Below, piece by piece: positions 1 to 64,000 of a stretch of DNA of 64,000 bases (position 1 is its first letter; each line of letters starts with the position of its first letter). The translations under genes and the position numbers were made by a program. The DNA is from Acidobacteriota bacterium (GTDB lineage: Bacteria; Acidobacteriota; Terriglobia; Bryobacterales; Bryobacteraceae): contig QHXW01000193.1 of NCBI GenBank assembly GCA_003223115.1, positions 1-64,000 on the forward strand, read 5' to 3'. A model generated the notes under the pieces. That model did no database searches, was not told the origin of the DNA, and saw nothing but the letters and a program-made list of their open reading frames with translations.

Positions 1-154
1 GTTGCTGCAATGCCGCTTGATAAGAGCGGATTGCTTCGTCAAATTTGCCCTGAGACGCGTACTCGGCCGCCTTTCGAAATAACTCTTCATATGTCTCCGC
101 GAAACACGGTATCCAGAGACTTGAGATGATCAGCACAATGTGCGACCACCCCAC
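1..154 (-). CDS. Secreted TPR-repeat protein, N-terminal part (runs off the left edge)
   Basis: Reading the minus strand from a GTG at 154 gives 51 codons that stay open to the window edge. The first residues (MGWSHIVLIISSLWIPCFA) form a Sec signal peptide with a cleavage site after CFA. They are followed directly by a TPR-like helix pair with the typical spacing (KAAEYASQGKFDEAIRSYQA). An in-frame stop lies about 19 codons upstream of the GTG, and GGGA just before the GTG is a plausible ribosome binding site. The gene is divergent from the TonB receptor that follows. The function of the whole protein cannot be told from this piece; TPR proteins of this type usually mediate protein-protein contacts in the periplasm. 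The call of a real gene is fairly safe because signal peptide and TPR are in the same frame. Confidence 0.7.
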   Translation of the reverse strand, partial: MGWSHIVLIISSLWIPCFAETYEELFRKAAEYASQGKFDEAIRSYQAALQQ

Positions 155-247
155 GAGATTCCCGGATACGACTTGAGCGGGGCCTAAATGTCCGCGCACG
201 CCTTACTTCTAGCAGATTATCGAAACGAAAACCGTAAGTATCCTCGC

Positions 248-272
248 GTGACGCCGGCGTGACGCGTGACGC
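248..272. repeat. Three GTGACGC direct repeats upstream of the TonB receptor promoter
   Basis: GTGACGC occurs at 248-254, 259-265 and 266-272, ending 8 bases before the -35 box of the receptor promoter. The cluster also contains short dyad symmetry (GGCGTGACGC beside GTGACGCCG). Its position suits an activator or repressor site. This is an inference from position and repetition only. Confidence 0.4.
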
Positions 273-280
273 CGTATTTG

Positions 281-309
281 TTGACTGCCTTCGAGCCCGC
301 GCATATAAT
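281..309 (+). promoter_or_regulatory. Sigma70-type promoter of the TonB receptor gene
   Basis: TTGACT at 281-286 and TATAAT at 304-309 are separated by 17 bases, which is a near-consensus housekeeping promoter. Transcription would start near 316 and give a leader of about 50 bases. That leader carries a strong Shine-Dalgarno AAGGAGGGAA at 351-360, in front of the GTG start at 365. Confidence 0.8.
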
Positions 310-364
310 CTTCCCAATCATGCTTTAGCCTCGCAAGCAAAATCACCTCAAAGGAGGGAATTTC

Positions 365-3300
365 GTGCGCGCTCAAGTTCTGCCCATACTGTTGACGCTC
401 ATTGTGCTCTCTTCGGTGCCCCTCTGGCCACAAGGCGGCGAAGCTGTGAACGCTCGTTTGAGTGGTACCGTGCTCGATCCTAACGGAGCCGGTATTCCGG
501 GTGCGAAGGTCACTCTCTCGAATCCCGAAACTGGTTTCACACGCCAATTCATCACGAATGAAGCCGGGCAGTACTCAATCACTCTTATTCCGCCCGGCCG
601 CTATGAGCTCCGTGTCGAAAAAGAAGGGTTCAACACGTACCAGCTTTCGAATATTGTTCTCACTGTGGGACAGGCGTCCACTCTCGACCCGAAGCTTGAG
701 ATCGGCACCGTCAGTCAAGCCGTCGAGGTGACGGCGAGCGCGCCGGTTCTGAACACGGGCAGCGCGGATATGGGCTCAGATGTGAGCAGTAAACAGGCGG
801 TCGAGCTGCCCCTGAACATTCGCAACGTGTTCGGATTGGTGTCCCTCGATTCGAGCGTCAACAACAGCCAGCAGAATCAGGCGCTCAATCCTCCGGGGTC
901 GCAGGGCAATGTGGATCAGGACATCGCGTTCTTCAATTTTGGAGGAGGGCGCTTTGGAACTACAGCCTTCCTGCTGGACGGACATTGGGGCGGCGCCGGC
1001 GATTGGGACGGAATTATCTTCGTGCCCACCGTCGACGAGTTGCAGGAGTTCAAGATTCAGACCAACACGTTTTCGCCGCAATATGGCTGGGCATGGGAAA
1101 TGTCGTGAACGCGATTACGAAGTCCGGCACTCGAAGCGTGCACGGGAGCGTGTTTGAATTCCTGCGGAACAACAACCTGGACGCAAACAACTTTTTTAAC
1201 AATGCCAGCGGCCTGCCGCGTCCCCAATTCAAGCGGAACCAGTTTGGTTTCACCTTTGGAGCGCCGATTTATATTCCGGGCGTTTATCAGCAGCGCGACA
1301 GAACCTTCGTCTTTGGCACGTATGAAGGGCTGCGGCAGCAGACCCCGACTACGCTGATTGCCAGCGTGCCGACGGACCTGGAACGCCAGGGTGATTTTTC
1401 CCAAACCTTCAATCCGAGCGGGACGCTGGCGGTCATCTACAATCCCTTCACTACGCGACAGGTGAACGGCGCGTTTGTCCGCGATGCGTTCCAGGGGAAT
1501 CGAATTCCGCTAAACCTGCTTGATCCGGTCGCCCTCAAAACCCTGAAATACTGGCCTGTTTCGAACCATCCGGGCGATCCGTTAACCGGCCTGAACAACT
1601 TCGTGGGCACTGCCGGCCTGCCGACCAACAGCGATCAATACACCATCCGCGTCGATCATAATATCAACGACAGTCAACGCCTGTTTGCGCGGTATTCGCA
1701 CAAAGATCAGTTCAAACAGCTTGCGGGTGAGTTCTTCGGTCACGACAATCCCGGCGGGAACGGCACCATCGCGCCGAATCCCAGGTGGGATACCGGCGTC
1801 GGGTATACAAACGCAATCCGTCCCACTCTGATTCTGGCCGTGAACGTTGGCTGGGGACGGTGGATTGAGGGCCGCAAACCGCAGGGAGTACCTTTCCAGG
1901 TTTCCTCGCTCGGACTGCCGGCTTACCTCGATTCGTTCGGCGGTCCCGGAGCATTTCCCGGCATCAACATTACCGGAGTGCAAGGACTGGGCTCGGGTGT
2001 GCTGAATGCCACGCCTCGCGAAGCGCGCACTTTTTCCGTGGATGTCACCAAGAACCGCGGTTCGCATACGTTCTCGGCCGGCTTCATGGGAATTGTGTTC
2101 ATCTTGAATACGTTCAACTCAGCCCAGGCGACCTTTAATTTTGATCCTTCGTTTACGCAGGGTCCCAACCCGACCGCTGCTAATCCGGAAACGGGCGTCG
2201 GATTTGCATCGTTCCTATTAGGTACTGGCTCGAGCGGCGGGATCACCGAGGTTGCCGAAGCTGCCTATAGCAAGAAATTCCTCGGCTGGTATTTCAATGA
2301 CGAGTGGAAGGTCACGCGCAGGCTCACCTTGAATCTGGGATTCCGCTACGATTTCCAGACCGCTCCTACCGACCGCTTCGACCGGCTTTCGTACTTTACG
2401 TATGATCCGAACCCGATTGGCAAGCTTGTCGGTCTGGATCTGAAGGGCGGCATCAAGTACACCGGCAACGGCAATCCGCGCCAGGTTTACGATCCTCAAT
2501 ACACTAACATCGCGCCGAGAATCGGTATCACCTACTCGCCCGTCAGCAAGCTGGTGATGCGAGCGGGCTTCGGACTGTTCTACACGCCGGCCATTGAGTT
2601 CGGCGACTACGAGGGACTCAGTTTGAACGGCTTCTCACAGACCACGCCGTACGTCGGATCGCTGGATGGTCTTACTCCCAAAGACCTGCTGGGCAATCCG
2701 TTTCCGAACGGGCTTCTGCTGCCGCCTGGAAAATCGGCCGGCGCCACCACCAACGTCGGACAGGATGTCAGCGCCGTGATTCGCGGCCGCCCCACTCCGT
2801 ATGTCGAACAGTGGACCTTCGGATTGCAGTATGAAGTGATGCCCAACACGGTCCTTGAAGCGGCGTATGTCGGCAATCATGGTTTGAAGCTTCCGTTCTT
2901 CGCCAATTACGAATTGAACCAGCTCCGGCCCGAGCTGCTGAGTATGGGCAACGCTTTGCTCGATCCAGTGGCCAATCCGTTTTACGGGACCATCCAGGTG
3001 GGCGCGCTCTCCGGACCCACAGTTTCGCGGGGCCAATTGCTTCGCCCGTTTCCGCAATTCACCTCAGTAGCCGATGTGCAACCGCCCGCCGCGTTCAGTC
3101 ATTACGACGCCATGACCGTCGCCATGAATCGCCGCTTCAGTAAGGGACTGCAATTTCTGATTTCCTACACCTGGTCCAAGTATCTGACGAACAGCGAAGG
3201 AAACGAGGGATGGACGAACTGGTCGGCCCAGACGGTTCGTAACTGGTACGACACTTCCATGGAGAAGTCGCTCATGATTGATGACATTCCCCATAGCCTG

Positions 3301-3825
3301 GTCACCAGCTACATCTACGAGCTTCCGGTGGGCAAGGGGAAGGCGCTGGCGCCGCAAAGCAGGATCGCCGATGCGATCATCGGCGGCTGGCAGATTTCCG
3401 GCATCTCCACTTTCAAGGACGGATTCCCACTCACCATCAGCTCCGCTACCAATAACACGAACTCGTTCGGCGGGAATCAGCGCCCCAATATCGTAGGTAG
3501 TCCCAGCGTGTCGCACCGCACTCTGAATGCGTGGTTCAACGGGAACGCGTTCGCACAGCCCGCGCCTTTCACGTTCGGCAACGCGCCGCGCACCACGCCG
3601 TACATTCGGGCCCAAGGCACGCTCAATTTCGACGCAACCGTGCAAAAATACTGGCAGCTCTGGAATGAAAACTCCAAGTTACAGTTCCGTGTGGAGTTCT
3701 TCAACTTGTTCAATCGCACCCAGTTTTTCGCGCCCAATACGACGTTTGGCGATCCGAATTTCGGAGTAACAACAGGAGCTTTGCCCGCGCGATCCATCCA
3801 GCTTGGGATGAAGCTGTACTTCTGA
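365..3825 (+). pseudogene. Oar-like TonB-dependent receptor with carboxypeptidase-regulatory-like domain, frameshifted
   Basis: This is a giant outer-membrane receptor of the kind expanded in Acidobacteriota, probably for large substrates such as oligosaccharides. The GTG start at 365 follows a strong Shine-Dalgarno. Residues 1-27 are a signal peptide, about 30-110 are a carboxypeptidase-regulatory-like beta-sandwich (SGTVLDPNGAGIPGAKVTL), about 115-245 are the plug, and the rest is the 22-strand barrel ending in the aromatic terminus GMKLYF. The first frame (365-1108) ends in TGA just after QYGWAWEMS. The second frame continues from MGNVVNAITKSGTRSVHGSV to 3825. One extra G in the run at 1089-1091 (TGG GGC ATG GGA) would restore the usual sequence WGMGNVVNAITKSG and give about 1153 residues, normal for the family. 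The break is either a real inactivating mutation or a homopolymer error. No slippery heptamer for programmed frameshifting is present in the reading frame. Confidence 0.85.
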
Positions 3826-3889
3826 GGCTCTACCGGTTCTCCACATCGCAATGCGATAGACGCTTTCTTCTGTCCGTCCGGCGTTGGCA

Positions 3890-4099
3890 CTCTAGCGGGA
3901 GTTTACTTGGAACGGCATCACCCGTGAAATGCAGAAACCGCAAAGTGGTTGTGGCTGAGTGCAATAGCCTGTGGATTCACAGGCCAGAATTGTATTACCC
4001 CACAGAGCTCGGGTAAGACGGCATAAATGTAGGCAACTGATTAAAAAACATAACCTTAGCTTTTTGTTTCCAAGCTCTCGCAGTAAACTCCCGCTAGAG
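3890..4099. mobile_element. Candidate MITE: 210-bp segment with 18-bp perfect terminal inverted repeats
   Basis: CTCTAGCGGGAGTTTACT at 3890-3907 is matched exactly in reverse complement by AGTAAACTCCCGCTAGAG at 4082-4099. The interior has no convincing gene and is AT-richer than its surroundings. It contains a small hairpin (GCCTGTG, loop GATT, CACAGGC, 3967-3984). Long perfect ends, short length and lack of coding capacity fit a miniature inverted-repeat element. No target-site duplication is obvious at the borders, so an alternative is a large regulatory or terminator-like inverted repeat between the receptor gene and the convergent nrdJ. Confidence 0.5.
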
Positions 4100-4124
4100 C
4101 CATCCACGGTAGCGTATAAAGGTA

Positions 4125-4274
4125 ATGGTCAGGATCACCATCTACATCGACGCCGAGGTTGCTCTCACCCTCCGGCAACTTACCGCCGTAGAGGGGCGAT
4201 CACAGGACGAGATCATTGGCGAAGCCATTCTGGCTTATGCGGCTCGCTCGAGGCAGGCCACGGCCGAAAGGTGT
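4125..4274 (+). pseudogene. Ribbon-helix-helix (CopG/VapB-type) antitoxin, C-terminally truncated
   Basis: The reading frame from the ATG at 4125 starts VRITIYIDAEVALTLRQL. This is a basic beta strand followed by helix A of a ribbon-helix-helix DNA-binding domain, and it continues AVEGRSQDEIIGEAILAYA as helix B. Antitoxins of this class are normally about 70-85 residues and are followed by a PIN toxin. Here only about 50 residues precede the end of nrdJ on the opposite strand. The frame stays open to 4634, but that extension is only the antisense of nrdJ. No toxin gene follows. This looks like the stub of a lost toxin-antitoxin pair, possibly cut when the neighbouring element or nrdJ was placed here. 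The alternative, a very short functional RHH protein, is less likely. Confidence 0.6.
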
Positions 4275-7118
4275 CTAGCTACAGCCGCTGGTTCCGCCGC
4301 AGTTCACGCACTTAAAGCAGCTTCCGTTCGGAACCATCAGAGAACCGCATTCGGCGCACAGCGGTGCATCCGATACCTGCGCGGGGAAGGGAAGAGCCTG
4401 CTGCGGATCGGGTTCGGTGGGGCGCATGGCGAAACTGTCGCCGACTTCCACGGGCGGCGCGCCTTCCGGTCCGATGAACCGCAACGCCAGCCACCGGAAG
4501 ATGTAATCCGGAATCGACTTGGCGTACGGGATCTTCGGGTTGCCGGTCCAGCCGCTTGGCTCGAAGCGCACGTGCGCGAACTTGTCCACCAAGAACTTCA
4601 GGGGAACGCCGTACTGCAGGCAGTAGCTGACTGAAGTGGAAAAACTGTCCATTAGGCCGGAGATGGTGGAGCCTTCTTTGGCCATGGTGACGAAGATCTC
4701 GCCCGGCGCTCCGTCTTCATACATGCCGACGGTGATGTAACCTTCGTGGCCGCCGATTGAGAACTTGTGCGTGAGCGAGGCGCGCTCGTCGGGCAGCTTG
4801 CGGCGCACGGGCCGGTACACCACTTTTTCGACGACCTTTTCGACTGCGGCTAAGGCTGTCGCGGCTCCGGAGGCTGTGGCTTTCTTCTCGCCTTTACCCG
4901 TGCCCGAGCTCAGCGGCTGCACGCGCTTCGAATTGTCGCGGTAGATCGCCACCGCCTTCAGCCCGAGTTTCCAGCTCTCGAGATAGGCGTTCATGATGTC
5001 GTCGACCGTGGATTCCTCCGGCATATTGATGGTCTTCGAGATTGCGCCTGAGATGAAAGGCTGCACGGCCGCCATCATGCGTACATGGCCCATGTAGTGT
5101 ATAGAGCGCACGCCGTTCTGTGGGCGGAAGCTGCAATCGAATACGGCCAGATGCTCGGGCTTGAGGCCGGGCGCGCCTTCGATGGTTCCGGTGGAATCAA
5201 TGTGAGTGACGATCTGTTCCACCTGCTCCGGACTGTAACCCAGCTTGATGAGCGCCTGCGGCACGGTGTTGTTGACGATCTTGATCACGCCGCCGCCCAC
5301 CAGCTTCTTGTATTTCACCAGAGCCAGATCCGGCTCAACACCTGTGGTATCGCAATCCATCATGAAGCCGATGGTGCCGGTTGGCGCGATCACGGTTACC
5401 TGGCCGTTGCGGTATCCGGTGGTGCGCCCGAGCTCATACGCATGGTCCCAGCAGGTCTTGGCGCCCTCGTAAAGATCGGCCGGAATGTTGTGCCGGTTGA
5501 TGTGATGCACCGAATCGCGATGCATCCGGATCACGCCCAGGAATGGCTCTTCGTTCTTTGCATATCCCGGGAACGGGCCGATGGCTTCGGCTACGCGCGC
5601 GCTGGTCAGGTAACCTTGCCCGCACATGACGGCCGTGATGGCGCCGGCGTAATCGCGCCCCTGATCGCTGTTATAAGGAATGCCGAACGACATCAGCAGC
5701 GCGCCGAGATTGGCAAAACCCAGTCCCAGCGGCCGGTAGTTGTGCGAATTCTCCGCGATTCTCTCGGTGGGATAGCTGGCGTTATCGACGATGATCTCCT
5801 GGGCCACGATCATGGTGTCGCAGGCGTGCCGGAAAGCTTCCACATCAAACTGGCCGCCTGGCGTGACGAACTTCATCAGGTTCAAAGAAGACAGGTTGCA
5901 GGCGGAGTCATCGAGGAACATGTACTCCGAGCAGGGATTGGAGGCGTTGATCCGGCTGGTGTTCTTGCACGGATGCCAACGGTTCACCGTGGTATCGAAC
6001 TGCATGCCCGGATCACCGCACTGATGCGTGGCGTCGGCGATCTGATGCATCAGGTCACGCGCTTTATAGCGATTCACAGGCTGGCCATTGGCGACGGATT
6101 TGGTCCACCACTCGCCGTCTTCGGCCACGGCCTGCATGAAATCGTCGGTGGCGCGCACCGAGTTATTGGCGTTCTGGAAAAACACGGAGCTATAGGCTTC
6201 GCCGTCGAGCGAGGAATCGTAGCCAGCCTCCACCAGCGTGTGGGCCTTCTTCTCTTCTTTGGCCTTGCACCAGATGAATCCCTCGATGTCGGGATGGTCG
6301 GCATTGAGGATGACCATCTTGGCTGCGCGCCGCGTCTTGCCGCCGCTCTTGATCACGCCGGCGAAGGCATCGAAACCTTTCATGAACGAAAGGGGCCCGG
6401 AAGCCCGTCCGCCGCCGGACAGCACCGCGTCTTCTTCGCGCAGAGTAGAAAGATTGGAGCCGGTTCCTGATCCCCACTTGAAAAGCATGCCTTCGGTCTT
6501 GGCTAGATCGAGAATGGATTCAAGCGAATCTTTCACCGAAACGATAAAGCAGGCGGAGCACTGCGGCCGTTGAGCGCCGTTGAGTTTCGCGATGCGATCG
6601 GCGGTCTGATCGTAGACCCATCCGTAACCGCGCGCCTCACGCACACCGACGTTGAACCACACAGGTGAATTGAAGCAGGCCTTCTGGGTGAGCATCAGGT
6701 GAGCCAGCTCAATGCGAAAATTCTCGCCATCTTCGACCGTAAGAAAATAGCCGCCCTGCTTGCCCCAGTCGGCAATGGTGTCGGTGACGCGATGTACCAA
6801 TTGGGCCACGCTGGTTTCACGCTCGGGCGCGCCGAGTTTGCCGTGGAAGTATTTGCTGGCGACGATATTGGTGGCGGTCTGCGACCAGTCCGCCGGAACC
6901 TCGATGTCGCGCTGCTCGAATATGACGGACCCTTTATCATTGCCGATAGACGCCGTACGGGTCTCCCAGGCGATCTCATCGTACGGCGTCTTTCCGGCCT
7001 CGAGACGCGCCGTAAAATGGCGCGGAAACTGAATGCCCGTGCGTACGCTTTTCTGATCTTGAGCCTTCACAGCTACTTCCATTTTCGCAATTCCCACACC
7101 CACTCCCAATTGGCCCAT
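4275..7118 (-). CDS. nrdJ: Vitamin B12-dependent ribonucleoside-diphosphate reductase (class II)
   Basis: Adenosylcobalamin-dependent reduction of ribonucleotides to deoxyribonucleotides in the cytoplasm, independent of oxygen. The protein is about 947 residues from the ATG at 7118. Family signatures include the N-terminal reductase segment, CFNSPVWFNVGV, the NPCSE active-site strand (INASNPCSEYMFLDDSACNL), the barrel region up to GLKAVAIYRDNSKRVQPLS, and a C-terminal extension. That extension ends in a four-cysteine zinc ribbon (CAEC...CVNCGGTSGC), which re-reduces the active site. GGAGG precedes the chosen ATG by 11 bases; ATG at 7082 is an alternative. Longer starts back to a TTG at 7208 are open but lack family similarity. 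No cobalamin riboswitch was recognised upstream. The gene is convergent with the antitoxin stub and divergent from the NTF2-like gene. Confidence 0.95.
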   Translation of the reverse strand: MGQLGVGVGIAKMEVAVKAQDQKSVRTGIQFPRHFTARLEAGKTPYDEIAWETRTASIGNDKGSVIFEQRDIEVPADWSQTATNIVASKYFHGKLGAPERETSVAQLVHRVTDTIADWGKQGGYFLTVEDGENFRIELAHLMLTQKACFNSPVWFNVGVREARGYGWVYDQTADRIAKLNGAQRPQCSACFIVSVKDSLESILDLAKTEGMLFKWGSGTGSNLSTLREEDAVLSGGGRASGPLSFMKGFDAFAGVIKSGGKTRRAAKMVILNADHPDIEGFIWCKAKEEKKAHTLVEAGYDSSLDGEAYSSVFFQNANNSVRATDDFMQAVAEDGEWWTKSVANGQPVNRYKARDLMHQIADATHQCGDPGMQFDTTVNRWHPCKNTSRINASNPCSEYMFLDDSACNLSSLNLMKFVTPGGQFDVEAFRHACDTMIVAQEIIVDNASYPTERIAENSHNYRPLGLGFANLGALLMSFGIPYNSDQGRDYAGAITAVMCGQGYLTSARVAEAIGPFPGYAKNEEPFLGVIRMHRDSVHHINRHNIPADLYEGAKTCWDHAYELGRTTGYRNGQVTVIAPTGTIGFMMDCDTTGVEPDLALVKYKKLVGGGVIKIVNNTVPQALIKLGYSPEQVEQIVTHIDSTGTIEGAPGLKPEHLAVFDCSFRPQNGVRSIHYMGHVRMMAAVQPFISGAISKTINMPEESTVDDIMNAYLESWKLGLKAVAIYRDNSKRVQPLSSGTGKGEKKATASGAATALAAVEKVVEKVVYRPVRRKLPDERASLTHKFSIGGHEGYITVGMYEDGAPGEIFVTMAKEGSTISGLMDSFSTSVSYCLQYGVPLKFLVDKFAHVRFEPSGWTGNPKIPYAKSIPDYIFRWLALRFIGPEGAPPVEVGDSFAMRPTEPDPQQALPFPAQVSDAPLCAECGSLMVPNGSCFKCVNCGGTSGCS

Positions 7119-7374
7119 GTCGTCTCGTTCCTCCGTTTGTATGCTTTCCCCGAGGTCGCGCCAGGACGGCGCATTTGAATACTGCCCCAACATATAGTGG
7201 TTCGTCAAGAATTATTTCTATATACGGTGCTATGAGTTACGAAAGGGTTACCGGCATCCCTTCTTAGGCCAGTCGGGTGCTGGAGCACAACGAACGATTG
7301 TGCACTCGAAGAAACGCTTGCACTTAGGAGTGGGACGGCGTATGTTGAGTGGACCCGCAAGGAGGGATCCAACT

Positions 7375-7788
7375 GTGGCAACTACTCAAGCATTTCCGTC
7401 TGACATCGCGAGTATCATCCTGGCGATGGACCAGGAATTTGTGCGCAACCTCGAAGCAAAGAACGCCGAACAACTGGTGAACGCATTCTATGCCGAAGAT
7501 GCGCAGGTGTTTCCACCCGGCCAACCGCTGGTCAGCGGGCGAGACGCCATCAAGCAGCTCTGGGGCGCGCTCATTCCCCGGCTGCAACGGGTTTCGCTGA
7601 CCACCACCAGAATCGAAGCCTCGGGCGAGTTAGCCTACGGAACCGGTATCTACGAAATGACGCTCGCACAACCCGACGGTAGCAGGGCGGAAGATCGCGG
7701 CAAGTACGTGGTCGTATACCGGCGTCAGGCGGATGGGTCTTACCGAGCGGTTGCAGACATCTTCAATACCAGCCGGCTAGCGGCTTAA
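7375..7788 (+). CDS. SnoaL/DUF4440-type NTF2-like protein
   Basis: A 137-residue protein with the cone-shaped NTF2 fold pattern. An N-terminal helix (IILAMDQEFVRNLEAKNAEQL) precedes FYAEDAQVFPPGQPLVSGRDAI, and three or four C-terminal beta strands end YRAVADIFNTSR. Proteins of this kind act as small cytoplasmic isomerases, hydrolases or ligand binders; the substrate here is unknown. GTG at 7375 is chosen as start because GGAGG at 7361-7365 sits nine bases upstream and the fold begins right after it. The frame is open upstream to a GTG at 7300, but those residues are not family-like. The gene is a singleton, divergent from nrdJ and convergent with the MATE gene. Confidence 0.8.
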   Translation: MATTQAFPSDIASIILAMDQEFVRNLEAKNAEQLVNAFYAEDAQVFPPGQPLVSGRDAIKQLWGALIPRLQRVSLTTTRIEASGELAYGTGIYEMTLAQPDGSRAEDRGKYVVVYRRQADGSYRAVADIFNTSRLAA

Positions 7789-7807
7789 AAAAACGGACGG
7801 CGACGAT

Positions 7808-9241
7808 TCAGATTTTTTGCTGTTTCCATTTGCCCCGGCGGAAGACCAGCATTGAGACCACGGCAAGCGTGGACTCTGAAATCGCGATGGCGGTAAAGAC
7901 TCCTTTCGGGCCGAGTTGCAGGGTTCGGGCCAGCGTGTAGGCCATAGGGATCTGCCAGAGCCAATAGCAGAAGAGGTTGATCAACGTAGGCGTCACGGTA
8001 TCGCCCGCGCCATTGAAAGCCTGCACCATTACCATGCCATAGGCATAAAACACGTAGCCGTAGCTGACAATGCGCAGGCAGTTGGTGCCATGGCGCAAAA
8101 CCTCTGGATCGGTGGCAAAAATTCCGATCAACTTCTCGGCAAAAACGATGAATACGATGGTGACGGCGAGAAGGAACCACATGTTGTAGAAGCCCGTGAG
8201 CCAGACCGACCGCTCCGCGCGCTCCGGCTTGCGAGCGCCCAGATTTTGTCCCACCAGCGTGGCCGCGGCATTGGCCATTCCCCACGAAGGCAGGATGGCG
8301 AAGATGATGATGCGAATGGCGATGGTGTAACCCGCCAGCGCCGCACTGCCGAATTCGGCGATGATGCGCACCAGACCAAGCCAACTCGCGGTGGCGACCA
8401 AGAACTGCAGCATGCCGCTGACGCTGACGCGCACCAGGCGTACGAGCACGTCCAGATGGATCTGGATATCCTGGCGTAGCACGGCAATGCGGCCGCGGCT
8501 GCCGAACAGAACCCAGAGCTGAAACAACACTCCCGTGCCCCGGCCAATGGCTGTGCCCACGGCAGCGCCGACTACGCCCATTTTGGGAAACGGACCCCAT
8601 CCGTTGATGAGGCAGGGATCGAGCACGATGTTGATGAGATTCGCGAGCCAGAGCGTGCGCATAGCCATGGTGGCGTCGCCGGCGCCGCGAAAGATGCCGT
8701 TGATCAGGAACAGCATGAAGATGATGGACACGCAACTCAGCACGATAGTGGTGTAACCCGAGCCGGTATGGATGACACCAGGCGACGCACCCATCAGCTT
8801 CAGCAGCCGGGGAGCGTTGAACCCGCCCACCAGCGCCACCGCCACTGAAATCAAGATGCCTAGAGCGATGGAATGCACCGCCGCGACCGCCGCACCCCGC
8901 GGATCTTTCTCACCCGTCCGGCGCGCGACCATGGCCGTTGTGGCCATGCTCAGCCCCATGGCTACGCCGAAAATGATGGTGAGCATGCCTTCGGTGAGCG
9001 CAACGGTGGCGACGGAATCGGTGCCGAGACGCGCTACGAAGAACACATCCACGATTCCAAAGAGCGACTCCATGGCCATTTCGAGGATCATGGGAACGGC
9101 CAGCAGAAAGATAGCGCGGCTGATGGGGCCTTCGGTGAAATCCTGATGCGACCCGACGAGCGCGTCATGCAGATCGTGCCAGATGCGTCCGTGGGTTTTC
9201 GGCGCGGCAGAACGTGCCGCATGCTGTGGAGAAGACGACAT
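7808..9241 (-). CDS. MATE family multidrug/cation efflux protein
   Basis: A 477-residue inner-membrane antiporter with about 12 hydrophobic segments in two similar halves (ISRAIFLLAVPMILEMAMES at the start of bundle 1). This is the MATE layout, exchanging organic cations for Na+ or H+. The ATG at 9241 starts MSSSPQHAARSAAPK, a soluble N-terminal tail before the first helix. The frame is open further upstream only because it overlaps serA. It follows serA by 25 bases on the same strand, so it is probably co-transcribed with the serine genes. Whether the link is functional, for example amino-acid export, cannot be told. Confidence 0.9.
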   Translation of the reverse strand: MSSSPQHAARSAAPKTHGRIWHDLHDALVGSHQDFTEGPISRAIFLLAVPMILEMAMESLFGIVDVFFVARLGTDSVATVALTEGMLTIIFGVAMGLSMATTAMVARRTGEKDPRGAAVAAVHSIALGILISVAVALVGGFNAPRLLKLMGASPGVIHTGSGYTTIVLSCVSIIFMLFLINGIFRGAGDATMAMRTLWLANLINIVLDPCLINGWGPFPKMGVVGAAVGTAIGRGTGVLFQLWVLFGSRGRIAVLRQDIQIHLDVLVRLVRVSVSGMLQFLVATASWLGLVRIIAEFGSAALAGYTIAIRIIIFAILPSWGMANAAATLVGQNLGARKPERAERSVWLTGFYNMWFLLAVTIVFIVFAEKLIGIFATDPEVLRHGTNCLRIVSYGYVFYAYGMVMVQAFNGAGDTVTPTLINLFCYWLWQIPMAYTLARTLQLGPKGVFTAIAISESTLAVVSMLVFRRGKWKQQKI

Positions 9242-9266
9242 AAGGGTTTCGCGACGTTCCGGCGCT

Positions 9267-10883
9267 CTATGCAGTATTCCGCTGAGTGCCATGCTCGGCC
9301 AACTCGACGGATTTGGCCATTTTGACGGCCGGATTCTCGCGCAATTGAGCCAACACTTTTTCGGGAACTGCAGCGTCGGTGGATACCAGAGCGACGGCTT
9401 CAAGCGGTTCACCGGGCCGAGCGGGTGCGTCGCGGCGGCCGAGTGAAAAGTTGGCTATGTTGATCTGGTTGCGGCCCAGCACGGTTCCTACGTGGCCGAT
9501 AACGCCGGGCACGTCCTCATTCTTCATGAATACCAGGTGCCCGTCGAGCGTGGCTTCGCAATAGATTCCGTCCACCTGCAAGAGGCGCGGCCGATCGAGG
9601 AGCACGGCTCCTTCGACCACGGTGATGCCCGCATCGGTTTCGAGCTCGATGCGCACCGAATCGGTGTGGCCCGTGCGCGTTTCGTGCCGCTCCACGACGT
9701 GCCAACCGCGCTGCGAGGCGATTTGCATGGCATTCACCAGGTTGGCTTTCTGCCCCAGCGAGCGTTTCAGAACTCCGGCCAGTCCGGCATTCCGCAAAAG
9801 CTGTGTGTTGTAGTCCGCGATGCGGCCCAGGTAGGCGAGACGCACGGCTTTCGGGTTGCCGGTGGAGATGTGGGCCGCGAAGTTTCCCAGCTGCTCCGCC
9901 ACGGTAATGTAGGGGCCGATGGTGCGATATTGCTCAGGCGAAAGCGCCGGCATGTTCACGGCATTGATGGCAACGCCGTTTTTCAGGTACTCGACCACCT
10001 GTTCGGCGATGCGGATGCCGACGATCTCCTGGGCCTCTTCGGTGGATCCGCCGATGTGCGGAGTGGCGATGACCGAGTCGAACTTAAACAGCGGAGAGCC
10101 CGCGGCCGGCGGTTCGGGAGCGAAGACATCGAGAGCCGCCGAGGCTACTTTGCCGGATTCGAGCGCTTGGCGCAGCGCTTCCTCATCCATCAACTCGCCG
10201 CGCGCACAATTCACGACACGCACGCCCGTTTTCATCTGCGCGAAGGCCTGGCGCGAGAGCATGCGCTCGGTCTCTGGCGTGAGCGACACGTGCAAGGTGA
10301 TGTAGTCGCTGTCGGCATAAAGACCTTCGAGCGAAACCAACTCGACGCCTATATCCTTTGCCAGTTGTGAAGTCACGTAAGGATCGTGCCCGATCAAGCG
10401 CATTTCGAAAGCGCGGGCGCGCTTGACCACTTCACGGCCGGTGGAACCCAGGCCCACGATACCCAGCGTTTTGCCGCGCAGCTCATTACCCAGGAACTTC
10501 TTCTTTTCCCACTTGCCGGATTTGGTGGCGGCGTTAGCCTGCGGCACATGACGGGCCATGGCCAGCATTAATGCCACGGCGTGCTCCGCAACCGAAGCGG
10601 CGTTCCCGCCGGGAGTGTTCATGACCAGCACACCGGCGGCGGTGGCGGCGTCCAGATCCACGTTGTCCACACCAACACCTGCGCGGCCGATGACACGCAG
10701 CTTGGGAGCTTTAGCCAGAACTCCGGCATTCACCTGCACCGCGCTGCGCACCAGCAGGGCATCGGCGTCCGTCAGATGGCGCTCGTATTCTTTCGCATTG
10801 GAAACGATGACGTTCCAATCCTTTTGAGACTGTAAGAGTTCAATTCCAGCCGGCGAAAGTGGCTCGGCAATGACGATGTTCAT
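9267..10883 (-). CDS. serA: D-3-phosphoglycerate dehydrogenase
   Basis: Catalyses the NAD-dependent oxidation of 3-phosphoglycerate, the first step of serine synthesis. The 538-residue protein is the long form. The substrate-binding domain is followed by an inserted Rossmann domain ([10 protein letters not shown], 141-150) and the catalytic triad Arg228 (NCARGE), Glu257 (APEPP) and His276 (TPHIGGS). Then come an intervening ASB domain of about 130 residues and a C-terminal ACT domain ([18 protein letters not shown]) for serine feedback. It lies 33 bases downstream of the class V aminotransferase gene on the same strand. Together they cover the first two steps of the pathway. Confidence 0.96.
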
Positions 10884-10916
10884 GTGTGTTTAGAGGCTGG
10901 CGTTTCGATACGCGAT

Positions 10917-12089
10917 TTACATGACGCTGACCGGCTGCGCCACCGCGGCCTCGGCATAAACGTGCTCCACGGCGGCCACACCGGAGCCGAACTTCACGGG
11001 ATGACCATGTGCATGCAGAATGATCTCGAGCTCCGCGATGATTGCGAACAGATCGGCAAAATCGAAATAGCCGAGGTGCGCGATGCGAAAAATCTGGCCC
11101 TTCATGGATCCCTGGCCGTTGGCGATGATGGCCCCGAAACGGTTGCGGAACTCCTTCACGATGACACTCGAATCTATGTCGCGCGGTGCTTTCACGGCGG
11201 TGACCGAGGCACTGGGTGAGTTCGGCGCGAACAGTTCCAGGCCTAATTGCCCGACCGCAGCGCGCGTGGCCCGTGCCAGCAGTTGCGCATTCTCCACCAG
11301 GTTCGACATGCCGAGTTCCTTGACATAGCAGAGAGCTTCGCCCAACGCCAGGATGACGGCGGTTGACGGGGTCCAGCTCGATTCGCCCTTGTCGCCGCTC
11401 TTTTTCTCTTTCTTCAAATCGAAATAGAAATGTGGCAGGGTGGCCGTCTCGGCGCGTTTCCAGGCCTTGGGGCTCACCGAGAGGAACGCAACTCCTGGAG
11501 GAACCATGAAGGCTTTTTGGGAACCGCCAATGACGACGTCCAGACCCCAGTCATCGATGTCGAGCGGCATGGTTCCAAGACCGGTGATGGCGTCGACGAC
11601 GAAGATTGCCTCGGTGCCTGTAACCGAGCGTCCTATGGCGCGTACGTCATGAGCGGCGCCGGTTGAGGTTTCAGACGCCTGCACGAATACGCCTTTGACC
11701 CCTGGCGTAGCGGCCAATGCCTGCCGGATGCGCTCCGGCGTCACCACATCGCCATACTCAGACTGGAGCACGGTGACATCGAGGCTATATGCCTTGGTGA
11801 TTTCAGCCCAGCGCTCGCCGAATTTCCCGGCCGAGCAGACGATGACTTTATCGCCCGGCGAAAAAAGATTCGTGACCGAGGCCTCCATGGCGCCCGTACC
11901 GGAGGCGGCAAACAGGATCACGTCATTCGAGGTTCCCATGACCTTTTTCAGATCCGCAAGCACGGATTTGTAGACGCCGCGGAAATCGTCGGTGCGGTGG
12001 TGGATGTCCGACGCCATCATCGCCCGCAGAGCCGGCGGATAGAGAGGGGTGGGGCCCGGAGTCAGTAAACGCTGTTTCTTAATATGCAT
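10917..12089 (-). CDS. Class V PLP-dependent aminotransferase (serine-pyruvate / alanine-glyoxylate type)
   Basis: A 390-residue cytoplasmic fold-type I transaminase. It begins LLTPGPTPLYPP, the usual opening of alanine-glyoxylate/serine-pyruvate aminotransferases. It has a phosphate-binding SGTGAMEA loop (63-70), Asp in VVDAITG (about 166), and the PLP-binding Lys192 in GGSQKAF. It is immediately upstream of serA, an arrangement known from other phyla, where this family acts as the phosphohydroxypyruvate transaminase in place of SerC. Serine synthesis is therefore the likely role here; glyoxylate transamination is the alternative. No Shine-Dalgarno is obvious before the ATG at 12089. Confidence 0.9.
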   Translation of the reverse strand: MHIKKQRLLTPGPTPLYPPALRAMMASDIHHRTDDFRGVYKSVLADLKKVMGTSNDVILFAASGTGAMEASVTNLFSPGDKVIVCSAGKFGERWAEITKAYSLDVTVLQSEYGDVVTPERIRQALAATPGVKGVFVQASETSTGAAHDVRAIGRSVTGTEAIFVVDAITGLGTMPLDIDDWGLDVVIGGSQKAFMVPPGVAFLSVSPKAWKRAETATLPHFYFDLKKEKKSGDKGESSWTPSTAVILALGEALCYVKELGMSNLVENAQLLARATRAAVGQLGLELFAPNSPSASVTAVKAPRDIDSSVIVKEFRNRFGAIIANGQGSMKGQIFRIAHLGYFDFADLFAIIAELEIILHAHGHPVKFGSGVAAVEHVYAEAAVAQPVSVM

Positions 12090-12195
12090 GATGGAGACTG
12101 TTTTTCAGGATAGCAGACGTCACGCGAGGCCGAAAAATACTGAAACCGGAAGGGGTGAACGAAGTCATTTAAAAAAAAGATAATATCGTCCGAGG

Positions 12196-12537
12196 CTAGC
12201 GCAGGGCTTCGCCCCTTTTGCGAGACCTGCGGGTTTGTGAGAACCCACAATCGCGAGTCACCCGCCGCTTGTGATCACAAGCGCTTGAGAAAACTAACAC
12301 CTTCCCGCGCTAGCGTGTTACCAGATAGTCGAATAGAGACCAGGCGCTTGCCGTGCTATTCATCGAAGGGTGCCCTGTTTGCCAAAACCATGGAACGCGC
12401 CGTGCCGCGAAGCTATTTTGCGGAACGAACCAGAACGAACCCAAATCCCGGTTCCGGACACCTCCGACGGCTACAAGAAGCCGAGATTGTTCTCGCAAAC
12501 CCGCAGGCCTCGCAAAAGCGGCGAAGCCCTGCGCTAC
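12196..12537. repeat. Candidate mobile element: 49-bp imperfect inverted repeats (45/49) bounding 342 bp
   Basis: The left arm (12196-12244, starting CTAGCGCAGGGCTTCG) is the reverse complement of the right arm (12489-12537, ending GCCCTGCGCTAC), with four mismatches in 49 bases. The 244-bp interior has no recognisable gene. The size and long ends fit a non-autonomous transposable element or a palindromic dispersed repeat. In a transcript the arms would form a very long stem upstream of the permease gene. No target duplication was identified. Confidence 0.55.
12266..12283. promoter_or_regulatory. 18-bp perfect palindrome, possible operator
   Basis: CGCTTGTGATCACAAGCG reads identically on both strands, inside the inverted-repeat element. 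It is long enough to be a dimeric regulator site. Nothing in the sequence identifies the protein, and it may simply be internal structure of the repeat element. Confidence 0.3.
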
Positions 12538-12607
12538 AAACGGGAAGCTGGAACCGGTATTTTCCGCAAATCGGGTAACTTTTTTCCGGACCGAAAGTAT
12601 AAGGAAC

Positions 12608-15109
12608 ATGGGCATGTTCCTGCAGGACCTGCGCTATGCCTTTCGGATACTGGCGAGATCTCGGCTATTCGCCTCGGTGGCCGTGCTGTCGCTCGCGCTC
12701 GGGATTGGCGCGAACGCCGCCATCTTTACGCTGATCGATCAACTGATCCTGCAGCTTCTGGCGGTCAAGAATCCGGAGCAACTGATTTTATTGACGGCCC
12801 ACGGGCACCATTACGGCAGCAACAGCGGCTCGAACGCGCTCTCTTATCCGATGTACCAGGATTTCCGCGACAAGAACCAGGTCTTCAGCGGGATGTTCTG
12901 CCGCAACGGCATCACGCTGAGCCTCAATTTCGAAGGAAGGACGGAACTGGTGGCGGGCGAGATGGTTTCCGGAAACTACTTTCCGGTGTTGGGAGTGGGT
13001 GCCGCGGTGGGACGCATGTTCACGGCCTCGGACGATTTGATTCAGGGCGGCCATCCGCTGGCGGTGCTCAGCTACCGGTATTGGAAAACGCGTTTTGCCG
13101 GCGACCGGAATGTCATCGGCAAGAAGATGGTGGTGAACGGCTACCCGATGACGGTTATCGGGGTGAGTCAAGCAGGTTTTGACGGCGTGGAGCCAGGATA
13201 TGCGCCGCAGGTTCGCATCCCCATTACGATGCAGGACGAATTGCCGCGGGGTCCGTATCCGCAGTTGAACAACCGGCGCCGCCGGTTCATTCAGGTGTTC
13301 GGAAGGCTGAAGTCCGGTATGACAGCGGAGCGGGCGAAGGCTGGATTGCAGCCGCTTTTCCATCAGATGCTGCAGATGGAGGTGCAGCAGCCGGCCTTTG
13401 CGAAGGCTCCTGAATACAACAAACAAGAGTTCTTAAAGATGTGGATGGATGTGCTGCCGGCATCCAAGGGCCGTTCCCAGTTGCGGAATCAGTTCGAAAA
13501 GCCGTTGCTGGCCCTGATGGCGATTGTGGCGCTGGTTCTTTTGATCGCGTGTTCGAACCTGGCGAACCTTCTGCTTGCGCGCGCGTCGTCGCGGCAAAAA
13601 GAAATCGCGGTGCGGCTGGCTTTGGGGGCGAGCAGACGAGGGCTGGTGGGCCAACTGCTGGTGGAGAGTGTTCTGATCTCCGCGATAGGCGGCGCCGCTG
13701 GTCTAGGGCTCGCGACATTGATGGACCAGGCGCTGATCGGATTTCTGCCCGCGGGCACTACGCCATTCACGCTCTCGGGCACGCCGGACTGGCGAGTGCT
13801 GGGTTTCACGGTGGTGATTTCGCTTGCGACCGGCGTGATCTTCGGACTGGTGCCGGCCCTGCAGGCGACGCGGCCTCAACTGGCCTCTACATTGAAGGAC
13901 GAAGCGGGAGCTGTGGTAGGCGGCACGTCGGTGGGTCTCCGAAAAGGTCTGGTGGTGGCGCAGGTGGCGCTCTCGCTACTGTTGCTGATTGGTGCGGGGC
14001 TTTTCATTCAGAGCCTGAAGAACCTGAAAGATCTCAATCCAGGCTTCGAAACGAAAAATCTGTTGACGTTCAACGTCGAGCCGACGCTCAGCGGGCAGAA
14101 ACAGGAGCGGTCATCGCAATATTACCGGCAATTGATGGAGCGGTTGAAAGGGCTGCCGGGCGTGACTTCCGCCGCCCTTGCCGTGATTCCGCTGCTGTCT
14201 GACAACGAGTGGGACAACTGGGTGACGATCGAAGGCTATACCGCGAAACGAGGGGAAATCCCGGACCTTTACATGCAGTTCGCATCACCCGGCTTTTTCG
14301 AAACGCTGAAAATTCCTATTCTGTTGGGGCGCGATTTCACGATCCAAGACGCAAAAGGAGCTGCCAAGGTCGGGATCGTGAACCAGAAAATGGCGCAGCG
14401 CTATTTCGGCAACGCGAATCCGATTGGACGACACGTGGGCATGGGAATCGATCCGGGGACGAAGCTGGACATTGAAATCGTGGGTGTGGCGGCAGACACG
14501 AAATACGAGAGCATGCGGGCGGAAGTCCCGTACGAACTCTACGTCCCCTACGTGCAGCAGGACTTCGTCCTGGGAATGTCTGTCTATGTGCGGACACGCG
14601 GCAACCCGGCGAATCTGTTTTCCACGGTGCGACAGACGGTCCGGAAAGTGGATGCGAGCGTGCCGATGTATGAAATGCGCACGCTGGAGCAACAGACGGA
14701 GGTTTCGCTGGTGACAGAACGGCTGATGGCCACGCTGTCGACGGTATTCGGCGCTCTGGCCACGCTGCTCGCTTCCATGGGGCTATACGGCGTGATGGCC
14801 TACATGGTGGCGCGGCGCACGCGGGAGATCGGGATTCGCATGGCGCTCGGAGCCGCCAGGAATTCGGTGCTGTGGCTGGTGATGCGCGAGGTGCTGCTTC
14901 TGGCGGCGATTGGTCTCACCATCGGGCTCGGATCAGCGTGGGGGCTCACGCGACTGGTGGAGGCGCAGTTGTTCGGCATCAAACCATTTGATGCGCTGAC
15001 GATGGCCTTGGCCACCGTCGGGATTGCGTCGGTGGCAATGTTGGCAGGTTACCTTCCGGCGCGACGAGCTTCGGGAGTGGACCCCATGCACGCGCTGCGC
15101 TTCGAATAA
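12608..15109 (+). CDS. Long orphan ABC permease (ADOP/MacB-FtsX type)
   Basis: An 833-residue inner-membrane protein. A TM helix near the N-terminus (RLFASVAVLSLALGIGANAA) precedes a MacB-like periplasmic domain. The first FtsX block (LLALMAIVALVLLIACSNLA) with ARASSRQKEIAVRLALGASR follows, then a second periplasmic domain and a second FtsX block with RRTREIGIRMALGAARNSV, ending VDPMHALRFE. The duplicated permease without its own ATPase is the long orphan type common in Acidobacteriota; substrate and ATPase partner are unknown. ATG at 12608 is chosen (MGMFLQDLRYAFRIL) with AAGG just upstream. The start codon lies inside the inverted repeat GGAACATG-GG-CATGTTCC, which could hinder initiation. 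This copy is intact, unlike the one at 38.6-41.0 kb. Confidence 0.9.
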   Translation: MGMFLQDLRYAFRILARSRLFASVAVLSLALGIGANAAIFTLIDQLILQLLAVKNPEQLILLTAHGHHYGSNSGSNALSYPMYQDFRDKNQVFSGMFCRNGITLSLNFEGRTELVAGEMVSGNYFPVLGVGAAVGRMFTASDDLIQGGHPLAVLSYRYWKTRFAGDRNVIGKKMVVNGYPMTVIGVSQAGFDGVEPGYAPQVRIPITMQDELPRGPYPQLNNRRRRFIQVFGRLKSGMTAERAKAGLQPLFHQMLQMEVQQPAFAKAPEYNKQEFLKMWMDVLPASKGRSQLRNQFEKPLLALMAIVALVLLIACSNLANLLLARASSRQKEIAVRLALGASRRGLVGQLLVESVLISAIGGAAGLGLATLMDQALIGFLPAGTTPFTLSGTPDWRVLGFTVVISLATGVIFGLVPALQATRPQLASTLKDEAGAVVGGTSVGLRKGLVVAQVALSLLLLIGAGLFIQSLKNLKDLNPGFETKNLLTFNVEPTLSGQKQERSSQYYRQLMERLKGLPGVTSAALAVIPLLSDNEWDNWVTIEGYTAKRGEIPDLYMQFASPGFFETLKIPILLGRDFTIQDAKGAAKVGIVNQKMAQRYFGNANPIGRHVGMGIDPGTKLDIEIVGVAADTKYESMRAEVPYELYVPYVQQDFVLGMSVYVRTRGNPANLFSTVRQTVRKVDASVPMYEMRTLEQQTEVSLVTERLMATLSTVFGALATLLASMGLYGVMAYMVARRTREIGIRMALGAARNSVLWLVMREVLLLAAIGLTIGLGSAWGLTRLVEAQLFGIKPFDALTMALATVGIASVAMLAGYLPARRASGVDPMHALRFE

Positions 15110-15241
15110 GGCTGCACGCGGACTGTGTCCGGCATGAACTGGAGTGGCCGCGTTGCGCTCATCGCTGGCCGCAAGGACGAGCGGGTCCTATTGTTCCTGA
15201 AGGCCTGGCCACATTCTTCGGTGCTCAGCTTTTCATCGTAG

Positions 15242-15520
15242 TTAGTGTCGAGTTTTCTGAGCGAGGAGCATCAGCGATTTCGGAGCAGTACTCATCGCGG
15301 CGATGCCTTCGCGGATTGCGGTGGTGAGCCCGTCGACTGCGCAATTGGCGCCCAAGCGGAGCAAACCACCGAGACCTCGCGTTTGTGCAACCTCGCGGCA
15401 GCGGTCCGTGAAAATCTGTGCCATCTCGCGGCCGAAGCGCCGCCGAAAATCCGGCGGATAAGTGTAGAGCAGGACGCGATAAGCGCGGGAGAACCAGCGC
15501 ACCAAAGACGAGTGTGGCAT
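15242..15520 (-). CDS. Small conserved protein linked to PadR/permease loci
   Basis: A 92-residue protein starting MPHSSLVRWFSRAYRVLLYT. The stretch YPPDFRRRFGREMAQIFTDR resembles the short arginine-rich N-terminal extension often seen fused to, or beside, acidobacterial orphan permeases. The ATG overlaps the padR stop codon by one base (TGATG), so it is translationally coupled to padR. It may be an accessory piece of the neighbouring permease system. The C-terminal half (TTAIREGIAAMSTAPKSLML) has no recognised motif. Function unknown; expression is supported only by the coupling and the family resemblance. Confidence 0.6.
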   Translation of the reverse strand: MPHSSLVRWFSRAYRVLLYTYPPDFRRRFGREMAQIFTDRCREVAQTRGLGGLLRLGANCAVDGLTTAIREGIAAMSTAPKSLMLLAQKTRH

Positions 15521-15903
15521 CACGCTTTTCCTTCGGCCATGCCGGCTTTTCCACGACCGACGAGCCGCCTGGCTCTCGCCGCTGCGACGGCACTCGCCAG
15601 ACGTTGCGCTTCAGCACGAGCCGCGCGTTGACCCAGCTCTGTCATGCGGTAATATCGGCGCCGCTGGTCATCCAGGGCGGGGTCAGGACGCTCATCAGAT
15701 TCTTCGATCAGGGCCGCGGCCAACATGCGTTTCAGGCAACCGTAAAGGGTGCCGGGGCCGAGCTGAAGAGCACCGTTGGTCTGCTCTCGGACGTCCTGCA
15801 TGATGCCGTAGCCGTGCCGTTCCTCGCCGGCCAACGCGAGCAGCATATGAAACACCGGCTGGGTAAGCGGTAACACATCCTGGAGACTTTGAGTTCGGCT
15901 CAT
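15520..15903 (-). CDS. PadR-family transcriptional regulator
   Basis: A 127-residue winged-helix repressor. The N-terminal PadR domain contains FHMLLALAGEERHGYGIMQD and the wing region GPGTLYGCLKRMLAAALIEE, then RRRYYRMTELGQRA and a short alanine/arginine-rich C-terminal helix. It matches the class of small PadR proteins that sit next to acidobacterial permeases and usually repress them and themselves. The start codon at 15903 is almost directly preceded by a palindrome overlapping its own promoter, so autoregulation is likely. The leader is only about 10-15 bases and carries at most a weak GGA. Confidence 0.93.
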   Translation of the reverse strand: MSRTQSLQDVLPLTQPVFHMLLALAGEERHGYGIMQDVREQTNGALQLGPGTLYGCLKRMLAAALIEESDERPDPALDDQRRRYYRMTELGQRAARAEAQRLASAVAAARARRLVGRGKAGMAEGKA

Positions 15904-15949
15904 ATATATCCGTTACGGATATATTAGGCCGGTTGGTCCGCCGCGTCAA
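15904..15949 (-). promoter_or_regulatory. padR promoter with overlapping 21-bp palindromic operator
   Basis: On the minus strand, TTGACG (15949-15944) and TAATAT (15926-15921) are 17 bases apart. A palindrome with 10-bp arms (ATATATCCGT and ACGGATATAT around one central base, 15904-15924) overlaps the -10 box and the predicted start site, and ends at the ATG. This AT-ended dyad is what a PadR dimer would be expected to bind. Binding is inferred, not shown. Confidence 0.75.
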
Positions 15950-16055
15950 CCCGCATCGCGAAGAACATACGGGGGCGGCATCTAGCACGAGCAGGCGCTT
16001 GTCCACTGTTTTCTCTGCAAGATAGCGGGGGAGTTGACTAGAATAGCAATCATCT

Positions 16056-16502
16056 ATGGCGTTAATGGAACAGGTTCAGACCGATATGGTGGCTGCCATG
16101 AAGGCCCGGGAAGAGGCGCGGCTGAGCGCGCTGCGCATGATCAAGGCGGCGCTGCAAAAACATCAGGTGGACTCGATGAAGCCGCTGGATGAAGCGGGTG
16201 AACAGCAGATTTTGCAACAACTGGTCAAGCAGCGGACTGATGCCGCGGAGATGTTCCGCAAAGGCGGGCGCCCGGAGCAAGCCGAAAAAGAAGAGGCCGA
16301 GCGGGTGCTGATCGAAAGCTACATGCCTGTGGAGGCAACTGAGGACGAGATTGGACAAGCGATCGACGCCGCTCTCGCGGAAACCGGCGCGACATCGCTC
16401 AAGCAGATGGGGTTGGTGATGAAGGCCGCGCAAGTCAAACTGGCGGGAAAACGCGCGGACGGAAAAGCTCTGAGTGAAAACGTGAGATCACGGCTGCAAT
16501 GA
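16056..16502 (+). CDS. yqeY: GatB/YqeY domain-containing protein
   Basis: A 148-residue all-helical cytoplasmic protein. The pattern is AMKAREEARLSALRMIKAAL near the N-terminus, MFRKGGRPEQAEKEEAE in the middle, and GLVMKAAQVKLAGKRADGKA at the C-terminus. This is the stand-alone YqeY form of the tRNA-binding tail domain of amidotransferase GatB. Its exact role is unsettled, but it is thought to act on or with tRNA. Its stop codon overlaps the start of the OPT transporter gene (ATGA), so the two are co-transcribed. The Shine-Dalgarno before the ATG is weak. Confidence 0.9.
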   Translation: MALMEQVQTDMVAAMKAREEARLSALRMIKAALQKHQVDSMKPLDEAGEQQILQQLVKQRTDAAEMFRKGGRPEQAEKEEAERVLIESYMPVEATEDEIGQAIDAALAETGATSLKQMGLVMKAAQVKLAGKRADGKALSENVRSRLQ

Positions 16503-18520
16503 CACCTCCCGATACCGAGCGGCGGCACAAACCATTCGTCCCCGAAGGCATGCAGATGTCGGAGTTCACGATGCGTGCGCTGTTCATCGGGTTGGTGATG
16601 ACCATTGTCCTGGGTGCGGCGAACGCATACCTGGGCCTGAGGGCGGGCCAAACGATTGCTGCTACGTACCCGGCGGCAGTTATCGGCATGGCGGTTCTGC
16701 GCGCGTTCAAAGGATCGATTCTCGAGGAAAACATTGCGCGCACGGCGGGCTCAATCGGAGAGTCCGTGGCAGCAGGCGCGATTTTCACGGTACCTGCGTT
16801 CGTCATTGCGAAGGTGTGGCCGTCATTCAGCCCGGCGGACGCGTATTGGAAGTCGACCGTTTTGATGACCACTGGCGGAGTGCTGGGAGTTCTGTTCTGC
16901 TCGTTAGTGCGGCGGGTATTGGTGGAAGATCCCGAGTTGCCGTTTCCGGAATCGGTGGCGGCGGGCGAAATTCACAAGGCCGGGCAGCGCGGCGCGCACG
17001 GCGCGAAGTATCTTTTCTGGAACATGGGTTTCGGCGGGTTGGTGTACATGCTCAGCGCGCTGGGCCTGTTTGCGACGGACCGGAATTTCTCGGTGGCGGT
17101 AGGCGAACTGGGCAAGAGCAAGCTGCGGCTTTCTACCGGTGGTGGCCAGGCTCTGGGCGTGGGCGGCATCAGTACATGGTCGGGGCCGACGATCAGCCCG
17201 GCGTATTTTGGCGTGGGATACATCATCGGACCGGAGCTGGCGTCGATCAACTTCTCGGGCAGCGTGCTGGCATGGGGGTTGTTGATTCCACTGCTGGTGT
17301 ATTTCCTTGGGCCGGAGTTGCAGACCCTGCTGCCGCCGGAAGCGACGGCCGATTCGGGAGCCTGGGGGGGGCTGGCGACGGGTGTCTGGCGGTTCATCGT
17401 GCGACCGATCGCGGTGGGCGGCATGCTGTTCGGGTCGATCTACACGCTGTTTCGCATGCGCAAAGCGCTGACCGAAGGGCTGTTGCGGGCGTTTGCGGAA
17501 TTTCGCGGCACAGTGAGTCCAGGTCAAGCCACGCGCACGGAACGGTACATGAGCTCGAAAGTGGTTCTATGGCTGATCTTCGTGGTGTTTCTATTCATGA
17601 TCGGGCTATACACCTATTTTTCAGGACACGTAACGAGCGGAATCGTAGCGGCGGTGGTGATGCTGGTTGTCGGCTTTTTCTTTGCGACGGTGTCGGGGTA
17701 CCTGGTAGGAGTGATCGGGTCCTCGAACAATCCGATTTCCGGGCTGACGCTCTCGACCATCATTGTTGCGGCGCTGCTGATGCTGGCGCTTGGAGTTTCG
17801 GGAACGGGCGGGGTGCTGGCGGTGCTGGGCGTGGCGGCGGTAGTGTGCGTCTCATCGGCGGTAGCGGGCGAGCTGTTGCAGGATTTCAAGGTCGGCTACA
17901 TTCTCGGAGGAACGCCGCGATCAATTCAGATTGTGGAGCTGATCGCGGTCATCGCCGCAAGCCTGGTGATGTACTTTCCGCTGATGGTGCTGGATCGTGG
18001 CATGGGCGGTTTCGGCAGCGTGAAGCTTCCGGCGCCGCAAGCCGGTCTGATGGCGTATTTGGCGCAGGGCATTGTAGGTGGCGAAATGGCGTGGCCGCTT
18101 GTGATGGTGGGGGTGCTCATGGGATTCGCGCTGGTGCTGGTACGCGTCAAGAGCCCCATGCTGGTAGCGATCGGGATGTACCTGCCGCTGGGGACGGTGT
18201 TCGCGATTTTCGTGGGCGGCATGATGCGCTGGGTAACGGACACGCTGAGCCAGCGGCGCGGGCACAACGCGGCGCAGCGGGCGCGGGTGGATAATGTGGG
18301 CGTGCTGGCGGCCTCGGGGATGATCGCGGGGGAAGCGCTACTGGGGCTTGTCACCGCGACCTTCAACTTTTTAGAGAAGCCTTTGCCGCAGTTGTTTGCA
18401 AGTCCCTCTTATTGGGTTGGTCTCGCGGTGATGGCGCTGATCTCATCCGTGCTGGTGAAATATCCGCTGAGCAGCGCGGGCAGTCCGGACGAGCCGGCGC
18501 CGCCCACGGCGATGATGTAG
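16499..18520 (+). CDS. OPT-family oligopeptide/metal-chelate transporter
   Basis: A 673-residue inner-membrane protein with about 15-16 hydrophobic segments. It begins with a short polar tail (MTPPDTERRHKPFVPEGMQM), then the first helices (FTMRALFIGLVMTIVLGAAN, AYLGLRAGQTIAA). It carries the bacterial OPT pattern GVGYIIGPELASINFSGSV and GVIGSSNNPISGLTLSTIIV, the latter a conserved substrate-path segment. Members import oligopeptides or metal chelates using the proton gradient; substrate cannot be told. The start overlaps yqeY by four bases. Confidence 0.92.
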   Translation: MTPPDTERRHKPFVPEGMQMSEFTMRALFIGLVMTIVLGAANAYLGLRAGQTIAATYPAAVIGMAVLRAFKGSILEENIARTAGSIGESVAAGAIFTVPAFVIAKVWPSFSPADAYWKSTVLMTTGGVLGVLFCSLVRRVLVEDPELPFPESVAAGEIHKAGQRGAHGAKYLFWNMGFGGLVYMLSALGLFATDRNFSVAVGELGKSKLRLSTGGGQALGVGGISTWSGPTISPAYFGVGYIIGPELASINFSGSVLAWGLLIPLLVYFLGPELQTLLPPEATADSGAWGGLATGVWRFIVRPIAVGGMLFGSIYTLFRMRKALTEGLLRAFAEFRGTVSPGQATRTERYMSSKVVLWLIFVVFLFMIGLYTYFSGHVTSGIVAAVVMLVVGFFFATVSGYLVGVIGSSNNPISGLTLSTIIVAALLMLALGVSGTGGVLAVLGVAAVVCVSSAVAGELLQDFKVGYILGGTPRSIQIVELIAVIAASLVMYFPLMVLDRGMGGFGSVKLPAPQAGLMAYLAQGIVGGEMAWPLVMVGVLMGFALVLVRVKSPMLVAIGMYLPLGTVFAIFVGGMMRWVTDTLSQRRGHNAAQRARVDNVGVLAASGMIAGEALLGLVTATFNFLEKPLPQLFASPSYWVGLAVMALISSVLVKYPLSSAGSPDEPAPPTAMM

Positions 18521-18558
18521 AGGCTGGAGGTGCCATCCAGCAAACTCTGCAGGAAGGA

Positions 18559-18579
18559 GCCTCGACAGAGCGTCGAGGC
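18559..18579 (+). terminator. Stem-loop after the OPT transporter gene
   Basis: GCCTCGAC, loop AGAGC, GTCGAGGC make a perfect 8-bp stem starting 39 bases after the transporter stop codon. No T run follows, so it is a weak terminator candidate or an mRNA 3' stabilising hairpin. The rest of the spacer (18521-18797) shows only a 15-base near-repeat (GAGGCGGCACG-N-AGG, two copies) and no gene. Confidence 0.35.
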
Positions 18580-18797
18580 GGCACGCAGGGTGCTTGCGCC
18601 AAGTGAGTCAAGTCACGAGATGAGGCGGCACGTAGGAGTATCCTCTCGCTCAAGGTCGCTGCTCGGTGCGGCATCAAGATCACCAACAGACGCGTGCGCC
18701 ACAAGCGCGGCGGGCATGCGATTTGCCTTCGGCGCATGGGCCGCGATACACTCACCTTTTCCCAAAATTCAATGCGGAGGGCTTCCGGAGTCTTTAG

Positions 18798-20447
18798 GTG
18801 AAACTCGCGCTGGTCGATTACGTCATTCTCGCGATCTACTTCGGTTTCGTGTTGGGCATCGGCTGGCGCCTCCGCAGCTCAGTTGAAACCAGCCGGGATT
18901 TTCTCACTTCCGGCCGCTCAGTACCGGCGTGGATCACCAGCCTGGCGTTTCTGGCGGCGAACCTGGGCGCGCAGGAAGTGATCGGGATGGCCGCGTCGGG
19001 CGCCAAGTACGGCATCATGACCGCGCATTTTTATTGGATCGGCGCGGTTCCGGCGATGTTGTTCGTGGGCGTTTTCATGATGCCGTTCTACTACGGCAGC
19101 CGCGCTCGCTCGGTACCTGAATATTTGAAGCTCCGCTTCGACGAAAAAACGCGCGGCTTGAACGCCATCACTTTCGCCCTGATGACCGTCTTTTCCTCCG
19201 GCATTTCGATGTACGCGCTTGGTCTGCTGCTGCAACTGGTGCTGGGCTGGAGCTTCACCGGTTCGGTATTGCTCTCAGCGGCGATCGTTCTGGGGTATAC
19301 GCTGCTCGGCGGGCTGACCAGCGCGATTTACAACGAGGTGTTGCAATTCTTCCTGATCGTGCTGGGTTTCTCGCCGCTGGCAATCATGGCGGTAGCGAAG
19401 GCGGGCGGCTGGTCAGGCATCGAGTCGCTCCTTCCTTCGGTGATGACGCATAGCTGGAAGTACATGTCGAGCGCCAGCCAGAATCCCATGGGCGTGGAAA
19501 TCTTCGGCATGGTGGCCGGTCTCGGATTTGTGCTCTCGTTCGGATACTGGTGCACGGATTTTCTGGTGATCCAGCGGGCGTTGGCTGCGAATTCCATGTC
19601 CGCCGCCCGCCGCACGCCCCTGATTGCGGCATTTCCCAAGATGATGATGCCGTTTATCGTGATCGTGCCCGGTATTGCCGCGCTGGCGCTGTCCAAAATG
19701 AATCTGGGATATTCACTTCCAGCGAAGGGCGACGGCTACGATTATGACCAGACGCTGATGACACTGATGGCAAACTTTTATCCGTCAGGAATGCTGGGGG
19801 TGGGGCTGACGGCGCTGATGGCGTCGTTCATGTCTGGCATGGCCGGCAACGTAACGGCTTTCAATACTGTCTGGACCTACGATATCTATCAAAGCTACAT
19901 TCGCAAAGGACAGCCCGACGCGCATTATTTGACCGTGGGACGGATCACGACCGTGGCAGGTACGGCGCTTTCGGTGATGGCGGCGTATTTAGCGCAGCAC
20001 TACAACAACATCATGGACCTGCTGCAGCTTGTATTCGGCTTCGTGAACGCACCGCTTTTTGCCACGTTTCTGCTGGGGATGTTCTGGCGGCGGGCCACGG
20101 GCCATGGCGCTTTTACGGGTCTGCTGACTGGGACGGGCGTAGCGGCGATCACGCACGGTCTGACCGTTGCCGAGCACAAGGGCGGGTGGATCGCACCCCT
20201 ACATCAATTTCCCTCCACCATGGCGCAAAATTTCTGGATCGCGATTTTTGCCTGGACCGCCTGCTTTCTGGTGACGATTGCAGTGAGCCTGGCCACACGG
20301 CCGCGGCCGGCGACGGAACTGGAGGGACTGGTGTATGGACTCACAAAACTACCCCGCGATGAGAACCTGGACTGGTACCGGAAACCTGCCCCAGTCGCTA
20401 TTCTGGTGATCGCGATGCTGCTGCTGCTGAATATCTGGTTCCGCTAG
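18798..20447 (+). CDS. Sodium:solute symporter (SSS family), probably sugar uptake
   Basis: A 549-residue inner-membrane protein with about 13-14 helices. The first helix is LVDYVILAIYFGFVLGIGW, followed by SRDFLTSGRSVPAWITSLAF, the SSS helix 1-2 region with the Na2 site. It contains NLGAQEVIGMAASGAKYGIM and GGLTSAIYNEVLQF, typical of sugar members such as SglT. It is probably a Na+-coupled hexose importer: five bases after its stop comes a small membrane protein and then galactokinase. The GTG start at 18798 has GGAG at the right distance (18787-18790). Confidence 0.92.
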   Translation: MKLALVDYVILAIYFGFVLGIGWRLRSSVETSRDFLTSGRSVPAWITSLAFLAANLGAQEVIGMAASGAKYGIMTAHFYWIGAVPAMLFVGVFMMPFYYGSRARSVPEYLKLRFDEKTRGLNAITFALMTVFSSGISMYALGLLLQLVLGWSFTGSVLLSAAIVLGYTLLGGLTSAIYNEVLQFFLIVLGFSPLAIMAVAKAGGWSGIESLLPSVMTHSWKYMSSASQNPMGVEIFGMVAGLGFVLSFGYWCTDFLVIQRALAANSMSAARRTPLIAAFPKMMMPFIVIVPGIAALALSKMNLGYSLPAKGDGYDYDQTLMTLMANFYPSGMLGVGLTALMASFMSGMAGNVTAFNTVWTYDIYQSYIRKGQPDAHYLTVGRITTVAGTALSVMAAYLAQHYNNIMDLLQLVFGFVNAPLFATFLLGMFWRRATGHGAFTGLLTGTGVAAITHGLTVAEHKGGWIAPLHQFPSTMAQNFWIAIFAWTACFLVTIAVSLATRPRPATELEGLVYGLTKLPRDENLDWYRKPAPVAILVIAMLLLLNIWFR

Positions 20448-20451
20448 CTAG

Positions 20452-20640
20452 ATGATGGATCTTCGCGTACCTTCGGGCTGGTTCTTCCTGCTGCTGGGCA
20501 TGATCCTGGTGGCACTTGGCGTGGTCTATCCGGGGATGCGAGCCCGGCTGACGGATGCGAACGTGAACCTGTACTGCGGAATGGTGATGGCGCTGTTTGG
20601 CGGCGTCATGCTGCTCCTGGCACGCGTGCGCTTAAGATGA
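20452..20640 (+). CDS. Small two-helix membrane protein between symporter and galK
   Basis: A 62-residue protein with two hydrophobic helices (WFFLLLGMILVALGVVYPGM and MVMALFGGVMLLLARVRL) joined by a short polar loop. It starts five bases after the symporter stop, and its stop codon overlaps the galK ATG (ATGA). This tight packing implies that it is translated. It could be a small accessory subunit of the symporter, but no family is recognised. Confidence 0.65.
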   Translation: MMDLRVPSGWFFLLLGMILVALGVVYPGMRARLTDANVNLYCGMVMALFGGVMLLLARVRLR

Positions 20641-21821
20641 TTGAAACCTTTCGCGAGCGATACGGGGAGACGGCCGCCATTCGTGTGTTTCGTGCGCCGG
20701 GCCGCGTGAATCTGATTGGCGAGCACACCGATTACAACATGGGGTTCGTGCTGCCAATCGCGCTGGAGCTTGCCTGCTTCGTGGCGTCAGCCGATTCGCC
20801 GGATGGGCATTTACGCGTTTACTCCGAAGAGAAGCACGAATCGCGGGAATGGCCCGTGGCGGACATCGCGAGATTGAGGCCCTCCGGCGACTGGAGCGAT
20901 TACGTTATCGGTGTGGCGCAGGAACTGATCCGGGCAAATTACCGCGTCGCAGCAAAATTGCTTCTCATCCGCAGCACGGTCCCTGAGGGCTCAGGTCTGA
21001 GTTCATCAGCGGCGCTCGAAGTATCGTCCGCATTGGCGCTGCTTGCAGGACAGAAGATCGAGGCGGTGCGGTTGGCGCAGCTCTGCCAGGGAGCTGAAGT
21101 GCGCTTTGTCGGGTTGCCGGTGGGCATCATGGACCAGTACGTTTCCGTCATGGGCCGGAAGAACGCGGCGCTGCGCATTGATTGCCGGAGTCTTGAGAGT
21201 GAGGCGGTGGAATTGCCCCAGGGGATCGAGATCGTGGCGGTGAACACGATGGTGAAGCATGCGCTGGCGCAGTCCGCATACAAAGAGCGCACGGAGGAAT
21301 GCGCGGCCGCGGCAGACGCCATACGGAGACTCGAGCCCGCGGTTCAGAGCTTGCACGATGTCAGCATCTCGCTGCTCGAGGCGGCAGCGCCGTCAATGCC
21401 CAATGTGATTGCCCGCCGTGCGCGCCACGTGGTGACGGAGAACGAGCGTGTGGAACTTTTTGTGAAAGCCGCCCGGCGCACTGACGTGGAGCGTATGGGC
21501 CAACTGCTGGCGGAATCGCACACCAGCTTGCAGCATGATTACGAGGTAAGCTGCGCGGAGCTGGATTTCCTGGTAGACACGGCCGCTGGAATGGACGGCG
21601 TACTGGGCGCTCGGATGACCGGTGGTGGTTTCGGCGGCTGCACGGTGAACCTGTTGCGGGCGGGCTTAAGAGAGCGGTTCCAGCGGGTTATCAGTGAGGC
21701 GTATCAGGAGCGGTTTGGGATCACGCCACAGGTGTTCGATTGCCGGCCATCGGAAGGAGCCGGGGAAGTAAAAAATCTTGAGAGAATTCCGCCGGGCGCC
21801 GCACTCTCACAGCAAACCTAG
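20637..21821 (+). CDS. galK: Galactokinase (GHMP kinase)
   Basis: Phosphorylates alpha-D-galactose to galactose-1-phosphate with ATP, the first step of the Leloir pathway. The protein has 394 residues. Motif 1 is GRVNLIGEHTDYN (22-34), the galactokinase signature, except that the usual GG after DYN is MG. Motif 2 is PEGSGLSSSAALE (116-128), the ATP phosphate loop. Motif 3 is GARMTGGGFGGC near residue 325. A VGIMDQYVSV segment supplies the catalytic Asp. It ends the symporter operon, which argues for galactose as the transported sugar. galT and galE are not in the window. Confidence 0.95.
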   Translation: MIETFRERYGETAAIRVFRAPGRVNLIGEHTDYNMGFVLPIALELACFVASADSPDGHLRVYSEEKHESREWPVADIARLRPSGDWSDYVIGVAQELIRANYRVAAKLLLIRSTVPEGSGLSSSAALEVSSALALLAGQKIEAVRLAQLCQGAEVRFVGLPVGIMDQYVSVMGRKNAALRIDCRSLESEAVELPQGIEIVAVNTMVKHALAQSAYKERTEECAAAADAIRRLEPAVQSLHDVSISLLEAAAPSMPNVIARRARHVVTENERVELFVKAARRTDVERMGQLLAESHTSLQHDYEVSCAELDFLVDTAAGMDGVLGARMTGGGFGGCTVNLLRAGLRERFQRVISEAYQERFGITPQVFDCRPSEGAGEVKNLERIPPGAALSQQT

Positions 21822-21890
21822 CTAGGAATGCTCCTCCCAGGGGGACACGTACCTCCCCCGACTTCCAATTCCGGGCTGGTCACAGCACGA

Positions 21891-21934
21891 TTTAAAAGGG
21901 GCGCGTGCCGGCGAACATGGTCGGCTCCCGCCCC
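21891..21934 (-). terminator. Rho-independent terminator for the minus-strand pilin gene
   Basis: On the minus strand, GGGGCGGGAGCCG pairs with CGGCACGCGCCCC (21934-21898) as a GC-rich stem with one internal 3x3 loop, and TTTTAAA follows. It lies about 80 bases after the ancestral stop of the Flp pilin gene and would end that transcript. It also faces the end of galK. Confidence 0.55.
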
Positions 21935-22012
21935 TGTTACCACCGGTATTTTCCCCAAAAAACGCGCCACAAAACGCTGTTTGCTTCAAACCGGAGTTGA
22001 CGACGTTCAAGT

Positions 22013-22220
22013 TTAGCTGGCAGCGGCGTCAGCCATCACTGAGGTGATCTTCGAAAACACGGTGCTGATGGCTTGCCACGTTGGGCGTCAATGCTCCAGC
22101 GGCAACGGCAACGAAGCCGGCCATCAGCGCGTATTCAATCAAATCCTGGCCCTGCGTGTTTCGCTTCAGGTGCTGGGCCCACATCGCCAATCTCAAAGTG
22201 ACATCGTTCAGACGTTTCAT
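22013..22220 (-). pseudogene. Flp/Fap-type IVb pilin, frameshifted near the C-terminus
   Basis: The minus-strand frame from ATG 22220 reads MKRLNDVTLRLAMWAQHLKR, then QGQDLIEYALMAGFVAVAAG, the prepilin signature with the cleavage-site Glu and hydrophobic pilin helix. After LTPNVAS the frame changes to HQHRVFEDHLSDG and stops at 22029. In the next frame the sequence continues ISTVFSKITSVMADAAAS and stops at 22013, a normal Flp tail of about 65-70 residues. The break is at about 22069-22072 and equals either one inserted base or loss of a GC pair. AAGGGA lies upstream as ribosome binding site. No other tad genes are nearby. It is either a decaying pilin or a sequence error. Confidence 0.75.
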
Positions 22221-22328
22221 GGCTCTGGTTTTCCCTTAACCTTCAGGCTCGTCGAGGTGCGGTGACTTTCAGTTTGAACCCTTAGACTCCGGAGCAGGAA
22301 CCTTTGTTATTCTGAAGACTTCCGCACA

Positions 22329-23567
22329 ATGGCTAAGGTCTTTCCGTTCCAACCGTACCGGTATAACGCAACCGCAGGTCCGCTCGAGCACTTGGTGACG
22401 CAGCCATACGACAAGATCACGCCCGAGATGCATTCGCGATATCTGTCGCTGAATCCCCACAATTTGGTGCGCATCATTCAAGGGGAGCGCACACCGTCCG
22501 ATGGCCCAGGCAACAATGTGTACACGCGCGCGGCCGCGCTGCTGAAGGATTGGATCAGTCGTCGTGTGTTGCGGCGCGACGCGGAGCCGAGTTTCTTCGC
22601 GTATTTCCAAGAATTCCGCGTTCCGGACACCGGAGAGCGGCTGGTTCGAAAGGGATTCATTGGACTAGGCGCGGTGGAAGACTATTCGGCGGGCGTGGTC
22701 TACCGGCACGAGCAGACGCTTTCAGGTCCCAAGCAGGACCGCTTGGAACTGTTGCGTCACACGCGCGCGCACTTCGGCCAGATCTTCATGTTGTATCCCG
22801 ATCCGCAGGCGCAAATCGACCCCGTACTGGATGAGTGCGCACAAGCGCCCGCGGCCGCGGTGATCACCGATGAGTACGGCGCGGAGCACCGGCTCTGGAA
22901 GATTGCGGATGCCGGGCGGATCGCCCTGATCGGCTCGCTGATGGCGGACAAGAAACTACTGATCGCCGACGGACATCATCGCTACGAGACCGCGCTTGCA
23001 TTCCGGAGCGAGAATACCGGACTCGCCGGAGCGGCGCGCGTCATGATGACTTTCGTCAACATGCATTCGCCAGGGCTCAAGATTCTGGCCACACACAGGC
23101 TGGTGAACGGGCTCGCTGCGTTTGACGCCGATGATTTTCAACGACGCGCCGTAAAGACTTTCGAAGTGCAGCCGCTACGGTCGCCCGAGGAATTGAAGGC
23201 GATTGGGACCAGCGCGGGCCGTGGCATGATCGGCGCCGCTATCGGCGAACGCCTGTACCTGCTCAAGCGGCGTGAGCCTGGTGAAAAGCTGGACGTCAAC
23301 ATTCTCCACGAAGACCTGCTGCGCGACGTGATGGGGATCAGCGAGGAAGCCGTGCGAGCCGAAAAGAACCTGCGTTATGCGCGGGAGCTGGGTAAAGCCA
23401 TCGAGACTGCGCGGAGCGGCCAGGCGCAGGTCGCGTTTTTATTGCGGCCAACCTCGATTGACGATGTGGCGCGCATCTCGTTCGGCGGCGGCGTAATGCC
23501 GCAAAAGTCCACCGATTTTTATCCCAAGCTGCTTTCCGGCCTGACGATTTACAAACTGGACGAATAG
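22329..23567 (+). CDS. DUF1015 family protein
   Basis: A 412-residue protein spanning the whole DUF1015 family. It begins MAKVFPFQPYRYN, has LVTQPYDKITPEM, a conserved central YRHEQTLSGPKQDRLELL, and the diagnostic KKLLIADGHHRYETALAFR. Biochemical function is not settled. Some members in other phyla are thought to lie near serine-synthesis genes; serA is 11 kb away here, on the other strand. It is probably cytoplasmic, with no signal peptide. Monocistronic, divergent from the pilin remnant. Confidence 0.9.
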   Translation: MAKVFPFQPYRYNATAGPLEHLVTQPYDKITPEMHSRYLSLNPHNLVRIIQGERTPSDGPGNNVYTRAAALLKDWISRRVLRRDAEPSFFAYFQEFRVPDTGERLVRKGFIGLGAVEDYSAGVVYRHEQTLSGPKQDRLELLRHTRAHFGQIFMLYPDPQAQIDPVLDECAQAPAAAVITDEYGAEHRLWKIADAGRIALIGSLMADKKLLIADGHHRYETALAFRSENTGLAGAARVMMTFVNMHSPGLKILATHRLVNGLAAFDADDFQRRAVKTFEVQPLRSPEELKAIGTSAGRGMIGAAIGERLYLLKRREPGEKLDVNILHEDLLRDVMGISEEAVRAEKNLRYARELGKAIETARSGQAQVAFLLRPTSIDDVARISFGGGVMPQKSTDFYPKLLSGLTIYKLDE

Positions 23568-23621
23568 GCGCGTGGCCCGTCAGGTGGTGGATGGCAATGG
23601 GATGGCCCGGCCGGGTCCGCA

Positions 23622-24009
23622 CTGTGTAATTTGCGGGCCAGCAAGTTATCAGATAATTGGTCATCACCTTGATGCCGTGTTGGCGGGCCAGCCGGCGGAC
23701 CGATGCTTGCGCGTAGGTGGCGGCCAGCGGCTGTTCGAAGATCACGTGGATTTTTTTCGGAGCGCAGGCCTGAACGATCTCCTGGTGCCTGTTGTTTTCG
23801 ACGAAGGCCCACGCGAAATCCGGCTGGGTTTCCTCGAGCATCTTCTGATAGTCATCGAAGAAGGGCACGTTCGAGGCGCCGCGCGTCTTTGCTGCCTGGA
23901 CCAGCTCCGGAACCGTCTCGGTGATTCCCACGAGTTGCGCGTGGTCCCCCTTGAGCATGGTTCCTAAATGGCCCCAGACGTGAGAATGAATCAACCCGAT
24001 CACTGCCAT
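23622..24009 (-). pseudogene. Gfo/Idh/MocA oxidoreductase, N-terminal fragment
   Basis: From ATG 24009 the minus strand encodes MAVIGLIHSHVWGHLGTMLK, the Rossmann start of Gfo/Idh/MocA oxidoreductases, then PFFDDYQKMLEETQPDFAWA and KKIHVIFEQPLAAT. The last matches the EKP-type strand with Glu and Gln. It stops resembling the family after about 130 residues (NYLITCWPANYTV). Full proteins are 330-400 residues, so the whole C-terminal substrate domain is gone, and DUF1015 occupies the place where it should be. The frame stays open to 23338, but only as antisense of that gene. It is a deletion remnant and unlikely to be active. Confidence 0.75.
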
Positions 24010-24170
24010 CTTGTAGTCGCCCGCCTGACAAAGCCGCGGCTGTGGCGGCCACGAATTATCTTCTGGATGGCATGAACTGAATGTAACAGAACCTTCTGAA
24101 ACCGGGGGTGCCGGGACGTCGTCTAAGACCCATGGCACCTGGATTGCCTCAACTCTTGGGAACGGCTGCG

Positions 24171-24608
24171 ATGCCTGCACTGGATCTGACGACCGAAACC
24201 AGCCGACGCCAGATGAAGAACCACGTTTTCGTCATACTCGCCGTGATCGCCAACACACTGGGGAATTTTCTGCTCACGTTGGGCATGCGTGCCATCGATT
24301 TCAAGCTGTCGGCGTCGCCAATTGATTACATACGCATCTTCGCGAACCCCTGGATCGATGTCGGCGTCATTCTGTTGATCGTCTGGTTGGTCGCGCAGCT
24401 TTCGTTGCTGAGCTGGGCGGATCTGAGCTACGTGCTGCCGATCACCGCCGCGTCGTATGTGTTGACGGCGGTACTGGGCAAGCTCTTTCTTGCCGAATCG
24501 ATTTCGATTCTCCGTTGGAGCGGAATCCTGTTGATCTCGGTGGGCGTGACGACGGTAATCGGCACCTCACCGAAAGCCAGGCTGAGTGCGGAGGAAATGG
24601 TTCCATGA
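24171..24608 (+). CDS. SMR/EamA-like four-helix membrane protein, first of a pair
   Basis: A 145-residue protein with four hydrophobic segments (HVFVILAVIANTLGNFLLTL, VGVILLIVWLVAQLSLLSWA, YVLPITAASYVLTAVLGKLF, WSGILLISVGVTTVIGT). The pattern LSYVLPITAASYVLTA..KLFLAESI is that of EmrE/EamA half transporters. Its stop overlaps the next gene, which encodes a second protein of the same build. The pair probably forms a heterodimer, as in ArnE/ArnF-type or paired SMR proteins. Substrate unknown; lipid-linked sugars or hydrophobic cations are possible. The ATG at 24171 is chosen with GGGAA upstream; ATG 24213 is an alternative closer to the first helix. Confidence 0.75.
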   Translation: MPALDLTTETSRRQMKNHVFVILAVIANTLGNFLLTLGMRAIDFKLSASPIDYIRIFANPWIDVGVILLIVWLVAQLSLLSWADLSYVLPITAASYVLTAVLGKLFLAESISILRWSGILLISVGVTTVIGTSPKARLSAEEMVP

Positions 24609-24973
24609 TGATCGCGTGGCTGTTCCTGTTGACGAGCGTGCTTACAGGAACGGCTGGTGACCTTCTGATGGCGAAGGGGATGAGCGATCACGGCGAAATC
24701 TACGATTTTCGCCCACGCGCCCTGCTGCGCATGATTACGAGGCTTTCCGGCAACGGGCACATTGCCATCGGCATTCTGGCCCAAGCGGTCTCGTTCTTTT
24801 CATTCGTGGCGCTGCTGACGGTTGCGGAACTGAGCTTTGCGGTGCCGGCTACAGCGCTCGGCATGGTGATCAAGACCATCTTCGCCAAATTGTTTCTCAA
24901 CGAACAGATCGGCAGAAGGCGTTGGGCGGCCGCCGTTCTTGTATCGTTCGGCGTGCTTCTGGTTTCCTTATAG
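24605..24973 (+). CDS. SMR/EamA-like four-helix membrane protein, second of a pair
   Basis: A 122-residue protein starting MMIAWLFLLTSVLTGTAGDL, with four helices and ELSFAVPATALGMVIKTIFA..FLNEQIG. This matches the preceding protein and other half-size drug/metabolite transporters. The start overlaps the end of the first gene (ATGATG), so the two are made in equal amounts. It lacks the short soluble N-terminal tail of its partner, which suggests opposite membrane insertion as in heterodimeric SMR pairs. That topology is inferred only. Confidence 0.75.
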   Translation: MMIAWLFLLTSVLTGTAGDLLMAKGMSDHGEIYDFRPRALLRMITRLSGNGHIAIGILAQAVSFFSFVALLTVAELSFAVPATALGMVIKTIFAKLFLNEQIGRRRWAAAVLVSFGVLLVSL

Positions 24974-24997
24974 AACTTGGGTAAGCCGGAGCCAGGG

Positions 24998-25957
24998 CTA
25001 CCTTCCCCAGTTGAGGGCTACTCCGACGGCGTCCCCCCCGAGCATAGGTTCAAAATGTGGCACCAGTGCCGCGATCTTCCAATGCGGCCCCGTTTTGGGC
25101 TCGGTGGCCCAGCGATTGTAAATGTGGCGGCCAATGAACCACCCCATTCCGGCGCCGGCTAGAACGTCCGAGGCAAAGTGCTTGCGCGCGCCGAATCGCG
25201 ATGCTCCGACCAATGTAGCGAGCGCGTAGGAAGCGATGGGAACGATCTTGATATCGGAGTACTCCGAAGCGACGATGGTCGCGAGCGACCAGGACATGAT
25301 TTCATGGCCCGAAGGAAAACTGGATCCACCGGCAAAGAAATGTCCCAGTGCATGGTCGACGTCAGGGCGCTCGCGCCGGGTGATTAACTTGATGACTTCC
25401 ACCACCGCCAACGCGTTTGTCAAGGCTTCGGCGCTCAGTACGCCGGTTTCGACGGCGCGCGGATTATCCGTGATTTTTCCACCGAGGTAAAAGCCGCCGG
25501 CAATCCCGTAGGTTAGGTACGGGCCCCCGAGATTGGAAAAATAACGGCTGAACCGCTTTTGGTCCGCCGTATTCGGCAATTGCGTCGCCAGCCAGTGGTC
25601 AGCCGGAACCAGCGCGGCCGTCGCGGCTCCAATGATCAGCCACCATTTTGCGTCGGGACGGCTGGTATGGAATGGACTGGTCCAGATCTCTTTCTGATCG
25701 GTGAGCAGCCTGCCGACCATACGGCGCTCAATGGAGTGCGTCGTCTCGGCGTCAGTAGCCGTCCTCCCCATGGGAGCGGCATTCTTCCCGGTGGGAGCCG
25801 CTGTCGCCTCGGGAGTTGGAGAACCGTCCCCGGCTGCGGGGGTGCCGTCTGAAGCATTTTGCGCCGGGCAGGGCAAGCCAATCAAGCCAATAAGGAGGCA
25901 GAGCAACGAGCTCGCGATGTAAGGCACGATGTCCAACTTCACTTTCGAGCGCCCCAT
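24998..25957 (-). CDS. PAP2-family lipid phosphatase
   Basis: A 319-residue membrane or periplasmic acid phosphatase. The complete PAP2 signature is present: KLITRRERP (190-198), PSGH (215-218) and SRFGARKHFASD (253-264), with His260 as nucleophile. The N-terminus is a signal/anchor helix (VPYIASSLLCLLIGLIGLPC) followed by a Pro/Ala/Gly-rich linker (about 33-70). Likely substrates are isoprenyl or phospholipid phosphates. Convergent with the EamA-like pair. Confidence 0.9.
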   Translation of the reverse strand: MGRSKVKLDIVPYIASSLLCLLIGLIGLPCPAQNASDGTPAAGDGSPTPEATAAPTGKNAAPMGRTATDAETTHSIERRMVGRLLTDQKEIWTSPFHTSRPDAKWWLIIGAATAALVPADHWLATQLPNTADQKRFSRYFSNLGGPYLTYGIAGGFYLGGKITDNPRAVETGVLSAEALTNALAVVEVIKLITRRERPDVDHALGHFFAGGSSFPSGHEIMSWSLATIVASEYSDIKIVPIASYALATLVGASRFGARKHFASDVLAGAGMGWFIGRHIYNRWATEPKTGPHWKIAALVPHFEPMLGGDAVGVALNWGR

Positions 25958-26310
25958 GACCTAGTGCCTAGCTCTCCACTAACTGGGTCTTAAGTCCTGC
26001 ATTTTCAGCCGGGGCGTTCTGGCCCTGTTAGTGGTGCCAGAGACGCCCGCAACGCGGCCGTTAGACGCTTAGCTAGTGCCTAGTATCCAGCATCGAACTG
26101 ACCATTGGAAGCCAAAGAACAGAATGGCCGAAGAAGGGCGCTATCGTACGGTCTTTGAACGCTTTGGCGACTCGGCTGAACGGGTTAAAGCATGTAGTTG
26201 GTGGGGTAACGGGCGCTTTCTCACCTTTAATCCGCGAGCCGTAGAAATAATTTCCCATGGCCGTATGACCGATCCATTCGCCATACGGGGCGAGGGCCGC
26301 GCCCACGAGA
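25958..26310. other. 353-bp intergenic region with short repeats, no convincing gene
   Basis: CTAGTGCCTAG occurs at 25961-25971 and again at 26073-26083. Between the copies CCACTAAC (25976-25983) and GTTAGTGG (26027-26034) form an inverted repeat. This layout could be an old insertion with duplicated ends, but the segment is only 101 bp. Short frames on both strands (for example minus 26306-26073) have no recognisable motif. Confidence 0.35.
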
Positions 26311-28326
26311 TCATCGCCACACTGGATTTACGAACGCGCCGTTGCCGGCTACATCCCAGATGGCGAGCCGCGCCCATTTCCAGCTTGCGGCTTCGACCTT
26401 CCAGTTGAATTCGGCTTCGTTGAATGCGCGAGTTGTGTCGAGCGGCAGGATGCTCCGGTGCGTTCCGGCGCCGTCGCCCCAGACGATTTCGGCGAGTTGA
26501 AGCGGAAAGGTCCAGTGTGCCTTGGCGTGAACATCCAGAGAATCCGGGGCTCCGGAGATCTTGACCTCCGGCAACAGCACTTCGCCGGTGGTGATGAATC
26601 CATCACCGCGCGCTAGCCGGTCGACAAGCTCTCCGTAATGATCAAAGTCCGGTAGGCGCTGGGCTGGGACGTAATTGACGTTCATGTGCGCGTAGAGTTC
26701 ATGCGTCGAATCGAGCTGAAACACGTCGACCTCACCGATGAGTTTTTTCTTGAGCCCCCAGTCATTCATATCATCGAGGAGCTTAAACGCGCGCTCGCTC
26801 AGGCGGGGCGATGACAGGTCCGACGGCATGGCTTTCCATCCTCCGCCAAGATAGTGCGAGTCGCGGAAATGTTCCGTGTCGCGGATTTGATCCGGGAACC
26901 CGGTGGAGCCCTTGGTGCGCGGGTGCGTCTGGTACATGTAGCCGCCTTCGCGCCGCACCATATCGAGGAGCTCTGAAGCGTTGCCGGCGTGGTAGACGGA
27001 TCCGTAGCGCGGATCATTGCTCAGGAAATTTGTGGCGGCAGGCCGATCCATGAACCAGTAGACCGGTTTCGGAAAAATCAGTGCCCAGTGGCCGCCCAAA
27101 TGGACATTGGCCTCTTCGGAGGGAATCAGCAGAAACTGCGAATCCGATTGCGCGCGGCAGGCCCGGAAATAGGCTTCAAGCTCCTTCAGGCGCAAATTGG
27201 TCAGATCGCGCGGATGCCCGTCACCATGAAAATCCATGATGATGGCGGCGTTGACGCCCATCTGTTTAAGCACGGGCTTGAAAGGCGGTGTCCAGTCGAA
27301 GCCTTTCTCGATCGCCTGTTCGGTGTACGCAAAGTGCCAGTGCGAGGTCACGACCTGAAATCCCGGTAGGGCGAGGAAATGGTCGCGGCGCGTGTAGCGC
27401 AAGACATCCTCCAGCGCGCCATTCGGCGGCTGATCCGAGATCAGGAAGAAAACCGGCATGCGCTGAACGGTTCCGGGCGGAGCATTCATCCAAGGATAGT
27501 AAGGGCTGTTGTCGTCGTCGAGTTGCCGCACACCGATGGAGACCGCGCCGCGAAATGCCGTGTGCCAGAGATAGCCCATGTTGCTGGTGAAATCTCGAGC
27601 GAAGAAGTATTGGTGCGGTGGCGGAAAAACCGCCAGGCTGCCGAGAGGGGTGCGTAGCGCCAGCGTTCTCGAGCGGACCGCGACCGGAATGCGTTCAGAA
27701 CCATGCGAGAGTTCGGTCAGCACTTTGCCTGCGGTGTCGTAATAGGAGACCTCAGTGGTCATGTTTCCACCTGCGTGGCGATCCCGACCGGCCGCCACAC
27801 GCAAGCCGGCGTCATAAAAATAGGCGACATCGGGCTCGCTGGTGCTGGCCACAGCCTCCTGTTTGATCAATCGCGTTCCGGGATAAAACGTGTAGGCCAG
27901 ACCTCCGTGGAAGACGCCCATGGCGAGGCCGTCGAAATCTATTTCCACGCGAGCGCCAATGGTATGCGCTTTCGCTTCGCGCAACTGAAAACTGCCCATG
28001 AAGCGGCGCGTTCCCTGCGGATGACTGGGCGGGAAATCAAAGAACTGATCCCAGCCGCCGCGGCGGATGCCGGTATCGGTCCAGTAGAGCGGGCGCGCGC
28101 GCTCGACTACGGGCCGGCCTTCGAGGCCGATGGAAGCGATCAGCGGGCGCTCGGGATCAAGCGAGAACTCGGCACGCCACATGCGCGAAGCTTCATCCGG
28201 CCAGCCCACAATCAGCGAATCCGCGCTGGATGTGACGGTGATGGGACCGGAGCGCAGACCAGAAATATCCACAGGCACTGAGGCCGCCCAGCAGGCGAGC
28301 GGCAGGAAAAACGCGGTAAGGCGCAT
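26311..28326 (-). CDS. Large secreted protein of unknown function, possibly metal-dependent hydrolase
   Basis: A 671-residue protein with a clear signal peptide (MRLTAFFLPLACWAAS). The first half is beta-rich (WRAEFSLDPERPLIASIGLE, YTFYPGTRLIKQEAV), as in glycoside-hydrolase-associated sandwich domains. From about residue 325 there is a series of His/Asp/Glu clusters in an order reminiscent of PHP-type metal hydrolases: VVTSHWHFAY, IIMDFHGDGHP, IPSEEANVHLGGHW, YMYQTHPRTKG. A smaller beta domain closes the protein (EVLLPEVKISGAPDSLDVHA). Family assignment is uncertain; a secreted or periplasmic hydrolase acting on carbohydrate or phosphoester is a guess. Monocistronic, divergent from the PfkB kinase gene. 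Confidence 0.7.
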   Translation of the reverse strand: MRLTAFFLPLACWAASVPVDISGLRSGPITVTSSADSLIVGWPDEASRMWRAEFSLDPERPLIASIGLEGRPVVERARPLYWTDTGIRRGGWDQFFDFPPSHPQGTRRFMGSFQLREAKAHTIGARVEIDFDGLAMGVFHGGLAYTFYPGTRLIKQEAVASTSEPDVAYFYDAGLRVAAGRDRHAGGNMTTEVSYYDTAGKVLTELSHGSERIPVAVRSRTLALRTPLGSLAVFPPPHQYFFARDFTSNMGYLWHTAFRGAVSIGVRQLDDDNSPYYPWMNAPPGTVQRMPVFFLISDQPPNGALEDVLRYTRRDHFLALPGFQVVTSHWHFAYTEQAIEKGFDWTPPFKPVLKQMGVNAAIIMDFHGDGHPRDLTNLRLKELEAYFRACRAQSDSQFLLIPSEEANVHLGGHWALIFPKPVYWFMDRPAATNFLSNDPRYGSVYHAGNASELLDMVRREGGYMYQTHPRTKGSTGFPDQIRDTEHFRDSHYLGGGWKAMPSDLSSPRLSERAFKLLDDMNDWGLKKKLIGEVDVFQLDSTHELYAHMNVNYVPAQRLPDFDHYGELVDRLARGDGFITTGEVLLPEVKISGAPDSLDVHAKAHWTFPLQLAEIVWGDGAGTHRSILPLDTTRAFNEAEFNWKVEAASWKWARLAIWDVAGNGAFVNPVWR

Positions 28327-28404
28327 GGGGCGATTTTACAGGAGACCGAAGGCGGGAAGCAGATTCCAGGTGTCAGGCGCAGGGTTCCGGGTACAATCGA
28401 GACG

Positions 28405-29322
28405 ATGTCCCTGGTTGTGGTGGGTTCTGTGGCCTATGACGGCGTGGAGACGCCGCATGGCAAGGTGGATCGCATGCTTGGCGGCTCGTGCACGTACATT
28501 GCATTGGCGGCCAGCTTTTTCGCACCGGTGAAAATAGTGGCCGTGGTGGGCGAAGATTTCGCGCCAGAGGATTATGAGCTTCTGGCCAGCCGCGAGATCG
28601 GGCTCGAGGGTCTCGAACGCGTTCCCGGCAAGACTTTTTTCTGGGCGGGAAAGTATTCAGAAGACATGAACGATCGCACCACGCTGCGCACGGACCTCAA
28701 TGTGTTCGCCGATTTTAATCCAAAGCTGCCTGAGTCCTACCGCTCCTTGCCTTACCTGCTGCTGGGCAACATCCAGCCCGCTTTACAGCGCAGTGTGCGC
28801 GCGCAGATGAATGGAGTGCGCTTCGTGGGCGGCGACACCATGAACCTGTGGATCCGCGAGACTCACGACGAACTGATCGAGACCATTCGCGAGTGGGATT
28901 TTCTGCTGATCAACGACAGCGAAGCCCGAATGCTCTCGGGGGAACACAATTTGCGCCGAGCCGCTGGAAAAATTATGAGCACGGGGCCGCATACGCTGGT
29001 GATCAAGCGCGGCGAGTATGGCGCCATTCTGTTTCAGGGCGGATATTACTTCATGGTGCCGGGTTACCTGCTGGAGGACGTGTTCGATCCCACCGGTGCA
29101 GGCGACTGCTTCGCCGGTGGGTTCATGGGCTACCTCGCCGAGCGCGGCATCGATCCCGGCCACGGCGATATCGAACACCAGGAGTTGCGCCGGGCCGCCA
29201 TCTATGGATCGGTGATGGGAAGCTTTTGCTGCGAAAAGTTCGGTGTGGATCGTTTTCGCAACCTGACCCGCGCGGAGATCGATGCCCGCTATCGCGAATT
29301 CAAAAGCCTCACGGATTTCTGA
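28405..29322 (+). CDS. PfkB-family carbohydrate kinase
   Basis: A 305-residue ribokinase-like kinase. It has an N-terminal VVVGSVAYDGVETPHG, the GGSCTYIALAASFF segment equivalent to PfkB signature 1, and DPTGAGDCFAGGFMGYLAE as signature 2 with the catalytic Asp. It phosphorylates a sugar or nucleoside with ATP in the cytosol; the substrate is unknown. TACAAT at 28392-28397 is a likely -10 box only 7 bases before the ATG, so the transcript may be almost leaderless. The 3' end overlaps the next gene by 41 bases. Confidence 0.92.
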   Translation: MSLVVVGSVAYDGVETPHGKVDRMLGGSCTYIALAASFFAPVKIVAVVGEDFAPEDYELLASREIGLEGLERVPGKTFFWAGKYSEDMNDRTTLRTDLNVFADFNPKLPESYRSLPYLLLGNIQPALQRSVRAQMNGVRFVGGDTMNLWIRETHDELIETIREWDFLLINDSEARMLSGEHNLRRAAGKIMSTGPHTLVIKRGEYGAILFQGGYYFMVPGYLLEDVFDPTGAGDCFAGGFMGYLAERGIDPGHGDIEHQELRRAAIYGSVMGSFCCEKFGVDRFRNLTRAEIDARYREFKSLTDF

Positions 29323-30970
29323 GCAATCCGCCGGCGCGCCACGACGGGTCTGGATCGCTGTAATCCTTGCTGCGTTTTCTGTGTCGGCCGTGACGGCCTC
29401 TGCCGTGTGGCTGAGCTCGAGCCAGGGCTGGATCCTCTATTACGGTGATGCAGAAGCCCACCTGAACATTGCGCGCAGAATTCTCGATTCGCGTACCCCC
29501 GGGTTCGAACAATTGGGCACAGCATGGCTGCCGCTGCCGCATGCGCTGATGCTTCCTTTCGTGATGCACGATTTTCTGTGGTTCAGCGGCTTGGGGGGCG
29601 CCCTTCCGTCCGGCATCTGCTTTGCCGTGGGTGCGGTGTTTTTTTTCGCAGCGATTCAGGAGGTATTTTCGAGCCGGATAGCCGCGGGCGCCGGCACGGC
29701 TCTAATTGTCCTCAACCCCAACGCGCTTTACCTGGCGGCAGCACCCATGAGCGAACCCGTATTCTTCGCGGCATTTTCAGCGCTCCTGTACTTCGCGGTG
29801 CGGTTCCGTAGGACGCAGGCGTTGGGCTCGGCGGCGGCGGCGGGCGTTGCAGCTCTCGCGGGCACTATGACGCGTTACGAAGGCTGGTTCCTGATTCCGT
29901 TTGCGACGCTCTATTTTCTAATCGTCGCCCGTCCGAGAAGGATGGTTCCGGCGCTGGTTTTCGGTGCGATCGCAACTGTTGGCCCCGTTGCGTGGCTGGT
30001 GTACAACCGGTGGTTTTGCTTGGACGCGCTGGCATTTTACCGGGGTCCTTATTCCGCGAAAGCCATTCAAGGTGGCATTCCATACCCGGGTAACAGCGAC
30101 TGGCAAGCTGCGATCCTCTATTTCGGCTGGGCGGTGCGCGCTTGTGCGGGGGCACCGCTGTTTTTCATGGGGATTGCCGGAGCACTCGCGGCGCTCTGGA
30201 AGCGGGCCATCTGGCCGCTGGTGCTGCTGCTGCTGCCGGGAGCGTTTTACATCTGGAGCGTACACTCGTCGGGCAACCCGATTTTTCTTCCGAATCTTGA
30301 GACGCACTCGTACTACAACACGCGTTACGGCATGGCATTACTACCGTGGCTGGCGTTTTGTGGCGGAGCGCTGGTGGCGGCTGTGGGCGGAGCGCCCGCT
30401 TACTTACGTGCGCGGCGCCGTTGGATGGCGACGGCAGCCGTGCTCGCTATTGCGATTGCGCCATGGCTTCTCGAGCCGAGTCCTGAAAGCTGGATCACCT
30501 GGAAAGAGTCGCAAGTAAATTCCGAAGCGAGGCGCGCTTGGACACACCGGGCGGCGGCGTTCTTCAAGTCGCGATATCAGGCCGGCGAGGGTATTCTTAC
30601 CTCATTTGGCGATGCCATCGGCGTGATGCGTGAGGCCGGCATTCCTCTGCGCGCTACACTGACCATCGACAACGGCCCGTTGTGGGAGGCGGCCATTCGG
30701 CGTCCAGACCTGGTTCTGTGGGAAAAATGGGCGCTTGCGCGGGGTGGCGATCCAGTGCAAACGGCGGTCGATCGGGCACGCCGCCGCGGGCCGAATTACG
30801 ATCTGGCCCAGCGAATTATTGTCCAGCACTCACCCGTAATGGAAATTTACGAGCGGCGGACGGCGCCGGCTGGAGCTCTGGCTGCTCCGTACATGATGGC
30901 GCCGGCTGACGAAACTCCTGCGAATACAAATGAAGATTCCTTACCTCAAAGCACACGGCGCGAAGAATGA
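29282..30970 (+). CDS. Multi-pass GT-C-like membrane glycosyltransferase
   Basis: A 562-residue inner-membrane protein with about 10-11 hydrophobic helices and a soluble C-terminal part. After the first helix comes YYGDAEAHLNIARRILDSRT. Here the Asp/Glu pair occupies the place of the acidic motif in the first periplasmic loop of GT-C enzymes (PMT/ArnT), followed by GTAWLPLPHALMLPF. It probably transfers a sugar from a polyprenyl-linked donor on the outer face of the membrane; acceptor unknown. It overlaps the kinase gene upstream by 41 bases and dapF downstream by 41 bases, so the three are an operon. Confidence 0.75.
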   Translation: MPAIANSKASRISEQSAGAPRRVWIAVILAAFSVSAVTASAVWLSSSQGWILYYGDAEAHLNIARRILDSRTPGFEQLGTAWLPLPHALMLPFVMHDFLWFSGLGGALPSGICFAVGAVFFFAAIQEVFSSRIAAGAGTALIVLNPNALYLAAAPMSEPVFFAAFSALLYFAVRFRRTQALGSAAAAGVAALAGTMTRYEGWFLIPFATLYFLIVARPRRMVPALVFGAIATVGPVAWLVYNRWFCLDALAFYRGPYSAKAIQGGIPYPGNSDWQAAILYFGWAVRACAGAPLFFMGIAGALAALWKRAIWPLVLLLLPGAFYIWSVHSSGNPIFLPNLETHSYYNTRYGMALLPWLAFCGGALVAAVGGAPAYLRARRRWMATAAVLAIAIAPWLLEPSPESWITWKESQVNSEARRAWTHRAAAFFKSRYQAGEGILTSFGDAIGVMREAGIPLRATLTIDNGPLWEAAIRRPDLVLWEKWALARGGDPVQTAVDRARRRGPNYDLAQRIIVQHSPVMEIYERRTAPAGALAAPYMMAPADETPANTNEDSLPQSTRREE

Positions 30971-31733
30971 TTTTCTTCTGACCTGGGCCCACGAAGTCCC
31001 GGCTGGACCCCTTGCCAATTTGGCGCGCGCGATTTGCGATCGCCATACCGGGATTGGCGCAGACGGCTGGTTGCTGGTGGAGCGCGACGGCGAGCGGCAA
31101 GATGCTGATAGCGCGATCCGGCTGATCAACTCCGACGGCAGCGAGGCCGAAATTTCGGGTAACGGCACACGCTGCGCCGCGGCCTTTCTCATCTACCACG
31201 GACTGGCGAGCGAGCGCGTCCGTATAAGCACTGGGGCTGGCGTCAAACAACTGCGCCTGCTCGAGCGTTCTGGTCTGCGCTTCGTTTTCGAGATGAATAT
31301 GGGCCATCCCGAAATTCGAGAGGAGCATTTTGAGCTGACGCTTTCAACCGGGGCGCGCGACGTGACGCTGGTGTGGGTGGGAAACCCGCAGTGCGCGGTT
31401 CCGGTTGAGAACTTCGACTTTGACTGGCGCGGTGTTGGGGCGGAGATCGAACGGCACCCCCATTTTCCGAATCGGACGAACGTTTCATTTTTCCGGGTGG
31501 TTGACGGGCATACCATCGAAGTCCGCTTTTGGGAACGCGGCGCGGGCGAGACCATGAGTTCGGGGACGGGATCGACCGGGGCGGCTGCAGTGGCAATTCG
31601 TCGCGGCGCCGTTCAAGATCCGATAACTGTAGTTACACCGGCTGGAGAGCTCCAATTAAGGGGAAGCCCTAATGTATTTCTGGTGGGGCCGGTTGAGATC
31701 ATAGCAGAAGGCGCGTTTTATCTGGGAGAATAG
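30930..31733 (+). CDS. dapF: DapF-fold epimerase homologue with both catalytic cysteines replaced by serine
   Basis: A 267-residue protein with the two pseudo-symmetric halves of diaminopimelate epimerase. It opens KIPYLKAHGAKNDFL and contains NSDGSEAEISGNGTR (67-81) and GAGETMSSGTGSTGAA in the second half. The DapF signature requires Cys before GNG, and a second Cys in the ACGTG loop; these abstract and donate the alpha proton. Here both are Ser (Ser76 and Ser211). Cys82 after GNGTR is present but is not the catalytic one. The fold and binding residues are otherwise kept, so the protein is not decayed, but its activity as a meso-DAP epimerase is doubtful. It overlaps the glycosyltransferase gene and precedes a nucleotide-sugar dehydrogenase by six bases. 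Confidence 0.85.
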   Translation: MKIPYLKAHGAKNDFLLTWAHEVPAGPLANLARAICDRHTGIGADGWLLVERDGERQDADSAIRLINSDGSEAEISGNGTRCAAAFLIYHGLASERVRISTGAGVKQLRLLERSGLRFVFEMNMGHPEIREEHFELTLSTGARDVTLVWVGNPQCAVPVENFDFDWRGVGAEIERHPHFPNRTNVSFFRVVDGHTIEVRFWERGAGETMSSGTGSTGAAAVAIRRGAVQDPITVVTPAGELQLRGSPNVFLVGPVEIIAEGAFYLGE

Positions 31734-31739
31734 GCAGGA

Positions 31740-33065
31740 ATGACCACCGCACAAGTAGAAACACAAGCGACCGCCAAGGTCTTGGAGGAAAAAATTCGTA
31801 CGCGCCGGGCGCGCGTGGGGATTATCGGCCTGGGATATGTCGGTTTACCCCTGGCCGTGGAGTTCGCCAAGGCGGGTTTCACGGTCACCGGCATCGACCT
31901 GAGCGAGAGCAAGACGGCGCGAATCAACGCTGGAGATTCGTATGTCGGCGATGTGTCCAACGCAACGCTGAAGCCCCTGGTGGACGCTGGCAAGTTGCGG
32001 GCGACCAATGATTTTTCGGCCGTGCTGGAACTCGATACGGTGAACATCTGCGTGCCGACGCCACTGCGCAAGACCAAAGACCCGGACATGAGTTTTATCG
32101 TGTCCGCGTGCAGTGAAATCGCCAAATATTTCCACGCAGGTACGCTGGTGATTTTGGAATCGACCACGTATCCCGGCACGACCGATGAAGTGGTGCTGCC
32201 GATGCTTGAAAAGGACGGTTTGAAAGTCGGGCAGGATTTCTTTCTCTGCTTCTCGCCGGAGCGCGTGGATCCAGGCAATCCGAAATACAACACATCCAAC
32301 ATTCCCAAAGTAGTCGGCGGCGTCACGCCGGCCTGCTCGGAGATGGGACGGGTGTTCTACTCGCAGGCGCTTCAGAAAGTCGTGGCGGTGAGTTCCACCC
32401 AGGTTGCCGAAATGGTGAAGCTGCTGGAGAATACGTTCCGCATGATCAACATCGGCCTGGCGAACGAGATTGCCATGATGTGCGACCGCATGAGCATCAA
32501 TGTCTGGGAAGTGATCGAGGCGGCAGCCACGCAGCCGTTCGGCTTTATGCCGTTCTTCCCCGGCCCGGGTTTGGGCGGCCATTGCATCCCCATCGATCCG
32601 TTTTATCTGTCCTGGAAGACCAAGCAAGCGGGCATTGAGGCCCGTTTCATCGAGTTGGCAGGCCATATCAACGGGCAGATGCCGCACTTTGTGATCGACA
32701 AGATTCAAAACGCGCTGAACGAGCATTCCAAACCCGTAAAAGGCTCGCATGTGCATGTGCTCGGCGTGGCCTACAAGAAAGACATCGAAGATGTTCGCGA
32801 ATCGCCGGCACTGGACATCATGCTCCTGCTCAAGCGCCGAGGCGCCCGGGTGACTTTCTCAGACCCGCATGTGCCGGTGCTCGAGCTTGACGGCCTTGAG
32901 CTTGCCTCAGAAGATGTTTCGACAGTCGCAGACGCCGATTGCGCTGTGATTGTGACGGACCATTCCAAGTTCGACTATCGCGGTATTGTCGAGCGGGCCC
33001 ATCTGATTGTCGATACGCGCAACGCGCTCAAAGGCATTCAATCAGAAAAAATCGTCCGGCTCTAA
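31740..33065 (+). CDS. UDP-N-acetylglucosamine/UDP-sugar 6-dehydrogenase (WbpA type)
   Basis: A 441-residue NAD-dependent nucleotide-sugar dehydrogenase. It converts the C6 hydroxyl to a carboxylate for surface-polysaccharide precursors. It has the N-terminal Rossmann motif GIIGLGYVGLPLAVEFA, the STTYPGTT loop, FCFSPERVDPGN-like LCFSPERVDPGNP, and the catalytic cysteine segment PGPGLGGHCIPIDPFYLSW. The PIDPFYLSWK continuation and length favour the UDP-N-acetyl sugar subgroup over UDP-glucose dehydrogenase. It follows dapF by six bases and ends a four-gene run with kinase and glycosyltransferase, consistent with glycan synthesis. Confidence 0.92.
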   Translation: MTTAQVETQATAKVLEEKIRTRRARVGIIGLGYVGLPLAVEFAKAGFTVTGIDLSESKTARINAGDSYVGDVSNATLKPLVDAGKLRATNDFSAVLELDTVNICVPTPLRKTKDPDMSFIVSACSEIAKYFHAGTLVILESTTYPGTTDEVVLPMLEKDGLKVGQDFFLCFSPERVDPGNPKYNTSNIPKVVGGVTPACSEMGRVFYSQALQKVVAVSSTQVAEMVKLLENTFRMINIGLANEIAMMCDRMSINVWEVIEAAATQPFGFMPFFPGPGLGGHCIPIDPFYLSWKTKQAGIEARFIELAGHINGQMPHFVIDKIQNALNEHSKPVKGSHVHVLGVAYKKDIEDVRESPALDIMLLLKRRGARVTFSDPHVPVLELDGLELASEDVSTVADADCAVIVTDHSKFDYRGIVERAHLIVDTRNALKGIQSEKIVRL

Positions 33066-33194
33066 GAGCTGTGCCGGCGCGCGGGCGAGAAAGCGGACGC
33101 AGCCGTCGGCTGACCTTGACCGGCCTGTCAATTCGCGGGATAGTATTCACACCGGAATAATCCTGATTCTCGTTGTCAGGTGGGCCGGTAGTGT

Positions 33195-36100
33195 ATGGCC
33201 AACAGGGAAAATAAACCAAGTTCCAAACGCAATTCAAAACTCCGCCCGGACCGAGAGCCGGCGGGGCGTCAACCGGCACAGAAAAGCGAGAGCGCGAACC
33301 GCGAGGCCCAAGATGCCGGAGCGCGCCACAAGACCGCAACAATTCCGGAACGCCACTCGCGTTTGGCTCCGGAACCTCATGCGACGCAGGCCGATGGGGC
33401 GGCAGCCGGAGGAGCTGAGCGAGACGGCCAGGCAGACGCAGATCTGGCAGCGTTTCCGGTAGTCGGCATCGGCGCGTCGGCCGGTGGTCTCGAGGCGGCC
33501 AAACAATTCCTTGAACACCTGGCGCCCGACACCGGAATGGCGTATGTTCTGGTTCAGCACCTGGATCCCAAGCACGAAAGCTTGCTGAGTGAGATTCTCG
33601 CGAGATCTACCAATATTCCGGTTCGTGAAGTCAACCGCCCCACGGCCATCGAGCCTGATCATGTTTATGTGACACCACGCGGGATGGATATTCGCGTGTC
33701 AGGCCGCGTGCTCACGCTTTCTCCGCGCGACCACGATGCATCGATGCAAATTGATTTCTTTTTCAGGTCATTGGCGCAGGACCTGAGAAATAAAGCGATC
33801 GGTATTATTTTGTCGGGCACGGGAAGTGATGGCTCATTGGGTCTCAAGGCCATCAAGGCGGAAGGCGGCATCACCTTCGCACAGGACGAGAGGACGGCCA
33901 AGCATGACGGCATGCCGCGCAGCGCCGTAGCCTCGGGTTGCGTGGACTTCGTGCTGCCGCCGAACGACATCGCTCAGGAACTGGCGCGGATCGGGCGGCA
34001 TCCGTATGTTGGGCCCAGACCGGCTCCGCCGGAAGAAGTCATTCCGGTGCCCGAGGACGTGCTGACGCAGGTTCTGCATGTGGTGCGAAATACTACGGGA
34101 GTCGATCTCACGCAATACAAGCAGAACACGATCAAGCGCCGCGTCCTGCGCCGGATGATGCTGCACAAAATCGAGTCGCTCGACCAGTATCTTGCTCGCC
34201 TCACGGGGGACACTGGAGAGATCCGCGCCTTGTATGACGACATTCTGATCAACGTCACGCAGTTTTTCCGTGACCCGGAGACTTTCGAAACGATTAAAAC
34301 CGAAACTTTCCCCAAGATATTGGGGGCAATGTCAAACGGCGGGCCGGTGCGCATCTGGGTGCCCGGTTGCTCCACCGGTGAGGAAGCGTACTCGCTGGCG
34401 ATCTGTCTTCTCGAATTTCTGGAAGATCGTGTTCCCCAAACGCCTATACAAATTTTCGCGACCGACATCAGCGACATGGCGCTCGAGAAAGCGCGCGCGG
34501 GTGTCTACACGGAAAACATCGTGGCCGACGTCCCTCGGGAACGGTTGAAACGTTTTTTTGTCAAAGCGGAGCGCGGATATCAGATCAGCAAACGGATTCG
34601 CGATCTTTGTGTGTTTGCGAGGCAAAACATGACCAAGGATCCTCCGTTTTCCAATCTGGACCTCATCAGTTGCCGCAATGTGCTGATCTATCTCGGAACG
34701 ACGCTGCAAAAGAGAGTGTTGTCAGTTTTTCACTACGCCCTGAAACCCACGGGCTACCTTGTTTTGGGCAGCACGGAAACCATCGCGACGTACGCCGATC
34801 TGTTCACTCTGGCAGACAAGAAGCACAAGATTTTTGCCAAGAAACTGACGGCCACACGCCAGCCGGTTGAATTCTCTTATGTACCGGGCCAGGGGAACGC
34901 CGGGGTTGGCGGCGAGGTCAACCCAAGAGCCGCGAGCACATGGACAGCAGCGGATTTGCAGCGCGAAGCGGACCGTGTGGTGCTCTCCCGTTTCGGGCCC
35001 CCAGGCGCCGTCGTCGACGAAGACCTCGACGTATTGCAGTTCCGCGGCCAGACCGGTATTTATCTCGAGCCCTCGCCCGGCCCGGCAAGCTATAACATTC
35101 TGAAAATGGCGCGTAGAGGACTGCTGCCGTATCTGCGGAGCGCGATTCAGCAGGCCCGGTCAGGCGACATCAGCGTGCGGCATGAAGGGCTGCGGATTGA
35201 ATACGACGGCGGTTCTCGTGAGTTCGATCTCGAGGTGATTCCGATTAAGCGCTCCGGCACAGAGTCGCGTTACTTCCTGGTTCTATTCCATCCCGCGCGC
35301 GCGAGCACGCCACAGAAAGGCAGGCCAAAAGGTCAGCCTGTCTCGCGGTTGGTGGAGTCCGCAGAGTTGAAAACGTTGCGGCAGGATCTGGCCATCTCCA
35401 AGGACAACCTGCAGGCCATCATCGAGGAACTCGAGTCTTCCAACGAGGAATTGCGTTCGGCGAATGAAGAGATCCAGTCGAGCAACGAAGAGTTACAAAG
35501 TACGAATGAGGAACTCGAAACCGCAAAGGAAGAGCTGCAGTCGAGCAACGAAGAGCTGAACACAGTCAACGAGGAGTTGGAAAACCGCAACAATCAGTTG
35601 ACGCAGGCCAATAACGACTTGCGGAACCTGCTCAGCAGCGTGAGCATCCCGATTGTCATGGTGGGTAACGATCTGAGCATCCGGCGCTTCACGCCCCAAG
35701 CGGAAAAAGTGCTGAGCCTGATTTCGAGCGACCTGGGGCGGCCGATTGGCAACATCCGACCGAACATCAATATTTCCAATCTGGAGCAGCTTCTGGCGGA
35801 GGTCATCGAGACTCTTCACACCTACGAGGCCGACGTTCAAGATGTGAACGGGCGTTGGTATTCACTTCGTATCCGGCCTTATCGCACGGAGGAAAACAAA
35901 ATCGAAGGCGCTGTTCTTGCGCTGGTGGATATAGACCCGCTCAAGCGCAGCCTGGAGGCAACCAAAGGCGCGCGGGACTTCAACCAGAGTGTGATCGAGA
36001 CCATCCGTTCGCCGCTGGTGGTGCTGGACAACGACTTGCAAGTGAAGCTGATCAACCGAGCCTTCTCCCAGATGTTTCACCTGAGTACTGCCGAAGTGGA

Positions 36101-37190
36101 AAACCGGCATCTTTATCAGATCGGTGGCGGTGAATGGGACATTCAGAAGCTGAGATCCATGGTCGAGGAACTGCTTCCCAAGAAAGGAAGAGTTGACGAT
36201 TACGAGATAGAGAATGATTTTCCGCGCGTCGGCCTCAAGACGCTGCTCCTCAATTCCAGACGCTTCGTCCCCATGTCCGGCGAAGCCGAAATGGTCTTGC
36301 TGGCCATCGAGGATGTAACGGAAAGGAAGCGGAGCGAAAATGTCTTACTGCGCGCTCAGGAAGAACTCGAGGGAAAGGTAGCGCAAAGAACTGCGGAGCT
36401 GGAACGCGTCACCGGAACGCTGCGGGCCGAGATTTCTGAGCGCACACGCATTCAGAACGCGCTCGAGCAAAGCGAAGCGGTGCTACTGCAGAGCCAGGCG
36501 CAGTTGCGAAGCCTTGCCGCCAACCTCATTACGGCGCACGAGGAGGAACGCCGGCGTATCTCGAGAGAGCTTCACGACGCTATGAACCAGAAGCTGGCGA
36601 TGCTCGAAATAGACGCCGAGAGCCTCGAGAAAAAGTTGCCGGCGGGGGCGGAGCAGGTGCGGAAGGGTTTACGGACCCTGCGCGCGCGCGTTGGCGAAGT
36701 ATCGAACGAAACCCGGCGATTGGCCTACCAACTCCATCCCTCGATGCTGGACGACCTTGGCCTTGAGGTGGCATTGAGGTCCCATATCGCCGCCCTCTCA
36801 AAACGAGAAGGCACTCAGATCGATTTCGTGGCCGACACTCTTCCCGAAAAGCTTTCCCGAGACGTCAGCTTATCCTTGTACCGCATTGCGCAGGAGGCGA
36901 TTCACAACGTCATCAAGCACGCCCGGACAACGCAGGCAACTGTATCGCTTCATGTGGGCAAACAGGGGATTCAATTGACTATTCTCGATCACGGAGCCGG
37001 CTTTGACCCGCAGGCCGTCCGTTCAAAACGCGGCCTGGGCCTGGTCAGCATCGAAGAGCGAGTTAGACTAATCAATGGATACTTAGGTATCCAGTCCAAA
37101 CCTGGACAGGGAACCAAAATTGAAGTAACCGTGCCGCTGCCCGCGGAGTTACGGAAAGCAAATGAGTCGCCCGCGCCTGCTGATTGCTGA
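33195..37190 (+). CDS. CheB-CheR-PAS-PAS-histidine kinase fusion protein
   Basis: A 1331-residue cytoplasmic sensor. Residues 1-85 are polar and disordered. About 87-275 is a CheB methylesterase domain without receiver, with the triad Ser95 (GIGASAGG), His122 (VQHLDP) and Asp212 (SGTGSDG). About 285-560 is CheR methyltransferase with the SAM loop WVPGCSTGEEAYS. About 720-815 is a long heptad coiled coil made of SNEEL-type repeats. Two PAS domains follow, then HisKA_3 (ISRELHDAMNQKLAM, His near 1125) and a HATPase domain ending in LGLVSIEERVRLINGYLG. The kinase type pairs with LuxR/NarL regulators, and one follows with a 29-base overlap. Substrate and signal are unknown; no chemoreceptor genes are nearby. 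Confidence 0.93.
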   Translation: MANRENKPSSKRNSKLRPDREPAGRQPAQKSESANREAQDAGARHKTATIPERHSRLAPEPHATQADGAAAGGAERDGQADADLAAFPVVGIGASAGGLEAAKQFLEHLAPDTGMAYVLVQHLDPKHESLLSEILARSTNIPVREVNRPTAIEPDHVYVTPRGMDIRVSGRVLTLSPRDHDASMQIDFFFRSLAQDLRNKAIGIILSGTGSDGSLGLKAIKAEGGITFAQDERTAKHDGMPRSAVASGCVDFVLPPNDIAQELARIGRHPYVGPRPAPPEEVIPVPEDVLTQVLHVVRNTTGVDLTQYKQNTIKRRVLRRMMLHKIESLDQYLARLTGDTGEIRALYDDILINVTQFFRDPETFETIKTETFPKILGAMSNGGPVRIWVPGCSTGEEAYSLAICLLEFLEDRVPQTPIQIFATDISDMALEKARAGVYTENIVADVPRERLKRFFVKAERGYQISKRIRDLCVFARQNMTKDPPFSNLDLISCRNVLIYLGTTLQKRVLSVFHYALKPTGYLVLGSTETIATYADLFTLADKKHKIFAKKLTATRQPVEFSYVPGQGNAGVGGEVNPRAASTWTAADLQREADRVVLSRFGPPGAVVDEDLDVLQFRGQTGIYLEPSPGPASYNILKMARRGLLPYLRSAIQQARSGDISVRHEGLRIEYDGGSREFDLEVIPIKRSGTESRYFLVLFHPARASTPQKGRPKGQPVSRLVESAELKTLRQDLAISKDNLQAIIEELESSNEELRSANEEIQSSNEELQSTNEELETAKEELQSSNEELNTVNEELENRNNQLTQANNDLRNLLSSVSIPIVMVGNDLSIRRFTPQAEKVLSLISSDLGRPIGNIRPNINISNLEQLLAEVIETLHTYEADVQDVNGRWYSLRIRPYRTEENKIEGAVLALVDIDPLKRSLEATKGARDFNQSVIETIRSPLVVLDNDLQVKLINRAFSQMFHLSTAEVENRHLYQIGGGEWDIQKLRSMVEELLPKKGRVDDYEIENDFPRVGLKTLLLNSRRFVPMSGEAEMVLLAIEDVTERKRSENVLLRAQEELEGKVAQRTAELERVTGTLRAEISERTRIQNALEQSEAVLLQSQAQLRSLAANLITAHEEERRRISRELHDAMNQKLAMLEIDAESLEKKLPAGAEQVRKGLRTLRARVGEVSNETRRLAYQLHPSMLDDLGLEVALRSHIAALSKREGTQIDFVADTLPEKLSRDVSLSLYRIAQEAIHNVIKHARTTQATVSLHVGKQGIQLTILDHGAGFDPQAVRSKRGLGLVSIEERVRLINGYLGIQSKPGQGTKIEVTVPLPAELRKANESPAPADC

Positions 37191-37797
37191 CGATCACCGG
37201 CTTCTGGTGGAAGGCTACCGGAAGCTGCTGGAAACCGAGTTCGACGTTGTCGGTGAAGTGGAAGACGGGCGCGCGCTGCTCGAGCTTGCTCCACAGCTTC
37301 AGCCGGACGTCATTCTGCTGGACGTTTCCATGCCGCTGCTCAACGGAATTGAGGCGGCGCGCCGTCTGAAGCCCCTGCTGCCTGACACGAAGCTTCTTTT
37401 CGTCAGCATGCACGCCGATTCGCAATATGTGGCTGAGGCTTTTCGAGCCGGAGGTTCCGGATATTTACTGAAGTCGTGCGCCAGCTCCGAACTTGTCAGC
37501 GCGATCCATCAGGTCCTGCAGGGCCGCCAGTACGTGACGCCAGCGATTTCCACGGGTGAACTGGCTCAGACGGCTGAAGTTCGCCCTGGCGCTATCCTGC
37601 CCCAGCTCTCGCCTCGGCAGCGCGAGGTGTTACAGCTGGTTACCGAAGGCCAAACGGCTAAGGAAATTGCAGGCCGGCTCCGGATTTCTGTGAAAACGGT
37701 AGAATTCCACAAGACCAGGATCATGCGCGCCCTGCGCGTGCGCTCGGTGGCTGAACTCACGCGCTATGCGGTCACCCGCGGTCTGGTGAGCCCGTAG
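37162..37797 (+). CDS. NarL/LuxR-family response regulator
   Basis: A 211-residue two-domain regulator. The N-terminal receiver has the acidic pair IADDH, the phospho-acceptor Asp in VILLDVSMPLLNG (about residue 54), Ser/Thr in LLFVSMHAD, and Lys in YLLKSCAS. The C-terminal helix-turn-helix is LSPRQREVLQLVTEGQTAKE followed by IAGRLRISVKTVEFHKTRIM, the GerE/LuxR signature. The 29-base overlap with the CheB-CheR-kinase gene makes it that kinase's partner. Target genes are not known. Confidence 0.94.
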   Translation: MSRPRLLIADDHRLLVEGYRKLLETEFDVVGEVEDGRALLELAPQLQPDVILLDVSMPLLNGIEAARRLKPLLPDTKLLFVSMHADSQYVAEAFRAGGSGYLLKSCASSELVSAIHQVLQGRQYVTPAISTGELAQTAEVRPGAILPQLSPRQREVLQLVTEGQTAKEIAGRLRISVKTVEFHKTRIMRALRVRSVAELTRYAVTRGLVSP

Positions 37798-38039
37798 GAT
37801 TTGCCCGGCGCCGACTCAGGCTCGAACGCCACCCCCCCAAAAACTAGGGTTTTCTCCAGTTCTATCGCAATCCTTCAAATGTTAGGTTAGGAACACTCCC
37901 CTGAAAATTCGCGCGCTTCTTGGAGAAGCAGCATGTTGAAGCACCCCAACCTCAGCTCGAGGTCTTTCTCTCACCCGCACAAGCTTTCAGAGTGCTTCCC
38001 CACATCTCAGCGCCGCACACGAGGAAAGTAGGGTTGATC

Positions 38040-38453
38040 ATGGCGATTGCAAACTCGTTATTCGCGGCCACGATCCTGGTGGTTGACGACGAAGGGCCGG
38101 TTCGCAAGATGATGGCAAAAATGCTTCAACGAAGCGGCTATAGCACTCTCGAAGCGCCGGGAGGCAAAGAAGCTCTGGAGATCTGCGAGCAACACATCGG
38201 AATCCACCTGTTGATCACCGATCTCACTATGCCCGGCCTCAACGGCTTTGACCTGGCCGACCTGGTTGGCGAACGGTGGCCCGAATTGAAAATCCTCTTC
38301 ATGTCAGGTGATGCAAACGGCTACGGCCTTCGCCGCAGAATAGCGGACCAGCCTTTCCTAGGAAAGCCCTTCACAGCCAACGAGCTCTGTGCGAAGGTTC
38401 GGGAGCTGGTAGGGAACGGCGCGCCGTCATCCGGATACCTATCAGCTCCCTAA
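38040..38453 (+). CDS. Receiver-only response regulator
   Basis: A 137-residue protein that is a single CheY-like receiver. It begins ATILVVDDEGPVRKMMAKML, the phospho-acceptor Asp is in LLITDLTMPGLNGFDL, Ser in ILFMSGDANG, and Lys in FLGKPFTANELC. There is no output domain, so it passes the signal on by protein contact, possibly to or from the hybrid kinase next door. ATG 38040 is chosen because AGGG lies six bases upstream and the receiver starts within ten residues. The longer frame back to 37920 has no family content. Spacer 37798-38039 shows no other gene. Confidence 0.88.
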   Translation: MAIANSLFAATILVVDDEGPVRKMMAKMLQRSGYSTLEAPGGKEALEICEQHIGIHLLITDLTMPGLNGFDLADLVGERWPELKILFMSGDANGYGLRRRIADQPFLGKPFTANELCAKVRELVGNGAPSSGYLSAP

Positions 38454-38612
38454 GATGAAAAAAGAACTCCGACCGCACACGCAATTGTCCTCATCAGTTC
38501 CCAAACGGGCTGTAGGGACAATTATTGCCGGTTCGAAGCCTCGAACTATTCTTAACTGCGTTCGTGTCCGCATCAACTAGTGATTTCCCTAGTAATGTGA
38601 TGAGCCTCACGG

Positions 38613-41043
38613 TCACTCGTAACGCAGTGAAATCACCGGGTCCACTTTTGTGGCACGACGAGCCGGAAGGTAGCTGGCCAGCATGGCGACAGCCGTCAAC
38701 GCCAGCGCAACCAACGCAAAGGTCCATGGGTCTCGCGAGCCGACATTGAAGAGCAGGCTTGAGATCAGGCCCGCGATAATCAAGGCGCCGGCCAAACCCA
38801 CCGCGATGCCTACCAGAGCCAGTGTGAGGCTTTGGCTCAGCACCAGGCGCAACACGTTCGAGCGGCTGGCCCCAAGCGCGATACGAATCCCCATCTCGTG
38901 CGAGCGCTCGGTGACCGAATACGACAGGACACCGTAAATTCCTACCGCGGCAAGCACCAGCGCGGCTGCGGAGAAGATAGCTAACAACAGCATGGCCAGG
39001 CGTCTGCGTGAGACCGAATCCGCCATGATCTCCGGCATCGTGAGGACCTTATAGACCGGCTGGTCTGGATCGACCGCCAGAATCTCGCGCTGCACGGAAG
39101 TGGCGAGCGCGTGGGGATCACCGTGGTGCGAAGCGCCAGGCTCATGGTCCCCCACGGGTTCTGCGCGTGCGGCCAGTACAACGTGACGCGAGACTGCGCT
39201 TCAAGCGTCCGGTAGCGAACGTGGCGCACCACGCCCACGACAGTCATCCATGGGCTCTTGGATTCACGCCCGCCTCGCTTGATGGGTTTGCCGACCGGGT
39301 CTTCATTCGGCCAGTAAGTCTTGGCCATGGTCTCATCGATGATGGCCACGGGCGCGGCGCTTTCATTGTCGCGTGCATCGAAGTAACGCCCCCGCATCAG
39401 CGGGATGCGCAGCGTCGCAAAGTACCCAGGGCTGGTTGGTTTCCAGTCGGCTTCAGGCGTTGTATCTTGGAGCCGGACGGCCCGGGTGTCCACTACTGTG
39501 ACGGTGCCGGAGGAACCTTGGCCGGCTAGGGGCAATCCATACACGATGCCCGTGGCCACCACTCCCGGCAATTTAGAGACACGGTCCACCGCCTGCCGGA
39601 AGAACTCGCGCAGTTGCTCCGGCTTGGGATACCGCGCGTCAGGCAGCCAAATGCGCATGGTCAACACGTTTTCGGGCCGGAAGCCGGGATCGACTTGCAT
39701 CAAGCGCAGGAAACTTTTCAGTAGTAGCCCAGCGCCGGCCAGCAGCACCAGCGACAAAGCGATTTCGGCCACCACCAGCGAGCGCCGCAGCGCTAATGAC
39801 GATCTGCCGGCCGTGGAACCGCGGCCACCCTCTTTGAGGGATTCGTGTGAGACTCTGGATATCTGCAAACTCGGTGCCATGCCGAAAAGCACGCCCGTGC
39901 CGATGGAAATCAGCGTAGTAAAGGCGAGCACCCAGCCATCCAGATGCGCTCCGGCGAGGCGCGGAAAACTTGCCGCGGCAATGGTCGTAAGAACGCGCAC
40001 GCCCCATAGGGCAATCACCAGCCCTGCGACGCCGCCTGCGAGTGCCAAGGCGACACTTTTGGTAAGAAGTTGGCGTACCAGTCGCCGGCGTTCGGCTCCC
40101 AAAGCCGTTCGAATCGCGATTTCCCGCTCACGCGCGGAGGAGCGGGCTAGCAGGAGATTGGCCACATTGGCGCAAGCGATCAAGAGCACCAGACCGACCG
40201 CCCCCATCAGAATCCATAGGGCCGTCTGGAGATCACCGACCATTTCTTCAAGCAGCGGCGTGACGATCCAGGTGAACTCGAATTGCTTGTACGGATAATC
40301 CGGGTGCAGTTCCATCATGCGCTGGGCCGCGCCTTTCATGTCGGCGCGCGCCTGTGCCAACGAAAGCTCCGGCTTGATACGTGCGAGGACTTCGAGTCCG
40401 TGGCTGCCGCGGTGGTCCGGCGCCAGATCGGCATTGGCGAAGGCCAGAGGCGCCCAAATATCGCAATCCGCGGGGAACTGAAATCCGGGCGGCAGAATCC
40501 CGACGACTTGAAAACTGCGCCCATTGATGGGCAGCTTCCGGCCGACCAAATTGGGATCCGCTCCGAAGCGGCGCCGCCACAACGCGTCGCTCAGCAGCAC
40601 CACGTTATCGCGTCCGGCCTGCTCTTCTTCGGGAAGAAAAACGCGCCCGCCTGTACGCCCAGCATCGGGAACAGGCTGACTGATACTTCCGCGCCCTCCA
40701 CGCGCTCCGGCAACCCGCCCGCCGTCACATTGAAACTGTCGCCCGTCAGGGCGGCGATTTGCGCGAAGCCTTTCGACAGATTGCGGATGTCCACGAACTC
40801 CGGCGCCGAGATCCAGTTCTGGTCTTTTGGTACCCCAATCCCGGTGAAGCGACCCCAGATTTTGACCAGCCGGCCGGGATCCTCATAGGGCAGAGGCCGC
40901 AGCAGTACGGCGTCGATGACGCTGAAAATGGCCGTATTGGCGCCAATGCCGAGTGCCAGGGCGAGGATGGTCACAACTGTGAAACCGGGCGTGCTCCGCA
41001 ACAGTCGAAGCGTGTATCGAAGATCCAGCATGAAAGTAGACAT
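38613..41043 (-). pseudogene. Long orphan ABC permease (ADOP/MacB-FtsX type) with two frameshifts
   Basis: Three consecutive minus-strand frames make one permease of about 810 residues. Frame 1 (41043-40591) has MSTFMLDLRYTLRLLRSTPG through GVQAGAFF. Frame 2 (to 38981) has RVFLPEEEQAGRDNVVLLSD, the first FtsX block (IACANVANLLLARSSARERE) and the second periplasmic domain. Frame 3 (39155-38613) has [20 protein letters not shown] and the last FtsX block ([20 protein letters not shown]), ending [10 protein letters not shown]. One extra G at the run at 40646-40648 (minus strand GCGGGCG to GCGGGGCG) and one at 39121-39122 (ACGGTGAT to ACGGGTGAT) restore a continuous protein. Both are -1 events at G runs, as in the TonB receptor. 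Real inactivation and sequence error are both possible. Confidence 0.88.
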
Positions 41044-41200
41044 CAGTTAGCTCCGCGTTGGGTGTCCCGTGGCTCATTGCCTGGCACCGCTTCCCTAGAA
41101 TAACCGGCATCAAACAAGAAAGTTACACCCAGCCGGCACTTTGTTTTCGTTCCCGGCATGCCCCGGTGTGGGGACTGACGTCAATTCGGGAGACGGGACC

Positions 41201-41258
41201 GCGACGCCGGGCGACGCCCGGCGACTCCAGCGACGCCCCTCGACGCCCTCGACGCCCC
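41201..41258. repeat. Tandem imperfect GCGACGCC repeats upstream of the FecR-like gene
   Basis: GCGACGCC or a close variant occurs six times in 58 bases. The first copies start at 41201, 41211 and 41221, that is, every 10 bases or one helical turn. The run ends in a C tract 50 bases before the FecR-like ATG. Helical phasing suggests a protein-binding array, but simple slippage repeats are the other explanation. Confidence 0.4.
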
Positions 41259-41312
41259 CCCCGTCATTGACAGGGTTGCCCGTTAGGCGCATGATCGAAA
41301 GAGGAGAACCCC

Positions 41313-42314
41313 ATGAAGCCCCTGCTTCGCGTGTTAGTGGGCGCCGGCGTGCTCGCGGCCGGGACGAGCTTCGTTGCCTCGGCCCAGTCTGTGATCTCGG
41401 CGAAATCAGGCCTGGTGCATTACGTGGAAGGCCAGGTGTACGTCAACGATCAGCTTGTCGAGAGCAAATTTGGCAATTTTCCGGACGTCAAAGAGAATTG
41501 GCAGTTGCGCACCGAAGAGGGACGAGCGGAAGTGCTGCTCACGCCCGGCGTATTTCTTCGGGTTTCGGAAAACAGTGCGATCCGGATGATCGCCAACCGG
41601 CTGATCGATACGCGCGTGGAGTTTCTCTCGGGCTCGGCGCTGGTGGAAGCCGGCGATCTGCTCAAGGACAACCATGTGGCTGTGGTTTATAAGGATTACA
41701 TCATCAACCTTGAGAAAAAAGGCATTTACCGTTTCGATGCGGAGCCGGCGGCACTTCGCGTCTACGAGGGGGAAGCGGTTGCCGAGCGCGACGGCAAGAC
41801 TGTGGAAGTCAAAGGCGGCCACATACTGGCTTTCGACGGCGACCTGACGCTGGCGAAGTTTGACGCCAAAGATCTGGACCAACTGTACCGCTGGAGCGTG
41901 CGCCGCTCGGAATATCTGGCGATGGCCAATGTTTCAGCCGCGAAGTCTGTGCGGGACTCCGGCATGTACTGGGGCTCGAACCGCTGGTATTGGAATCCGT
42001 ACTTCAATATGTACACGTTCGTTCCGTCAAGCGGAATGTATTTCAGTCCTTTCGGTTTCGCGTTCTGGAGTCCTTTCACTGTGTACAATTACCTATATTC
42101 GCCAGTGATTTACGGAGGACGCGGCGGGTACGGCGGTTCGCGAGGCGGAGGCCCGGCGAACACAACCACAAGGGTTCCTGCCACCAGTACAGGGCGTTCG
42201 GGAACGGTAGCTTCCTCGTCAACTGCAGTGCGCTCTCCGTCGACGGCGGCATCGGGCTCGATGTCGGGTGCGGTCTCTCGCGGCGGCGGGCAAGGCGGCG
42301 GACGTCCACACTAG
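41313..42314 (+). CDS. Secreted FecR-domain protein with aromatic and Gly/Ser/Thr-rich tail
   Basis: A 333-residue exported protein. Signal peptide 1-24 ends ASA-Q. About 30-190 resembles the beta-helical FecR ligand/peptidoglycan-associated domain (VHYVEGQVYVNDQLVES, RAEVLLTPGVFLRVSENSAI, LRVYEGEAVAERDGKTVEVK). About 215-265 is unusually rich in Tyr/Trp/Phe (GMYWGSNRWYWNPYFNMY). The tail from about 270 is Gly/Ser/Thr-rich low-complexity sequence ending GGGQGGGRPH. No anti-sigma N-terminal domain or sigma factor gene is near, so this is not a FecR signalling protein. It is probably periplasmic or surface-exposed. GAGGAGA lies six bases before the ATG. Convergent with the peptidase gene eight bases on. 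Confidence 0.8.
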   Translation: MKPLLRVLVGAGVLAAGTSFVASAQSVISAKSGLVHYVEGQVYVNDQLVESKFGNFPDVKENWQLRTEEGRAEVLLTPGVFLRVSENSAIRMIANRLIDTRVEFLSGSALVEAGDLLKDNHVAVVYKDYIINLEKKGIYRFDAEPAALRVYEGEAVAERDGKTVEVKGGHILAFDGDLTLAKFDAKDLDQLYRWSVRRSEYLAMANVSAAKSVRDSGMYWGSNRWYWNPYFNMYTFVPSSGMYFSPFGFAFWSPFTVYNYLYSPVIYGGRGGYGGSRGGGPANTTTRVPATSTGRSGTVASSSTAVRSPSTAASGSMSGAVSRGGGQGGGRPH

Positions 42315-42322
42315 CTAGCGGC

Positions 42323-44476
42323 TCACTTCACGTTGGTTTCGAAGAACTCCGTCATCATTTCGTACAGGTGTCGGCGAATCGTCCCTGAGACGCCGTGCGC
42401 TTTTTGCGGGTAGAGCATCAACTGAAACTGCTTTCCAGCGCGCTCGAGCGCGTCCATCATCTGCATAGTGTTCTGGAAGTGCACGTTGTCATCCTCAAGA
42501 TTGTGAATCAGCAACAGCTTGGCGCTTAAATCGGCTGCCCGGGTGATGGGAGACGTACGCTCATACGCCTCCGGGTTCTCCGCCGGCAGGCCCATATACC
42601 GCTCTGTGTAGATAGAGTCGTAATTGCGCCAGTGCGTGACCGGCGCCCCGGCAATTCCGGCGCGAAAAAGGTCCGGCGCGTTGGTCAGCGCATAGAGCGT
42701 CATGTAGCCGCCATAGCTCCAGCCGGAAATCCCCATATGCGAGGTGTCCGCGAACGCGAGCGATTTCAGATACGCGACTCCTACTTTCTGATCTTCAAGC
42801 TCGCGCGCGCCCATGTTGCGGAAAATCACGGACTCCCATTTGTGGCCGCGCCCGGAAGAGCCCCGGTTGTCCAACTGCCAGACGAGGAAACCGCGATGCG
42901 CAAGCACCTGCTCCAATCCCATTCCCGGCCATCTATCATAGACAGTCTGCGCGTGTGGCCCGCCGTAGATTTCAACGATGACCGGATATTTTTTCGCGGG
43001 CGCGAAAGCCGCGGGTTTGATCATGCGCGCGTAGAGCAGCGTGCCGTCCGGTGCTTTGACCTTGTGAATTTCCGAAGGCAGAATTTCGTACTCCTCACCT
43101 TTCGTTCCATCGGCCTCATGAAAGACATGGACTTGTGAGCCATCCCGGCGGTGCAGCGTTTGGCTGGGCGGAGCGGATAAATTCGACGCCGTGTCCAGAT
43201 AGTATTCACGATCGGGACTTATGACAATGGAGTGCGTCCCGTGCCCGGACGTGATCTTGCGGCGGTGCTTGCCATCGAAGCGCACACTATAAAGCTGGCG
43301 CTCGAGCGGGCTTTCTTCGGTTGAGGTATAGAACACCTCTTCGCCCGCTTCATCGATTCCATCCACGGCCGTCACTTCCCATTCGCCGCGCGTCAGTTGA
43401 TGCAGCGGCCTGCCATCGATCGAATACAGGTACAGATGATGAAATCCATCGCGCTCGCTGCCCCAGAGGAACTGCTTCCCGTTTTTCAGAAAGCGCAAAT
43501 CATCGTTGACGTTGATCCAGTACGGATCTTCTTCATGCAGCACAGTGCGCGCGGCGCCCGTAGAGGCGTCAGCGAACAGGAGGTCCAGCCGGTTCTGAAT
43601 CCGGTTCAGACGCTCCACAGCTACGGCTTTGCTATCCGGCAGCCATGCCACTCGCGCGGTTAAATAACCACGCGGTTCCCCGAGATCCGTCCAACGGGTC
43701 TCGCCGCCTTCGACTGGTACGATGCCTACGCGCGCCTCAGCGTTTGGGTCGCCGGGTTGCGGGTAGCGTTCCGGCTCTAACCTGGCGCGTAGCTTGAGCA
43801 CGTCCGCCTGCGGATAAATCGGCTCCAGGCTGCTATCCAGCTGCAGGTAAGCAATTCGTTTGCTGTCCGGAGACCACCAGTGGGCCGTGCCAAGCTCAAG
43901 TTCTTCTGGATAGACCCAGTCGAGTTCAGCATTCAGTAGTGTAGGCGAGCCGTCGTGCGTAAGACGCGTCACTTTGGCGCCGGCGATTTCGATGCAGTAG
44001 AGATCGTGATCGCGGCGAAAGGAAACGAAGCGGTCGTCGGGTGAAAATTTCGGGTCGCGCTCGGCGTCGGGCGTGGCGGTGAGCTGATCCCACTTGCCGG
44101 AATCGATGTGCACCAGAAACAGGTCGCCGCCAGCCGAAGCGAGCATTTCCTTGCCGGAGCCGGACCATCGAAAGCTCTGCTCACTGATGCGACGGTTTTG
44201 CCAATCGAAAGCCTCCGGCGATAGCACCTTGACGGCCTTGGCTTCGAGATCCCGGAAGCTTACAAGCTGCCGCTTGGTCCCCGATGGCGCGTCGTAGATC
44301 CAGATTTCCTTGTCTTGCTCGTAAGCGAAGCGCTTGCCGTCCGGAGCCCAATGGATGGGTCCCGGCTTCGTGGCGGTGTGCGTCGCCGTTATGGCTTCGA
44401 TAGTGACTGGCTTCGTCTGCGCCGAGGCGCTTAAAGAAATAAGGCAGGCGATGGCTACTGCGACGAATTTATGCAC
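42323..44476 (-). CDS. S9B dipeptidyl peptidase IV-type serine peptidase
   Basis: A 717-residue exported peptidase. Signal peptide MHKFVAVAIACLISLSASA; then an eight-bladed propeller with repeated WAPDGK/FSPDDRF/WSPDSKR motifs and the paired glutamates DWVYPEEL that hold the substrate N-terminus. The C-terminal alpha/beta hydrolase domain carries the nucleophile in GISGWSYGGYM, the Asp in HNLEDDNVHFQ and the His in YPQKAHGVSG. It removes dipeptides after proline (or alanine) in the periplasm. Full length for the family. Monocistronic or read with the upstream tsaC gene 34 bases away. Confidence 0.94.
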   Translation of the reverse strand: MHKFVAVAIACLISLSASAQTKPVTIEAITATHTATKPGPIHWAPDGKRFAYEQDKEIWIYDAPSGTKRQLVSFRDLEAKAVKVLSPEAFDWQNRRISEQSFRWSGSGKEMLASAGGDLFLVHIDSGKWDQLTATPDAERDPKFSPDDRFVSFRRDHDLYCIEIAGAKVTRLTHDGSPTLLNAELDWVYPEELELGTAHWWSPDSKRIAYLQLDSSLEPIYPQADVLKLRARLEPERYPQPGDPNAEARVGIVPVEGGETRWTDLGEPRGYLTARVAWLPDSKAVAVERLNRIQNRLDLLFADASTGAARTVLHEEDPYWINVNDDLRFLKNGKQFLWGSERDGFHHLYLYSIDGRPLHQLTRGEWEVTAVDGIDEAGEEVFYTSTEESPLERQLYSVRFDGKHRRKITSGHGTHSIVISPDREYYLDTASNLSAPPSQTLHRRDGSQVHVFHEADGTKGEEYEILPSEIHKVKAPDGTLLYARMIKPAAFAPAKKYPVIVEIYGGPHAQTVYDRWPGMGLEQVLAHRGFLVWQLDNRGSSGRGHKWESVIFRNMGARELEDQKVGVAYLKSLAFADTSHMGISGWSYGGYMTLYALTNAPDLFRAGIAGAPVTHWRNYDSIYTERYMGLPAENPEAYERTSPITRAADLSAKLLLIHNLEDDNVHFQNTMQMMDALERAGKQFQLMLYPQKAHGVSGTIRRHLYEMMTEFFETNVK

Positions 44477-44510
44477 AGAGATATGGTAGCTGGCGCCGAG
44501 TGTTCAACGC

Positions 44511-45152
44511 CTAAACCGGGCCCTGCAGGCATTCGACAATTTGCTTCTCTTCGATGCCGCCTTGCTTAATCAGTTTCCAGACTGGCTCGGTGACATCCAC
44601 TGTGGTGGCGCCGCCGCCCGAACAGGCGCCACCATCGAGAACCAGGTCGACGCGGCCATCCATCATGCCAAAGACCTCAATGCCGCTGCGGCAGGTGGGA
44701 TGCCCGGAGATATTGGCACTGGTCGAAATCAGCGGCTGATTCAGCGCCGCAATCAGCCGGTTCGCCACCACTGAGCGAGACTGGCGCAGTGCCAGCCTTC
44801 CGGTGTTGCCCGTTACTTTGAGCGGAACTTTCTCGGAAGCGGGAACAATCAGGGTTAGCGGTCCGGGCCAGAAACGCCGGGCCAGAAGGAAAAAGCGATT
44901 CGACAATTCTTTCGCCAGATCCTCCGCCATGGTGATATCGCCCACGAGCAACGGCAGCGAGCGGTGAATCTCCCGACCCTTGGCGACAAAAACCTGGCTC
45001 ACGGCGCGCAGATTGAACGGATCGGCGACCAGCGTGTAGAGCGCATCCGTGGGGATGGCAACAACTTTCCCCCGCCGGACCGCGGAAGCAGCGCGCTCGA
45101 TGGCTTCGGCCTTGGGCTGATCTGGATCAATTTCAACAAGATCGGTGGCCAC
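44511..45152 (-). CDS. tsaC: L-threonylcarbamoyladenylate synthase (YrdC/Sua5 family)
   Basis: A 213-residue cytoplasmic enzyme. It makes threonylcarbamoyl-AMP from threonine, bicarbonate and ATP for the t6A37 modification of tRNAs. It shows RGKVVAIPTDALYTLVAD, the basic AKGREIHRSLPLLVGD segment, RRFWPGPLTLIVPA and the STSANISGHPTC loop. It lacks the extra Sua5 C-terminal domain, so it is the short TsaC/YwlC type. It sits between the TPR run and the peptidase gene on the same strand; no other t6A gene is in the window. Confidence 0.93.
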   Translation of the reverse strand: MATDLVEIDPDQPKAEAIERAASAVRRGKVVAIPTDALYTLVADPFNLRAVSQVFVAKGREIHRSLPLLVGDITMAEDLAKELSNRFFLLARRFWPGPLTLIVPASEKVPLKVTGNTGRLALRQSRSVVANRLIAALNQPLISTSANISGHPTCRSGIEVFGMMDGRVDLVLDGGACSGGGATTVDVTEPVWKLIKQGGIEEKQIVECLQGPV

Positions 45153-45225
45153 TGTAGGGTTCAGCGTATCATACGTGATTCTGGAAGTTCTGCCGTCGAC
45201 CGTTGCCCGGCAAGGATATCCAGGT

Positions 45226-46200
45226 TCAGCGCGGGGAACGTAAAGGTTTGTCCTGCTTCAACTTTTGAAACAACGCGAACTCGGCGTCGGCCTTCACCGT
45301 TTCCTGCTTGCGCCGGTAAATCCGTCCCAACGCGTAGTGCGGCTGGGCGTATGCGGCGTCGATCTCGCTGGCCCGCTCGAGTTCACGGATGGCTTCCGCG
45401 TCTTTATTTTGCTTTTCGAGGAGCAGCCCCAGATGATAGTGCGCCTGCGGAAAATTCGGATCGATGCGCAGCGACTCGCGCAGATACTGCTCCGCGTCAG
45501 AAAAGTGCTCCCGCCGCATCAACAGCGCGCCCAGATTGTCCGGCGGCCAGGGCGAACCGGGATTGGCTTTGCGATTCAGCAGCACCGCCTGTTGATAGGT
45601 CCTCTCCGCCTCATCGAACTTGCCCACCGCTTCATAGCACAGGCCCAGATTGTCATACGCTTTCATGAAAGCAGGATCCATCTCAATCACTTTTGTGAGC
45701 TTCTCGACCGCCGCTGGAAACTGTTGCGCATCGTAATCCAGGCGCGCAAGCCAATAGGGGTAAAGTGGATTTCGCGGATTGTTGTGCGCCAGCTTTTCGA
45801 GTTCCGGCCGCGCCCAGTCGCGATGATCCAAAATGACGTAGGACATGGCCAGCGTGAAGCGATCCTGATCCGCAAGCGCGGCGATCACATCAGCCTTTTT
45901 CAGAGCAATCGCTGCGTTCAGATATTTGTGATCCATGAAAAAGAGCTCACCGGCCAGCGTGAGCAGTTCCGTGGACTTCGGATGATGGTCGATTTCACCA
46001 ACCAGGATCTGTTCGGCTTTCAGATAATCGCGCGTCCGGACCGCTGCCTGTACTTGCTCGCGAACCAGCGGGTTGAGCACCGGCATGGCGCCCAGATCCG
46101 GCAGGTGCGCCGGGGGATCAGACGGACCCTGCTGCGCGCCGGCAGTCAGTGCAACGGTGGCGAGGAAGAGCATTCTCACAGCCAATTCAGCAACGGTCAC
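45226..46200 (-). CDS. Secreted TPR protein, fourth of four in tandem
   Basis: A 324-residue protein with a signal peptide (RMLFLATVALTAGA-QQ) and about six TPR units. Clear ones are AYDNLGLCYEAVGKFDEAER and PHYALGRIYRRKQETVKADA, with HYHLGLLLEKQNKDAEAIRE between them. The GTG at 46200 overlaps the stop codon of the preceding TPR gene (GTGA), which supports this start; ATG 46173 is possible. It likely forms a periplasmic scaffold with the other three. Confidence 0.85.
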   Translation of the reverse strand: MTVAELAVRMLFLATVALTAGAQQGPSDPPAHLPDLGAMPVLNPLVREQVQAAVRTRDYLKAEQILVGEIDHHPKSTELLTLAGELFFMDHKYLNAAIALKKADVIAALADQDRFTLAMSYVILDHRDWARPELEKLAHNNPRNPLYPYWLARLDYDAQQFPAAVEKLTKVIEMDPAFMKAYDNLGLCYEAVGKFDEAERTYQQAVLLNRKANPGSPWPPDNLGALLMRREHFSDAEQYLRESLRIDPNFPQAHYHLGLLLEKQNKDAEAIRELERASEIDAAYAQPHYALGRIYRRKQETVKADAEFALFQKLKQDKPLRSPR

Positions 46201-47018
46201 GGCTGCTGCACCGGCGAGCTTTCCAGCCGCTGTTTGAAAGCCAGGGCTGCGGCGCTTTCGGGCACAATCCCGAGCTCAGTCGAGATTTCATGACGCGCAT
46301 CCTCGAGCTGTCCTAGTTTGAAATAGATTTGCGCAAGCGCCATGTGCACGCCGGCCAGATTCGGATCGGCCAGCGTCGTTTTTCGATAAGCCTCAATAGC
46401 CTCTGCCGTGCGGCCCTGAATCGCCAGGTTTTCCGCCAGAATCAGATGCACTCGCGCGGAATTCGGAGCTACTCGCTCGATTTGCTGGAAGCACCAGGCC
46501 GACAGCTTCATGTAAGCTCGCCCAAGCTGGTACGAGTACTCCGGCTCTTGGGGCGCTAGCCGGCGCAGTTCGCTATATTGATCCGCGACTCCAGCACGAT
46601 TCCCAGCGCGCTCGTAGGCTCGGGCCAATTCCACATGTGCCGGCAATTCGGCCGGCGCCATCTTCACCGCGTGTTCAAGCTCGTTTACGGCCTCAGCAGT
46701 GCGTCCCAGCGCAAGCAGGCTGCCGCCCATCAGGATGCGCGGCGCCGAATATTTCGGATCAAGCCGGATGGCCTCTTTGAATTGGACCAGTGCGCGCGCA
46801 TGATTTCCACGCAGTTGATAGACCGTTCCGAGATTGTTGTAGACGAATGGCAGCCGGCCGCCGCTCTTCAGCACTTCGAGATAAGCTTTCTCGGCTGCTT
46901 CTAAGTGTCCCGATTTCTCCGCCTCAACCCCGTTACTGAACAAGGCTGCCAACGTTGGTGGAAGGCTCTGAGCAGCCAGGGTGGCGACGGCGGCATACAA
47001 CATCAAAGCAGTTCTCAC
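46197..47018 (-). CDS. Secreted TPR protein, third of four in tandem
   Basis: A 273-residue protein starting with GTG (GTGA overlap with the upstream TPR gene). Signal peptide MRTALMLYAAVATLAAQ. TPR helices include GHLEAAEKAYLEVLKSGGRL, NNLGTVYQLRGNHARALVQF, LGRAYMKLSAWCFQQIERVA and GRTAEAIEAYRKTTLADPNL. There is no catalytic domain. Translational coupling to both neighbours shows one operon. Confidence 0.85.
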   Translation of the reverse strand: MRTALMLYAAVATLAAQSLPPTLAALFSNGVEAEKSGHLEAAEKAYLEVLKSGGRLPFVYNNLGTVYQLRGNHARALVQFKEAIRLDPKYSAPRILMGGSLLALGRTAEAVNELEHAVKMAPAELPAHVELARAYERAGNRAGVADQYSELRRLAPQEPEYSYQLGRAYMKLSAWCFQQIERVAPNSARVHLILAENLAIQGRTAEAIEAYRKTTLADPNLAGVHMALAQIYFKLGQLEDARHEISTELGIVPESAAALAFKQRLESSPVQQP

Positions 47019-47917
47019 GGCCGGTGCTCCGTTGCCTGCAACAATTGGCGGGCTTTCGCAAAAGCCTGCGCTGCTTCCTGTGTCTGCCCCAGCTTTTGAT
47101 ACGCCCGCCCGAGCAGCGCATAAGCCTGGCTCGATTGGGCACTTTGCGACACTGCCTTCAATTCCGTGACTGCCTCTGCCGCTTTGCCTGCGCGTAGATA
47201 TGCGTCGCCCAATGCCAGCCGCGCCGCGAGGGAATCAGGCTCCGCGGCCAGAGCAAGACGGAACCATGCGATGGCTTTATCGGGTTGCTGCCCGTAAAGG
47301 TATGTCGCGCCTAAGCCGTAATTTGCGTCATAATCGCCTGGATTGATTTCGGACGCTTGCCGATAATACGAGGCGGCATCCTCAAACTGATTTTGCGCGC
47401 GTTTCACATCGCCGATTGCAACTAACACCCGCACGGATCGAGGATTGGCGTGCAGCGCCTTGCCGAACTCCTCTTCCGCCTTGGGCAAATCTTCACTCGC
47501 TTGATAGGACTCGCCAAGCAACTGGTGCACGCGCGGAGAATCCGGAGCTATCGCGTATAACCTCTGGTACTCGGCCTGCGACAGCATGCCGCAGAGTTTG
47601 CCGAAGTAATAGAGTGCGTCCGCGTTCTTGGGATCACGCCGGACCACTAGCTCGAAATCCCGGTACGCCGACAGGAAATCGCCACGAGACATTTCCGTCC
47701 GTGCCAGAAGAATCCGGGCCGGCGACGAAGAGGGATGTTCCTGCAGGAATTGATGCGCCAGATCCCCGGCGTGCTGCAGGTCGCCCCGGTACAGCGCGCG
47801 GGTGGCTTCTGTAAGCTGGGGGACCTCTTCGGCCAGCAATCCGATTACCAGAACTGGAATCAACCAGCGCATGAGTTTTGTTGTGCAACAAGTTAGCAGA
47901 TTCGTGGGAAACCGCAT
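47015..47917 (-). CDS. Secreted TPR protein, second of four in tandem
   Basis: A 300-residue protein. A hydrophobic helix (MRWLIPVLVIGLLAEE, from residue 16) is a signal peptide or anchor; starting at ATG 47872 instead of 47917 would put it at the N-terminus. About seven TPR units follow, for example RALYRGDLQHAGDLAHQFLQ, KNADALYYFGKLCGMLSQAE and AYALLGRAYQKLGQTQEAAQ. It starts 13 bases after the first TPR gene. No enzymatic motif. Confidence 0.85.
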   Translation of the reverse strand: MRFPTNLLTCCTTKLMRWLIPVLVIGLLAEEVPQLTEATRALYRGDLQHAGDLAHQFLQEHPSSSPARILLARTEMSRGDFLSAYRDFELVVRRDPKNADALYYFGKLCGMLSQAEYQRLYAIAPDSPRVHQLLGESYQASEDLPKAEEEFGKALHANPRSVRVLVAIGDVKRAQNQFEDAASYYRQASEINPGDYDANYGLGATYLYGQQPDKAIAWFRLALAAEPDSLAARLALGDAYLRAGKAAEAVTELKAVSQSAQSSQAYALLGRAYQKLGQTQEAAQAFAKARQLLQATEHRP

Positions 47918-47930
47918 GGTGCATTACCGG

Positions 47931-49502
47931 TTAATAGGGCCGCACCTCGATGTTGCGCCACAGCAACTGCTCGTTCTCAGACCTTTTCTTCTTGATCTCA
48001 TCAAACTTTACCTGCTGCGCGGCGGCACGCGGGTCTTTGGTCTTCTGGTAGAGGATCAGCAGATTGGCGTTCGCGCGGACATTCTCCGGCTCCAACTGAA
48101 GCGCGCGGGTCAGTTCCTTTCCGGCCGCCGCGTAATTCTGCATTCTAATGTGGACGTGCGCCAGTTCGCTGAGCCCGTCGGGAAAGTTGGCATTCGCCGC
48201 CACGGCCTGCTGCAACTCCCGTTCGGCTTCCGGCAGATGGTCTTCCTGTTTTGCGATACGGCCCAGAAAATAGTGCGCCCCCGCCGCCGTCTCGGACCTG
48301 TGCGCCACGTCCTCTAACTGCCTGCGAGCGGTTTCATAATTTCCCGTGTAGAAATAAGCCGCACCCAGAGCGAACCGCCCGCGCGGATCGGCGGGCTTGC
48401 GTTCGATGTATTTCTGAAAATAAGGCAGAGCGTCGCTGGGATTTCGGCCCTGCACAGCTACGGCGCCGAGCGCATAGTTGTAGTAAGGGTTCCCGGGACT
48501 GAGGCGCACTGCCTGTTCGAGTGACTTTCGCGCTTCGAGGGGCAGGTTCAACTCCACCGAGACCATTCCAAAAAAGAAATGGATCGACGCATTGTTTGGC
48601 TCCAGATCGCGCGCGTGCGCCAGGTAGCCGAGAGCGCCTTCCCAATCGTGCTGCTGGTAGGCGATACGCGCCAGTTCACTCAACAGCGAAACCGATGGCG
48701 CTCCGGCCTGCGCGGTCTTTTCCAGCAATTCGCGCGCCTGCGCCAGCTTACCTTCGTGCTCATCGAGCGCTCCCAGCCGTCCCAGAGTGGCAGGCGAAGC
48801 CAGGTTTTTCACGGCCAGGCCCTCAATCAATTTTGCGGCCAGCGCGGTGTCGTGAGATTCGAGCACCGGCAGGAGGGGCAGCAGGTCGGTTTCACCAAAT
48901 TCGGGATCGCGCAGCAACCGTTCTGCAGTCTTGGCGGCCGTCGCCTTCTCGCCCAGCCCCGCGTAATCCGCGCATGCAACCGCCAGCGCCTGCGGTCGCG
49001 CCCGCAGATCTACGGGCATGCGGTCCAGGTGCTTGAGCGACTCCCGAAACGCGCCTTGGAGTGTCAGCAGTAAAGCAGATTGGTACAACGCCTCGACATT
49101 TCCGGGCTGATAAAGCAGGACACGATGATATGTGTCGAGAGCTTTCGGGAGAGCCTGGGTGTCCTTCGACGAATTTTCCAGATATAGCCTGCCCAGGTTT
49201 AATAGCGCCCCCTCGAAGCCGGGCGCGCGGTCGATGGCCCGCTGGAAATCGGCCTCGGCTGCGCTGTAATTGCCTTGTTGAGCATCAACTACACCAAGCA
49301 GATTGTATAGCGCCGGTTCTTGTGGCTCTTGCTGGAGTGCCACATTCAACCGTTCGCGGGCGCCAGCGAGATCGCCTTGATGGATGAGTTGCTGAATTTT
49401 CGAGAGCGATCCTTTATCAGACGGCGCCGCGGCGCCAGCCAGGGCAACGGCAAAAAGCAGGAGAATTCGCAGCGGTATAGTGAGCGGCCCTGGGATAATC
49501 AC
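47931..49502 (-). CDS. Secreted TPR protein, first of four in tandem
   Basis: A 523-residue protein with an N-terminal signal peptide (LRILLLFAVALAGAAA) and about 13 TPR-like helix pairs covering almost the whole length. Examples are LYNLLGVVDAQQGNYSAAEA, ALLNLGRLYLENSSKDTQAL, PHYFLGR-like AHYFLGRIAKQEDHLPEAER and GLSELAHVHIRMQNYAAAGK. Start is GTG at 49502. It leads the four-gene TPR operon; a TATAAT box lies about 60 bases upstream. Outer-membrane secretin/TPR assemblies or ASPIC-type systems use such proteins, but no partner genes of those kinds are next to it. Confidence 0.88.
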   Translation of the reverse strand: MIIPGPLTIPLRILLLFAVALAGAAAPSDKGSLSKIQQLIHQGDLAGARERLNVALQQEPQEPALYNLLGVVDAQQGNYSAAEADFQRAIDRAPGFEGALLNLGRLYLENSSKDTQALPKALDTYHRVLLYQPGNVEALYQSALLLTLQGAFRESLKHLDRMPVDLRARPQALAVACADYAGLGEKATAAKTAERLLRDPEFGETDLLPLLPVLESHDTALAAKLIEGLAVKNLASPATLGRLGALDEHEGKLAQARELLEKTAQAGAPSVSLLSELARIAYQQHDWEGALGYLAHARDLEPNNASIHFFFGMVSVELNLPLEARKSLEQAVRLSPGNPYYNYALGAVAVQGRNPSDALPYFQKYIERKPADPRGRFALGAAYFYTGNYETARRQLEDVAHRSETAAGAHYFLGRIAKQEDHLPEAERELQQAVAANANFPDGLSELAHVHIRMQNYAAAGKELTRALQLEPENVRANANLLILYQKTKDPRAAAQQVKFDEIKKKRSENEQLLWRNIEVRPY

Positions 49503-49563
49503 GCGCAGGAATGAGTTAACAGCTAAATTCGGCCAACAATGTTCACAAACTGGATCAGCCCGT

Positions 49564-49569
49564 ATTATA
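49564..49569 (-). promoter_or_regulatory. Candidate -10 box of the TPR operon
   Basis: Minus-strand TATAAT (GGTATAATACGGG) lies in the short gap between dnaE2 and the TPR operon, about 60 bases before the first start codon. No good -35 box is found 16-18 bases upstream, so it would need an activator or an extended -10. Confidence 0.35.
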
Positions 49570-49599
49570 CCTTCCGAGAACTACCGGCATCCGGACACC

Positions 49600-52500
49600 T
49601 TAGTGAAAATCATGCGATAGGGCAGCCATCACGACGGCTGGTAGCGCTTCAACTCTTCCTGCCTTTACGGAAATGACGTTATCGAGATTTTGCAGCGTGC
49701 CGTCGATCAATAAGAAGGGCTCATGGACCAGTACGAAGCGGTAGCGGTCGTATAAATCTGGTGTGACGATCGCGTTGAGCACTCCGGTTTCATCCTCCAT
49801 GCTCAAAAACACGAAGCCTTTGGCAGTGCCGGGCCGCTGCCGCACGATTACACAGCCTGCTACACGCACAGCGCTGCCATTGCGCATTGGACGCAAATGA
49901 CGGGCCGGTGTAACTCCGAGCGTATTCATCTCCTCGCGGCGATAAGCCATGGGATGGCGGCCCAGAGTGAGTCCGGTGCCGCTGAAGTCCGCGTTCATGC
50001 GCTCTTGAACGCTCATGCGCACAAGCGGAGACACGCGCTCCGCCTCTGGCAAAGTATCGAGCAACGGACCCACAGGCTGCGCGGCGCGTGCGGTTTGCCA
50101 TAGTGCGTCCCGGCGGTGTGCTGCCTCGAGTGAATTGAGGGCGCCCACCTCGGCAAGTTTCGTCATTTCATCCTTGCGTAACTCTGGAACGCGGCGCACC
50201 AGGTCGTCAATATCGCAGAACGGGATACGGGCGCGTTCGCGCACAATCCCGCGGCCGGTCTCTTCACGCAGACCTTTGACGTACCGTAATCCGAGACGAG
50301 CACGCAGGTGGAATTTGTTATCCCCCATGTTCGCCGCTTGATCAGACGCGCCTGCTTCGATGGTGCATAACCAGTCTGATGTTGTGACATCAATTGGCAG
50401 CACGCGCAGTCCGTGCCGGCGCGCATCATTGATCAGGATTGCGGGCGCATAAAATCCCATGGGCTGGTTGTTGAGCATGGCCGCGGTGAAGGCCGCCAGA
50501 TAATGACACTTCAAATAGGCGCTGGCATATGCCAACAGCGCGAAGCTGGCCGCGTGCGATTCGGGAAATCCGTACAGCGCGAATGATGTGATCGACTGCA
50601 CGATGCGGTTCTGCGTTTCACCCGTGATTCTGTTGCGTTCCATGCCCGCGCGCAGTTTCACCTCCACCTCACGCATGCGGCGTTCGGAGCGTTTGAACCC
50701 CATGGCGCGGCGCAGCTCTTCGGCCTCACCGCCGGTGAATCCGGCCACAATCATGGCCATGCGTAACAATTGCTCCTGGAACAGCGGAATTCCTAGAGTG
50801 CGTTTCAAAACTGGTTCGAGTGATGGGTGCAGGTAGTCCACAGACTCACGTCCCTGCCGCCGCTGCAGATATGGATTCACCATCTCGCCCACGATGGGGC
50901 CTGGACGAATAATGGCCACCTCCACCACGATGTCGTAGAACGTTCGGGGACAGAGGCGCGGTAGACAGGACATCTGCGCGCGGCTCTCCACCTGAAACAT
51001 AGCGATGGTATCGGCCCTTTGCAGGGCGCGATAAATCGCCGGATCATCCGCCGGCAGATGCGCCAGGTCCACCTCATCGCCATAATGATCGCGGATCAAA
51101 TTGATGGAATCCTTGATCACTGCCATCATTCCCAGGCCCAGCAGATCGACCTTGATGATTCCCATATCAGCGCAATCATCTTTGTCCCATTGCACGACCA
51201 CACGGCCCGGCATGGTCGCCGGTTCGAGCGGAACCACGGAATCGAGCTGTCCCTGGCAGATCACCATGCCGCCCGAATGCTGGCCCAGGTGACGCGGCAG
51301 GTCCTGAACTCCGAGATACAGCTCCAAAAATTTTCGGATGCGCTGGTTCGTGAGATCCAGGCCCGCGTCCTGGAACTGGCGCTCGGGCGTGTCTTTCGGA
51401 TCTTTCCATTCCCAGGTGCGTACCAGGCTTGAAAGCCGTTCGAGAGTCGAGACCTCGAATCCCAGCGCTTTGCCTACTTCCCGCGCCGCGGAACGTCCAC
51501 GATAAGTAATGACATTGGCCGTCATGGCAGCGCCCAGTTTTCCGTAGCGCTCATACACATACTGGATGACATGCTCGCGATCGTCACCAGAAGGCAGGTC
51601 GATATCGATATCCGGCCATTCTCCGCGTTCTTCGGAAAGAAAACGCTCGAACAGTAGCTCCATCGAAATGGGATCGACCGCCGTGATCCCCAGCGAATAA
51701 CAGACAGCGCTATTGGCCGCCGAGCCGCGTCCTTGCGCGAGAATGCCGTTGTTTTTGCAGAACTCGATGATGTCCCACACAATGAGGAAATATCCGGGAA
51801 GCTTCAGTTTCTCGATGAGCACCATCTCGCGCTCGATCTGCCGCTGTGCTTTCTCGTGGTATGGACGATAGCGGAGGCGCGCGCCTTCATCTGCCCTCTG
51901 GCGGAGAAACGACATCATGGTTTCGCCCGGAGGAACCGGATAACGCGGAAATTCGTAACCCAGATCGGCAAGAGTGAAGTCCAGCCGCGTAGAAATTTCC
52001 CGAGTGTTGGCGATGGCTTCCGGCATGTCCGCGAACAGCCGTGACATTTCCCAAGCGGATTTCATATGCCGCTCGGAATTTTGTGCGAGCAGCCGGCCTG
52101 CATCCGCGAGTGTGACGTGATTACGCACGCAGGTGAGCACGTCGAGCACCTCACGCTGTTCAGGTCTCGAATAGCGAACGCCGTTGGTCGCCACCAGTGG
52201 GACGCGCAGACGCCGGGCGGCTTCGAGCATGGCTTGATTACCAGCTTCTTCTTCACGGTTGAAATGCCGTTGGATCTCGGCGAAGACATTACCGCGGCCG
52301 AAGATATCCATGAGGCGCTGCAAGCAGGATCTGGGATCCTGGGTTTGGGATTTAGAGCAACCCTCGAACTTCGGGTTCTCCGCCGGCGCCAAACAGATCA
52401 GCCCTTTTGCGAACTCCGCCATTTCTTCCGGAGCAGCGGTGACTGCACCTTTTTTGGCGCGGAGCTTCATGCGACTGGCGAGGCGGCACAGGTTCTGATA

Positions 52501-52758
52501 ACCGGTGCGATTCTCAATCAGAAGCGGGTATGACGATCCGTCCGTGCAGGTGATTTCCGCGCCGATATGCGCGCGGATGCCGACCTTTTTTGCCGCCATG
52601 TGGAATCGGGGCGAACCGTAGAAGCCATCGCGATCGAGCAGTGCCAGGGCAGGGTAGTCCAGATGCGCCGCCGTTGCTGCCAGTTCCTCCGGCAGCGACG
52701 CACCTTGCAAAAAGCTGAACGCAGAGCGCGCGTGCAACTCGATGTAGGTCTCAGTCAT
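49600..52758 (-). CDS. dnaE2: Error-prone DNA polymerase DnaE2
   Basis: A 1052-residue C-family polymerase for translesion synthesis. An N-terminal PHP domain (YIELHARSAFSFLQGASLPE) is followed by the palm with the catalytic aspartates in WPDIDIDLPSGDDRE. RGSAANSAVCYSLGITAVDP, the HLGQHSGGMVICQG loop and GFPESHAASFALLAYASAYL are DnaE2 hallmarks, with a C-terminal OB-fold. It lacks the C-terminal tau-binding region of DnaE1. ATG 52758 is chosen: it overlaps the end of imuB by eight bases (CTATGACTGA). ATG 52773, a few codons upstream, is less likely. It is the catalytic member of the imuA-imuB-dnaE2 cassette. Confidence 0.95.
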   Translation of the reverse strand: MTETYIELHARSAFSFLQGASLPEELAATAAHLDYPALALLDRDGFYGSPRFHMAAKKVGIRAHIGAEITCTDGSSYPLLIENRTGYQNLCRLASRMKLRAKKGAVTAAPEEMAEFAKGLICLAPAENPKFEGCSKSQTQDPRSCLQRLMDIFGRGNVFAEIQRHFNREEEAGNQAMLEAARRLRVPLVATNGVRYSRPEQREVLDVLTCVRNHVTLADAGRLLAQNSERHMKSAWEMSRLFADMPEAIANTREISTRLDFTLADLGYEFPRYPVPPGETMMSFLRQRADEGARLRYRPYHEKAQRQIEREMVLIEKLKLPGYFLIVWDIIEFCKNNGILAQGRGSAANSAVCYSLGITAVDPISMELLFERFLSEERGEWPDIDIDLPSGDDREHVIQYVYERYGKLGAAMTANVITYRGRSAAREVGKALGFEVSTLERLSSLVRTWEWKDPKDTPERQFQDAGLDLTNQRIRKFLELYLGVQDLPRHLGQHSGGMVICQGQLDSVVPLEPATMPGRVVVQWDKDDCADMGIIKVDLLGLGMMAVIKDSINLIRDHYGDEVDLAHLPADDPAIYRALQRADTIAMFQVESRAQMSCLPRLCPRTFYDIVVEVAIIRPGPIVGEMVNPYLQRRQGRESVDYLHPSLEPVLKRTLGIPLFQEQLLRMAMIVAGFTGGEAEELRRAMGFKRSERRMREVEVKLRAGMERNRITGETQNRIVQSITSFALYGFPESHAASFALLAYASAYLKCHYLAAFTAAMLNNQPMGFYAPAILINDARRHGLRVLPIDVTTSDWLCTIEAGASDQAANMGDNKFHLRARLGLRYVKGLREETGRGIVRERARIPFCDIDDLVRRVPELRKDEMTKLAEVGALNSLEAAHRRDALWQTARAAQPVGPLLDTLPEAERVSPLVRMSVQERMNADFSGTGLTLGRHPMAYRREEMNTLGVTPARHLRPMRNGSAVRVAGCVIVRQRPGTAKGFVFLSMEDETGVLNAIVTPDLYDRYRFVLVHEPFLLIDGTLQNLDNVISVKAGRVEALPAVVMAALSHDFH

Positions 52759-54010
52759 AGCAGCCCTCGACAAACCAGCGGCCGTTTTGCCATTCGCAAT
52801 AGATGCGGTAGAGAGCGCCGTCGCTCAACGCAATATCCCACTCGTCACGCGACCACGCGTCTGCAGTCCACCAGCCACCCGATGTGCGCCACGGCCCGGC
52901 AAACGCCAGCACTTTTCCTTGAATGCCTGGAGCGGAGATGTAGGTGGGATGCCCGCCTGGAGCTTGCACCTTGGCACTTTTCGGCGGCCGGAAAACACGA
53001 AACGCAAGATGATGCAGGCACTCCTGACCGCGCTTTGCCGCAGAAACTTTACCAGCATGAATGGCTGGTCCACGCAGGAGAAATGCACCCGGACGATGAG
53101 TATCCAACAGTTCCGGCGTGCCGACATTCTGCGGGCCCACAAGGGCAGTGATGCGCGCCAGCGTCAACTCCAGTTTCTCCGGCTCAGGCGCCAGCGGAAT
53201 GAACAATCCGTTTTGCGTCACGCGCGGCTTGGCCGGCTCGGCAGTGATCGACACCTTGAGGATGGGGGCGCTGGGCGGGTGCTCCTTCAAATCCAGCTCC
53301 AGCAGCTTCAAAAATATGCGCGGGCTGCGCATGGGCACCGGCAAACGGATGGCACGCATGTGCTCGCTTGCGCGTTCCAGTTTCATATGCAAATGTAGTT
53401 CGATGGCTGCCAGGGCCCGCTCCTCCAGCCGCGCGCAAATATCTCCCAACAGGCGCGCCAGCACGAACAGCAGCGGCTCGAGCAACTCCACTGGATATTC
53501 GAGCTCCAGTTCTTCCTCGAAACGAAGCGGCGCTTCCAACGGCACCAGCGGCCGGTCGCCTTCACCACGCGCGAGCATCTGCAGCCTGACGCCTTCCTCA
53601 CCCAAGCGCGCGGCGACTCCCATCTCCGGCAGCGCAGCCAGATCGCGAAATGTGCGAATTCCCCAGCGCTCGAGCGTCTCCGCTATCTCCGGCAGAGGCG
53701 AAAGCAGATGGATTGGCAGGCTGGATAAATACTTGGCTTCATCGCCGTGCGGGATCACGTGAATGCCGGAAAATCCTCTTGCCGCGTGATACGCCGCGTC
53801 GGGATTCGACGCAATCGCAATATTGACCGGAATGCCGATGCGTCGAAGCATGGCATTCGCAATGTCATGCTCTGTGCCGAACAAGTGACCCAGGCCGCCG
53901 ATGTCCAGTGTGACGGTATCCCCATCGGTCTGTTCCACCTTGGGTGAAAAAGTGTGGGCGCAGGTAAGCAGCCGTTCGCTTTCGTTCGTTGCATGCACGC
54001 AGGCAAACAC
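52751..54010 (-). CDS. imuB: ImuB, Y-family-like mutasome protein, with a short N-terminus
   Basis: A 419-residue inactive Y-family relative that bridges DnaE2, ImuA and the sliding clamp. Recognisable blocks are FSPKVEQTDGDTVTLDIGGL, the helix-hairpin-helix region ERWGIRTFRDLAALPEMGV, the little-finger segment EELELEYPVELLEPLLFVLA, and the ImuB tail ending YRIYCEWQNGRWFVEGCYD. Family members begin FACI/L and have roughly 95-110 residues before FSPRVE; here only about 22 separate MFAC from FSPKVE, so about 75 residues are missing. The GTG start has GAGGTGA upstream and lies four bases after imuA. No canonical clamp-binding motif was spotted by eye. The rest of the gene is intact. Confidence 0.9.
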   Translation of the reverse strand: MFACVHATNESERLLTCAHTFSPKVEQTDGDTVTLDIGGLGHLFGTEHDIANAMLRRIGIPVNIAIASNPDAAYHAARGFSGIHVIPHGDEAKYLSSLPIHLLSPLPEIAETLERWGIRTFRDLAALPEMGVAARLGEEGVRLQMLARGEGDRPLVPLEAPLRFEEELELEYPVELLEPLLFVLARLLGDICARLEERALAAIELHLHMKLERASEHMRAIRLPVPMRSPRIFLKLLELDLKEHPPSAPILKVSITAEPAKPRVTQNGLFIPLAPEPEKLELTLARITALVGPQNVGTPELLDTHRPGAFLLRGPAIHAGKVSAAKRGQECLHHLAFRVFRPPKSAKVQAPGGHPTYISAPGIQGKVLAFAGPWRTSGGWWTADAWSRDEWDIALSDGALYRIYCEWQNGRWFVEGCYD

Positions 54011-54014
54011 GCAA

Positions 54015-54671
54015 TCACCTCAGCGCAGGTGTTTCAAAATTCGCAGCGGCAGGACGCAGCGGCTTCCGTCGCTCAGCATGAAATTCCATGCCGCGTAATA
54101 GCAGGGAGCACCCGGGCGCGCCGGTCCACGCTATCCGGCTGTGTGTAAATTCCACTGCAAGCGCGGCCGAAGGCCGTGCGAGAGGTGAGCGCTCGACAAC
54201 CACCAGCGCAGTAGGCGTGTGCTCGATAGCGCGGCGGAGGCGATACCAGGAGGCGAGCGAGATGCGGCGCGCGGTTTCAGGTGCGACATCGCCTAGGTCC
54301 ATCACCACGACGCCAAACCCGCCGGCCTGCAACACCAGATCCGTGGCCTGCAGCGCGTGCTCGGTATTGCCGCGGCAACGAATCCACAGCAAGCGCTCGA
54401 GCGCTACGCCGGCTTTGGCGGCCGATTCGGGATCGAACACGTCGCTCGCATCCACTAGGACGCAGAACTCCTCGCGCGCTGTGGCCTGCGCCATAAACGC
54501 GAACGCCAAGCTTGTCCGGCCCGAGGACGCAGGCCCGTAGAGATCGGTCACAACTCCTCGAGGAATGCCGTCGAAGGCTCGATCGAATGCAGCAATTCCG
54601 GACGGCAATACTTCCGGCGCATGCAACTCAGGTAATTGAAAACGAAAGTTTTGAAGGAGAGCGGTGGCCAT
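54015..54671 (-). CDS. imuA: ImuA, RecA-like mutasome protein
   Basis: A 218-residue RecA-fold protein without an efficient ATPase. The N-terminal LPSGIAAFDRAFDGIPRGVV leads to the Walker A-like GPASSGRTSLAFAF, then CVLVDASDVFDPESAAKAGV and LLWIRCRGNTEHALQATDLV, typical of ImuA/SulA-like proteins. It is required with ImuB for DnaE2-dependent mutagenesis. First gene of the cassette. No Shine-Dalgarno is visible before the ATG, and I see no LexA box of a type I can name in the AT-rich gap upstream. Confidence 0.93.
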   Translation of the reverse strand: MATALLQNFRFQLPELHAPEVLPSGIAAFDRAFDGIPRGVVTDLYGPASSGRTSLAFAFMAQATAREEFCVLVDASDVFDPESAAKAGVALERLLWIRCRGNTEHALQATDLVLQAGGFGVVVMDLGDVAPETARRISLASWYRLRRAIEHTPTALVVVERSPLARPSAALAVEFTHSRIAWTGAPGCSLLLRGMEFHAERRKPLRPAAANFETPALR

Positions 54672-54746
54672 GGGAGGTATTTTTTATATTTCGCTTTTTG
54701 TTCGTCTTACTCTAATTTTGCCGCACGCTCCTGGATTGAGTCAATC

Positions 54747-54794
54747 GTATACTTTCCAAGTAGAAGTAATATATTTAAGCATTTGGTATACTTT
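54747..54794 (+). promoter_or_regulatory. Two GTATACTTT repeats in front of the AbrB/PIN operon
   Basis: GTATACTTT occurs at 54747-54755 and again at 54786-54794. Each holds a good -10 box (TATACT); the second ends six bases before the ATG at 54801, so the transcript would be leaderless or nearly so. AbrB-type antitoxins repress their own promoter through repeated sites, which fits this arrangement. The region is clearly AT-richer than its surroundings. Confidence 0.5.
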
Positions 54795-54800
54795 TTAGAG

Positions 54801-55088
54801 ATGGTTGAACTATTTGAGGCTCGTGCTACCGAGAAGGGCCAGATCGTCATCCCGGCGGAATTGCGTAAAAGGTTTGGCATTAAAAAAGGGACAAGGATCA
54901 AAGTTTCTGAAAAAGATGATCAGATCATCCTCAGTCCTCTCACCCCGGAAGTGATCCGCGCAAAATTGAGAAAGCTGCGTGGAAGCGTCAAAGGCGGACA
55001 ATCTCTGACCAAAGAGCTGGAAGCGGAACGGGCGCGCGATAAAGATAAAGAGGAGCGCAGCGTTGAAAGCTGGCAGCGTCTTCGATAG
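54801..55088 (+). CDS. AbrB/MazE-type (SpoVT-fold) antitoxin
   Basis: A 95-residue protein whose first 50 residues are a swapped-hairpin AbrB domain: FEARATEKGQIVIPAELRKR followed by FGIKKGTRIKVSEKDDQIIL. The second half is a charged helix (KLRKLRGSVKGGQSLTKELE and ERARDKDKEERS) that would bind and block the toxin. It overlaps the PIN gene by 26 bases. The upstream open frame to 54636 is AT-rich non-coding sequence. The pair lies between imuA and mutL and is AT-richer than both, which suggests acquisition. Confidence 0.9.
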   Translation: MVELFEARATEKGQIVIPAELRKRFGIKKGTRIKVSEKDDQIILSPLTPEVIRAKLRKLRGSVKGGQSLTKELEAERARDKDKEERSVESWQRLR

Positions 55089-55461
55089 CTGGGCAATTCT
55101 GGCGTATGTTCATAATGAAGCCGCGGCGGACAAAATTGAAGATCTGCTGGTGGACTCCGCAGGGCTGAAGACTGCCTGGATCAGCAGCATCAATCTGGGC
55201 GAGGTCTGGTATTCACTCGCTCGACGGAAATCTCGAGCCACGGCGGATCAGCAACTTCTCACGCTATCCGAAATCGGTCTGGAGCGACTGGATGTCGACT
55301 GGCCTATGGTGTTGCAGGCAGCCGACTACAAGTCCCGGCATAAAATTTCTTATGCCGATGCCTTCGCCGCGGCGCTGGCAAAACGGCAAAATGCCGAATT
55401 AGTAACGGGCGATCGCGAGTTTCGCGCGCTCGAAGGCGAGATCAATATTCATTGGCTGTGA
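55063..55461 (+). CDS. PIN-domain ribonuclease toxin (VapC-like)
   Basis: A 132-residue toxin with the PIN acidic residues: Asp in VFDSWAILAYVHNE, Glu in NLGEVWYSLARR, Asp in ISYADAFAAALAKR and Asp in LVTGDREFRALEG. It would cleave RNA when released from the AbrB partner. The start is TTG at 55063, preceded at seven bases by a strong GAGGAG. No ATG or GTG occurs before the catalytic Asp, so the TTG is accepted. The rare start inside the antitoxin gene would lower toxin yield relative to antitoxin. Confidence 0.9.
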   Translation: MKAGSVFDSWAILAYVHNEAAADKIEDLLVDSAGLKTAWISSINLGEVWYSLARRKSRATADQQLLTLSEIGLERLDVDWPMVLQAADYKSRHKISYADAFAAALAKRQNAELVTGDREFRALEGEINIHWL

Positions 55462-55480
55462 GTTGCACCGAAAGTGTCGG

Positions 55481-57538
55481 TCAAATTCGGTGGAAGGCCT
55501 TCAAAATCTCGCGCATCGAGTATTGCAGCGCGATGGGCCGCCCGTGGGGGCAGCTCATGGGGCAGTCGGTTGCGGAGAGCGAGCGGAGCAGCCATTCCAT
55601 CTTGGTTTGATCCAGGCGCATATTGATCTTGATGGCGGCGCGGCAGGCGATGGAGGCCGCGATCGCACGGCGCACGTCGTCGAGCGATGCCCGGCGCAGC
55701 TCGCTTTCTGAAATCTCCAGAACTTCGAACAGCACTTTCTCGAGATCGCCGGGCCCGATGGCGGCGGGCGCGGCCTTCACCGCAATGGTCCGCTTCCCGA
55801 AGGGCTCGGTCTCGAAACCCATGGATTGCAATTCATCAGCGATGCGCGCGTATTCGATCTGCTGCTCTGGCGTCAATTCTAGGATCAGCGGCATCAGCAA
55901 CCGCTGTACCTCCACGGCGCCCGCGGCACGCTGCTTGAGCACTTTCTCGAACAGGATGCGCTCGTGCGCCACGTGCTGGTCGATGATCCAAAGCCCGTCG
56001 CGCCCGGCAGCGATGATGAAGCTGTCATGAATCTGGCCTAGGGGGCGCAAGTCTGAAAGCGCCGAAAGGGAAGTGGCGGCAACCGCGATGGCCTCAGCTG
56101 GAAATTCGCCATGCGTGTCAGGAACGCGCAGGCGTGCGCCAGCCTCGGACGGCTCCCCCAACATGTCGAGTGGGTGACCGCTGAAGTCAAACCGTGGCTG
56201 GGGTGACGGTGCCGGCCGCAGGTGAAATTCGGGCGCGGCTGTATCCATTCCGGACTCGCCGGCGTTGGATGGCACACTCCTTTCGCCGTCACTGCCCACC
56301 ACCGACTGCGACGGAGCGTCGATCAACTCCTGGCTCTCGATCATCTGCGAAAACTCGGAATAGGGCATCCGTGCGGCGGGCTGCGCAGGAGAAACAGCTT
56401 GATCGCCCGGCGAGACCGTGGCTGCCGGCTGCGCTGCGGGCGTGACCGGAAAGGCGGGAGCGGGGCGTGATTCCATCAGCCGCTCGCGGATGGTCTCCCG
56501 CACAAAATCGTGCACAAATGTCTGATGGCGGAAACGCACTTCTGTTTTCGAGGGGTGCACATTGACGTCAACTTCATCGAAATCGCACTCCAGAAACAGG
56601 AGCGCGAATGGGAAGCAGGCCGGGGGAATCAGATTGTAATAGGCCGAAGAGAGTGCGTGCAGCAACACCCGGTCGCGAATGAGCCGGCCGTTGACAAACA
56701 CAAAAATCGAATTGCGGTTTCCTTTCTGCACTTGCGGCCGGGATACGAAACCACTCAGCCAGAAGGTTTTCGTGGACGGATCCTCAGGCTCGCGACGAAA
56801 TTCGGCAATGGCCTCGGAAGGCGCGACCGACGGCGCCGGCAAAAAGAGCTGCCGTTCTTTGGCGCCAAGCTCCACCAGTTCCTCGAGCGCGCTGCTCCCG
56901 AAAACTTGAAACACGCGCTCGCGAAGCGTGGTCACTGGAGTGGCATGCAGCAATTCGTTCGCGCCGCTGGTCAGCCAGAAGGTCTTGTCAGGATGCGCCA
57001 GGCTGTAATGAGTCACGAGCGAAGCGATGTGCGCCAGTTCAGTCTGCTCCGACCGCAGAAACTTCTTGCGCGCCGGAACGTTGAAAAACAGGTCGCGCAC
57101 CGTGATGGAGGTGCCGGCCGTCAACGCCACTTCATCGCAGTGCAGCATCTTGCCGCCGGCGATCTCGATGCGCGTACCTGTGGTCTCATCCGCGGAACGC
57201 GTGTCGAGCATCAAACGTGAAACCGAAGCGATGGACGGCAGCGCTTCGCCGCGAAATCCGAGTGTCGCGATCGAGAGCAGGTCCTTCACATCGCGCAGCT
57301 TGCTGGTGGCATGACGTTCGAACGCCAGCAAGGCGTCATCCCGAAGCATGCCGCAGCCGTTGTCAGCGATGCGAATCATTCTCCGGCCGCCGGCCTCCAC
57401 CTCCACGCGCAGAGAATCCGCGCCTGCATCCAGAGAATTTTCGAGGAGTTCTTTGACCACCGAGGCGGGCCGCTCCACAACTTCACCGGCCGCGATTTTG
57501 TTCGCAACCTGGTCGGGAAGAACGCGAATACGGCCCAT
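55481..57538 (-). CDS. mutL: DNA mismatch repair protein MutL
   Basis: A 685-residue GHKL ATPase that couples MutS mismatch recognition to strand removal. It begins IRVLPDQVANKIAAGEVVER and has ELLENSLDAGADSLRVEVEA, ADNGCGML, ATSKLRDVKDLLSIATLGFR-GEAL and VNVHPSKTEVRF. A proline-rich linker (about 355-490) leads to the C-terminal dimerisation domain. That domain holds an endonuclease motif IIDQHVAHERILFE (DQHA-type with Val for Ala), SIACRAAIK and a CPHGRP metal site, so it should nick DNA itself, as in bacteria without MutH. It lies 20 bases from the PIN gene, convergent. mutS is not in the window. Confidence 0.95.
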   Translation of the reverse strand: MGRIRVLPDQVANKIAAGEVVERPASVVKELLENSLDAGADSLRVEVEAGGRRMIRIADNGCGMLRDDALLAFERHATSKLRDVKDLLSIATLGFRGEALPSIASVSRLMLDTRSADETTGTRIEIAGGKMLHCDEVALTAGTSITVRDLFFNVPARKKFLRSEQTELAHIASLVTHYSLAHPDKTFWLTSGANELLHATPVTTLRERVFQVFGSSALEELVELGAKERQLFLPAPSVAPSEAIAEFRREPEDPSTKTFWLSGFVSRPQVQKGNRNSIFVFVNGRLIRDRVLLHALSSAYYNLIPPACFPFALLFLECDFDEVDVNVHPSKTEVRFRHQTFVHDFVRETIRERLMESRPAPAFPVTPAAQPAATVSPGDQAVSPAQPAARMPYSEFSQMIESQELIDAPSQSVVGSDGERSVPSNAGESGMDTAAPEFHLRPAPSPQPRFDFSGHPLDMLGEPSEAGARLRVPDTHGEFPAEAIAVAATSLSALSDLRPLGQIHDSFIIAAGRDGLWIIDQHVAHERILFEKVLKQRAAGAVEVQRLLMPLILELTPEQQIEYARIADELQSMGFETEPFGKRTIAVKAAPAAIGPGDLEKVLFEVLEISESELRRASLDDVRRAIAASIACRAAIKINMRLDQTKMEWLLRSLSATDCPMSCPHGRPIALQYSMREILKAFHRI

Positions 57539-57651
57539 GACGAAGGTTCCAGGTTTTAGATTACATCGGTTCTACGGCATCGGGCGGACGATGAACCTGC
57601 ACATCAGAGACGTGATATCACCCAGCGCCTGGAGCATAACCTGATACCGGT

Positions 57652-59268
57652 TTACTGGATGGTGATGCCGCGTTCGTCCAGCAGTTCGCCTGTGCGCCGC
57701 ACCAGGTTGAGAAGCGAGCGCTTGTAGGCGATGGAATTCTGCACCAACGCTGATTCGGCATTCACCAGCGATTGCTGTGCTTGGAGCACGAAGTAGATTT
57801 GGCTCGTGCCCAGTTCATATTTCTTCTGCTCGGCGTCAAGGTACTTGCGCGCGAAATCCAGGGCCACACGAGCCAGCTTCACGCTTTCTTTACTGGATTC
57901 CACTTGCGTCACCGCATTGAGCACGTCCAGCCGCACAGTCTGCTCCACGCCGCGCACCATGAGCGTGTCATGTTTTTTCGCTACAACGGCATCGGCGAGA
58001 TCGGCCGCGGCGGCACGATTGCGAATGGGTAGCCGCAATTGCAGGCCGAACTGGTAGACCGGAAACCCGAAGCCGAATAACTGGCCGAGCGAATCGCCGA
58101 ATCCTCCGGGTGTGATGCTGACAATCTGCGAACCGCCGCCGAACACATCTTGACGTTGGTAGAACGTACCGCCCCGGCCTTGTGCGGTGTAAAGACCCAG
58201 CAGCGACAAGTCAGGCAACAGCGAGTTTTTGGCCGATTTAATCTGCAGGTCGTCATAGTCCAACGCCTGGTTGACGGCTTTTAAATCGGGACGATGGAGC
58301 AATGCCTTCTGCACTTCGACCTCGGAATCAACCGTGCCCGTGTCGGGCACGTTGGTGGTCTCGGTGAGCACGATGGGCATGTGCTGGAAAAGGGGGTCGA
58401 GATCGGCTCCCATCTGCTTGCGCAGAGCATCCTCGCGCTGCAGCAGAAAGTAACGCGACTGTGAAACAGAAATTTCCGCACTCGCGTAAGCCTGCTGCGG
58501 CTGATAAATATCGAGCGGCGACATGGCGCCCAGCTCCAGTTCGCGCTGCGCCCGCTTCAGCGCCTCATTCGCCAGTTCCAGGGCCCGCTCCTGCACTCGC
58601 AGGTTGTCACGCGCCAGCGCTACATCCCAATAGGCGTTCTCGGCGTTGTCCACCAGTTGCATCACGAGATCGCGGAGCGCGTACTGGGTAGCGCGGAGCC
58701 GGCTGTGCGCAACCATGATCGGGAGCCGGTTCACGTACATCCCGCGGTTGCGGATCAACGGCTGGGTGAAATTAAACTGCAGGTTGGAATTGATCGCAGG
58801 GTTGAAATTCTGAAAGCCGCTGTTGGTCGAAGTTTTGGTTGCAGAAAATGAAACGCCATAATTGGTGCCACTGGAAAGCAACTGATTATAGGTGAACAGG
58901 GCAGGTTGGCTCAGCGTGACCAGCGTGTTGGCGCCCTGCAGCGCGTCACTTGCGGGAGTTTTCGAGCGAGTGCTGGTGAAGCGGCCCGTAGCGAAGGGAT
59001 CGAACGGGGCAAACGCTCGCGTCACGGCATTCTGCGCCACATCCACGGTGAGCCGGGAGACGGCGATATCGGTATTGTTGGCCATCACCAGGTCGAGATA
59101 AGATTTGAGCGAAAGCTCCAACTTCTTGCCTTCTTTATCCTCGATCACGAAATCCGACAGGTGCACCGGAGGCTGCAATTCCACCTTCGTGACCGGACGC
59201 GCGAAGGTCTCACGAAAATACGAGGGCAGCGGAAACGACGAAATCTGTGCCAGTGCTGCCGTTGCCAA
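57652..59268 (-). CDS. TolC-family outer-membrane efflux protein, signal peptide interrupted by a stop codon
   Basis: A 538-residue TolC-like trimeric channel with two repeats of long helices: NNTDIAVSRLTVDVAQNAVT, LARDNLRVQERALELANEAL, QAYASAEISVSQSRYFLLQR and VTQVESSKESVKLARVALDF. The natural reading would start at ATG 59301 with a perfect Sec signal (MISRLSIIAI then LATAALA-Q), but an in-frame TGA at 59271-59269 splits it. The listed start is the TTG that follows the TGA directly, and it leaves only ATAALA before the mature protein. Without the signal the protein could not reach the outer membrane. It is the last gene of the efflux run, after the permease. Confidence 0.85.
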   Translation of the reverse strand: MATAALAQISSFPLPSYFRETFARPVTKVELQPPVHLSDFVIEDKEGKKLELSLKSYLDLVMANNTDIAVSRLTVDVAQNAVTRAFAPFDPFATGRFTSTRSKTPASDALQGANTLVTLSQPALFTYNQLLSSGTNYGVSFSATKTSTNSGFQNFNPAINSNLQFNFTQPLIRNRGMYVNRLPIMVAHSRLRATQYALRDLVMQLVDNAENAYWDVALARDNLRVQERALELANEALKRAQRELELGAMSPLDIYQPQQAYASAEISVSQSRYFLLQREDALRKQMGADLDPLFQHMPIVLTETTNVPDTGTVDSEVEVQKALLHRPDLKAVNQALDYDDLQIKSAKNSLLPDLSLLGLYTAQGRGGTFYQRQDVFGGGSQIVSITPGGFGDSLGQLFGFGFPVYQFGLQLRLPIRNRAAAADLADAVVAKKHDTLMVRGVEQTVRLDVLNAVTQVESSKESVKLARVALDFARKYLDAEQKKYELGTSQIYFVLQAQQSLVNAESALVQNSIAYKRSLLNLVRRTGELLDERGITIQ

Positions 59269-59330
59269 TCAGATAGCGATGATTGACAGACGAGAAATCA
59301 TGAACTGTTCTCTAAGACCTTGAATCCACA

Positions 59331-60587
59331 TTATTCATAGCGGATGGCCTCAATCGGATCGAGTTTGGCCGCCTGAACGGCGGGATAAATTCCAAATAGC
59401 AGCCCGATAAATACCGACACGCCGAACGCAATCACAATCGAAGACGTAGTCACGACCGTGGACCATCCCGCCGCTGTCGCGATAAGCCGCGAGAGCGTGA
59501 AGCCAAACCCAATGCCGATGAGCCCGCCCACAATCGAAATCAACACAGCTTCCGTGAGGAACTGTCTGATGATGTCGCCTTGGCGAGCGCCGATCGCGCG
59601 GCGGATGCCGATTTCGCGCGTTCGCTCGAGCACCGTAGCCAGCATGATGTTCATGATGCCGATGCCGCCTACCAGAAGTGAAATTCCAGCGATGCAGATC
59701 ATCACCACTTTGAAGATGAACTGCGTACGCCGCCGCTCTTCAAGCAAACCGGCCGGCACTACAACCGTGAAATCCCCGGCATCTTTGTGCGTGGCAGATA
59801 GAATCGCGCGCACCACGTTCGCGGTCTCGATGGAGTCGGTTCCGGATGTCACTCTGATGTAAATTCCATCGATCTCGTCCTTGAGCCAACTGTTGTTGTC
59901 CTCAAAGCGGCGCATCACAGTATTGAGCGGCGCAATCACCATGTTGTTCCGGTTGAGCGCCTGCACCCCTTCGACATCTGTGTCCGAGGACGATTGCGGG
60001 GTCAGTACCCCAACCACCTGTAGCCAGATATCGTTCACCTTGACGTATTTTCCGATGGCATCATCGAAACCCAACAGATTCACTTTGGCGGTTTCGCCCA
60101 GCACGCACACGGGCGCCGACCGCCTGTTGTCCTCGTCATTGAAAAAGCGGCCGGCCACCAGTTTGAGGCTGTTAATTTCGATGAAATTGGGCAACACACC
60201 GATCAGCACGGGGGGCTCCTGCGTGGTCTTGGGCAATACGCGCTGCGGCTTGAAGCGCTTGCGCGGCGTGATCGCTTCCAGGCCCTGCACATTTTCGGAG
60301 ATGGCGCGGAAATCGCGAAACGTCAACCCCGGTGAGATCGCCCGCACTTGTTGCAGTTCATTGTTGTCGACAGCTTCATGCGCCTCCACGATGATGTTGT
60401 TGACGCCCAGCTCGTCGATGAAGCTCATCATCTGCTTCTCGGCGCCTGCCGTGATCGACAGCATGGCTACCACGGCGCCGACACCGAAGATCATGCCGAG
60501 CATGGTGAGCAGGCTGCGTAGCTTATGCGCCAGCAGGCTCGAGAACCCCATCGCCAGTTCGGGCAGATATCCGGAAAAAGGGTTCAT
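59331..60587 (-). CDS. MacB-type ABC permease (no ATPase domain)
   Basis: A 418-residue inner-membrane protein with four helices: one near the N-terminus (LRSLLTMLGMIFGVGAVVAM) and three at the end (MICIAGISLLVGGIGIMNIM, LISIVGGLIGIGFGFTLSRL, IAFGVSVFIGLLFGIYPAVQ). Between them is a large periplasmic MacB core. The cytoplasmic coupling helix ERTREIGIRRAIGARQGDI is intact, and the end AKLDPIEAIRYE is typical. The ATPase must be encoded elsewhere, perhaps upstream beyond the right edge. It sits between TolC and the adaptors, all on one strand. Confidence 0.93.
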   Translation of the reverse strand: MNPFSGYLPELAMGFSSLLAHKLRSLLTMLGMIFGVGAVVAMLSITAGAEKQMMSFIDELGVNNIIVEAHEAVDNNELQQVRAISPGLTFRDFRAISENVQGLEAITPRKRFKPQRVLPKTTQEPPVLIGVLPNFIEINSLKLVAGRFFNDEDNRRSAPVCVLGETAKVNLLGFDDAIGKYVKVNDIWLQVVGVLTPQSSSDTDVEGVQALNRNNMVIAPLNTVMRRFEDNNSWLKDEIDGIYIRVTSGTDSIETANVVRAILSATHKDAGDFTVVVPAGLLEERRRTQFIFKVVMICIAGISLLVGGIGIMNIMLATVLERTREIGIRRAIGARQGDIIRQFLTEAVLISIVGGLIGIGFGFTLSRLIATAAGWSTVVTTSSIVIAFGVSVFIGLLFGIYPAVQAAKLDPIEAIRYE

Positions 60588-60588
60588 G

Positions 60589-62358
60589 CTATTTGCCGCC
60601 CTTGGCTCCGCCGCCGGTTGGCACGCCGGGCAATGCAGCAGGACCTTTCTTTCCGGCGTTTTTCCCGTTCGGTTTCGCGAACGGATCGGCCAGGGCGACT
60701 ATTTCGCCGGGCTTCAGGCCTTCTGAGATCACCATGGTCGATTCACTTCGCCGTGCCAGCTTTACGAAACGCGGTTGATAGTGGCTGCCAGTCTGGACGT
60801 AAACCACGGGCTTACCGTCCTTTTCAAAAACGGATTGCGCGGGAACGTGAATGCTGTTCGCAATCTTTTCTATGGTGATCTCGACGTCCGCCAACAAGCC
60901 TGGCCGGAGCAGAACCTTAAGTTGGGAATCTTCCTCGGGAGGCGGAGGCAGTTTGGCGTGCGCTCGCTCCTCCTCAGTCCCCTGGCCGGCAACCGCGGCC
61001 CGCGTGAAATCCATCATGCCCGGACGGCCAGGCCCTGCACCGGGGACCGGCATCGACGGCGCGCCCGAGCCGGCAGTGGCCGTCCGGCGCTCACCAGCCC
61101 CAGGCACAGCTGTTTTTCCACTGGAGGGTTTAGCCCCCTCCGTAGTGGGTGCCTGCATAACGACGCGCATCTGCTGCCCGCCACCCGCTTCGCTTCCACC
61201 ACCCGCGGAGCCTCCGCCGGTCGGCGGCCCACCAGATCCGCCCGGTCCAACCGCCATCCTAGGGCCACCAGGCGGAGTAGGCGGAGCTTTCTTGGAATTC
61301 TGAGCTGCTATTTCGAGAATCCTCTGGATCTCTTCCGGCTTCGCACCCAAAGCCGCCAGCAGGTATCGCATGTCGATGGAGAACACCACATCGAATTTCT
61401 TGCCAGGATCTCCGGAGAAAATATTGGCGCTGGCGCTGCCGCTCATGCTCTTGATCTTGCCGTGAAATTTCTTGTCGGGCACGGCATCAAGCTGGATGAT
61501 GACGTCCTGACCCTCGTGCAGATTGGCGCGATCCAACTCGCCTACACGCGCCACCACTTCGAATTCGGAGAGGTCCAAGACGTCCGCCACCGGCATCCCT
61601 GGTTGTAACGTGTCGCCTTCGCGGATGTCGGGTACCTGCATTCCGGGAAAGAAGAAGCCTTGACCACGATTCTGCCGGATGGCGACCAAACCGGTCATGG
61701 GCGACAGCAGCTTGGTCTGCGCGATGCGCATCTTCTCGCGCTGCACGTCGATCATGCTCTTGTTGCGCGTTTCACGCAGCACGGCGATTTGGGCCTCAGC
61801 CTGCTCCTTGCGGGATTTGACGTCGTTTTCGAGCTGTTGCAACCGGCGTTTGGCTTCATCCAGATTCAGCACGTTCTTTTTGGCGTCGATCGCGGCCAGC
61901 AGCTCGTTTCGCTGAACTTCAAGTTCTCCGCGGCGCACACTGTAGCGAGATTTCAGCAAATCCACTTGGTCCTGCTTATCGCGAATGGCCAGATCCGCCT
62001 GGGCTTTCTTGATCTGCTCGTCGATCTGCTGGACTTCGAGTTCGGTTTCTTCCAGCGCCGCGCGCCGTTCGGAATCGTCGAATTCAACAATCAAATTTTT
62101 CTCATGCGCCAGGCTGCCAAGCGGCGCCAGTTTGGTCACTTGCACGGTGCCAAACAGGTTGGGAGCAGTGAGCGTCACCGAGCGCACCGCGCGCAGCTCG
62201 CCGCGCGAATAGGCGCGGATTACGACGTCGCCCCGAAGCACCTTTGCCGTGGCCAGTTGCTGCTGGCGCTCGGGCAGTTGCTTGACGACCATGTAAGCGC
62301 CCCAGGCCGCACCCAGCACGAAGGAGAGAATGACTGTGCGAAAGAGAAACTTTTTCAT
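60589..62358 (-). CDS. HlyD/MacA-type periplasmic adaptor with a Gly/Pro-rich insert
   Basis: A 589-residue adaptor anchored by an N-terminal helix (FLFRTVILSFVLGAAWGAY). The lipoyl half and beta-barrel parts flank a coiled-coil hairpin (about 100-215, ETELEVQQIDEQIKKAQADL and DEAKRRLQQLENDVKSRKEQ). Between about residues 360 and 475 it carries an unusual Gly/Pro/Ser low-complexity insert that ordinary MacA proteins lack. The C-terminal membrane-proximal domain follows (VEITIEKIANSIHVPAQSVF). The last residues are again Gly-rich. It lies one base from the permease and seven bases from the next adaptor gene. Confidence 0.9.
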   Translation of the reverse strand: MKKFLFRTVILSFVLGAAWGAYMVVKQLPERQQQLATAKVLRGDVVIRAYSRGELRAVRSVTLTAPNLFGTVQVTKLAPLGSLAHEKNLIVEFDDSERRAALEETELEVQQIDEQIKKAQADLAIRDKQDQVDLLKSRYSVRRGELEVQRNELLAAIDAKKNVLNLDEAKRRLQQLENDVKSRKEQAEAQIAVLRETRNKSMIDVQREKMRIAQTKLLSPMTGLVAIRQNRGQGFFFPGMQVPDIREGDTLQPGMPVADVLDLSEFEVVARVGELDRANLHEGQDVIIQLDAVPDKKFHGKIKSMSGSASANIFSGDPGKKFDVVFSIDMRYLLAALGAKPEEIQRILEIAAQNSKKAPPTPPGGPRMAVGPGGSGGPPTGGGSAGGGSEAGGGQQMRVVMQAPTTEGAKPSSGKTAVPGAGERRTATAGSGAPSMPVPGAGPGRPGMMDFTRAAVAGQGTEEERAHAKLPPPPEEDSQLKVLLRPGLLADVEITIEKIANSIHVPAQSVFEKDGKPVVYVQTGSHYQPRFVKLARRSESTMVISEGLKPGEIVALADPFAKPNGKNAGKKGPAALPGVPTGGGAKGGK

Positions 62359-62365
62359 GCGGACA

Positions 62366-63670
62366 TCACATCTTCTTCCTGGCCCGCTTAGCTGCTTCCT
62401 CGGGTTTTTCGAGCGTCACGAGCTCACCTTCCTTCAGTCCCTTGAGCACCACCAGATCCTCATCGTTACGCTTGCCCACCTCGATGGTTCGCTTCAGGAA
62501 CTGCTGCCCTTTTTGGATATACACCGTAGGTTTGCCGTGCTCCAGAAAGCTCGCTCGCGAAGGAATCAGCAACACACCCGGCTGCTTTTCGACGATGATT
62601 TCGCAGCTTGCGCTCATGCCGGGCCGCAGCCTGGGGTCCAGGTTCTTGAGCGTGGCGCGCGCCGGAAATAGTTTCTCTGGTGGAAATGTGCGGAACACCA
62701 GTTGCGCGATGGGGCTGATCCAATCCATTTCTGCGTTGAATTCCTTCTCCGGGATGGCATCCACGCGCACGCGCACCGGCTGGTTGAGCTTCAATTTGCC
62801 TCGATCCACTTCTTCCAGCTTCAGTTCCACGCGCATCTCGGAAAGATCCGGAATTTCGGCGATGGCCGCGCCGGTCCACACGCGGTCACCCTCTTTGAAG
62901 GGCGGCGGCGATTGGCCGAAAGATCCACCTGCGCGAAAATTCGGAAGGATGTTCACAATCCCGTCATTCGGCGCGCGGAGCACCATCTTCGACAGGTAAC
63001 CTCGAGCCAGTTCTCGATCGCGCACAGCCTTCTGCTTCTTCTGATCGAGCCGCTCGACGTCAGCCTCGTGCGAGATCTCGCGCGATTTGATGCTGGTCTT
63101 GACCTGATTCAGTTCGCCCTCGGACACGCCTACGTCGATGCGGTCCTTCGCGCCCTCGATTTCAGAAAGGATTTCGGCCTTGCTGGCCTCGAGCTTCGCC
63201 CGGTCGACGTTATATTCGGACTGCATCAGGTTCATGCCGTCCATCTCGTTTTCGATTTTGTGCTGGGCCTTGGTTTGCACGATTTCGCTATCGGCGGTGC
63301 GAACTGTAGTGGTCTTCTCGATCAGATTCTGTTCCTGCTGCACGCCGTCGAATTCGATGACCACGTCACCCTTCTTGATGGGCTTGCCGGAATCCGCGAG
63401 TTTGACGATGCGCGGATCGGGAACCTGCGGGGCCGTCAGCAGCATCGAGTGCGTACTGCGAATTTCGCCCCGATTCTTCACCGCAATGATGAAATCACCG
63501 CGCCGCACACGAGCCACAGCCACATCAACCTCCGTGGTTCCGGTGTAATGGTACGCGGCGTAGGCGCCAGCAACACAGGCCGCCAAGACCACCCCCCAGG
63601 TAATCAGCTTTCTGCGGCGCGATGCGCGCGGTCTGCCTAATTTTCGTTTCGGCTTTAGATCTTTGGACAT
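62366..63670 (-). CDS. HlyD/MacA-type periplasmic adaptor
   Basis: A 434-residue adaptor. A very basic cytoplasmic tail (KPKRKLGRPRASRRRK) precedes the membrane helix LITWGVVLAACVAGAYAAYH. A lipoyl half (IVKLADSGKPIKKGDVVIEF), a long coiled coil (about 100-205), the second lipoyl half (SKMVLRAPNDGIVNILPNFR), a beta barrel and the C-terminal domain (LLIPSRASFLEHGKPTVYIQ) complete it. Middle of three adaptors in a row; 22 bases separate it from the upstream partial one. Confidence 0.9.
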   Translation of the reverse strand: MSKDLKPKRKLGRPRASRRRKLITWGVVLAACVAGAYAAYHYTGTTEVDVAVARVRRGDFIIAVKNRGEIRSTHSMLLTAPQVPDPRIVKLADSGKPIKKGDVVIEFDGVQQEQNLIEKTTTVRTADSEIVQTKAQHKIENEMDGMNLMQSEYNVDRAKLEASKAEILSEIEGAKDRIDVGVSEGELNQVKTSIKSREISHEADVERLDQKKQKAVRDRELARGYLSKMVLRAPNDGIVNILPNFRAGGSFGQSPPPFKEGDRVWTGAAIAEIPDLSEMRVELKLEEVDRGKLKLNQPVRVRVDAIPEKEFNAEMDWISPIAQLVFRTFPPEKLFPARATLKNLDPRLRPGMSASCEIIVEKQPGVLLIPSRASFLEHGKPTVYIQKGQQFLKRTIEVGKRNDEDLVVLKGLKEGELVTLEKPEEAAKRARKKM

Positions 63671-63691
63671 TTGGATTACTGACTTGCCTGT

Positions 63692-64000
63692 TTACGATCC
63701 GGGCTTGCCGGTTTCGGGATGGGCGGTAGCCACTACATCGCCGGCCGACAAGCCGGAACGGACTACGCCCGCTATATTGGTCTTCAATCCCAACTTGATT
63801 TCGTGACGTTTCCAGCCGGATGGGCTCTGAAGGTAGACGAACGGCCGCGGTCCGCTGTCGTAGAAAACCGCGCTTAGCGGCACGAGCGGGGCGTGGTTCT
63901 CGGTATCGATGGAAATGTCGGCGCTCGCCGAAAGATCCGGAATCACGCGCGGATCCGGATCATCCAACTGCAGGCGAACCGGGAGTTCACGCATATAGGT
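63692..64000 (-). CDS. Periplasmic adaptor, C-terminal part (runs off the right edge)
   Basis: The last 102 residues of a third adaptor are visible, open to the window edge: VRLQLDDPDPRVIPDLSASA, then PLVPLSAVFYDSGPRPFVYL and LKTNIAGVVRSGLSAGDVVA. This is the beta-barrel end and membrane-proximal domain seen in the two following adaptors. It is upstream of them in the same direction, so the efflux operon continues past the window. Confidence 0.8.
   Translation of the reverse strand, partial: TYMRELPVRLQLDDPDPRVIPDLSASADISIDTENHAPLVPLSAVFYDSGPRPFVYLQSPSGWKRHEIKLGLKTNIAGVVRSGLSAGDVVATAHPETGKPGS

Follow-up and report, generated by a model that had tools for sequence, protein, structure and literature searches.

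In the phylum Acidobacteriota the usual state of DapF is one in which both catalytic cysteines are replaced by serine. As far as the searches reach, such Ser/Ser proteins represent a real, phylum-wide and undescribed variant of the textbook enzyme, and no description of a Ser/Ser DapF was found in the open-access literature searched. The example dissected here lies in a stretch of 64,000 nucleotides from an acidobacterial draft genome, hereafter the window. With slightly better than even probability, the protein that it encodes is the genuine diaminopimelate (DAP) epimerase of the cell, operating with a Ser/Ser acid–base pair. That most of the phylum makes meso-DAP by a thiol-free epimerase, in which the alpha proton is moved between two serines, is evenly poised. 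DapF has long been studied as an antibacterial target and is the standard example of an epimerase that works with two cysteines and no cofactor; alpha-proton transfer on an unactivated amino acid is thought to need a thiol/thiolate pair. The sole candidate for flipping diaminopimelate, from which lysine and the cell wall are built, is nevertheless Ser/Ser in most Acidobacteriota: either the reaction proceeds free of thiols or meso-DAP is made by another way. Either outcome is informative, and DapF inhibitors of the thiol-reactive or aziridine kind should fail on Ser/Ser enzymes.

The dapF gene of the window

The gene and its diagnostic codons are located as follows.

30930..31733, + strand: dapF homologue of the Ser/Ser type, 267 aa (TIGR00652, PF01678, AlphaFold2 model)
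31155..31157, + strand: codon 76, TCG, Ser replacing the first catalytic Cys (direct reading, alignment column, model)
31389..31391, + strand: codon 154, Gln replacing the His of the GNPH loop (alignment column)
31560..31562, + strand: codon 211, TCG, Ser replacing the second catalytic Cys (direct reading, alignment column, model)

The reading frame is intact and encodes a full-length DapF, its start sharing 41 bases with the end of the upstream open reading frame (29282–30970). The protein scores 201.3 bits against TIGR00652 (curated cut-off 114.65) and 140.5 bits against PF01678 (cut-off 34.7); the latter is its only Pfam match, with none to the proline racemase models. Its nearest solved sequence relatives are DAP epimerases, the best ones being Cys/Cys. 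Two features of the DapF enzyme are lacking: the pair of catalytic cysteines, replaced by Ser76 (INSDGSEAEI-S76-GNGTRC) and Ser211 (WERGAGETMS-S211-GTGSTG), and the GNPH histidine, replaced by Gln154. The preliminary description of this DNA had proposed that both cysteines are changed to serine within a retained signature and that the gene, intact and overlapping its partner, is maintained. Direct codon reading and alignment with the DapF cysteines confirm the two replacements, and the alignment also confirms the flanking signature. Comparison with five relatives gives a dN/dS of ∼0.06–0.18, which indicates purifying selection and, together with the intact frame, rules out a pseudogene. A sequencing error or a change limited to one species is ruled out by 140 Ser/Ser acidobacterial rows. 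That description mentioned neither the prevalence of Ser/Ser in the phylum nor the third conserved residue, His154, being Gln in the class to which the window belongs.

These 140 rows, in which a few genes are entered twice, were aligned with 64 canonical rows. All 140 have serine at both catalytic places. Both classes show little or no variation at N13, N67, G77, N78, N152, N184, E202, R203 and G212 (window numbering), the residues that we take to contact DAP in DapF structures, and the window protein retains all nine. Among active-site positions only 76 and 211 fully split Ser/Ser from Cys/Cys proteins. Ser76 is encoded by TCN in 125 rows and by AGC in 15, and Ser211 by TCN in 137 and by AGC in three; cysteine occurs at neither place in any of the 140 rows, even though a single base change would turn TCC or TCT into a cysteine codon. 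The conserved serines and contacts, the codon use and the low dN/dS therefore point to working residues and not to decay.

Position 154 follows a different pattern. The histidine of GNPH, which a study in chlamydiae reports to be essential (PMC5885031), is found in 64/64 non-acidobacterial Cys/Cys rows. Among relatives of the window Gln takes its place in 48/49 rows; of all Ser/Ser rows, 66/140 have His and 63/140 have Gln. Two kinds of compensation were considered and rejected on the alignment. The Ser/Ser clade has not fixed any new cysteine that might be a relocated catalytic residue, C82 and C155 being present in canonical DapF too, and no compensating Lys, His or Asp is fixed, Lys12 of the window protein being unconserved (K in 7%).

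Two AlphaFold2 models (pLDDT 94.8 and, for the window protein, 95.6) display the DapF fold of two pseudo-symmetric domains, and their best PDB matches are DAP epimerases. Structures of the proline racemase type rank under these, at 12–17% identity. The window model matches aziDAP-bound Anabaena DapF (9mro) with a TM score of 0.90. Helices begin at residues 77 and 212 of this model, each serine thus directly preceding one; the cysteines of DapF are likewise situated at helix starts (PMC12039745).

Distribution and descent of the two classes

The catalytic positions were read in DapF genes from 163 acidobacterial genomes, 119 of which contain Ser/Ser only, 42 Cys/Cys only, one both (G027) and one a Cys/Ser protein (G081). 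The last (locus L161) is the sole mixed pair seen, its first catalytic residue being Cys and its second Ser. Seven genomes of family f28, putatively named Holophagaceae, are counted among the 119 and also hold a second, weak DapF-like match. The Ser/Ser copy of this family (L254, L255, L257–L260, L072) is diverged and reads SG[ND]G ... ASGSS, and sister genomes harbour only the second DapF-like type, reading Cys/Cys. A scan of named genomes returned 16 Ser/Ser and 64 Cys/Cys proteins among the best 80 matches. Fourteen of these 16 loci are titled Acidobacteria, Aminicenantes or subgroups thereof, and the other two belong to the unclassified 'bacterium HR08' and 'HR10'; all 64 named relatives from other phyla within the same 80 matches are Cys/Cys, none being Ser/Ser.

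A maximum-likelihood tree of 88 rows, from which both catalytic columns had been removed, gathers 45 of 47 Ser/Ser rows in one group (support 98/95) beside the canonical Cys/Cys DapFs from outside the phylum. The remaining two (L129, L136), both divergent, instead adjoin the canonical group. A constraint joining all Ser/Ser rows costs nothing (p-AU 0.52), and a single origin of the class is not rejected; the Ser/Ser clade that the preliminary description had proposed to seek among acidobacterial homologues is therefore recovered. The 14 sampled acidobacterial Cys/Cys rows form a separate, distant group (100/100), among which the Cys/Ser row falls. This Cys/Cys class mostly reads GVPH where GNPH is expected. 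Its members seem to have been imported later and to have displaced the Ser/Ser gene.

Tallied by genome, eight hold both classes (one read directly, G027, and seven inferred from a second copy seen as a weak match), 112 Ser/Ser only, 42 Cys/Cys only and eight neither, the last counted among genomes at least 90% complete; the corresponding Fisher p of 1e-23 serves only as a guide, since shared ancestry is ignored and the sample is not random. Within the genus g107, G124 and G214 are Ser/Ser and G259 is Cys/Cys. Copies of the two classes are largely mutually exclusive, and one takes the place of the other even between species of a single genus.

The two classes occupy the same metabolic settings, as judged from DapB, which is detected by TIGR00036 in 24/48 Ser/Ser and 17/32 Cys/Cys genomes of the phylum sample (p 0.82). 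Mutual exclusion, exchange within a genus and equal DapB frequency favour the same job for both. DapB is thus absent by this model from approximately half of the DapF-bearing acidobacterial genomes of either class, and a loss peculiar to Ser/Ser genomes is ruled out. In the genomes that appear devoid of it, either DapB has diverged or another reductase serves.

meso-DAP supply and the reaction of the Ser/Ser protein

The source genome is a 9.1 Mb draft, 97.5% complete, whose closest named relatives among the matches listed are Bryobacterales/Bryobacteraceae MAGs of the Acidobacteriota. The second dapF and the ddh gene that the preliminary description had suggested looking for are both missing. 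The Ser/Ser gene is the only DapF gene present, which rules out a hidden Cys/Cys copy, and a single DapF is also the rule, with few exceptions, in the 61 relatives and 247 phylum members surveyed. No Ddh scores above cut-off in the source genome, and a Ddh bypass is ruled out among the 61 genomes, as TIGR01921 exceeds its cut-off in 0/61. No LL-DAP aminotransferase (DapL) is above cut-off either: the best candidate reaches 425 bits against a required 593, and the model closest to it, alanine transaminase, is likewise under its own cut-off. LysA is present (491 bits), as it is above cut-off in 57/61 relatives, and DapB lies barely above threshold (127 bits vs 122). MurE carries the DAP-type motif DNPR, shared by all MurE proteins read (34 genomes) and by lineages with a Cys/Cys DapF, which rules out a non-DAP-type MurE in some lineages.

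Two complete genomes of the window's class, G058 and G060, possess LysA and a DNPR-type MurE without a DapF homologue of any class, so another, unrelated epimerase may exist. Chloracidobacterium is a lysine auxotroph (PMC12816986); in Chloracidobacterium validum (G145; L056, L303, L314) a Ser/Ser DapF and a DNPR-type MurE are kept and DapB is undetected. As Cys/Cys genomes lack DapB just as often, this case is not special to Ser/Ser.

The epimerase reading is favoured by the fold, the DAP-binding residues, the conservation of the serines, the lack of a Cys/Cys DapF or Ddh and the presence of enzymes that require meso-DAP. One deprotonated serine would take the alpha proton of DAP and the other would return a proton from the opposite face; location at a helix start, as for the DapF cysteines, would lower the pKa enough. 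From DAP binding and two kept serines we infer DAP epimerisation, in which the protein would turn over DAP with serine as the proton-transferring residue. As the defining two-cysteine feature fails despite the DapF sequence and fold, 'DAP epimerase' is employed as a hypothesis and not as an annotation.

Known systems provide partial precedents. Canonical Cys/Cys DapF (TIGR00652, PF01678) has the same fold (TM ∼0.8–0.9), length and DAP contacts as the window protein, and differs in its two catalytic cysteines and in the GNPH histidine where the window's class has Gln. The Haemophilus influenzae DapF variants C73S and C217S (2q9h, 2q9j), close structural matches, each have serine at one of the two catalytic positions; these are engineered single changes, whereas the natural proteins have both serines and keep the other contacts. 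Within the proline racemase superfamily, a natural catalytic serine in the same fold is described for the Ser/Cys 4-hydroxyproline epimerase and the Ser/Thr t3-hydroxyproline dehydratase (PMC4113996). These belong to another family with other substrates, one cysteine stays in the Ser/Cys epimerase, and Ser/Ser is not among the residue pairs named in the passages of that paper that were consulted. In the Asp/Glu racemases EcL-DER and MMP0739 a hydroxyl (Thr) substitutes for one thiol, but the fold is different and one cysteine is retained (PMC8142540). The literature searched contained no natural Ser/Ser racemase.

Several observations count against the epimerase reading. By analogy with engineered DapF-fold racemases, loss of even one thiol would be expected to leave a nearly dead enzyme: single Cys-to-Ser mutants of PddB retain <0.1% activity, similar results for Mycobacterium tuberculosis DapF are cited in the same study (PMC8225329), and single mutants of another DapF-fold racemase are greatly slowed (PMC11602996). 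In the alignment, the window's class has lost His154, and the Ser/Ser clade has fixed no new ionisable residue that might activate the serines. The gene is kept by lysine-auxotrophic Chloracidobacterium without detectable DapB, G058 and G060 combine LysA and DNPR-type MurE without DapF, and the seven Holophagaceae have, besides Ser/Ser, a second copy of the type that is Cys/Cys in their sisters.

The choice put forward in the preliminary description, between a slower Ser/Ser mechanism and another reaction, still holds. The second option, in which DAP or something closely similar is bound but a different reaction is performed while an unrecognised enzyme supplies meso-DAP, is rather unlikely. 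For example, the protein might act on a beta-substituted amino acid by elimination or dehydration, or epimerise some more acidic substrate. Loss of cysteine accompanies a switch to dehydratase in the proline racemase superfamily, as with the Ser/Thr t3-hydroxyproline dehydratase (PMC4113996), and such a switch is also known with Cys-to-Thr (PMC8142540); one DapF-like protein proved to be a histidine racemase (PMC11602996). The two genomes of the window's class without DapF and the retention of the gene in Chloracidobacterium without lysine synthesis would suit this reading, against which stand the retention of all canonical DAP-contact residues, the replacement rather than accumulation of Ser/Ser and Cys/Cys copies, and the equal frequency of DapB absence in Cys/Cys genomes. 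If the Ser/Ser clade does not epimerise DAP, an unrecognised meso-DAP enzyme must exist and the phylum-wide annotation of DapF is wrong.

It is distinctly improbable that the protein is catalytically dead and retained for binding, in the manner of Escherichia coli DapF, which binds RppH in complexes that have been solved (6d13). Cys-to-Ser replacement normally abolishes activity, but it would be surprising for a dead enzyme to keep serine alone at both places through switches between TCN and AGC codons, along with every conserved contact, and if the sole DapF were dead and nothing replaced it in catalysis, LysA and MurE would lack their substrate. The least probable alternative, and a very doubtful one, is a vestigial, very slow epimerase in cells needing little meso-DAP, as the wall uses LL-DAP or MurE and LysA tolerate it. 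Cys-to-Ser mutants do keep a low, non-zero activity, and the DNPR motif alone does not distinguish meso- from LL-DAP; Cys/Cys lineages, however, share the same MurE motif, and the strict conservation of the protein speaks against a vestige.

Gene neighbourhood

The genes surrounding dapF in the window are listed below.

28405..29322, + strand: PfkB-family kinase (PF00294)
29282..30970, + strand: GT-C-like membrane protein, 562 aa, overlapping dapF (weak PMT_2 match)
31740..33065, + strand: nucleotide-sugar dehydrogenase, downstream of dapF (TIGR03026, 428 bits)
33195–37190: 1331-aa protein in which CheB, CheR, PAS and histidine-kinase domains are joined (domain matches)
37162–37797: response regulator following the CheB/CheR fusion

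The preliminary description had regarded the first three of these as casting doubt on a role in lysine or peptidoglycan synthesis. This doubt was not borne out: dapF neighbours vary by lineage and therefore say little about function, and the gene context counts neither for nor against a DAP role. A function tied to the GT-C-like protein or to the sugar dehydrogenase is ruled out, both being local to the window's class.

PfkB homologues, which of all neighbours persist most widely in the phylum, occur near dapF in 13 of 37 loci, including families f36, f64 and f80, and a PfkB gene also lies directly upstream of dapF in L173 and in three further families. GT-C-like homologues are encoded upstream of dapF in L212, L251, L317–L319 and L321–L323, a conserved partnership confined to the window's class, which retains the order PfkB – GT-C-like – dapF. 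The 562-aa protein is multi-pass and without a PDB relative; one homologue of it matches PF13231 above cut-off. The nucleotide-sugar dehydrogenase adjoins dapF in seven loci including the window, all of them nearest relatives. Several dapF neighbours are cell-envelope genes, none of which is general: the gene before dapF encodes HtrA in Aminicenantes and a PBP4-like protein in Blastocatellia-type loci, and family f8 has a peptidase S66 (LD-carboxypeptidase) downstream.
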